Shown here piece by piece: positions 1 through 64,000 of a DNA stretch of 64,000 nucleotides. The stretch's first letter is position 1; each line of letters opens with the position of its first letter. The DNA comes from Hirudinaria manillensis (Eukaryota > Annelida > Clitellata > Hirudinida > Hirudinidae). The translations under genes were made by a program, and so were the position numbers. The stretch lies in assembly GCA_034509925.1 (NCBI GenBank), contig CM067529.1, forward strand, positions 8,091,501-8,155,500, written 5' to 3'. The notes beneath the pieces are model-generated. The model was not told the origin of the DNA, did no database searches, and saw only the letters and a program-made list of their open reading frames with translations.

Positions 1-1751
1 TACTTTTTTAAAATTTATATTTGTATTTATTGACAAATTTATTTTTAAAACATTTATTTTAAAATTCAACATTTTCAAGTCCATCCAAATCGTAGCCTCC
101 AAGAAATGAAGGTTTCCATCCAAAGGATGAAATGAAACATTCGCTGACAACAGGCATCATGTTTCAGTCTTTTGGTGGCGGATAAATAATTTTAAAGCAT
201 ATTTGGTTATATAAGATAGTATTTTTCTGTCTCCCGTGAGTGAGAAAACTTACATTTCCTAAAACTGAATTTTAATCTTATTTAATTGTCTTCATTTCAA
301 TAGCAAATTGATAAATTGCAAATGAAATATGTCTTTTGCGTAATTTTCAATTCTTGTTGCTATTTATTTTAAGTCACATTTCAACAAACCACAAATTAAT
401 CTCCGAAAAGAAGATCCAGACGGATCCTAACGAATCCAGATTACGTTCACCTTTAAAACACTGTACTTTATCAGTTCCACTAACATAGTATTATAATATA
501 ATATTATTTATAATTACTAAATTCTAAGGTGATTTGTTGTAACCGACATGACAAAGAACTCCAAGTCAAGTCAGTTCCATCGATTAAACGTTACGCAACT
601 CATCTTTCAAGTCAATAAACGTGGCAACCAGAAATAATTCTGAACCTCGATTATGGATTCGCTACCCTTTGTACTTTTCTAACTGTACAACTGAAAGCTG
701 TTACCTGGAATGACATCAACAGGCACACGTTTGCTTGGATTGACCCTGAAGCAACGGCCACACTTTTGCTTGGATTGCACCAACAACATGAATCATCCTT
801 TCTACATCGTTACTAACCTCTTGCTTGGAGGAAACTTCCTGAGAAACTGTTCACAATTATGTTTGAAACTGAGATATTAATGGAATCATGGGTCGGAACC
901 ATGGAATCATTCACTGAAAGCCAGAAGAGGAAATAACATTAGGACAAGTTGTGGACCAGTTTGGATGGCTTTTAGAAAATATTCTATCCTTCTTCGTTCT
1001 AGTTGAATGAACAACCAACAAAACTCCACGAAAATAAGGATATTCTTGATGATGATGACAGTAAAACAATAACAATAATAATCATGGACAGTAGGGAGTC
1101 GCATTATTGTTATTATATTAATAATAATTATTTTTATAATAATAATAATTATTATTATTGAAACTATATTTCATGATGATTACGTCGACAACGATGATAA
1201 TAAATGATGATATTATTTATTATTATCCTTTCTTTTTATTATTATTATTATTATTATTTATGACGACAATAGGAAAAGATCGACAAAACAGTGAAAAAGT
1301 AAACTGAGGAATAATAATAATTAATTAATTTCACTCGATGAATGCGAAAGGTTTTCTCAAAATTTGTTGAAATAACAAACAAATAAATAAAAATTAGAAT
1401 AAAATTTTAAAAAAATTATGAAAAGAAATTGTAGAAAATAACTTCGGGCGTCACCAAAAAAAAATTAATTCTAAAGTTTGGAGGCCATAATCTCTCGAGA
1501 AACACGTTACAAAAAGCCCGCTTCCCGGGCAGACGAGCACCTGTAGCAACCGGAAGAATATCTGCAGATCGTTACAGAATAAGCGAACACCCCCTCAAAG
1601 CTCAGACAAGAAAATGTTTATAAAAATGACATCATTATCATAATAATAATAATATTTATAATAATAATTATAATTATTATAATTGTTGTTGTTGCTATTT
1701 TTATTGTATGCGTTCGAATCTAAAGCAACTGAAAAATGGAAGAACATATCG
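1..1751. other. AT-rich flank, no gene recognised
   Basis: AT-rich sequence with short TAA/ATT runs. I found no exon-like peptide with good splice sites on either strand. It may hold the 3' UTR or downstream flank of the plakin-type gene, whose stop codon is at 1752. Confidence 0.5.
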
Positions 1752-2992
1752 TTATAAGATCTTCTGTTCCATCTTCTTAACGTGGGTGGTCGATAATGGC
1801 GACGAAGTCACGTGATTACCGACGTGGTCGGGGGATGGGCTATCGATTGGACTCGTAGAAGTATCGGAGACGTTGCCATTGGTTACGACGGAAGCGGAGG
1901 CAGCCGGGCGGCTGATTGGTTGTAAGGTCTTCAGAGTGCCGTCAGTACTGCTCAGAGACGGACTCAGGAGTTCGAGTCTTTTGCTGTCTTTGAAGGACTG
2001 CAAAGCAGATTTGAATATTTCCGTTTCAGTGATGTTATTGGGGCATTTGTGGGCTTTTATTAGACCCCTCTTCATGGCGTCGGCTGCATAAATTCTTTTC
2101 CCGGTCTTGGAACTTATGTAATTCCCTGTTCCGGGATCCAGGATGCCCTTTCGAACCGCTTGCATGAATGAGGTGTAGTAGCGAAGTTTGTCGTCGTAAA
2201 CTGCCACGACGGTGAACGTTTCGCATTCGTAGATGGGATTTGAATCGTCGAAATCGGCCAAAATCCATCCATCCTCCACAGCTTCCTTCTCAGGTGTCCT
2301 GAGACCACCCTTCTCCTCGTTCACAAACTCCCCGGTTCGAGGGTCGATGAGTCCCCTTTTCCGGGCTTCGTCGACGTCCACTTTCTCTGCAGTCCGCGGG
2401 TCGAGTGCCCCCGTGATGATGTAACTTCTGTCGATTCTTTTCTTAACCGTGATTAGGGGAACGGCAGTCGTTTCCGGAAGACCCTTTTGAACGGAAGTGT
2501 ACTCCACGATGATCCTTCCTTCGGTCATGGCACGTTGTATTGGAATTCCTTCGATTCGGAAATGGAAAATGAAACGTTATCGATGCGTTCATAAACATCA
2601 ACAACGACATTGTTTTTATACGTTATTTCCTCTCTTTAAATAGAGGCATCCAAAATGAGATTTTAGAGGAATTTCTCCAAAAAGATGAAAAACACGTTCG
2701 TTTGAGTAGCACTGAGTTATTAATTAACTTATTTATTATTAATAAATTTATTTATTTATTATTATTATTTATTAATTAATTACTGTTAATTATCCCTAAT
2801 CAAATGGTTAATTAAAACAACCATCTATCGGACAATCCACCCATCGACTGGTCAGTATTGGTCATAATCATCCAACCATCACATCAATGAATATCCATCC
2901 ATACACACACAATTAATATTTTCTCCACATCAACCAATTAATCCAATCAAAACATAATAAGTGTTGCAGTGGGGTAGTAATAATAATATAAC

Positions 2993-3073
<81 letters not shown>

Positions 3074-3192
3074 TAACAACAATAATAATAATATAACAAT
3101 AATAATAATAATATAACAATAATAATAATAATAATAATAATAATATAACAATAATAATATAATAATATAATAATAATAATATAACAATAATA

Positions 3193-3224
<32 letters not shown>

Positions 3225-3876
3225 TAACAATAATAATAATAAGGATACAACAATAAATGAATAATCCAAACCTTCTCCAGTATCTGGGTTGACGTACAGA
3301 CCCTTGGAATGGTCGATGATACCCTCCGATACCGCGTATCTGAACGCCACGTGGTCTCCACTTCTCGGATCAACGACACCTTTTATGATGAACCTCTTCT
3401 TCTCCTCCTGCTTTGTTGACGTCAATTCCTCGGCGATGACCTTTCATTCGGTTTCATCATTCATTATTAATTCATTAGGCCTAATTAACATATATGCATG
3501 CATAATTTACAAGCATTCATGCATAATTGACCAACACGTGATTGGCCAGTAATTATAACTGTTATAATAATAAAAACCCCTATGATGTATGATATATGAA
3601 TGATAACCCTTTCCTCAGCAACCAATAAATCAGTCCAAAGCATTTATAAACACTACCACCAACAAAACATTTACATAAAAATAAATAGTCAATTTCATAG
3701 ACACAAGTAAATCTTTTACAAGTTAATTTTATTATTTAATAATAATAATATAATAATAATAAATATAAATACTAATAACGATGGGTGCAAGTGGATCAAG
3801 TACAAGTACTCACGTCCCAAGCACGAGTACAAGTACAAGCACCTAAAATACCAGAGTACCAAGTACCCCATCATTA

Positions 3877-3918
<42 letters not shown>

Positions 3919-6900
3919 CGCTAAATAATTCTAATTGATGTTAATTTGGACTCGTTTTTGCTGAAAGCAGAACCAATCCAGATCGTAAAGAGAATAATAA
4001 ACCTATTTTTTAACGCCGTCCTTCAAATGTTTTCCAGTGGAAGGTGGAGGTCGTGGGTTTCTAACAAAGTCATGGAGATGATGATGATGATGATGATGAC
4101 GATGATGATGATGATGAGGAGGAGGAGGAGGAGGACAACGACAATGATGATAATGATGATGATGTAGAAGAAAAATAATGAAATTCATGATGATTTGATT
4201 TTGTATGAAATAAGCCTAACGTCTAAGAAACATATTTTGTGATAAAGTCAACAAATCACAACTATGCTCGCCATAAACAAAACATGAAAAACTCAGTTGA
4301 ATGTTTGTGCTGCCCAAGTCATGCTTAGCTGGATAGGTGTCGCTACGTGACTTTCACGTGTTATAATAATAAAAGAAAACAATACAACACAATGCAATGC
4401 AATACAATGCAATGCAATGCAAAGCAATGCCTATTAAGGCTTTGGCTTCGTTTGGTTGAAAACATCACCTACAAACACGCAACATTTTAATCACAGACGC
4501 TCAGCAACATACAATGTGTCTCGGCCAGTGAAATCTATTTTTATCCCAATGAATGCAGAATCTCATTACCTTCTGCCTCTTCTTCCTACATTCGGAAGTG
4601 TACGTTTCTCCAGTTTCCGAGTTGATGTAAACAATCTCCTCCCTTGTGTCCACCTCCTCCAGAGTCATCTTCATCTCGTAATATCTGAGAACAATTACAT
4701 CCGATGCACGCGTGTGAACGAATGCCTCAATGGGTGAGCTATGCATGCACGTGTGAATTGATGCGCTGATTGATTGATTGATTGAAAAATAATTGACACA
4801 AACATGAAACTAGTTCCGCTGAAAATCAGACATGATGTTTGAAGACATGATGTTGGTATTGAAGTTGACTCTGATAATATATACCCGATTGAACGTAACA
4901 TTATGGTCACGATGATGATATTATATTATACACTGCATATCTTAAGGCTAGGACACTCAAGTTTTGCTAACCATAATTTTGTTGATACGAGTATATTCAC
5001 CAGATATTGCTATGATACGCAGTGGATGTTCATTAGTTACTGGGAGATATTAATTTCGATTACACCAAATGATAATATTATGTAATTTGAACAAAAAATC
5101 TTTATTTTTCCGGTTAAAACAAAAGTTCAAAATATAAAATAAATAAAGACGATAATGTGTTTTGTCTGCAGAGAGTTGCAGGCCACTTCAAAATAGTGAG
5201 ATTATCTTCCAAAATAAATTATCTCTTTTTGGTGTTACGATGGAGCCATTATCTTGATAAAAGATAACCTTAACCCTTTGAAATATTGTATAGGGACAGG
5301 AGGTATTTGTTCAGAGTCTCGACATATTTTGAGGAATTCTGTTTTCCCTTTCAGACCACCACATCTGATGATGGGAAGAAATGGCGGCCCAAACAATGAT
5401 TGTTCCAACTCGAAAATTTCTTTTTAAAAGTAATTTTGGAAGACTTCCGATTTTATTAATATTTTAACCGATCTGGAACGTACAAATTAAACTTTTTTCC
5501 ATCTGAAGACTCAAATTCACCTCAAAACTCATCATTTCTTTCGAATCCATTCAATCAAATCTTTTTGTGATCTTCTGTCAAGAATGGTTTGTACCGGCAC
5601 TTATTAAACTTTAAAAATCCGCTTCTCCGAAGGTATGAACATATTATAGGCTGGCTCAAACTCAGTTTCAACTTTTTGAAATCTCATTAAATAGCATTTT
5701 CCTTGGGAAGGAAAATTCTGTTCTGTCGATAATCCAGTTTTCGTGGTCTTCCTGATATGCAGGAATGGTTCCATATTTATTGGGATTCTTTAAAAATCCT
5801 CTGACGACATCTTTGGAACATTTAACCTTTTTTGAAATTTCAGGAAACGACAAATTTAGCTCCTTGTATGACTTTATTTGTCCTTTCTCCATTTCACTAA
5901 GAAATGTTTTCTAGAACCCATTTATAATTAGGTCAACTAATCAACTTTTTCATAATCAAATAATTATTTAACATTTTTGTTTATATTTTGTTTAATATTT
6001 GTTTTAACATCTGTATTTAGAATAACAATACAATAAATTATTATTTCATTTGCAGTAAGTGATACCATCCTTCATCTTTGAAAATCCTCTGAACAACTTC
6101 AAATGGATTTTCCGTGGAGTTTCATTTACAATAAAATACTTTACAAGTCTGTTGACATTTTATTAGTTGAGAATAGAGGCATAAAATAATTGAAACTTTG
6201 ACCAAATACATGCTATGGTTTTTCAGAAAACCAGACAAACTGTGAAATTCTAGGCCCTGTCTATAATATGATGGAATGTGAAGTGATATAATATAATATA
6301 ATATAATATAATATAATATAATATAATATAATATAATATAATATAATATAATATAATATAATATAATATAATATAATATAATATAATATAATATAATATA
6401 ATATAATATAATATAATATAATATAATATAATATAATATAATATAATATAATATAATATAATATAATATAATATAATATAATATAATATAATATAATATA
6501 ATATAATATAATATAATATAATATAATATAATATAATATAATATAATATAATCATCGAAAGGTGCAAAGTGTTACAATTGACTTAAAGAAGCAAAGAGCA
6601 AAGCTGCGGGAGATTTCCAGTTCAAATGACTTCCTTCAGGTTAACGATTGAACCTCAAGGAACAAGTCATCCCACTTAATGGCATTTGTAGAATGAAGAT
6701 TTGGATCGAAAAGCATACCGAGATCATATACAAAGGCCCCAATAATTCGATAACAATAATAAATAACAGTAACGATGATAAAAATAATGTAAACAATCCG
6801 ATGTTGTCATGGCAATAGTCTAATCTGTAGGAATGTGTCCTTGCAACATTGAATTCCACATTCTGACGTTTACAGCGATTTAATTTCTTTTTGACATCAT

Positions 6901-9715
6901 TTCAAAATAATTGATTAAATTATATTAATGAAAATAATACCTCATTCAACATCAACATTCTACGTTCAAGAACGTTTTTCAAAAGCGCACAGAATCATTA
7001 AATCAGTTACAAGAAATGCATTTTTAAAAAATAAATAGGGGAAGTACATGCTGAAGTCATAACTCCTGTTATTTTTTATTATTAATAATAATCATTTCTA
7101 ATGTTAATAAATGAATTAATGATGTTTGATACGCTTTAAGTATTCAGACGTTGTATTCAGCTGTTGTTGTTTATGTTTGTTATGCCAACTTTAAAGTATT
7201 TTTTTTTGTCAGAAAAATATACAAATAAATAAATAGATAAACATATAAATAAATAAATAAACAAACAAATATACAAATAAATAAATAAATAACGGATAAT
7301 AAAAAAAAAAACCACAAACACAAACTTGAACTGCTTGAAACGTGCAGCCCTCCTAAGCTCTTCCCATCGTTCAACAATCCTTATCGGTCTTGAAGATTCA
7401 TTCAAGCTCTTTCTGTAACTTGCCCATTGACTGAAGAGGGACTGAAAGACAAAAAAAGTGATACCATAATAATAAGTGTTTAATAATAATAATAATAACG
7501 ATAATAAAAATAATTATAACAATAATAATAATATTATTATTATAAATTATATTTAACATTATATTATAAAAATATTATTATTATAATAAATTATATATAA
7601 TATTATATTATAAAAATAATAATAATTAACAATAATAATAATAATAATAACATTGCTTCAGGTGATGAACCTGTGAAACCTATCACGTGATTAAACTATT
7701 AGGCCAGGAAATTGGCTACTTTTCAAATTATCAGCTTAAGTGGACCAAGTCTCAAGTTTAAATAGTACTAATAACAGTAACAACAAGACTGTAATAATAA
7801 CATTAATAATAATACTTTAGCCCTTGATAAACATTTTATGATTATGATTGCAAATAATAATATGTATTTCATTGGTTCATGAAAATATGAAAATATCATG
7901 AAAATAGAATTCTTTTAAATTGGCATTCTGCCAAAAATAAAGTTGACCGAGCATCACACATTCCACGTTGCAACTGAAAAATAACTTCTTGGATTACTAA
8001 CTCTGCAGATGGCAACATAGAAATTAATATTATTAATAATATTGTTGTTGCTATCTTTATGATTACTGTTATTATTACCCGATTTCTCCAATCACCGATT
8101 AAATCCGTTTAAAAAAATTTTAAAATGGAAATATAATAAATAATAAAAACATCAAGAAAAATACTGGCACAACAACAACGCATTAATAATAATAATATAA
8201 TTATAATATTATAATAGCAATCATTTACTTCCTATTCGCTTCATGAATGAGAAATATCATACGTCGGCATCTATTTAAATGACGTCGTCCTTGAACTTCA
8301 TAACATGAATATTAATTAATCTTATACGAACTTTATAACATTAATGTTAAATAGTAACTTATTTGCAACTTTTAGGACCCATAACAAACAGTATTAGCAA
8401 AGATAACCACGTGATTTAACAAAGTACAAAAATAATAATAATAACAAAAACAAAAGCAACAATAATAATGACAATAATAACAATAATCATAATAATAATA
8501 ATATTGAAAACAAAGTTGCTTTTTTGTCTATGAGAGGAAAACATGTGAAGAGGTTGAATTTAATTCATTATCGTTGTAGGACATGACGAAACAGGTGAAT
8601 ACATTTTTGGTTAACTGCACTTGCTCGTCTGCTTCATCACCACAAGCGTCATCAACGTCATCGTAGTCATCAACATAAGCGTCATCATCGTCGTCGTCGT
8701 CGTCATCAGAGACAGCACCGTTATCATCAACATTGTACTACAAACGAACTTTTTAAAAATGACATCCGCCGAGAGAAACTTTCCTAAAACTGAAAACATC
8801 TCACGTCGAGATATTTTCACGAGCACACACAACACCACATACACACAACATCACATACACACAACACCACATACATACAACACCACATGCATATCGCTTA
8901 ACACTTAAAGAACAACATCACAACCACACAACCTCACAACATCACGTGATCGTACGTATCGTATGTCGTGACGTCACAAGCTATCAGACTGCTCCTATTA
9001 ACGTCCAACAACCAAAGTACAACTTTGTACTGGAAATGCTTGGATGACTGAACGAGAAGGAAATGAATTCATTGATGACTGAGTCGATGCACGGAATTAA
9101 TGATAACTTTGTTGGTATACAGTATTAATGATAACTGATTAAGCACACCGTATAAGGTGGATTGGTGGTTCATATGGGTAGTGGTGGATGGACGTATGGA
9201 TGGATGGATGGATGGATGGACGGACGGACGGACGGACGGATGGATGGATGGATGGATGGATGGATGGAAGGATGGATGGATGGATGGATGGATGGATGGA
9301 AGGATGGATGGATGGATGGATGGATGGATGGATGGATGGATGGATGGATGGATGGATGGATGGATGGAAGGATGGATGGATGGATGGATGGATGGATGGA
9401 AGGATGGATGGATGGATGGATGGATGGATGGATGGATGGATGGATGGATAAATATCTGAGTAAGTACACCGTATTAATGATAACTATGTAAGTACACAGT
9501 TGCTTCAAAGCAAGGACAGACAGACAGAAAGTAATTAATAAATAAATAAACAGAAATATTACGAGTAACATATGTTGTTATGACCTCCCATGGTTGTGTC
9601 AGCAATTGAGTCAATTGCTAAAGTTATTATAGAAATTTGTAATGATAGTGATTATGATGATTATTATTATTATTATTATTGTTGTCGTTATCTATTACGT
9701 TATTATTATTATTAC

Positions 9716-9746
<31 letters not shown>

Positions 9747-12700
9747 ACAGTTTAATAATCTTTATTTATGCCATGCAACACGTCAACTCCGACGTCAGTC
9801 GTTAGTCATAATCGTCCTCGTCGTAACCATTATAATCACAGGTCATAGGTCATAGGTCACAGAGCGACCTTTTCAACCCCTTTGCAAGCCGAGAGGTTAA
9901 ACAAAAGGAGACCAAATCTTGACAACCAATCTTGGAAGGATGATGACTTCGACGAAGATGATGACGATGACGATGACGACGAAGGTGATGATGACACCAA
10001 CCTGATAACACAGCACTGCTCTGTCAAGTCCTTCCACTGACCTCAACATGAGTGCAAGACCTGATTTCAGAATTTAAGAACTTGAGTCAACCAATCAACG
10101 AAATGAATCTAATTTTAGTCCATCAGACCGGAAATAACATCGATCTACCTAGAATAACAATGAGGACCTACCATCATCGCCACCACCACCACCATCATCA
10201 CCATCATCATCATCATCACCACCACCATCACCACCATCATCATCATCACAAACATCAAAGGCAACATCATCATCGCCAAGATTATCATTATCACCATCAC
10301 CAATGACATCATCGACATCCAAAAATAGCAACCAATGGAAACCGTTGTTTGACGTGTTGACGTTCAGAAGTTCATTCTCAAGTTTTGAAAGGTTGAGGTG
10401 AAGTCTGTTGAGGTCAAGGTTCAAGTTGGTTCGCGAGGAACAATCGGAAATCCTTTTCAGTCTCAGGGACAACTTTTCCAACGTCTTTGGATTCAATGTT
10501 TTGTGGTCGGTGAGAAGCAGGGTGCCCTGAGGGTGGTTATTTGGGGTTGTTTGGGGTTGTATACTTGGAAGTATTTATTCATAATTATTATGTTTAAGAT
10601 GTATGCTACGTTCTATCATTGACTTAATTGTAATAACCTCCATTGTTGCAGACAAGCAGTAGATAATAATAATTATTATTATGATCATTATAATATATAT
10701 TATTATAATATTATTATAATCATTAATATTATCATTATTACAATATATATCACAGTAATAATAAGATAATAATAATTATAATTGTAATATATATTGTAAT
10801 AATAATTATTATTATTGTTATTATTAATTTATGAATAAATATATGTATAATTATATATATTATAAACTTATGAATAAATGTGGTTACATTATGAATAGTG
10901 AATTAATACGAATGAATTCACCCATTTTTGGTTGAGGTCTTGTGACGATGAGACACAAGTCGATGCCAGGATGGATCTCAGTTCACGGATGCTTTCAGTC
11001 CAAGACGTTAACAGCAGAACCTGAAGTCTAATTTGAATATTAATCAACTTGTGAATATTAATCAACTTGTCCGTCAACGTTACTCATTGAAGGACATGAT
11101 TATCATAATTTATGTTGAACGAGAGTTTGAGAAGCATGTTTGTAATAACTAAAGAATTATTAAAATTATTCAAGGATTTTAAAATTAATTCACAAAAATA
11201 TTCTCAAAAATATTACTTGTACATGTACGAAATAATTACTTTTTAAACGAGTACTTTCACGTACAATGACGTCACAGATTGCGTGACCAATCAAAATCAC
11301 CTCTCGACGGCAGTGATGGCGTTGTTGTCAGGTGTGGGAATGAGACACGACAATGCAGGTAGGAAACCTTCCTTCCCCTGAACGTTTCTCACCTGTCGTA
11401 ATTATAATTCCAATGTAATAACTACCTTGGAATTATTACAAGTATTCATATTATTATTCATATTATTATTATTGCTATAATTATATTTTAGTTAAGTTAT
11501 AATTCAGTCGTAATAACATCCATTCAATTATTACAAATATAACTTATTATTGTTATTATTATTATTAAGTTATAATTCCTGTTAACATTAGTAGTGTGGC
11601 CGCCACAAGCAAGGGCATAAATGGATAACACTTTTTGTGATAATTACCAATAATAATGTTTAATAATTTATCAATGACACACCACTCACAAACACACGTA
11701 CTCATACATAAACACATACATATATCTTTATGCTTGTTTGTGCAAACAACAACAACAACAACAACAAGAACAGCAACAAAAGAAAGAAAAATACAAAAGT
11801 CCAACTGAGACATGAACAGCTTTTTGTAATCCTTTTCAAGTTTTTAAAATAAGCCTATTATGGACCAATTATGAACCAATTAAACTCGAATGTTTGGTTT
11901 ATTTGAAAGTTTACAAATCTCTTTCAACAACCAACGCATTTGTTCCGACAACGATTTGTGGTGATGATGACGATGATTACGAAGACAATGTCACTATAAG
12001 TCGCAAGTAAATGATTGAAATTCTACACACAAAAAAAATTTTTTTAACGCACTCAAAGATTTAAGAGTTTGAATGAATAACACACACAACATGCTCACAC
12101 GCACACCGTCTAACAGCACGTGCAACACATCGCACACGTTTAATAAGCAACATCATACAACAACACATACATAATACACATACATAAAACACACCAACAA
12201 CAAAAAATACAACAAATCATCGAGTATCACACGCACACCATCCTACGGTTAACACGTACAAAACAAGTGAAACAGATGTTTTGTAGGAAAACAAGTAGAC
12301 GATGACGTCATCATCAACCCCCTCACACACACACACGCACGCACACACACACGCACATCTGCCAAACAAGTCATACAAGTTGTATGATACAAACACACGA
12401 AGGGAGTCAATATTGAAAGCATCATTACAACCAATCATCATCATCACTATCGGTCGCCATCAACGTCATCACCGCCATTACCATCGTCATCGTCATCATC
12501 ATCATCGTCATCATCAAATGTCGTTCGAAGTATTTCACGAACTAAACCTACAACAATGCATAAATATTGTTTACTTGAATACACCCCGAATAAAACATTG
12601 ATTTATTGTTTCGTGTCAGATCATGCAGACGATGATGATGATGATGGTGATGATGATGATGATGGTGATGATGATGGTGATGATGATGATGATGATGATG

Positions 12701-14004
12701 ATGGTGACGACGACGACGACGACGATGATGATGATGATGATGACGATGATGGTTTGGGACGTTTTGTTGAACGACAACAATTAATTGTTGTTTGGTCGTG
12801 GATGTTGAGTATTGAGAGGAGCAATGACGACGACAACAACAACATTAATAGCACCATCAACACAGCAACAACAACAACATTAACAGCACTATTAACATTG
12901 AAAACAACAACAACAGCAGCAACAACAGGCGCAACATTTGAGTATGAAAACCAACCTTCAACCAGTTCGGATGTGAAGCATCAGTTATTTGCAACTCCTC
13001 GCCCTCTTTTAGGTTCATCTGCAAACAACATCAATTCATACATTTTAAAGAAAAATCATCATCATAACCATCGTCATTATGTTCATCATCATCGTCGTCA
13101 TCATCATCATCATCATCGTCATTACCAAACTCATGTTTATTGTCATCACCAACAGCAGCAACAACAACAACCATTAATCAACACCTGGAATGTGACAACA
13201 AGATTTACATTCACATGAAAGGCTTCTTGCTTTTTAAAATTGACCTTCTTAGGAGCAACCAATCAGATTGAAGTTCTATTAATAGCATGGTCAGTGACCT
13301 AATTTCAAGTCGGCCAGTAAACAAGGTGAAAGTTATGGAGGTGTAAATGTACTTGGACTCGACATCAACATTTGGATGTTTTTGTCTAAAAATAGAACGT
13401 GACGTCACCAAGGTGGGCGTGGCCAAGAACGAGAAAAAGGATTAAAAGTTCTCCAAGTGAAGAATTACGTCACCATGACAACCGACGTGGAGAGATAATG
13501 AGAGGTTGAGAGTGGTGGAAAAAAGATTAAAAGCGTAGTTAATGCACATCGTCACATCATCACATCGTCACGTACGATGCACGTGTGTCGTTGTGTACGC
13601 CTCATCCTTGGGAATGTGTTGATAAAATAGCAATACTTTTGCCGGAAACCAATTCTCCATCATCATCATCATCACCACCATCTCCATCATCATCTTCTTC
13701 TTCCTCCTCATCAACAGCTGATGAGTCATTTATTGTTTCACTGAGTTCAACAGCAACAATTTATACTGAACCTCGTTTGCAAGAATTTGCATTGAATTAC
13801 GTACGTTGAAGATCAAATTTAAAGACATTTTCATTTGAGTAGTTGAACATTTAGCAACATCGAATTCCAACGTCATCATCATCATTATCATCACCATCGC
13901 ACTGAACCCACAGAACAGTTATCATCGTCGTCGTCATCACCATCTTCATCATTGAACTTATCAGGAGAGCAGTCATCATCGTCATCGTCGTCGTCATCAT
14001 CATC

Positions 14005-14037
<33 letters not shown>

Positions 14038-17000
14038 GTCATCACGAAACCTGATTTGTATCCATGGAGCAGACAGCAGTGAGCATCTTGAGTTTGCTCA
14101 GATTCTCCAAATCGAGTTGAAGAGGTGGAACAGTAATTCCTTGTTCAGTCAGGTTTTCAACGGTTTTCTTCCAGTTTCGAAAGTGTTTCGTCATCGTCTG
14201 CAACAAGACGTCGGTCGCCAGATTCATTTTTATTCAACTTCGGTAATAATCTTGCAATTAACTTTAATTAATTCGAAAAATATTCATAATTATTATTCAT
14301 AAACTTAATATTAATTACGACATTATTATTATTATTGGCTTTAAGAAAGAAACGGATGAAGCTTTAAGATGCAGAACGATTGATTGATTGTCAACACATT
14401 TCAACCTTGAAACAAGTGCAAACCCCACAAAAACCAGTTCTAAGTCGTGAATAATGCATAATTACCATGGGATTTTCCAAAACGTTATTTTTATTACAAA
14501 AGCACTTTAATGTAAAAGGGGGAAGAACATAAAAAGAGACCAAAAAACGAATCAAATTCTTGCATTGAAGAATGACTTTCATGTCGAAAGTGGGTCCAAG
14601 TTTATCAGGAAACATCATCGGTCATTGAAGGTTAACATTGAATTGGTATTAAGATATCAGATTATTTATCGACTTTCTGATTATCAACTCCATAAATTTA
14701 AGATGAAATTATGATTACCATCTTAAATATTATCATTAACAGTTGGCATCATCATCATCATCATAATCATCATCGCCAACCTGTAGGATGCCAAAGGTGA
14801 CGTTGGGAGGCAGAGAGCCGCTGCTATCCACGTCGGTTTTCAGTTTACTTTGAAGTTTGTAGATGGTCAAACTGATGTCATATTCACATTCCAGTGCTTC
14901 TGAGTAAAACTGTCGCGAACAGAGACAACAACAACAACGACAATGTAGTCATCAAGTGATAAATCGTCATCATTATCATCATCATCATCATCATCACCGA
15001 GGCTACCACTACAATCACAAACCAATTATCGCCATCAGCAGATGCGTCGCGCCGTTGTGATAACATTCTCCAATAAATCAACATTTCCTATACGATGCCA
15101 TCAACAAACAAATCATCATCATCACCACCACCACCACCATCATCATCATCATCGTCATCGTCATCATCATCATCATCATCATCAACATCAACGTCATGAC
15201 AGTTGACAACATCAAAATGTACATTCTGGTCCACCAATACATTGCGTCGGTTGACTAGTAATACCAGGCAATGGATCTCATGTTAGACGGCAAGATGATA
15301 ATATTGATTAAATAAATAATTAATTAAATGGAAAAATAAATAAATAAATAATTAAAAAGATAAACAGGTGATATCATTGCTTGTTCCTACGTCACCAATC
15401 AAAATGTCAGAGAACATCGCTGAATCACTGGCAGTCTTTTCGAACAACAGCTCTTTAATGCATGTATTGTCGTGTCATCGTCGTCATCGTCACCACCGCC
15501 ATCATCATCATCATCATCATCATCGCCATCATTATCATCGTCATAGTCATCATCAACGTCATCATCATCGCCATCATTATCATCGTCATAGTCATCATCA
15601 ACGTCATCGCAATATCATCATAACAATTTCAATGACCACGGTAAGTCATCGCAATCTCAGGAGAGGTACATGATAATGGTTAAGGAAAACAACATTCAAT
15701 AAACGACTGAATAAATAAAAATAATTTAATAAAATATTAAATTTATGATTATCATTCATGAAAAATTATCGCATTATTATTTTATATTATTTATTAAAAT
15801 TACCATCTTACAATTAGATGGATCTGATGAATAAACACGAAATCAAAAGAGGTCAGAAGAGGTCAAGAGAGGTCAAGAAAGGTCACCTTGATGATTTCCT
15901 CAGACGCCCCCAACTTCTCCAACGTCGTCATACAATGGCTCTTCATCTCCTGCAAATCAATCCGTTCATTCCTTTAATTATTCATTTAATAATGCACAAA
16001 AAATATTAAATTTAATTTTTATGAAATAATTAATATTTAATCGATATAATTATATTAAAATTAATAAATAATTATTAACAATTAATTCCATTTTGTCGAA
16101 TAAAATGTTGACAATTCGACATTCTGTTATCTTCAGTTGTTAAAATGCATTTGAAACGAGAACAACAAAGACAGTCTCTTCGTTTGTCGTTAACTTATAC
16201 AAAGAACCGTTAAAATATCTTACAACTAAACGATCATTTTATTGAAATAATAATAATAATAATTTATATCATTCAGTAATTCAGAGTAATAATAACAAAA
16301 ATCATACAAAATATTGTATCACTGCACGTTGTAGCATGGATAACAATAACAATAATAATAATAATAATAATAACAATAATAATAATAATAATAATCACCA
16401 TCATCATCATCATAATCAGCTTCATAACCATTACCGCACCCCAATGACTTAATTAAACTTTTTAAAACTTTTCAGTTTTAAAAAACTGATCTTAAAATAA
16501 CTCAAAAAAATTAACAAATGTTAGCAAATGTTTTGCAAAAAGCCTGATAAACAAACGAAAGGTACGTTCAAATATATTATTCAAATATATTCTTTAAATA
16601 TATTATTTAAATTAATAAAAATATTTAAAATTAATTTCAGGTTTTATTTTTTTGTACTCAGAAAGTACTGATTTCATGTGAAATGTAAACAAATCGTTAT
16701 CAACCCTAAAGCAGTTTAATTAGCAACAACAGCAACAACAAGCTGGAACCATGAATTTCATGTGCAAGGAGCGATTGTAAATTATAATTGTACAAATTAT
16801 ATTTTATATAATCACTATAATATAATTTTCAGGTTGATTATATTTCTGTAATTGCAAGAATAAAACTAAATTAAGCAAAATTAACATAAAATAATTTAAA
16901 ATAAAAGGCGTTTAAAATGAATCGGCCATGCACAATAACATAAAGGCAACAAGAAGAGCAGAGAGCTCTAACTGATGGCAGCATCGGCCTGGATGAAATG

Positions 17001-17817
17001 TCACTGTATCCCAGGATCATTTCTTGCTCGGTATGAACAGATCACCAAAACAACAAAGAACTTTAAATTCAGGCATTCATCGAGAATTCATTGTTGACAG
17101 GAACCACGTGTGCACCACGTGATCAATTGACTGACGGAATGAGTGCCGAACGAATGCCGAACGAGTACTGAATCAACGAGGGCTGCTCGTCAAATAGGTT
17201 TTCTTGACCTTTTGTGTCAGTTTATCGATGCGTGAAGCTTTGCTGGGGCGATTCCGTTTCTATGACAACAGCTTCGGATGGATTTATAGGTGGGTGGGCG
17301 GATGGGCGGCTGGCTGGCTGGCTAACCGAGCTATATCTCGAGTGGATTGGTGTGCGAGAGAGGCAGCTGAGCAAATTCAGGAGCTTTTGTACGGATCGAT
17401 AAATGAGTGATTGTCGTATTCAAATAACTCTTGTCTACGGAAGGATTGGTGAGCATAAGCCTGGTTCAGTGATGAGCCACTGAACCGAGATTTATGACGA
17501 GGATTAGCTTTGAATGCAAATCAAGAAAAAATTGACAGCGTGCGTGAATCTACTTTGAATTGAAAATTAGATCAATTGAGGTCTACGAAGGAGACAGATT
17601 GCAAGGCGTTTTGAATATTTCCAATAAACGCTTTGAAAAATTGAAATATTTTAGAGAAAAAAAGTAAAATTAACAGGCGATATGTTAGCATGCACGACGT
17701 GTTAATGTTAAATGTTAAATGTTAATGAAAGTCTAATTAATGCAGTGCCAAGAGTCAGATAGAGTGAAAGTGATTGTCATGCTTTGAAAACTTTACCTCG
17801 ATTTGTTTCTGAGCCAT
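1752..17817 (-). CDS. Compact plakin-family protein (spectrin repeat, SH3, plectin repeats), 698 aa
   Basis: Minus-strand model of 14 exons: 17817-17797, 15949-15887, 15450-15391, 14909-14781, 14197-14051, 13018-12956, 11392-11301, 11027-10922, 10526-10343, 10036-10002, 7441-7326, 4684-4570, 3440-3272, 2548-1752. Phases agree at every junction and the total is 2097 nt. The first exon encodes MAQKQIE, follows an in-frame stop and ends in GAG|GTAAAG. In order the protein shows helical spectrin-like sequence, an SH3 fold ([35 protein letters not shown]) as in plakin domains, more spectrin-like helix ([20 protein letters not shown]), then plectin-type repeats ([50 protein letters not shown]) and a Ser/Thr-rich tail. 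Plakins link cytoskeletal filaments to junctions or to each other. No actin-binding CH pair, long rod or GAR domain is seen. It is far shorter than usual plakins, so it may be a short gene or a short isoform of one whose upstream exons I missed. Family sure, ends less so. Confidence 0.75.
2985..3242. repeat. TAA/TAATATAACAA microsatellite
   Basis: About 255 bp of TAA units broken by ATATAACAA variants. It sits in the plakin intron just downstream of the exon ending at 3272. The long Tyr/Ile/Leu reading frames across it are artefacts of the repeat. Confidence 0.9.
5160..5892 (-). pseudogene. Tc1/mariner-superfamily transposase relic
   Basis: Read on the minus strand, 5892-5668 gives a helix-turn-helix N-terminus ([20 protein letters not shown], then [10 protein letters not shown]) like the DNA-binding part of Tc1/Tc3 transposases. 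Further on, around 5420-5300, comes [11 protein letters not shown]. Around 5280-5170 come VIFYQDNGS and ILKWPA in other frames. These correspond to the VMVWG..S, QQDNA.H and V..WPA.SPDLNP blocks of the DDE domain. Frameshifts and stops separate the pieces, so the copy is dead. It lies in a plakin intron. I did not find terminal inverted repeats by eye. Confidence 0.7.
6055..6240. repeat. Interspersed repeat copy A, similar to 58975-59115
   Basis: Blocks shared in the same order with the second copy include TTTTCCgTGGAgTTCATTtACA and GAAACTTTGAcCAAATAcATG (lower case marks the differing bases). It lies next to the transposase relic, so it may be part of the same decayed element. Confidence 0.5.
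6281..6551. repeat. Pure ATAAT pentanucleotide array
   Basis: About 270 bp of uninterrupted 5-bp units, roughly 54 copies, in a plakin intron. It creates an artificial ILYY-repeat reading frame on the minus strand. The absence of interruptions suggests a young, unstable array. Confidence 0.95.
9190..9447. repeat. TGGA/GGAC tetranucleotide array with internal duplication
   Basis: About 258 bp of GGAT units with a short GGAC block near the start. GGAAGG interruptions centre on 9268, 9300, 9368 and 9400. Their spacing (32, 68, 32) fits a 100-bp duplicated block. Long reading frames on both strands here are repeat artefacts. Confidence 0.9.
9840..9859 (+). promoter_or_regulatory. Three AGGTCA half-sites spaced by 1 bp (DR1 type)
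   Basis: AGGTCA occurs at 9840-9845, 9847-9852 and 9854-9859, each separated by a single T. Direct repeats of AGGTCA with 1-bp spacing are the classic RXR/HNF4/COUP-TF/PPAR site. The array is in a plakin intron. Function is inference. Confidence 0.45.
10165..10310. repeat. CAT/CAC (ATC/ATG) microsatellite
   Basis: Imperfect CAT/CAC triplets in the plakin intron directly downstream of the exon ending at 10343. The His-rich frame on the plus strand and the Asp/Gly-rich frame on the minus strand are artefacts. Confidence 0.85.
12620..12765. repeat. GAT/GAC microsatellite
   Basis: GAT/GGTGAT/GAC triplets in a plakin intron, producing a poly-Asp frame on the plus strand and a poly-Ser frame on the minus strand. 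No splice or start context supports coding. Confidence 0.85.
15850..15885 (+). promoter_or_regulatory. Four AGGTCA half-sites spaced by 4 bp (DR4 type), overlapping a splice donor
   Basis: AGGTCA at 15850, 15860, 15870 and 15880 gives an exact 10-bp period with GAAG, AGAG and AGAA spacers. DR4 is the known spacing for thyroid-hormone-receptor/LXR-type heterodimers with RXR. On the minus strand the last half-site overlaps the donor GTGACC of the plakin exon 15949-15887, so the array is also a pyrimidine-rich tract just inside the intron. It could be a simple tandem duplication instead. Confidence 0.4.
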
Positions 17818-19399
17818 TTTTTGTGGGATGAAATGCAACGGACAAAAGAACTTTTAAATCGAGCTGTTCAATCCACTTTCAATTAAAACGCAAATATTTC
17901 AAATCAACGTCAATCAACCAATCCACATAAGACACAATCCTCTCTCTCCCTCCCCGTCTTCACAAAGATATTTGAGACTTCTAAAAAGTAACAAAATCAA
18001 TTAATTCAAATTAGAAGCTGGAAACAAAGATTGGAGACATTTATGGATTAAATTAAAGTAATCTGTCAAACAAAAATTCCATCCTCCAAAGCTAGACTTA
18101 AAATGAGACTCATGAGAACACCTTTTTAAGCCGGTTTAGCAATACTTCAATCCAAGCATTCGGAAAATAATTTTAATCGCAATTGGTCTTTTAAAAGCAA
18201 CTCTTGAACTTTGTCAAGAGTTTATTTATAGGCCGGTACTGGTAACATATTCTGGTCATTCGTAACATCTGCATCGAGTCGCTTTGTCGCGGCTCGACTT
18301 CTCTCAAATTATCATAATGATTATCATAATGTGATCAATAAATGAGATTATAAACATTGTGTTCTGTAAATACAGACCGACACAAACTAACGGTTCGTAC
18401 AAATAATGTACAAATAATTGTAGGCCAACCACAACACATGCTCGGCCGACTCACTTGTACGGAGTATTCTAGCAGAAGTATCCGAAATTAAAGCCGATAG
18501 AGTGATTTCAAAACCGTTACATGCAAAGTTAACAAGCACAGCAAACCATTGCAAGCTTCAAACGTGCATCAGAATTTCCTCCTGTGATGTAAGAAAATAT
18601 TTATTTCAGCTCATGTCTCGTCCGTTTTCAAATCGTCCGAAGTAAACACCGTCTGGCATTTTAATTATTTCACGTTCTAAATTTAGCTCACCCAGGATTC
18701 GAAAAACAAGAGCAGCGAAAAAATTGAAATAAATATTTGTTCGCAAAAAAACGAATTAAAGATCTATTGAAGAGGCGAGTGCTTATAAGAGGCTGTTTAT
18801 TTATTTTTCTTTCTGGGCAATCCATGCAAGCAACAGCATGCTACTCCCGTGTATAGATGTGGGCGGTCTTATGCCCCGATGAGAACGGATCAATTGAAAG
18901 AAAATGTCCCATTAAATTCAATTAATTACATATTAATTTATACCTGGATGTTACGACTCCACTCTGTATCTAGATCAATGAAAAGCAGAACTTGGAAGCA
19001 CGGTTTATAAACGATTGTTTTTAACATGCAAGTGAAGGCTATTTCCCCGAGGTTGAAGAATTTTCGATTACATGGCATTTTATTCCAATTATTTTCGACA
19101 TAAAACCACAAGTTTCCAATGGTTTCCTTTGCTTAATTGATATTCGTAGAAATTCGTCAGCTCGCTTTTGCCAAATTATCTCCAACTTCTCCTTTCGTTA
19201 AAAAGATTGTCTCTTATGCATGAAAAATCAAAGAAAAATAAAAAAATAATAAATCAAAAGCTTAACGAATTAGGCGATTTGCTACAAAAATTTGTAAGGT
19301 ACATTTCTTGACAAACCAATCGATGAGTGTGAAGATCGTAAATTGTACGCATACGTCTGCTTTAATGAAGCAAGTTGTGCATCAAATGTCTTTCGATGC
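17818..19399. other. Intergenic stretch upstream of the plakin-type gene
   Basis: No exon with conserved peptide and good splice sites was seen. It should contain the promoter and any 5' UTR exons of the plakin-type gene, whose ATG is at 17817 in AAAATGG context. No clear TATA box stands out. Confidence 0.4.
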
Positions 19400-19996
19400 T
19401 CAGTTATTCGGTTGTCGGAATTTTAGGAAACTCCCATCTAAAATGCCAATGTTGAATAGTGGAATAATTATATAAGTACTTAAACTCGACTTCTGCAACC
19501 ACCATTTTGTCGGATTGTACCAGTTCCGTAAAAATGTCGTCATTAATTTTAACTGAAACGTTTTAGAAACAAATGCCGCCATTAGACACACCTCGTGACA
19601 GAAAATGGGGAATAAATCTAAATTGTAGCAAGGCGTCAGCAATGTCAATTGATCTCGTTATCTTGTTATCGACAACTTACCGTGTTTGCTACTTTTACGT
19701 TCCTCTCATCTTCAAGCTGCAATCTCACCTTGGTAACCAAATTCTGAGAAACTACCTTCCCAGGACTCTGGCGTATGAACATAAAATAATTTGGTGAGAA
19801 GACTCGGGACCCACAAAACGATTGAGCAGGGTAGTGAAACCTCCCCCCCTGTAGCTATAGGCTGACCGTATTCTACAAATCTTAGTTGACTCGGTTCAAC
19901 TTGTACATTATTCAAGAAGCAAAATATGGAAATTAACCAACAAAATATGAATATTTTACATTTTAAATTATAATTACAACTTTTGTAAACAACCAA
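19400..19996 (-). other. Possible exons of an unrecognised minus-strand gene
   Basis: Two minus-strand pieces look protein-like. About 19900-19730 reads PSQLRFVEYGQPIATGG... to SEFGYQ and meets a GTGAGA donor in phase 1. About 19555-19470, after the acceptor CGTTTCAG, reads KINDDIFTELVQSDKMVVAE in the matching phase. I do not recognise a family. The region follows the kinase stop (20088) and could instead be its 3' UTR. Confidence 0.25.
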
Positions 19997-20087
19997 AACC
20001 GAATTAACTTCTTTAGAAACTCAATTATTTCCCAATTTATTGCACTCAAATAACTAATAAAAGAATAATAAATAATTACTAATTAAT

Positions 20088-23000
20088 TCAGGGGAGTATT
20101 GTTGACGTCAGGTCATCCCAGTCCATGGATTCAAAAAACTGTTGCATTTTTATCGATTTCACGATACTACTGTGGTTGTCAAACTCGTTCATGACAGGGA
20201 TGCACACCTGGAGATTGGATTTCCAACGTGTTAAGTGAGTAATAATTGGCAGAAATTCAGAACCCAATTGAATTACTTAAAAATTCATTGGTCATCAGAC
20301 GAAAGCCATGGCTAATCAAAGTCTCAATTATTATATCCGTATTGATGGCTCCAATCTTCGCGGTCTGTTTTGACTCGTGACTAAATTTTGTGCTTCTACT
20401 TTACATTAGCGTCTTTTTTTAATAATTCCCCATAAAAATCATTAATTTCTCATAAAATAATTACAAAAACCTTTTCTGCTACAAGGCCATCACTTTAAAT
20501 TCTTTCTTTTAACTAACCTCTCTCTGAATTAAACAGATTTTAACTCCTCATTTCAACATTCATCAATGCACCAATGCAACAATGCACCGATACTTTTAAA
20601 TGTTTTACAAACAATTCAATTAAAACCAACGAAATCCAGGAATTTCGAAGCTTTTGTTGACAAATTGGAAGCACTCAGTGACCTCCTTCCCTGAATAAAT
20701 TCTGATTTCTAAAGCAAGTTTAACAACGCATATATTAAATTGATTACGAATAATCATTTATTATTAATATTATGCAAGTATTAACTCCACATTAACTCCA
20801 TAATGTTATTCTCAGAAGTTATTAAGCATTTCATGAAATTCGTTCTCACAAATAATACTCCAAAACCCCAATATGTTCTATCAACTTCTATCAAATGAAT
20901 CACCAATGGGATCCCCAAGTGATTTTAACGACTTATAAGTAATCAATGAGTACAATTACTGATTAGCAATTACTAAATATGCAGATATAAATTAAATGAA
21001 CCCTCAGCTTCCCAAGCCCTCAGCACCCAACCTGTCTCTTAAACTTCCTCCGACAAAACATACAAAAGTCACCTTCCCAGTCAGCATCTGGTAAGTGACA
21101 CTCCCCAAATCAACCAAGTCGAGAAGCAGGTCAAAGGTTAATTCGTCGGCAGGGCACTTGCAACATCTTCCGAAGTCAGTAAGAACTGCTTGACCTTTTC
21201 TGTTGAGAACAATGTTCTTCAAACTGACATCCCTAATAATTAGAACAAAACAAAACTAATAAGTTATTAATTACAATATAATTTATTTATAATTTTAATA
21301 TTTATAATAGTAATTACATAGATCGTGTAATTCTTAATTGATTGACATTCTTATTATAAACCGAGACCCAATTACCTCAAAAAGCTTCAATTCAATTCAG
21401 ACTATTTATCTAATATCTAACAATTTGAATACCAATGATTCAGTTGTTGAATTAAAAAAAAGCTCGTAGAATAAGAACTGGCAGAACTAAAAATATTTAA
21501 TCATAAATTATTTAACCAAATATTAAATATTCATGAGAACTCTAAGAGCAACAATCACCTGTGAGCAATGCATAGATTGTGCAACGTCTCCAGTGCTGAG
21601 ACCACACAGGCTGCATAATAAGAAGATCTTCCTTCACTGAAACTTCCTTCCTTCTCCAAACTTTGAAACAAATTGTTTCCTTCCAAAAACTCCATCACAA
21701 TGCAAACATGATTCTGATGGGTTTAAATATTTACTAATTTCAACGTTAAATACTGGAAAATAAGTTGAAATTAACTTGAAATTGAGTCCTTTCCTTTTGA
21801 GTTTCTCTCGTATGTAGTCCTCAACTCAACTATTTTTTTAAGTAATTAACAATTACACCGACTAATTATAGCCCTTCACATGACGATAATCAGCCAATGC
21901 CCCTCTGATCAGTCCACTCGAATCTTTTGTTTATGAGTAAAAGTGAAATTAAATTGAAAAAATTCATTTAAAAGTTTAACTTTCAACTGGAAAGCTTCGT
22001 GGAAGTGATTGAGGAAAGGATTCCCGACCGATGAAATGCATGTCATGAGTTCAACGTCCTTCTTCAATTCACTGCAACTGATCTTCTGTTGGATCTTCAA
22101 AGCATAGAAATCATTTGGAATTCTTCCAGAAGCTTTGAATACCTGAGCATTCGTCACGGATTCGTTTATGTATCTTGGAATCATTTAACATTCACTCTTT
22201 CATTTTTACTCAAAGTCTTAGCGGCTTTGCTTCCGTAATATTATAATGTCATATTATTACAATATAAGTCTTCAATCCAACGTAAGAATATTATTTTGCA
22301 TATCACATGGATACCAATTTTTCTCGTGAACTGAATTTAAGCATTTTCAAAATCAATTTTCTGTATTTCTGAACTCCTTTTCTCCAAGAAAAACTTATGC
22401 AACTTTTTACTTTACACTGTGCAGGATGCACTCAAACGATTAAATGTTTTATCAATTTTCCTCTTAAAGACATTTCATTATCACAATCTCGAATGACAGA
22501 AAAAGTTCAATGAAGCCAAGAAAAGAATGGTTGCTTTTGTGACGAATGCTTCGTTGACATTTGTTATAGTTTATGACTTGAGTTAGGAATGTCATTGTTT
22601 TTTTTACAATTTATCGACTATTACAATTCAATGTTCTCGTCTTCGCTAAATTGTTGCGACCACCAACGGTGAACAAAGTCATGAAGACTTGTGCCCTAAA
22701 ATTTGGAAACAAACCTTCTTTATTTTAGTCACGATTTTGTAAAGTTATCAAGGTATTGATCACGTCACGTCACTAATCATTTAAGACACTTAAAGTATTT
22801 ATTCACATATTCCACCCATGGTTGCTATCTATCATGATTACTTTAAATTTTAAGGCTTATAATAATGTAAGTGAAGCATAAAAATTATAAGAGATAAAAA
22901 TAAACGATTGCATTCTTACGTCCACTACTCTCAGAAGATAAAATATGATAGTGGATGTTGCTAGCAGACTTTCAGGATAGTTAGCAGACACCCTTGTAAT

Positions 23001-23269
23001 TATATGAATTCGCCTGCCCAAATCGAAGCCACCTTAATCAAGATTGTGTATTTCTTCGAACAGACTTAACCTCTTTCTAACTAGATGTTTAAAATACAGT
23101 GACTAATTTAAACAATAATCTTACTCACGAAGTAACTGAAATACATCAAATAAATGCAAATTTCTAATAAATTAAGGAATTAAACCTTCGAAAATGACCC
23201 GTCGGCAACATGGTCCAGAATTTTGTATTCCCGTGCGAACATCAACGAATCTACCCACTCGTCCTCCAT
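20088..23269 (-). CDS. Degenerate AGC-type protein kinase, 246 aa, probable pseudokinase
   Basis: Six minus-strand exons: 23269-23186, 22142-21981, 21713-21559, 21232-21073, 20690-20631, 20207-20088, totalling 741 nt with consistent phases. ATG at 23269 begins MEDEWVDSLMF and TGA ends at 20088. Seen in order: a glycine loop reduced to ADGSFSKV, the ALK lysine in YALKIQQK, hinge VMEFLEGNNL, catalytic loop HRDVSLKNIVL, TDFGRC, and LGSVTYQMLTGK. The tail IKMQQFFESMDWDDL matches the end of AGC kinase domains (..H.FF..IDW..L). Oddities: two loop glycines replaced, the Lys two residues after the HRD Asp is Ser, and the activation segment with the APE motif is nearly gone (about 15 residues between DFG and the DLVDLGS helix). 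Catalysis is doubtful. The start lies about 340 bp from the stop of the synaptotagmin gene. The small exon 20690-20631 is the least certain. Confidence 0.7.
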
Positions 23270-23609
23270 TTTTCATCCACAAACTCAGGAAATCATCGTA
23301 GAACAACGCGCGCCCACGCAGCAGACGTCGATGTTTTGTTTTTATTTTTTTTAATACATTACGATGTTGCTATTCAAACTTAAGTTAATATTAAATTAAA
23401 TTACGTGATCATTTATTTTTTCTGCAATTATTTGAATTAACTCCTTTCCTTGAAGCCATTTGAAGTCGAAATAGAAATCGAAATGTTTAACAATAAATAC
23501 TTTACATTCAGATAAGCAATTCAATAAATTAATATTTTCAACGTAAAACGTTTGACAGATGAAATTAATATAACATATATGAAAAGAAATAAATTGGTCG
23601 ATGATATTT

Positions 23610-24719
23610 CTACTTGAAAGCCTTCAAAGCATGCCAGTGAAAAATATTTTGACGTGGTTTTTGGAACATTTCATTCCAATGTTTCACCTCCTCAGGAGAC
23701 GTTTTGGCACCGAGGATGATTTGACCGATGGGTTCGTTCCGACCGAATCTGTCGTAATCCATGACTGAAATCAACAAACTGGCGGACCTTGACGGGAACA
23801 GAACAGGTAGAGAAATAATAGACGTGATGTCATTACAAATGATTATTAACTATTATTAATATCTTTTGTATTTTTTGGCCGATGTTCATCAGGCAATAAA
23901 TTATTTAAGTATGTTAAGCGTCATGAAATGAATAAGAATGTTGTAAAATATGACATCATTTGAGACAAATGTAAACATTATTGCCTAAAGCAATTACAAG
24001 GTATTATTATCATCATCATCGTCGTCGTCGTCACCTTATTTTGTCGGCAGGCACATTAAAACTGAAGCTCTCGTTATAGACGGGGTTGAGGTTTTTTTCT
24101 TTTATCGTTGTCTTCTTTTTATCGCGTTTCACTCCATCCATCAATAACCAGATCTTCACGTAAGGATCTATTTTTAAATACAAACGGCAATTAGTTCTTG
24201 TGAGGGCAAACAATGAATAATCATGAGGGAAATTATCATTCATATGAGTTAACAACATAATAATAATAATTGCTTGGGCGCGAGTAACAATTACAAGAGA
24301 ACAAGTGGTGACGATGTTACTCATTTCAAGAAGATAAACATCATTATGACATCTAATTATTATTCACTTCACTCATTTGCAACAAATATAATATTATTAT
24401 TATAATACTATTATTCTAGATATTCCTTTAGAAGTTTTATTATTTGTTAAAGCCTCTCTTTGTCAGAGGATGCTTAACAGAAGCTTTGAAATAATTAAAA
24501 AAACTAAATGACAGTCAGTTAATAAAATTTCGTTTTATTGTTGGATTATATTTCGTTAATGAAAATGTTGTACCTGATCTTCCGTTGATATCTTTGGCTT
24601 TGAGGTTGCACGCTTGAACGACCTTGACATTTATCCATGGACTTTCGTAACGCAGTGTTAGACCCAAGTCCCCCAGTCTTCCCTGCCAATTTGATTTCTC
24701 GGTGATAAAACGATTTGAA

Positions 24720-24791
<72 letters not shown>

Positions 24792-26918
24792 TACAAAGAA
24801 GAAGAAGAAAAATATTAAATGTTCCTGTCATTCATAATCTTTCTGGACACGTCACCGTGGTTATTAGTTTACCGTGCGCTTCTTTGAAGGCCTAAGGTTC
24901 TTCCAAACAGTTTGACCTCCGAGAAGGTCAAAGTTCATGAGGGGAATCTCCACTTCTCCTATTGGATCGTCCTTGGTGAACCTGTCGTAATCGATAACTT
25001 CCAGGAAAAGAATCATTTGCTGGATTTTGTCGAATGGATAATCTGTCGTTGGATAATTATAACGATATTTATAACGTTTCAAAGAATTTATTCCGATAGA
25101 TTATAATATATTATTGGTTATAATAAACAACGTTACAATTTACTTATGGATAGCAAGACTACCCTAATCCTAACCCATCCTGGCAAGGCTTAAATATGAA
25201 AATAAAAAAAAAAACCTTCGAACGAGAATGTCTCGTTCCACGTCGGGTTGCAGTTTTTGTGCTTAATTCTCGTGGTGAGGGTGGACTTTTTGTCAGGGAG
25301 AAGGGTGACCTTGGCATAAGGGTCACTTGTGCCCCCAATGTCTTTTGCTTCCAAGTCGGTTGCGCGAATGACCTTCAGTGTCAGTGTCTTAATGTGAATT
25401 TCGTATTTCACGCTGAACTGGATCCGACCTTGGAAGAGATTAATTTTTAAGTGTTGTCATTGAAAACAATTTCCATGTTTTTTTATAATTTAAAAACAGA
25501 ATGGATTAGAATTTTATGCTCGCATGTTGTGACAGCATTTAATGAAAAACAATGATATCTAAATGATTTGTGTTTCCGATGTGCAAATGATCCATAAAAT
25601 GATGTTTCTTTGATAGTTTTAAAACTGCTCACAAATGTTTTTACTCTCATTTTCATCAAATTATGAACGTCACATTTGCTTCTAAGAGTTAAAAAAAAGA
25701 ACCACAAGTTTCTCGATTAAGTTGTTGCTAATCTTGTCTTACAGACACATAAGTTATAAGTTGCATTCCTTCATTTCTTGTGACGTAGAAACGACAACCT
25801 CTTTGTTACTGCTATGTGACGTCATTCATGACGTTTTGTTGTGGTTAAAATTAATAAACATAATAAATGTCATAATAACATAATAAATAATAAATGTCAA
25901 GGCGGATGTGAATTGCAGGATGCAAGCTTAATTGCATTTCATTTGAAATTGTGTTCCATTAAATCTTTTTATTGCTTATCTTTTTGCAACGAACGTCAAG
26001 TAAATAATTTCAATTTGAGGAAACATCTGTGGTCAGTTCCTGGTAATTTATAGCGAATTATTCGCTAAACAAATTGAACAATAACAGATTTAAAACAGAT
26101 TAACAAAAATAAATAAATACAAATAACAAAACAAGCAACTAATACAACTACCTATTTTGTTGCTCAACTCAGTAATTGGATCATCAGTTACAATTTCAGT
26201 TGAACTGAGCAGATATCTGGAGATTTGCGATTGGAGAGGATGTTGTTGCAACAACGTGTCTTTTGCTGTTTGTTGTTGTTCAACAGGTCCACTGGAATGC
26301 TGGCCTGTGATTGGCTTGATGTTGATACTTGGATGTTGCAATGATTTGGTGCGTTTGTTGGATTTCTTCTGGAGATGGAGAGAAGGATGGTCGGAAGTTG
26401 AATTACGATGGAATCGTAAAATAAAAATTGCTTATTCAAATTTTAACAACTTTTGGTTCCATTCCAGATAAATATATAAAAGACATGACATAAAGTACTT
26501 AACGCGAAAAACCGTTGTTTGTGATGATGACGACGACGATGGTGAATGCACTAGGCAAGTGGATTATGGTAATTCCGACAGAAGTGGTATCCACTTCAGA
26601 TATTATTTCATTTATCGGTTAAATGATAATATTGGTTGTTACAACAAACAAATACACATTAATAAATACAGTTAATAAATATTAAATTTGCATTTCACTC
26701 GAAATAATCACTGAATTCCATGATGGGGAGCAGAGCAAACCATTAAAATGTTGAGCAATTACCTCAATTAAGAGTTACTAAAGCAAGAAGATAATGATTT
26801 GTTTACATCATCATCATCATCGAAATCTTACCAGGAAACCAAGGCAACAGCAACACCCACATTTCCCCTCGTCGTCGTCGTCGTCCTCAATTATTGGGGA
26901 CTTTTCATCACTGGGCAT
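23610..26918 (-). CDS. Synaptotagmin with tandem C2 domains and an N-terminal cysteine cluster, 368 aa
   Basis: Seven minus-strand exons: 26918-26832, 26368-26152, 25428-25216, 25042-24873, 24682-24574, 24167-24035, 23787-23610, totalling 1107 nt. C2A starts at [11 protein letters not shown] and has the calcium-loop motifs [11 protein letters not shown] and [14 protein letters not shown]2B starts at LGLTLRYES with [13 protein letters not shown], a KKKTT polybasic strand and [12 protein letters not shown], where the last acidic ligand is Glu. The end ([11 protein letters not shown], then WHAL) is the synaptotagmin WHXL motif. By eye it is closest to the Syt7/Syt1 type. Synaptotagmins are calcium sensors for vesicle fusion. 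Exon 1 encodes [10 protein letters not shown], a short Asp run, then [11 protein letters not shown], joined to a basic linker. No transmembrane helix is seen, so anchoring by palmitoylated cysteines is inferred. An upstream exon carrying a helix cannot be excluded. Confidence 0.88.
24719..24786. repeat. AAT microsatellite
   Basis: About 68 bp of pure AAT triplets in the synaptotagmin intron just upstream (minus-strand sense) of the first C2B exon. The poly-Leu frame is an artefact. Confidence 0.9.
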
Positions 26919-28224
26919 TCTTCTTAGGTTTCAATCTGTTCTTAAAACTTCAAAGCATTCGTTCGGAAGCAGCCTAATTGAGACCTTTAACAACAAAGAG
27001 TAAGAGTACTTTCAACCATTTTCAAAACATTATTATTAAAAAAACACATTAAAAAAAAGCAGTACTTACCTAATACATGGCACAAAAATAAAAAGCGTAC
27101 CTCTTTTATAAACTTGATTCTAAATTGATTCGTAAATGTCGTACGTTTTCCATCGAAACATCATTAATTCATCGACTTCGACCGACAAAAGCTTCAGACG
27201 CAATGAAATGAAAGACAAAGAATCACTTTCAATGCTCTTTCAACGCAGATGCACGCGTTCGTGGGAGGTTTAGGAATAAAGAGATGAACGGAGACTACGC
27301 TCTGATATCAAACATCTGCCCGATGTTCACTCGAGCATGAAGTGGAGACGTGATTCACTAAGTAGTGATTCAGAATTTTCGGCGTGGAAAGCATGCATTT
27401 CGTATTCGCCTGGTAAGTTTCGCTTGTGATCTTAGGTCATCCACACCACCGACATAGTCAAACTATTAATACCATTACATTATATCATACTATTAATCTA
27501 TTAATATTAATAGCGCTAGGCTGCAGCAATCGTTGAGTTTCATTAATACCGAGAGGAGATGTCACTACGCTAACATTTACCAAACTTCACTCGAAGCTGT
27601 TTGCCCTTATCGCGCATCTCACCTCAAAGACAAAAATTAATAGGAGTTTAGTGGTAACTCACGCAAGGTGGTCTGCACAGGATCTGACGCCAAAACTGAT
27701 GAAACAATAATAATTGCTTAGCGGGAATAATTCCTTTCAGACATCCTTGGTTTCAGCGTCATATTTTTTTTCTTTTTCCAATTTGTGTGGTGTTAATTTT
27801 GGTGTCTCCAAAAAGATGAATAAATTTATAAAAAGATGAATAAATAATACGTTAATGGAAAAAGCTTCAGACTTAACTCCTTATAAATCATGAAATCATG
27901 TATAAGTTTATTTAACAGAATATCAACAAATTGAAATACCACAAATTTCTAACATTAAACAGCGTCCAACGAGCACATTGCAAAAACCACCTCAGAATTT
28001 AAAAAGCAGAAAAAAATTAAATTTTAAAACACCTTTTTGTTGTGAAAATCTTTATTGAAATGGAAAAGAAATTTGAGAATTCAAGCAAATAACTTGAAAA
28101 GATGTTCACGACATGGGAGGATTTAAAGAAGCATTTATGAATTTAAAATAAAAATTTAAAACCAATTTAAAACCACAAATAAATTACAGCCTTAAATATT
28201 TCAATTACGAGACTCCCGAGCACT
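26919..28224. other. Intergenic gap between the COG3 3' end and the synaptotagmin 5' end
   Basis: AT-rich, no exon recognised. It should hold the synaptotagmin promoter. A TAATAGGAGTTTAGTGGTAACTCACGCA-like segment near 27640 partly recurs near 28960 (TAATAGGAGTTTAGTGATCACCCGCA, followed by AGGATCTGA), which suggests a small diverged dispersed repeat. Confidence 0.4.
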
Positions 28225-31200
28225 TCAACAGTTCTGAACGGACACGACGCTCGGCGACATCATCGCATTCACCTGAAATGATTAGCATAATTCATTCAAA
28301 TCAATTCACTAAATATTAATGATACACAGAGATGAACGAATAAATTTTAAAGCAACGAATACATAATGAATGAGAACAGAAGCAACGAACCTGTTCGATG
28401 GATGGTGCTCCAATAATCTGTCGATCCTCTTCTGAGTAGTTGTTGGTCAGGAGTTGATGTAAGTTGTGGAATGACTGGAGTACATTGGACTGGAAAATAT
28501 TATATTTTTAAATTTAACATTTGATTAAGAAAATTTTAGAAAGGATTTTAACTAAATAAATAAAGTATATCATTTATTAACATATATTAAGATTATAATT
28601 ATAACAAATATAACAAATTGAGTTAATAAATTATTGTTTGTTAATTTCGTCCAACAAATCCTAATTTCAAAAACAACAAAACAAAAGAAATCGTAGCACT
28701 TTGATTGGCTTGAACAAAATGTATTCCGTGTCCTCATTGGCCAAGTATAGGGACATGCTTTTCAGTACCGAAGGTTTCAACTGCTTCAAGTTCTTGTACG
28801 TCAAAGTCACGACTTCCCTCAATTTCTCGGGACTCGCGAAGGGTTGAACTCGAAGGGAGACCTCGTCAGACGACTTGCTCAGGATCACGGACGCCTGAAA
28901 GTTTTGCATTTTAATTATATTACCAAGCTATCATGAATAATTACTTCAATTAATTAATAGGAGTTTAGTGATCACCCGCATAGGATCTGATATTAAACTG
29001 ATGAGATAATACATTAATGGGAAAAGCTTTGGACTTAACTCCACAAGTAAATCATGTAAATTATAAGCGAATAATTATGCTCCACGAATTAGCATAATTT
29101 ATGCGACCTTCGAGAGAAAGTCGTCGAGGGGACCGACGAAGGAACGACTGACGTGTCTGATGAACTCCTCGCACGACTTTTTCAATTCATCGTCGACTTC
29201 CTGCCTGCAGTCCACGTACTTCTCGAGTACTGCAGGAGTACCCTGTCGTGGAATGCCAATCGATTTAATTGATCTGCATCAATAATCGTACGCATAATTA
29301 TCGATTTAATTAATATGCATCGATAATTATATAATTATACTATTAATAATAATCGATAATTATAAAATTTAGTAGAAAATTGAGAATAACAACATCATTA
29401 CATCACCACAGCCAATGATAAACGCATTAAATGCATCAAATGATGAACAAAACCTCCAACAAAAACTGCAACATGGCATTGTTCGAGTTGAGAGCAAAGA
29501 GCTTCGATCGAGATTTTATGAGTCCAAAGGCGGCATCTGAAATCAAAATTCAGAGAAAAATGAACTCAAAATAAGCATTTTTTATCACTTATTTTTAATT
29601 ATTAAAAACTTCAAATTTTCCTGCAAATAATTATTCAAATTATTAATTATTATGCAAATAATTATTCAAATTATTAATTATTATGCAAATAACAATTTCC
29701 CGACCCTTTATCTTGCTGAAGTCGAGACTGGTTTCCTTGACGACGGAGTCGATGTGGAAGGGAACGATTTGTTCTCGCAGGATCAGCAGGTGCTTCGTCA
29801 GGAACAACAGGCCGTCCAACTCTGTCTGTTGAAGCATAGGTTTTCATTGGATTCAATGGTTCATCGTTTATATCATCATCATCATCATCATCGTCATCAT
29901 CACCATCATCATTTTCGCCTTCACCACCATCATTAACATGAAGTTGCAATGGTGACAAGTCAATGACTGAACCTTTTAATTTAATTTAAAGCACATAAAA
30001 TCCGCAAAAATGTAAAACCACGACAACAACCACCTTGTTCTTAGTGATGGCTTCACTGGCCTTGACCAAGGATTGAACACAAAGCGACAGGATGTCCTGG
30101 GAGAGTCCTTGGAACGTTGACCTCTGAAAAGACAACACATGACCTCCATTAAAAGATTAATCAATTAATATCAATATCAAATTAATACCAATTATGGAAT
30201 TAAATTGTCCTCAATTTTCTTCTTAACTATAATCATGGAATCAAACAAATAGATGACTTAAAACATTCCAAGAATTCATGAAACCACAACTGATTAAAAA
30301 AAAGTTCAGGGATGTCATCATCATCATCATCATCATCATTACGAACATCAAGGCATCTGTGAAGTTTCGAGAGGCAGAGGAGACTTCTGCGCACCGTTGG
30401 ATACCACATCCCGTGAAGGTCCGCAGGGAAAAGGGGCATGTTCGTGGAAGAGTCTGATGGTAATTAAATAAATCGAGTTTAAAAATAACTAAACGACGAA
30501 ACTAAAATAATCAATTTAATAAACAAGAGTGATCGATCAATCAATCGAGTGATCCAATCAAAACCAATATTTCGGCCATAAACTCCGCCCACCCGGGGGA
30601 ACGTTGACGAATCCCGTGTTCCTTCCTGGCATTTCGTCGCAAATCTGAGCCACTTCTTGACTGGCGAGGCTTCCGACCGAGGATTCCGAATCCTGGCGAC
30701 GGAACGAACTTTCCTCGCCGCTGCACGACGGTTGTCGCTGCTGAAGTTTCTCCTTTATGATCTTCTCCGATATGCTCTGCGGGACGATTGAATCATGTTT
30801 CACAAAGATTCGACCGAGCCGAGGTGGATCCATCCATCCCTTCCTCCCCCATCCATCCATCCGTCCCTTCCTCCCTCCATCCATCCCCAACCTTCATCAT
30901 GTCGAGTTTTTCAGGGTAAGCAAGATCTCCACTGGCAGGATTGTAGTTGAGAATCTCCCTGTTGATGAAGATGTGCGTCCTGTAGACCAACCTTTCCTGA
31001 ACGTCCTGCAACATCTGCGAACAAATCTTCTGGAAGGCTCGAAGTTCGCGAACATCTGCAAGGAAATCATTGCACGGAAATGGAGTCGGTCATTACAAAG
31101 AAATATTCCGACGGTCCGTAATTGCAAACGATCCTAAATATTTAACTTAATGGTTAATAATTGGATCCTTAACGACATTTATAAAAAGATGTTGTGCAAC

Positions 31201-33513
31201 AAAATAAACAAAGTAACAAAATCTTTACTGTTTGATTGAACGTGTTCTTCGAGCATCTCAACCTGAATGGAGTCAAAGCATCAATCAATCAATCAATCAA
31301 CAAAAATTAACAAATAAAATCTCTAACGTACACACCTTGAGGATGCTGCAGAGTTCTGCAAGCGTTTCCAGGTGGACGATGTGAATGAGGAGAGGACGGA
31401 ATGCGTCGTACAGGTTCATGCACAGGTTCTCGAGCATCTCGCTGAAAAAGGTGAAGACAACTTTGTATGATGCATCGCAACAACAACCACAACAACTGTT
31501 GATTTGTATTTTTTATTTAATTTATTGCTTAAATATTCAAACAAAACAATTCCATTTCATTTGCATTTTTCATGCTGGAATTTCAACAAGAAAACATGTT
31601 CAATGTTGAAAGAAGACTTGTTGAAGGGAATGTTTGCTTGCACTTTGTTACCATCATTGTCGTCATCATCATCATCACCACCATCATCATCACCACCACC
31701 ATCATCATCACCACCACCATCATCATCATCGTCATCATCACCATCATCACCATCATCATCATAACCATCCACTCACTCAAGTGCCGGGGTGGGGAGGCTG
31801 AAGAACTGAGCGAACAGGTTGTGTTCATCCTCGCAAACGTGCAGAATGAAGGCACATCCACTCCTAACCTTTGAAATTAAAAGATTTTAAAACAATTACC
31901 TTGAATTATTTCATTTTTTTTAAACAAAAAAAGATCAAATTAAATTAATTAAATTTAAATAATTCCAGTAAAAATACAAAATTGCCATTGCTTACAAATG
32001 CACAATGATCTTTGGCGTGTTTGATTGAAAGTTCACTGATTGCTGATGAAATGCTGTCAGGAAGGAGACACAATCTTTGTTCAAAGTAAAACTGGTGGCA
32101 TTCACTCAACAGGTCCTGATACCTTATGAATATTTATTAGCAACAGGTTAACAAATGACAATTATAAATTAATGATGTTGTAAACAAATGCTCAAATAAT
32201 AACAATAAACAATAATAGCAATATTAATAACATTAATAATAATAATAACAAGTAATTAGTAATAATAATAATAAGTAATTAGTAATAATAATAATAATAG
32301 TAATTATAATAATAATGCAAATAAATAATCAAATGATGACCAATGAATGGCAGACGACATTTAAGAAATGGAAACTCACTCAGGACTCCTGTCAAGTCTC
32401 TGTTCGATCCTTTCCATGTGAACTTTGACCTTCGGAGCCGATGTCCTGAACTTTCCATAAAGGAGGATGAATGCATCTTCGGGTGATTTGTCCTGAGTGA
32501 AATTATAATTATGTTTTGAAATTATAATTTTGTTTTGAAATTATAATTTTGTTTTGAAATTATAATTTTGTTTTGAAATTATAATTTTGTTTTGAAATTA
32601 TAATTATGATTTGAAATTATAATTATGTTTTGAAATTATAATTATGATTTGAAATTATAATTATGATTTGAAATTATAATTATGTTTTGAAATTATAATT
32701 TTGTTTTGAAATTATAATTATGATTTGAAATTATAATTATGTTTTGAAATTATAATTACGTTTTGAAATTATAATTTTATTTTGAAATCATGAATTGACA
32801 TCTAACAAAATGAATGATGATCCCATTAATACATAGAAAGTATACATATAAATATGTATATTTTAAACAGCATTTTACACTATTACAAAAAAATTCGTGC
32901 ATTTTATTTTTGAAATAGAATTTAATCAACTTAAACGATTAAAATCCACTCAACTGCAACATTAAAACAAATAAATAAAATATTAAAAATTAAAATAATA
33001 AAAATTAAAAAGCAATACAACATCATTATCATGCGTACAGAACTTCCTTGAGTAACAATCCTCGTTGTACTTTGAAGTACACCAAAGACGTGAGTCTTGA
33101 CCAAAGACAAAGCACGAGACAGGCACAGGTGGAACCTCGCCAGGTAAGTCGAAGACTCCTTGTATTGAGGCTGGCAGTAATTAACATAAAATATTCACCA
33201 ATTGATATTATTTAATACATTAATACGTGGTTATCTTTGAATAATTATTTTACTTATTATTATATTTAATCCAAAATTTATATCTAAAATCAGAGCGAAA
33301 TACATACGTGTCGTTCCAAATATTCGATGCATTCGTCAATTCTGACCAGGAGTCCAATGAATGATTCACTGTGAATGCTGAAAGTTGGTGCATTGATTTT
33401 CTGACAAAAACAAAGCATGGCATTTGTTCAAACTGTAATTTTTATTAATTAAATAAATAATATTATTAAATAAAAAAATAATATTAAATTAAATTAAATT
33501 GTAGATTCTTAAC

Positions 33514-33544
<31 letters not shown>

Positions 33545-35585
33545 ATAATTCACTAGAAGAAGTAATTACACTGGAAATTCTGTCGAGTTCAGCAAAATAT
33601 GAGAGACGATTGTTGATATGTTCTGCTGCATCCACACATTGTGTCTGAGGGAAATTTAATTAATTAATTAATTTATTTATTAATAACTTATTTAATTAAT
33701 TTATTAATATCTTATATATCAACAAATGTGAAGTGACCCAGCTTTTCAAAACTTAGAAAAGTCAACAGAAGAAGATATAATAAAAGGTATGTGTTATCAT
33801 TAAATTCAACCAGGCACATCAATAAGTAATGTAATTCATTAATGCAATTCATTAATGCAATTCATTTATGCAATTCATTTATGTAATGTTATTTATTTTA
33901 AGAGAATTGTCACTGTCCTGTCTCCCAACAGCAAAATCTCCACCAAATATTCTGATGAGAAATTAATGTGAACCAATTCAAAAAAGCTTTCATGTTTATG
34001 CAGATCAGGCATCACTGAAATCAAAGCCTTTTTGATTTGTTACGAGACAAGTGAGGTGTCTGTTGATTGTGGAGACATTAGCAACTCTTAAGAGTCCAAT
34101 TTTGAACTTATTGTAATAACCCGCGGTCCTCAAACTAATTATAGAAGGTCAGGTTTATTGAAAGTTGTCAGATGGCTTGGAAGATGTACAATGCTCAAAT
34201 GTCTAAGAATTGAAATCTGCTGTTTCTCTTACTCTCGCTCTGATTTTCGAGATAACTCTATTTGTCGAGATTCATAACCAAAGACTTTAATCAATCATCA
34301 AATTATATTGCCAGTAGATTAATTAATTACTAAATTAATTAATCGGCAATATAATTTTAATTATTTTTCAATTTACTGGATCTAGGGATCCAACAATATT
34401 ATATTTCTGAAATTTGTGTCTCTGTTCTTTGTTTAATAAGGAGTTTTTTTTAATCTTCAAATTATTGTTTTAAATCCATCTGTCAGAAAGAAGTGACAAG
34501 CATCCACATGCAAGTCACATGCAAAAGCCCAGGGCACCACGAATCAATTTCTCCACAATTTTGTAAACAATTGGCAACCAACAAAACAATCCGATCGACA
34601 AACGATCGCCAAAAACACCATTCAAATCAATCATTCAATCAACCAACCAACCAACCAACCAATCGATCAATCAATCAATTTTCTAAACAAAAACCTGTTC
34701 CTCGAGCAAGTTCTCGCAGGCCTCGTGAAGGGCGTTTGTTTTGGTGGCAACTCGGATGTAATCGGTTTTCAGGACGGTCAGGAACTCGAGGCATTGTTCG
34801 GTCTCGTCGATGACTCGATTGCATTGCTCCACGTAGCTCTTCAGGTTGTCGAAGAAGATTCTGGAATCGTTTGCATGACGTGACGTTTCGTGAATTTTAA
34901 TTATTTTCGTTAATTTCTTTGTTTAAAAATATTTTCTCACACTTGATGTTCATCTTCTTTTTCTTTCATTTCACTCTCAACCTCTCTAAACCAGTCAAAG
35001 AACTAAGCAAAATGATAACAAACATTTTAATTATGCATTGTATTGCAGAAAAATATTATCTGATAAAAAATTATTGAAACGATTATTTCACATCAGACAT
35101 CACATTCACTCATTGCATTAGCATTATTATCTTGATTCCACAAACCTCTTGAGCCGTATTAATCTGGTCCGAGGCTTGATCTTCACCACTCTTATCATTG
35201 GTGATGATGATTGGAAAATCTTCCAATGGTAGCTTTAAGCATAAATTTTCCTAATTTTAAATATCTTACAATGTCTGACTGGGTAACCCAAAATGGAATT
35301 TTGCATTTAACTCAATGGATAGGCAAACTACAATATAATTAATAGGTTCCTACTAATAATCAATTAAACCAAAACCACTTATAAATTTGCTACAAAAATT
35401 GCAGTTTCAAAAACATCAACCTCGATCGGCAATGGCTTAAAGTTTGCTTTTGTGGTTAATTCAATTATGCTGTCCTTTTGAATGTTTGTTAAAAATGTTT
35501 TCGCATTCAACTTGTCATCCCATTGGAATAATTTTTCTCGGATGTGTTTTGATCGTACGGAATCCAAAAGCGACGTGTCAGCCAT
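28225..35585 (-). CDS. COG3: Conserved oligomeric Golgi complex subunit 3, 825 aa
   Basis: Twenty-two minus-strand exons: 35585-35421, 35232-35146, 35002-34941, 34860-34695, 33644-33570, 33400-33308, 33170-33039, 32492-32380, 32122-31996, 31868-31777, 31441-31336, 31262-31229, 31055-30892, 30776-30593, 30453-30347, 30123-30034, 29825-29705, 29536-29454, 29242-29108, 28894-28700, 28489-28391, 28272-28225. Phases agree and the total is 2478 nt. The length (825 aa) is close to human COG3 (828 aa, from memory). Diagnostic peptides in order: [113 protein letters not shown]3 belongs to lobe A of the COG tethering complex, which acts in retrograde intra-Golgi vesicle traffic. The protein appears intact. 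It is the best-supported gene in the window. Confidence 0.97.
32499..32790. repeat. 19-bp minisatellite with a palindromic core
   Basis: About 15 tandem copies of GAAATTATAATTWTGTTTT in the COG3 intron beside exon 32492-32380. Each unit contains AATTATAATT, which equals its own reverse complement. Units differ mainly at two positions (TTATG, TTTTG, TTACG and a GATTT variant). Confidence 0.9.
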
Positions 35586-36824
35586 TATTCAAAACAATCT
35601 GACTAAAAACCGTGAAGAACCTGGAATAAATTCAGAAATAAAAAAATGCATAACTGCGTCTGCAATGTTGTAAATGTTTTAATAAATATGATCACAACTA
35701 AAGTTCATTAGATTAAATCTAAAATTTATCAAATCAAACAAATCAAACGAGCAGAAAGAAAAGTGCTCTTGATTGAAATTCCCCGAAGAATGTTGACGGT
35801 GTTGAAATTTAACAAAAAAGAACAAGTTCTATCTACTCAAATAAATTCGTACCATTTGTAAACAGCAATTTAAATGTGAATATATGAAACTATTTACATG
35901 ATACGTTTTATTCTCAATAATGGAGAGAATGTGAACATTAAAATTTCATGATAAATTATTAGAGCCGGATAATGTAAGTTAATAAGGAAGGTATGCCAGC
36001 ATTCCAATGTAAGTTTCGATGGAAGAATAAGATTCTCCTTAGATTACATCAAATCTTCATTTGTAATTAGATTTGAAATGAGCAGTAATTATAGAATTAT
36101 AATATTTGAACAGCTCAAAAATTCCGGCGGTGTTTTAATTATTTACAAGTTAATAATGCTTGAGTAAAACTGACAGTTTAGAATATTTTTATTTAGAAAT
36201 ACTAAAAAAAGTGCACGTAACTGGCCTTTTCCATGAGGAAAACCAAGAATATAAGTTATTCCTTTGGTAAAATTTGCAGGTACATGTAACATTTACTATG
36301 AATTGCTGATATCTCTCACCAGAAGGATACAACTTAATTTTAAAACATATTTAATAAATATCTTATAAGCATTGTTTTACGTGGACGAACGAACATAGTA
36401 ATTTGTTGAGGCGATCAGATATGGATATAATCAAAAGAAGGCACCTCTGAAACGTTAAAAATATTATTTGAAAGGAATTAGTGATCCATTTTGTTATGTT
36501 TTATATTTGTTGCAAAGAACGTTTCTTCTTTTGGAACAATTTATTTGATTTATTTGGCAAAAATATCACCATCGTCCATAAAAAGTTAAAATATTTTAAA
36601 AATGAGGCAAATATGAAAGACTATTTTTGCAGAACCCGACAAATTAAATTGCAATGGTTGCTTAAATTAACACGTTTATACGAATTACAAAATTTGGTTC
36701 ACAGTAGAAAATAAATTCAAATTCTTGTGTTTTTGCGAAAATCCGACCACGTATTATAATTACAATAATTATTATTTCTGTTCGTGACTTAGAAAGAATA
36801 AACTAATAAATATTAATTGCTAAA
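35586..36824. other. Intergenic gap between the GPCR 3' end and the COG3 5' end
   Basis: 1.2 kb, AT-rich, no recognised exon. It should contain the COG3 promoter and the GPCR 3' UTR. The plus-strand frame 36481-36714 has no family resemblance or splice support and I leave it uncalled. Confidence 0.4.
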
Positions 36825-49151
<12,327 letters not shown>

Positions 49152-50192
49152 GGCGGATGTCAGAGTAAGTCAGAATTTAACTCGCTTTAAATTTAAACGT
49201 TTTAATAAAATTAAATCTTTAAAAGTCATTAAATCATCTTAGTTCATCTCTTAGTTCGAAAACTTCCGTAGAATCCAAAAATAGGAATGATGCCTCAATT
49301 AGAGACCCAAAAAAGTATTCATGTTATCCATTGAATGCGAACCCATTGAAGCATATCGACGAATGAGTAAAGAAGAAAACTTGAAATCTCTTAAGTTGGG
49401 CCTGAGTTAGGCGTAAACTGCACGGTTTGCTATGCATAGCTAGCGGCCAGTTTATTGTGCCGTGAAAGATAAGAATCGAGAAGCACTTACCAATCAATCG
49501 GTCAGCTGTTGATTGAAAATGTTTGGTTGACGTTTCAATCGTTCCATTGAGGTTCAAGCAGCAAATTCAAGTTTTTACTAGATAACATCATATGCTCTTT
49601 TGTCTCTAATCGTTTCATTAATAATAATTTTAAGAAAAATATAATATTAATAATAATTATGGCATTAATAGTTTTTAAACATTAATTATTATATAAATAA
49701 TGCATTACATTAATTAATATAATATTTAAATATTTATCGTAATTATTATATTAATAATTGTGACTAATAATAAAATATTGTCTTAATTATTGTGTAAAAT
49801 AATACCAAACAAATCAAAATATTAAGCGCTATGCTTGTCACTGACGTAAGCACTTCTAATCATTCTGTGCACGTAAGCAGCTACACAAGAGGGACATTTT
49901 TAGCGTATGATTAATTATTTTATTTCAGGCGAATAATTTATTTATGTGTTTATTATTTTACGTGTGGAATTAGTTGTCCGGAAATTACAATACTCGAAGT
50001 TAAACTTTGAAGACGAAAATATCTTTCAAGAACCAATCAGCGTTCGAGAAAGGAATGACGTCAACAATAACAATATTAATTAGTTACGTGACGTTGATTG
50101 TGGTTGATTAATCAATAATCAATACTAAGCCAAAACACAATTTGCACAACGTGTCTAATTAAAGACTTTAAAGACGAACCGTGGTTGGTCCA
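49152..50192. other. Upstream flank of the adhesion GPCR gene
   Basis: AT-rich, no exon recognised. It should hold the GPCR promoter. The short minus-strand frame 49557-49324 has no supporting features. Confidence 0.4.
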
Positions 50193-50263
50193 TATAAATA
50201 GACCATCTTGCTTTTATGTTTATCAACAAAGATTGCTCCACTGGCAGACACAAATTGTTATTG
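50193..50263 (+). promoter_or_regulatory. Candidate plus-strand core promoter with short first exon
   Basis: TATAAATA at 50193-50200 is followed about 30 bp later by a plausible start site in TTTATCAACAAAG and then by a strong splice donor, TTATTG|GTAAGT, at 50263/50264. The implied exon has no ATG, as in a spliced 5' UTR. I could not find the coding exons it would join, so this is inference from signals alone. Confidence 0.3.
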
Positions 50264-50339
50264 GTAAGTGATATGTTCAAGCATACCTGTTATCTATTGC
50301 CGCTAATTTAACGCTTCAAGTGCTTTAAATGATTGCAAT

Positions 50340-50381
50340 TGATCGATTTAATCAATAACGATGTTATTATTATAATATACA

Positions 50382-50425
<44 letters not shown>

Positions 50426-50499
50426 TGAAATATAATAATATTATTATTATAATACGCAATATAATAATAATAATACATTTTTATGTATACAATACAATG

Positions 50500-50536
<37 letters not shown>

Positions 50537-50543
50537 TAATAAT

Positions 50544-50588
<45 letters not shown>

Positions 50589-50610
50589 TGTAATAATATA
50601 ATATTATAAT
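50340..50610. repeat. TAA/TAATA microsatellite cluster
   Basis: Several TAA arrays broken by TAATATG/TACAATG segments. It gives an artificial Tyr/Ile-rich minus-strand frame. Confidence 0.85.
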
Positions 50611-53088
50611 GTACCGAGTTTTTCTGAAAATAACTCCAGGTTCAGTGAGGTCAATTGGAAATCTGCAAAGTTTCAAAATGAAGGGATTTTGAATTTGTTT
50701 AATTGAAATAACTTCACAAACGTCATTGTATGGAAGTCTTCAGAACAGACGTACAATAAGCGTACAGTACTTGTAATAAACAAACATACAAATAACGGCT
50801 GAACTAGAATACTTTGGCGAGGTGCACGTTGTGGTCTTCGATTGCAGATTTGTTTTCTAGGAGAAAATATATGTTAATTAATATTATAAGTTGATTAATA
50901 ATATAAGTTAATTGATAATATATGTTAATTAATAATATATGTTAATTAATAATGTGCATCAATTAATAAATTTAACGATTAAATCAGTACGTACACAGTA
51001 ATTGTTTATTTAATCAATTTAATCGGTTAATAAATAATAATTAATGAGTGATGACTAAAAATTATGATTACTTGAAAAAGCACGAAAGACTTTTGTTTTG
51101 AAATGATAGCCCGTGATGAACGTTGGATGTTCATTATGCATTCATTTGGATTAAAAATTTATGCAAATGAAGCGCACTACAAGCCCGTGTTTACCATTCA
51201 GCACTTCCCAATTCTGTTGTTTTTTTTTCTTTATTCATAAAAAGGGGAAACGCCTTTCATTCAAAACACCAGCGGATGTTGTGAGCAGACAATTCTAGGG
51301 CAGGTTTGACGGTAGATGTCAGTTTTAGCTATAATTTGAACACGTATTTCTCATTACTTGTACTCGGGTATAATTAAATTAATACCCCCTGGTCGATAAT
51401 ATGGACCAAATTACGATGTGGGGTCCTCATGAAAATGGTTCTTAGATTCTCCATTAATTATATCCGTAATAATGCAAAGGAATGCCCATATTGCTATCCG
51501 TTACGAACACGATTAACAATTTCAAAGTTCCGTGAAAAATCAATAAAACTTCATTGATATTCAGGACAGTCATTAACCCTTCTAGTTATAACCAACCATT
51601 TTAGCATTCGTGCAAGTTGTTTGACATGGTTGAATTTATTATTTCATTTTAATCCCTTAAATAAATTAAATAAGATATTAATTGATTCTTTAAATTGTTA
51701 CTCATTTTTTGTGTAAATTTTAAAACTTAAATCGTGCTAATCGATCTTTTAAAAATATTAATTAAATGAATTTATCTTTAAAATTAAAAATTACTAAATA
51801 GGGAATATCTTCCCGTTATTGTGCCATACACAAGTGGTTGTAACTTTCTGATGCTTAGAATACACGAACCTATTAGAATGTCCTTGTAAATGAAATTATA
51901 ATAAAATAAATTATCGAATTTACGATTAAAATTAAACTTTATTTTTAAAGGACGTAATTATTTACAGCGCTTTACAATCCTTTTAATGTCGTTTCGAAGC
52001 GTCTGTGAATCACTTCCTGCGTAACGATTAGAGCCGGAAGTCATAATTAGTTATGATATTATTTTTAGAAGTTACTTTATATTATTTAACCGCGTACAGG
52101 ACCATTAGACACATTCAAGATTAAATTTACTATTTCATTTATTGCAGGAACATTACTAAATCCATGCACTACGAGTCGTCAGCTCTTTATATTAATTACT
52201 TATTGAAGCTTTAATCCTAAACTGGGCGTTGAGCGTCGTCTCATCACCCTGCATATTTTGATGGATGGACGGACGGAGATCCATAACATCCGCACTTGTG
52301 CCGCATGTATATGTCACATAACGTTGACTCCCACCTGGTCCAACCCTTTTACAAAGAATAATAATAATATAATAAAATAATAATGTAATATAATAAAATA
52401 ATAATAATATAATAAAATAATAATGTAATATAATAAAATAATAATAATATAATAAAATAATAATGTAATATAATAAAATAATAACAACAGCAACCAATAA
52501 AACAAGCGCAAAATCCTCAACATTTTCCAAAACTTTCTGGTTGATGAGACTTTATTCTGCATCAAGTTAATGAAATAGCAGGAACAAACACTTGGACATC
52601 TTACGTCCCTTACCTTATTACCTTAAAATCACCTCGGATCATCTTCATAACAGTTTGACTCTCAACAGGGCACAAGGAATTGATACAAATATCTCTCGAC
52701 TGCCTTTCTTTCTATCGAAATCTTAGAAAAGACCATCAACAAAGTTTGTATCTTGTCTGCATCTTCAGATTGCTACCATGAATTAAACGTTAAATCCCCA
52801 TAAAAATCAAGAAAAAGTAGCATGAACTCAATGCAAATCCTATCCATATCAACAACTAATAGGAAACAAGTTCGCAAACAATAACAAGCAACTCGCAAAT
52901 ATAAAATACAATATATTATTATTATTATTATTATTTCCAAAATCACAAATATAAAGGCTTCAAGAAACAACTTCAAATAGCGTGCCGGATGCAGGCTTCT
53001 AAACAAGATCGTTTAGTTGCAAATATACAAAAATCGGGACCAAAACCAGGATGGAAAAGTAACCGAATGCCCTTCCAAAATAATGAAA
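50611..53088 (-). other. Gap with a few exon-like minus-strand pieces, unassigned
   Basis: Mostly AT-rich with TAATA arrays at 52357-52482 and a (TTA)n near 52916. Minus-strand pieces with acceptable splice edges: about 50660-50610 (FPIDLTEPGVIFRKT, acceptor TTTGCAG, donor GTACAT), about 52548-52494 (LINQKVLENVEDFALVLL, donor GTTGCT) and about 52345-52200 (GPGGSQRYVTYTCGTSADVM). I recognise no family and cannot join them in phase with confidence. Confidence 0.2.
52160..52180. repeat. 21-bp direct repeat, copy 1
   Basis: A 21-bp string containing CCATGCACTACGAGTCGTC that recurs exactly at 54480-54500 in the same orientation. The flanks do not match. Confidence 0.85.
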
Positions 53089-53217
<129 letters not shown>

Positions 53218-53296
53218 TTGTGATATCAAACAGTAAAAACAAAACTTTCTAAATGATACATTCCAAAAGCAACATTGCAGATTAAAAACAAGATAT

Positions 53297-56200
53297 TCAC
53301 AAATCGATATCATCATCATCGTCGTCTTCATCATCCTCAAACTCCATCTTGGCCCTCGTCAGTTCGTCCTCAGCAGACGCCAGAGTCTTCGACCTGGTCG
53401 TGGGTCTCGTAAGTTTTCCGTCCAAAGAAAGTTCGTTGGACCTCTTCAAACCGCTCCTAATCCAACTCTTGTCGATCAATTCCACGCTCTGCCTCCTCCT
53501 CCTCCTTCTCCTCACCCCTTTCTTGACCACCTTGTGACGGGAGAAACGTCGAAATTTCTTCGACGGGTCGTCTTTCGAAGCTCTTCCGTCGACGACTCCG
53601 AAGTCGGCCTCGACTCCCCGTCGCAGACTCGACGGCGACGTGGGATCCTCGCATTTTTCCAGCACGACTTTCGGATGACTCCTTCCTTGCTCTTCCGTGC
53701 CGACCACTTTTCCCGATCTGAGGTTTATGGCGGAGGGAGGCTCCTTGATTCGAGTCTCTCTCTCCTCGTTTTCTATGAAGTCTTCGGCGCTCTCCAAAGG
53801 CTTGGCAGGACGAGGAGAATATTCTTCGGTTGCTCCTGAAATCATGTTTTTGTATTTTGTCACGTGGCTTAGAATAATAGAATGTACGAAAGTGTCGTGA
53901 ATGAAACCTAAGAAGAAGGGACCTAAGAAGTACTTAACTAGTTGAGCACTTCAAATGCTGGCAGCAATGAAAGCCAACATCATTACATAATTATAATTGC
54001 ATGTAATAGTTCCTTCAAAAATGAACAACAACCATTGGATTAATATATCGCTAGGTTCAACCCCAAACAATAATTTGAATTTATATTACACTTATAATAA
54101 TAATAATAATAATAGTAGTAATAATAATCATCACCATCATCATCACTTACTTTTCCTACATGCCTTCCTTCTCTGCTTCTTGAAGAAGTTTGTAATGCTA
54201 TTATTGTTTTGATCCATCACCTGAAACAAGATCAATCCAAATTATGAATGAATTTCAACTCCAGAACATACCGATCTATGATATCAATGCGATAACATGC
54301 AACATATAATAAACAATTGATAGAATTTCTTTCTAAGACACCTATTGACCTAACATAATGAGAGTAGAATAAAGAAAAATTATCCTCAAAATGTAAAAAA
54401 AAAACATTATTCTCGCGAATGGACTAAAAAAAAACAGAAATAGGTTTTGAGAACGCAAAAGTTAAGGACGTAGCACACCATCCATGCACTACGAGTCGTC
54501 TGCAAACTCACGTCGGATACACGAGTCCGTGTTCCACCGATCGGTTGCAAGTTTTGTTTCTCATAGGAGTTCATCGTCATGCAGGATTGGCAAGGCAGAC
54601 TAAACTCTAAAGAACTGTTAAATCTTTCTGTAGACATCTTGGGAGCAATTTTTCTCAAGCTGTGAAAGCCGTCGAGAGAGGAGTCCACGGACGAAAATTC
54701 GACGGAAGAGGAACCGAACATCTTCGCCGGAGTCAAAGGTCCTTCGCGTCCGCACGCTCGACCGGCGTCCTGCCAGGGCGCGAAGACGGAAGGAGAGGAG
54801 GCGAACTGGATGAAGTTCAAGTTTTGAACCGGAGGAATCACCAGCACGGAGGACAACGAAGTCATTCCGACCACCGGAATGTTGGTCAGCAGAACCTGAC
54901 TTTCTCGCAAGATCTCGTCTCTCCCAGGGACCGTGCATTCGAAAGGGGACTGCACGACCGGCAGGCCGTGGGATATCGACAGCATGCAGTTACCGAGGTC
55001 TGCCAAGGACGAAGAGCGATTTCGAGGAAGGAATCGGTCGAAGGGAAAGCGATTTCTAAAAGTCGAGTCGGTCCGGACGACGGAATCGGGGAAAAAGTCG
55101 GCAGAGTCGGTCCCGACGCATTTGTTGACGGCTCCGATGCAAGTTCCGATTTCGTTGTTGTTGGAATCGCAATGCACCTCCGCGTAACTACGAGGACCAT
55201 CCTTCGCACCGGAGTTTACATTCTTACCCAAGAATTCCAAACAAAACAAATCCCCTGCATCATCCTCTTCATCATCATCGTCGTCATCATCATCATCGCT
55301 CGCATCAAAAGTTCTTTCCTCGCAGCCCTTGCCGTCCGAGTCGGCATCCGCGCACTGCTCCGTGCAGCAACCCTCCGCAGGATCGAGTTTGTCATCGAAT
55401 TTACTGCTCGGCGGATCGTCGGATCTTTCTTCGGACAATTCCCTGCCGGCAAGAATCCATCCAGACTTGCCACCATCATCGTCGTCATCGTCTTCATCAC
55501 CATCATCACCGTCGTCGTGGTGTACGATAGAATCCCCATTATAAAAAAGAGGGAAATCATCCTTCACAAAACAGGATAATACCTCAGACAGTCCCTCACT
55601 TTCATCACCATCATTATCATCATCATCATCGTCATCGTCATCATCATCACCACCATCAGAGTCACGGTTCTGCAAAGAATCCACCTCTGAGCGATCGCTA
55701 GGAAATGCGCCGGCAAGCAACGTTCGGTCGGAATCTTTTCCGACGGAAGTCTCCGTTTTGCTAAAGGATCTCGTCAGAGGTCTGCGCTTCTCGACCGGAG
55801 ACGATCCCTCTCGGACGACTTTAGAAGATTTCTCGGCATTCGTAAACTCTTTGGCTTTAAGACCGGAAGGTTTCTAGAAGAACAAAGACGACGAATTGAC
55901 GTGTAATTAAAATTTAAATTAGCTAAATGAAGAACTCCCGTCAGGTGATACCCTGGCAAACGTCCCGTTGTATTTCCTACGGACTTTGTGGCCGAATGCT
56001 TTCCTGGCTCCGCTTCGAATCCCCATGAAGTCTGCAGAGCTGCAAGTCGACGGAGTATCAACGTGAGTTTTGATGTTCGAGCAGAGAATCTTGTCGAACA
56101 TTTTCAAGCTTTCGGGCATGAACGAGGTACCTGTTTCAAATTAATTTCAAATGATTTTGAATAAAATCAGATTTTAAAATTTCCACGGTTTCAGTTTTTT

Positions 56201-58042
56201 TTAAACAGAACTACCTCTGAGGCAGAGATAATCTATGAAATCTTCGGTATAAGGAACGTTCTGCAAGTCATCCTGCAAAGTACAATCAACCCTCTTCTGA
56301 AACCTTCTTCTGCTTGCAAAAGAGCCACCTCCTGGTTTGGAACCACATGCAAACTTTCTTTGAGCTCTGTACATTCCACTGAAACAAACAATATCAAGAA
56401 GTGACGGGTTAAGCACACAAATTAAGCAATTAACACGAATTAAGCAATTAATACAATGTGAAATTTGCCTGCTTCTACTTCTGCTGAATTGCACGACGCG
56501 TGTGTCCGAGACGGTTTTGCCTTCCGATCTCGTCAACTGAGGAGACAACATTTCAAGGGTTTGTTGACTGAGACCTTCAAATTTAGATTTAAATTATTCT
56601 TGTTCTCCAAAGATTCATGTTCTAAAATCTAATTCAGAAATGTGAAATTCTGAATTATCCTAAACTTAATATATTCCCAACCAATCCCCTGTTCCCTCTA
56701 AGTAGATGAAAAAAATGTCTGCAAAAATTTGCACTTGTGAACCAAAAAATGAGACCAACTACTTTTGTTTGTAAGCCTTGATTACCCGTTGCATTGCATA
56801 ATTTTAAAGTTTTTCAATAATAACATCATATTTACAATATATTTAAACATGAATTTCAAAATAATAATTCAAGTTTAATAAATATGGAAAATTAATTTGC
56901 TAAATAATCACAACAAATTAAATCATACTTCTGCCAATTTTAAGAACAATAATGAGAGGACTCATTAATTATATATAATTGATTTTCTGGATAAACAAAC
57001 AGAAATAGTGATATAAATGTGTTTATAGCAACATAAATTCCTGGAAAGAATTGTAAGTCATGAACAACTTATTGAATAGAAAATTTAATAGCTTCAAATG
57101 AATGGGTAAAGTTTTAATACATTTTTGAGTCATTATTTCATGATTAATTGTTAATTTTCTCCTATTTGCAACATAATGCTTCCTAAGGAATTCAGACATT
57201 TTTGAGGATACAAGTGTTCTAGGGTGCATAGAGACTCCATTAATGTGAAGATACATGACAAACCTCATATGCACAAGAAGAATTAATTCAATGTAATTTC
57301 AGTGAAATTTCAAAACAAAATATTTAACCTAATGCTTACCACATGGTATAGTTTTAACCTCCAAATCGTCTGACATATTGGCATCAGACCTTGAAATTCC
57401 AACATTGGAGGTACTACTTGAATCAGACTTAACTTTCTTCCTTTGCAAAGAGGCATATAAAGCTTTTTTGAGTTCTGTTTCCTCTTTCCAAGAAAGTCCA
57501 CATGCCTCAGTCTAAAATGAATCTCTAAACTGAAACTCTCTGCATATCCATTTAAACCACATTCCAACAAAATAAATATGAATTTGAAAAGATTATTCCT
57601 CATGTTGGATCACTTAATTAGTTGAAAATCAATAAACAATGAAATATAATGCTCATTGATTCTATAATCAACATAATGCTCTATAAACAAATAAGGCCAC
57701 CTTTTTTTGGAAAACATTCCTTCTGGGTCTGGAAACAAGTTTGCTGGGCAAAATTGTATCTTTACACTGAAGAGGATTAGAAGCAATATCTTTATTGCTT
57801 GCATTATTATCCACCTTCTGTGTACTGCCGATTTCCGGGCATTTAATACAAATGGTCTCAGACAAATCCACATTTTCGAGGATGGATGTTTGTTCTTCGA
57901 ACTTTCTCAAATTTGTGCTCTTAGTAGTGTAAGTGAGCCGCTTGGCTGTAACCCTTAAAACGAGTTTAGTCTGTCGAAGTTCTGGTCCACCACCAGTTTT
58001 TGTATCTTTCTTGCGACGTGAATTTGTAAGCCTTCCAGCCAT
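53297..58042 (-). CDS. JARID2-like: JARID2 N-terminal-type PRC2 cofactor lacking ARID and JmjC domains, 961 aa
   Basis: Eight minus-strand exons: 58042-57701, 57511-57340, 56536-56479, 56378-56215, 56130-55952, 55873-54512, 54220-54151, 53835-53297. Phases agree and the total is 2886 nt. Matches to vertebrate JARID2, in the same order: RPRRNVFQKK (RPKRNIIQKK), GLSWKEETELKKALYASLQ (ubiquitin-interacting helix), YRAQRKFA (AQRKFA, the Lys that PRC2 methylates and EED reads), and TEDFIDYLCLRG, then MPESLKMF (the SUZ12-contact region). A long low-complexity acidic/Ser region follows, then NSITNFFKKQRRK (PIP-box-like), an Arg-rich patch and an acidic C-terminus ending DDDDDDIDL and a stop. JmjN, ARID, JmjC and zinc finger are absent here. 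It is a likely nuclear PRC2 regulator. Homology by motif is strong. That this is the whole protein is inferred from the closed frame. Confidence 0.8.
54480..54500. repeat. 21-bp direct repeat, copy 2
   Basis: Identical to 52160-52180. This copy begins 10 bp inside the intron after the donor GTGAGT of JARID2-like exon 55873-54512. Confidence 0.85.
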
Positions 58043-61000
58043 GATTTCTCTCGCTCGATACTACTCCGGAACTACTAAATGTCAGAACTGCAAATTAAAT
58101 AAATCGTCCAATAACGCATTATTTCGAGCAAGATAATGCGATAAACGACGCCTCACCAAGAAAAACGACAAGCCATCTCACTACTGGATCAACAAATAAA
58201 ATCGTCCAAAAATCATACGGCCCACTGAACACTGCATTGAACTTGTCATTATTTTATAAGCAGTATGCAGAATTACCTTTACTAAAAAGCTGCTTTTGAA
58301 CCAAGCTTCTTAACGCAGAATAGAACTAATAATAACAAAAATAATAACCATCTTTATGAATTTATAACAGCCTTGATCGGTTAACTAAGAAGTGGACAAA
58401 AAAGAACAGATCAGTTTTTGAACCATGCGGCCGAAAAAATTTTCAGCAATTTATATTTTTACGTGCATTAAATGAGATAATAACTTAACACTAATGAGGA
58501 GAGAGCGTTCATTTTAGGTGAGTGTCATCATGGAATCATCCATTCCTGATTTATTTGGAGCTTATTTTTGGAGCTTAGGTCTGCTTTTAAATTAATTTCT
58601 CATCTTCAGGATTGAGCCTGACATTCCAAGAATAAATGCCGGATAGTTTCGTCAGCCTGAGTCACAACTTCACGTTTGACATCTGCGAGTCGCTTCATTT
58701 AGAATAGGTATTGGGATGGCATCTTCCATGTCTAAGTCTTTCATTTCAGATTTTGATGACTTTGATGACCCTCCTGGTTTTTTTGAATGGATAATAAGTT
58801 ATTGTTTTTGTTTTTTCTTAACTTCTATTGCAAATCTGACTTGGACGATATTCGGTATCAGTGCTGCCGATGTCTTTATTAGAGCGCCAAATATCAAATT
58901 TGTCTAATATATGAAATCTTGTTACGGTAGCCAGACTTTATAGCGGCTGAAATAAAACATAATTTCATGTGTAGGAAGAGACGTCACCCTTGAAACACCA
59001 CTTAACCACCAAAGGGGTTTTCCCTGGAAGTTCATTCACATTCAAATTTTACTTCACCAATATTATTAAGTAATGATAGAAGGGAAACTTTGAGCAAATA
59101 TATGTAGTACTTTATCGGATAACTGGATATCATTTCATCCAAAATATAAAATTCTTACTTGTAATCTTATAGCAAGCACTTCGAAAACATTTTAAATCTG
59201 ACTAAGCCTGGGACATGATTTCAAGCTAATTTCGATCTGATTCTTTGGCAATCTACTGTCAGTTCTGGGATCCCCCGTCGAGGCTTCAGTGCGGTAAGGA
59301 TTTTTCCTCAAACTTCTTTATAGAGTTGGAATCCAACTGGATATGTTTTCCTGAGGTCGTTGTTGATTTCTTTTCTGAGGTCAGTTTTTTTGAGATGTAA
59401 TTTCAACTTAGTTGATTTTGCATTTTTGGTGATCAGGTAATGAATGTGATACGGCTCGTTTCAGTTTGATGGTTTTGCTCTATCCAAATTTCAGTTGAAG
59501 TTCACTTGAAGTTTTTCAGAAAGATGATATCTGTTTGTTTTTAAAACTTTCATGACTGATCGCGCGGTCTTCGTAATCTATTTTTTGAGATTGAAAATTA
59601 ATGTCGATAAATTTATTTATTTATACTTTTATTAAGAGTTATTTTGAAATCATTTAGGCATGTATAAACTTGTATTATTTTGCTAAATGTTAAACCGAAG
59701 TGTACCTTGGGACAATTTTTTAAAATCGCATAGGTAGCGCTAAGAAAACATAAAGATTAAAACGATTCTGGCGATCGCCATTTTCCGTTAGTTGTTTATT
59801 TGGTGGTAAATATGCGAATTTGCTTTCTGACAAGAGAAACGAGTTCCGCATAAAAGGTTCGTGTGTTGCTTGTTTTGATTATTTTTTGTCGGAGACGATT
59901 TTTCCGATTGCGTTGGATGATTGCATCTTGGATCCGCCATTATGACCACTTCGTCCCCGTGAATGCACTGTCGACGATGCCACCGAATGTAGAAACCAAT
60001 TTGGTCGCGTAAATTGACGGAACTGAAAATGTCTCAAGGTGTCAGCAATGCATGCGCTTCTAAATACATTTTTAGGGAATAGACATGCGCGTTAGATCGC
60101 TTCGGTTACTTTGCTTATGCCGAAGCAACGTTTTGTGATCAATCGATGTGTTTGTCTCAGATTTAGTTATTTCGGTCTGTATGTGAGAAATGAAATTTAT
60201 CAAAACGAGATCATTCTAGGGATTATTCCGCCATAAAAATTACTTAGATTGATATACTTGAAGTTTTTTGGTTATAATAAATCGGTTTTATTATATCGAA
60301 TCTGAATGGGTCATTGGGGTTGATCACTATTTATCCATTAAAGTGTAATGTCTAATGGTAATAATTCAGAAGTTTTAATGCATTTTGTTTTAATCAACTT
60401 GTTTCATTAATCAGATAAACTGTTTAGTTGGACTAAGTAAGCTTTATCATAATCTGCTGACTTTTGTTGTTAAATTTGTCATCAAAATGTTTTCACACCT
60501 TTATCAATTTATCAAAACCTAATTAGTAAGCCTTTCATTTAAGTTAGGATTTTTTTCTGTTGCCTTTATATTTTACAGCTAAATTTAATCATGTTGCATT
60601 CATTCTTTGATTTTGTCATATCTACATACCTCTGTTTATTTATTTATTTAATATTAACTAACTTAATAAGCTAATTAGTACTATGATGGAATTGCCAAGA
60701 TAACTGAATAATTAAATTTTTAGTGATCGTTTTTGTGAGCTTTATTATTTTGCTAATGTTTTACATTTTACTAAAATCAACAAACTTAAAACTAATAATT
60801 TGATTGACTTGCTTGTGGGAGCCTTAATTTCACATTGTCTTTTGGAGATGGTAGCAGTGGTGGTTATTAGTGATTTTGAGATGGACCTTGATTTTATCAA
60901 TTAATTCAATGCAAAAATTTGAATGTTTGAATTGAATTATGATAAGGAAATGTCTAGATAAGAAATTAATCAATGATGGGACCTACAAATTGGCTTGGGA

Positions 61001-61556
61001 AATATTGTTTAATTATATTTTTATGTTCTTTTATTGAACTCATTGGCATGCTTCTAGTGATATGGTACATATCTTTGTCTACCCACAGGTAGTTCATGTA
61101 TTGGCTTTGAGATTAAATTTGCATCCTATTTATATTTTGAGTGACAAAACATATTTGTTAGAATACTCTAATTTTTTTGTTCATTTGATACTGTCAAATA
61201 AGACAGATTTTTTAACATTAATTTTTTATTGATTTTTTACATTTTTATTTTTCAAACTACTGGGTTTGGAAAACATATTTTTCTTTTTATGCATTGACCC
61301 ATTGCCATTGTTCTTTATATTCAGTCTTGGTAATTTAATTGATACATTTTGATATCATCTGGATTCATTTACTGGGAGTTGCTGATTTGAAATTGATAAA
61401 TAATAATAAATAATGCTTGTATATGATGTATTTAATTCTTTTTCAAAGAAAGATTTTGAGATGTTTGTACATGTAATAAAAATTTGTATCGGGTGAGTAA
61501 AGAAAACTCCCATCCGAAGAATTTACAAATGTTTTTCTTTCGTTGCAGTATCGATC
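58043..61556. other. Divergent intergenic region between the JARID2-like gene and APLF
   Basis: 3.5 kb containing the promoters of both genes. A GC-richer stretch at about 59770-60010 could be a promoter or first exon for APLF. TATCGGGTGAGTAA at about 61487 includes a donor-like site. I see no TATA box. The short frame 58716-58907 has no family resemblance. Copy B of an interspersed repeat lies at 58975-59115. Confidence 0.4.
58975..59115. repeat. Interspersed repeat copy B, similar to 6055-6240
   Basis: Shares TTTTCCcTGGAAgTTCATTcACA and GAAACTTTGAgCAAATAtATG with copy A, in the same order and orientation (lower case marks the differing bases). Confidence 0.5.
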
Positions 61557-62552
61557 ATGTCGAGTGAATCTGTCGTCTCTCTTTCCCCGGTGGATGGTGG
61601 GGATCCCATTGGAATCCCCTCCGAGAAAACGGTCATCGGGAGAGGATCTCTGCTCCAGGCATTTACTATATTTATAATTTACTTTAAATATTGTATATTG
61701 TTCTCGTGACGGCTTGTTAGGCCAACCAATTTGAAAGTTGTTTTTTCTTTATTAGTTGCTCTGTTGTGCTATTATGCATTAAAACTGTTGCTTTTTACCA
61801 AAGACTGTGATCTTAACAATCTTGCATGCTTTAATTTCTGTAAATCAATAATAATGACTTCACTTCATAATAGTTATAATAAATGATAATAAAAGTGAGG
61901 AAGTGAAAATTATGAATGAAAGTTCCTTTCTTAAGATGGTCAATTCATCAATCAAGACATCAGGCATTTCATTATTGTCGTGGTGCTCACAATACTCACA
62001 TGTATTATTGATAGAATTCAATGCCACTTTCACATCTTAATAAGTGACTTGATAAAACAGATAACAGACAAGAGAGTGTCTAGGAACCATGCAACACTTG
62101 AAGTCTGTGATGGAAGATTGGTCATTGTCCCAGTGAGTTTTTTGCAGAATCATTTTAATTCATTAACTCTCCATTTAAAGAAAATGTTGTCAGGCCGTAA
62201 TAATTTCATTGCTCAGACGAAGCGGATCCCCGCGTGTCATACGGGCACGCACGTCACGCATAAAGAACTCATCGATGCATCGTGTCCTATCGAGCTTAAA
62301 TAGTCGTAGGAGAAACATGTTGTCGAATCGGAAGCATCATTATCTGCAGATAATTTAATATTTAAATATTTAATTCCACTCATGTCAGATACACACCAAT
62401 CCCTGCTTCTACAAGGCCAACGACTCGAAAACCTCCGTCGTACTCCCCAAAGACAAACCGAAAACCCTTCAACATGGCGACGTCATCTCCCTCCTTCCAG
62501 AAAAACTCCTGTACAAGATCGTCTACAAGAATCCACAACAGCAGCAAGAAAG
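61557..62552 (+). CDS. APLF: APLF (aprataxin and PNKP like factor), 5' part: FHA domain
   Basis: Plus-strand exons 61557-61658, 62061-62132 and 62389-62552. The gene continues past the window. The ATG at 61557 follows an acceptor (CGTTGCAG at 61548), so a 5' UTR exon is likely upstream. The FHA core reads KTVIGRGSLLQ, ITDKRVSRNHATLEV, GRLVIVP, IHTNPCFYK, then GDVISLLP, matching vertebrate APLF and the related FHA domains of aprataxin and PNKP. This FHA domain binds phosphorylated XRCC1/XRCC4 during DNA strand-break repair. Arg in GRG and the SRNH motif, which contact phosphothreonine, are present. The PAR-binding zinc fingers and acidic histone-chaperone tail would lie beyond the window. Exon 1 needs a GC donor (CAG|GCATTT). 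Confidence 0.88.
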
Positions 62553-64000
62553 GTAGGTGACCTGGGCATCTGATTTGGCCATTTTGATAATGGCTGAGGA
62601 TGTGTAGGGATTGTTTAATTCCATTTTTATATTTCATTTCTTGATATATATTTGTAAATTTGTAATTGGAAATTTATTAAATATATTGAACCATTGAAAT
62701 ACCATATCTACATTTTAAGAATGATTGGAAATACCAAATTTATGGAAGTTCTCAATAACTTCTACAAAGGTCAACTGTACTTTTTAACGTTTGGATATTG
62801 CTTTGAACCTCACCTGCCAGGATTTAGCATTTATTTATGTATTCCACTTATTGTACAAGATCCACTCATCAGGGTGTTCTTTATCATGTATTTAACTTTT
62901 TTGGGTTGTCACCTGAGATGGAAACTTTAAAAACAAGGATTCTTTTTTCAAAAGGTTTTAGAAATTCACTGATAAATGATAGGAAATCTAATAAAACTGA
63001 GTGCAAAGACTGTTGAATTGACATATAAAATTAAAAAATTTTCTGCTACGTCTGAGCTATGATAATGATGACGAATTAAAAATCTTAGGATAGGATATTA
63101 AAAATATCGGATAGCATTCATGTTTCAAATGACATTCACAAAAGAAGTTTTTGATGTATAGCTAACACAGGAGGATTCTTAAAGAATCACAAATCATTAA
63201 GCTTGGCTATTGTTTGAACAAAATCTATCTGGAGATTTTGACCTATGATTTAATGCTTGATTCTTGGACTGGAAGAGCTAAAAGCTTAGAAAAGCAATGA
63301 GCAAGGATTTCTTGGTTACTTTTTCATTGAAATTCTTTCATTGCTAAAAACTGAATGGAAATGATTACATCAAGAAGAGAAGATTTGTTTATATGTTGTC
63401 TCTGGTTCGTGTGCTCTAAAAAGTTGTGAATTTCTGATACATTGGTTTGTTTCAAACAATATTTATGGCCAAGATGTTTATCAAAATTAAGAAGATGTTG
63501 TGGAAATTTATAATACTTTGGATTCACCCGTTCATCCAATTCATCTACTAGAGTATCCATTGTGCCTACTAATAAAGTTCTGATAATAATTCCTGAAGTC
63601 AGTTCCTCAAATAACAAATGGTTTGATGGTGATGTTGATCTTGAATTGGCTTAGAGGGAGTTTTGAAGATTCTCAAAAGACTTAGGGCAAAAACTTTAAC
63701 ATTTAAAGATGAGGATAACAGCATTTGTCGAGGAGATTCTGCTTTATATTCATATAAAGGGACCCAATAAAACTTTTTTTGGGAGAATCTGGGAAATAAT
63801 GAATTTGAGAAATGGAATCAAAGTGAGGACATAAAAGTCTTTGTTAGGTACACATTGAAATCAACAAATCTCTTGTCGATAATTGCTTATTGATTTATTT
63901 ATGGATTAGAATTTCATGTATTTATGGAGGATAGCATCACAACTGGGAATGAGGATCTTTTGGTCTGTTGGCCTGAGGAAAAAGGTGAACAGGTGCATCC
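62553..64000. other. APLF intron sequence to the window end
   Basis: No further APLF exon is evident. GAACAG|GTGCATCC at the very end (about 63989-64000) could be the next acceptor. The plus-strand frame 62694-62930 and minus-strand frame 63617-63324 show no family resemblance. Confidence 0.35.

Follow-up and report, generated by a model that had tools for sequence, protein, structure and literature searches.

The leech Hirudinaria manillensis likely carries a JARID2 paralogue made of the PRC2-regulating N-terminal module and an acidic tail, which, as read from its sequence, would have arisen by duplication in the ancestry of this animal. The gene lies in the window, the whole stretch of 64,000 nucleotides analyzed here (C4:8091501-8155500). 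A phmmer search with the predicted protein gave a JARID2 chain as the top PDB match (E 4.1e-11), and Protein Jumonji made up the first four and 9 of the 13 sequences among the matches listed. The N-terminal R.(K/R)RN..QKK motif of JARID2 is present as RPRRNVFQKK, with 7 of 10 residues identical to human. It is followed by a helix, LSWKEETELKKALYASL, predicted to bind ubiquitin and sharing 8 of 17 residues with the human ubiquitin-interacting motif (UIM) IPWSEERVVRKVLYLSL. The lysine of the AQRKFA histone mimic is retained, and the SUZ12-contact motif TEDF..(F/Y)LCLRG appears as TEDFIDYLCLRG. When compared with human JARID2, the RN plus UIM segment (against residues 1-179) and the mimic plus TEDF segment reached z 12.5 and z 14.4, respectively, scores attained in 0 of 1000 shuffles each. 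These values bear out the preliminary description, which had listed R.RN..QKK, a canonical ubiquitin-interacting helix, AQRKFA and TEDF..YLCLRG in JARID2 order. A genome search for the module returned four matches, all of them exons of the window gene, indicating one copy at such similarity. That search overlooked a weaker module on contig C6, so further divergent copies may exist.

The eight-exon chain (58042-53297, reverse strand) stays in frame to its stop, and all eight exons are open. A closed eight-exon frame of 961 codons had been proposed earlier; the closure at 53297 stands, and the length comes to 978 codons with the stop counted under reading A and to 959 under reading B. These readings differ solely at the exon 2/3 junction, where reading A joins a strong exon 2 donor to a weak exon 3 acceptor and reading B joins a weaker donor (GAG|gttaaa) to a strong acceptor (tctcctcag). 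Exon 3 has a GC donor under both readings and was included for the frame, with no homology of its own shown. Codon use speaks for the predicted frame of exons 5, 6 and 8 (z 2.0, 5.3 and 3.8). In exon 6, this frame was top among six (0.198; the runner-up, a reverse frame, 0.151), and a 453-codon opening occurred in 0 of 1000 base shuffles. For exons 1, 2, 3 and 7 the predicted frame was not the best forward frame, and exon 4 was neutral. The stretch ahead of RPRRNVFQKK did not match human JARID2 1-179 (z 0.9, 190/1000 shuffles). The motif in exon 7 is one that we take to be PIP-box-like. One AATAAA/ATTAAA occurs at 52556, past exon 8.

Table 1. Exons of the window gene, with alternative boundaries under readings A and B
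Exon	Coordinates	Strand	Features
1	57701..58042	-	ATG at 58042; about 100 residues, then RPRRNVFQKK (JARID2 start); donor AAG|gtggcc
2	57340..57511	-	UIM-like helix WKEETELKKALYASL; A 57511-57340, B 57511-57359; RN+UIM z 12.5
3	56469..56574	-	Boundaries uncertain: A 56574-56469, B 56536-56469; required by the frame
4	56215..56378	-	Histone-mimic site RAQRKFA and SUZ12-contact motif YTEDFIDYLCLRG; with start of exon 5, z 14.4
5	55952..56130	-	TSFMPESLKMF, JARID2-like module end; basic stretch
6	54512..55873	-	1362 bases open, about 454 codons; aspartate-rich; without known domain
7	54151..54220	-	MDQNNNSITNFFKKQRRK; splice sites tttcag / gtaagt; codon use uninformative
8	53297..53835	-	Gene tail, stop TGA; codon use top among six frames, z 3.8

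The Jumonji half of JARID2 was not found beside this module. Genome-wide Pfam searches gave 8 matches for JmjN and 11 for ARID, none on C4, and 22 for JmjC, none in the window and two on C4 at least 0.96 Mb off, the closest about 1 Mb distant. The three C5HC2 matches fell on C1, C2 and C3, with none in the window. This agrees with the earlier statement that no JmjN, ARID, JmjC or zinc-finger peptide was seen down to 50.3 kb. A search of the genome with the C-terminal half of human JARID2 yielded 14 matches, none on C4, so neither of the JmjC domains on that contig matched. Neither the window protein nor its tail hit any Pfam family. A vestigial JmjN in exon 8 was considered and rejected, as the scores against human and C6 JmjN were reached by 438 and 128 of 500 shuffles, respectively. 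Exons 7-8 likewise showed no JmjN remnant against human JARID2 551-1233 (145/500 shuffles with equal score). No similarity to the middle exon of the C6 gene was detected for the tail (103/500 shuffles as good) or for exon 5 with the start of exon 6 (461/500). No homologue was detected for the tail encoded by exons 6-8, in which neither JmjN nor the middle exon of the C6 gene has left a trace.

A separate ARID/JmjC half, which the preliminary description had suggested seeking in the genome, was found at C6:10625996-10619987. This second JARID2 locus was modeled in part, as 14 exons and 748 residues with no stop, and contains divergent JmjN, ARID and JmjC parts. Its protein matched JARID2 best in the PDB (E 1.9e-62; KDM5A 1.3e-15) and gave JmjC (5.6e-21) and ARID (3.7e-9) in Pfam. 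The locus also holds a weaker mimic-like site and a TEDF motif, on an exon that continues in phase into the JmjN-ARID-JmjC part. The UIM and R.RN motif were not found in the 26 kb searched (C6:10624000-10649999). Two tandem partial copies of the 5' part of this gene occur as well, with the same middle-exon stop in both. The JmjN + JmjC + C5HC2 loci on C1, C2 and C3 were rejected as the missing half and taken as KDM5 paralogues because of their PHD-like fingers and KDM5-type JmjC, which read by eye as HIEDHW or HTEDHW followed by GEPKTWYGVPG; ARID was above the cut-off at C1 and C2. We also set aside C2:4973046, which duplicates part of a KDM5 JmjN exon, and C8:194083, a degenerate KDM5-like gene.

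The window and C6 genes agree in the position and phase of the intron that follows the TEDF exon, which in the window gene ends at the exon 5 acceptor, and the two N-modules resemble each other (z 8.6, 0/500 shuffles). The match of the C6 N-region to human JARID2 is weak (5/1000 shuffles as good), and phmmer aligned its TEDF piece at -2.0 bits. The case for a common origin of the N-modules therefore depends chiefly on the TEDF block and on the phase of that intron. The presence of a mimic-like site, TEDF and this intron at C6 points to duplication. As for the fission or domain loss invoked earlier, a module with no C-terminal half of its own is borne out, and simple gene fission, as proposed, is not supported. 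JARID2 was probably duplicated; the copy in the window kept the better of the two PRC2 modules and has no Jumonji half. The comparison suggests that the C-terminal half of the window copy was lost or never gained. In the sequence of events we favor, a JARID2 duplication took place in the lineage leading to H. manillensis, the window copy would then have lost its JmjN-ARID-JmjC-zinc-finger half, a direction that we infer, and the C6 copy would have retained most of this half while its N-module diverged. The acidic tail of the window protein is probably disordered.

Could the window gene instead be a truncated duplicate that is turning into a pseudogene? A second JARID2 locus holding the missing domains does exist, as the preliminary description had foreseen for a decayed copy, and the stop-bearing tandem copies on C6 demonstrate that this genome produces truncated JARID2 pieces. 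The window gene itself does not look decayed: eight of eight exons are open, and its module has more in common with human JARID2 than that of C6 does (6/8 against 4/8 identities in the mimic, 12/24 against 9/24 in the TEDF block). The copies show little similarity beyond the TEDF block, which suggests an old duplication, after which a dead gene would be expected to have decayed; this explanation is unlikely. The divergence between the copies would also fit a module-only gene that is ancient in annelids or more widely and coexisted with a two-half JARID2 well before leeches, to which we give a rather small chance. Excerpts of a review (PMC8864842) mention just one Jarid2 for fly, and JARID2 for mammals.

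It is a modest possibility that the module is real and the protein shorter or differently ended, with exon 5 left unspliced or exons 6-8 belonging to another transcript. Reading through the exon 5 donor gives 10 further codons and then an in-frame TAA (55921-55919), and the tail has no detected homology; against this, exon 6 is open over its full length in the frame that splicing requires, and exons 6 and 8 are top among six frames by codon use. If this were so, the functional reading would survive and the acidic tail would fall. Far less credible is a single JARID2 protein whose gene is divided between C4 and C6 by trans-splicing or an assembly break. The halves do lie on different contigs, and spliced leaders occur in some invertebrates. 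However, C6 has its own N-terminal exon joined in phase, making the C4 half unnecessary, and both loci sit well away from the ends of long contigs (C6 spans 11.46 Mb; the window is at 8.1 Mb of C4). The assembly was built from HiFi plus Hi-C, according to the genome paper.

The window gene can be compared with known systems. It shares RN..QKK, UIM, AQRKFA and TEDF..LCLRG with JARID2/Jumonji, the PRC2.2 cofactor, in the order of the human 1-180 region, but lacks JmjN, ARID, JmjC and C5HC2 matches and has about 100 extra residues ahead of the module and a tail without detected homology. Bench N-terminal Jarid2 constructs (1-530 and other N-fragments in excerpts of PMC5133711; the 450-residue chain in PDB 6wkr) likewise contain the module that binds PRC2 and reads ubiquitin and lack the Jumonji half; they are artificial, whereas the window module is apparently gene-encoded. 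As summarized in excerpts of PMC6356158, deltaN-JARID2 is also a natural separation of the halves, but a proteolytic one that yields the C-terminal half, where the window encodes the N-terminal half as its own gene. PALI1/2, EPOP and SKIDA1 are PRC2 accessory proteins for which the excerpts of PMC8864842 describe no Jumonji domains, and PALI1 has a methyl-lysine mimic as in the window gene. Unlike the window gene, they are PRC2.1 partners not derived from JARID2; PALI1/2 are described there as vertebrate and EPOP as mammalian. Among the papers listed for JARID2 in annelids, invertebrate duplication, isoforms or cleavage, metazoan loss and JmjC absence, none was seen to describe a JARID2 gene with the N-terminal half alone, and titles and opening abstract lines revealed no paper on annelid JARID2.

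The PRC2 core is encoded in this genome, with matches for SUZ12 VEFS, EED and EZH CXC-SET. No match to the Pfam EZH2_WD-Binding model came up at E 0.1, though EZH pre-SET/SET pieces occur. The proposal of a PRC2-binding JARID2-derived module without ARID/JmjC exons of its own is supported, and its partners are present in this genome. If expressed, as we assume, the window protein would dock on SUZ12 through its TEDF motif, its RAQRKFA lysine would be methylated by PRC2 and then read by EED, switching the enzyme on, and its RN/UIM segment may read PRC1-ubiquitylated H2A. The outcome would be a PRC2.2-type cofactor independent of a DNA-binding ARID or Jumonji fold. Excerpts of PMC8864842 cover the JARID2 K116 mimic and the EED and SUZ12 contacts. 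In the parts available of PMC5133711, mouse Jarid2 N-terminal fragments, with or without JmjN, fully restored H3K27me3, a JmjN-ARID-JmjC-ZF fragment did not, and UIM deletion largely abolished recognition; on these excerpts, an N-only cofactor is plausible.

We tentatively suggest that the two activities of JARID2 may be divided between separate genes. The one in the window would be a dedicated H2A-ubiquitin-reading, self-activating PRC2 cofactor, and the C6 gene would be a UIM-less JARID2 whose ARID/JmjC half acts largely apart from PRC1-guided recruitment. If true, this would be a natural genetic counterpart of the N- and C-terminal fragments hitherto obtained by truncation or proteolysis. 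The role of the JARID2 Jumonji domain is called unknown in the excerpted review (PMC8864842). In an animal with the PRC2-regulating and Jumonji halves in separate genes, each could be removed alone, without truncations.

The candidate gene in the window is built of eight exons whose frame closes, as the preliminary description had it. That description counted 961 codons; with the boundaries drawn here the frame has 978, stop included, and an alternative exon 2/3 junction gives 959. Six of the seven introns have a GT donor and one, after exon 3, a GC donor. Codon use, trained on 1,247 codons from 25 located peptides of 28 picked by eye, spoke for the predicted frame of exons 5, 6 and 8 and was uninformative for the remaining exons. 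If exon 5 stays unspliced, the protein could end at 55921-55919. Exon 7 encodes SITNFFKKQRRK, which we take to resemble a PCNA-binding PIP box.

The proposed JARID2 N-terminal module was borne out by comparison with known proteins. Against 177,635 distinct PDB sequences (phmmer), its best match was the JARID2 chain 8vnv_B (E 4.1e-11). Protein Jumonji supplied the top four and nine of the 13 listed matches; the fifth-ranked, a designed repeat protein, had no single passing stretch. In Smith-Waterman comparison with human JARID2 1-179, the part bearing the R.RN start and the ubiquitin-interacting helix (UIM) scored z 12.5, and the part bearing the histone mimic and the SUZ12-contact motif TEDF z 14.4, each with 0 of 1000 shuffles. 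The first ~100 residues had no match to the same human segment (z 0.9), and a Pfam search of the protein returned no family.

Genome-wide domain scans of the 148.4 Mb assembly (148,429,096 bases, 23 contigs) gave 22 JmjC, 11 ARID, three C5HC2 and eight JmjN matches. None was inside the window, in agreement with the earlier observation that the gene lacks JmjN, ARID, JmjC and zinc-finger (C5HC2) parts. Two JmjC matches lie on the same contig, at least 0.96 Mb away, and neither is among the 14 that a search with the C-terminal half of human JARID2 retrieved. No JmjN remnant was detected in the gene's tail, for which 438 of 500 shuffles equalled the score against human JmjN.

A search of the genome for a separate ARID/JmjC half did find one, on contig C6, but this locus also carries mimic-like and TEDF parts. 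Of the 14 matches of human JARID2 551-1233, the best falls at this locus (E 1.7e-9); two weaker ones, collinear with it, are also on C6 (E 9.3e-4 and 0.23), and the remaining 11 fell on C1, C2, C3 and C9. The C6 model, drawn by eye with human JARID2 as guide and partial at the 5' start and 3' end, has 14 exons and 748 residues without a stop. Its exons 1-13 start at AG acceptors and end at GT donors, except for one GC donor. The gene contains the mimic-like RAVRKFPS and YTEDFINFLCYR, as well as JmjN, ARID and JmjC parts in divergent form; an exon resembling a zinc finger, seen by eye, lies outside the model. The best PDB matches were three JARID2 chains (1.9e-62, 2.6e-59 and 8.2e-21), followed by plant JMJ14 (6.4e-16) and KDM5A (1.3e-15). 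Pfam recovered JmjC (5.6e-21) and ARID (3.7e-9); because JmjN and C5HC2 had no match at E 1, these two rest on the PDB alignment and inspection by eye. Patterns that recover the window gene's own UIM and R.RN motif found neither in C6:10624000-10649999, and a UIM exon may lie beyond 10650000, outside the searched stretch.

Tandem copies of the C6 gene's 5' part, offset by 8.5 to 8.75 kb, are 92 to 98% identical by segment. Both upstream copies are cut off towards the end of the middle exon, in which they share one stop codon; the Hirudinaria manillensis genome therefore does generate truncated pieces of JARID2. The N-terminal modules of the window and C6 genes resemble each other beyond chance (z 8.6, 0 of 500 shuffles), and the two genes agree in position and phase (1) of the intron that follows the TEDF exon. 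Similarity of the C6 module to human JARID2 is weak (z 4.0, 5 of 1000 shuffles). Since JARID2 has both halves in other animals, we infer that the window gene lost its C-terminal half after duplication. The preliminary reading of gene fission or domain loss is supported in part: judged from sequence, the window gene is a JARID2-derived PRC2 module gene, with a divergent JARID2 on another chromosome.

Coordinates of the features in the window and on the assembly contigs (C1-C23)
Feature	Position	Remark
Window gene	window 58042-53297 (-)	TGA at 53297
Window gene, exon 7	window 54151-54220 (-)	
C6 gene, partial model	C6:10625996-10619987 (-)	
Top match of human JARID2 551-1233	C6:10620711-10620872	
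Zinc-finger-like exon	near C6:10619200	
Tandem repeat	C6:10624841-10650000	
TEDF exon, three copies	C6:10625544, 10634001, 10642749	
SUZ12 VEFS	C10:190999-191513	PRC2 core gene match
EED	C5:7544601-7547345	8 of 14 matches, collinear
EZH CXC-SET	C13:1331338-1333497	5 of 20 matches
KDM5-like genes, at least four	C1:12828313-12833946, C2:4431888-4437812, C3:10030578-10035176, C8:194083-197000	by eye; JmjC degenerate in the C8 gene
Additional copy of KDM5 JmjN exon	C2:4973046	
LINE-type retroelement	window 42125-44879 (+)	RVT_1 3.2e-24, zf-RVT 3.2e-7 (Pfam)
Gene with Ig-like stretches	window 47559-49169 (-)	I-set 8.5e-5, Ig_3 7e-4, both below Pfam cut-offs
Frames resembling plectin-type repeats and adhesion-GPCR-like transmembrane segment	window 1752-3443 (-) and 36825-37433 (-)	by eye
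Nuclear COX1 match	C9:3026446-3027786	

The retroelement lies about 8.4 kb past the 3' end of the window gene. The gene with Ig-like stretches also shows, by eye, chitin-binding-like cysteine patterns that have no Pfam match. Contig C23 is a 15,581-base mitochondrial genome with COX1 legible under the invertebrate code, which we take to be leech-like, in the annelid order cox1-trnN. The nuclear COX1 match equals that of the mitochondrial contig in score and length and reflects either recent insertion of mitochondrial DNA into the nuclear genome or a join made in assembly.

The PRC2 core genes SUZ12, EED and EZH are present at the positions tabulated; the 30-residue EZH2_WD-Binding model had no match at E 0.1. 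In mouse, according to excerpts of PMC5133711, N-terminal Jarid2 fragments fully restored H3K27me3 with JmjN present or absent, the JmjN-ARID-JmjC-ZF fragment did not restore it, and UIM deletion largely abolished recognition of H2AK119u1 chromatin. JARID2 K116 is methylated by PRC2 and bound by EED, as an excerpt of PMC8864842 states. The two halves of JARID2 also separate in human cells, through proteolysis (excerpt of PMC6356158). On the mouse and K116 results, the window gene looks like a natural counterpart of the mouse N-terminal Jarid2 fragments.
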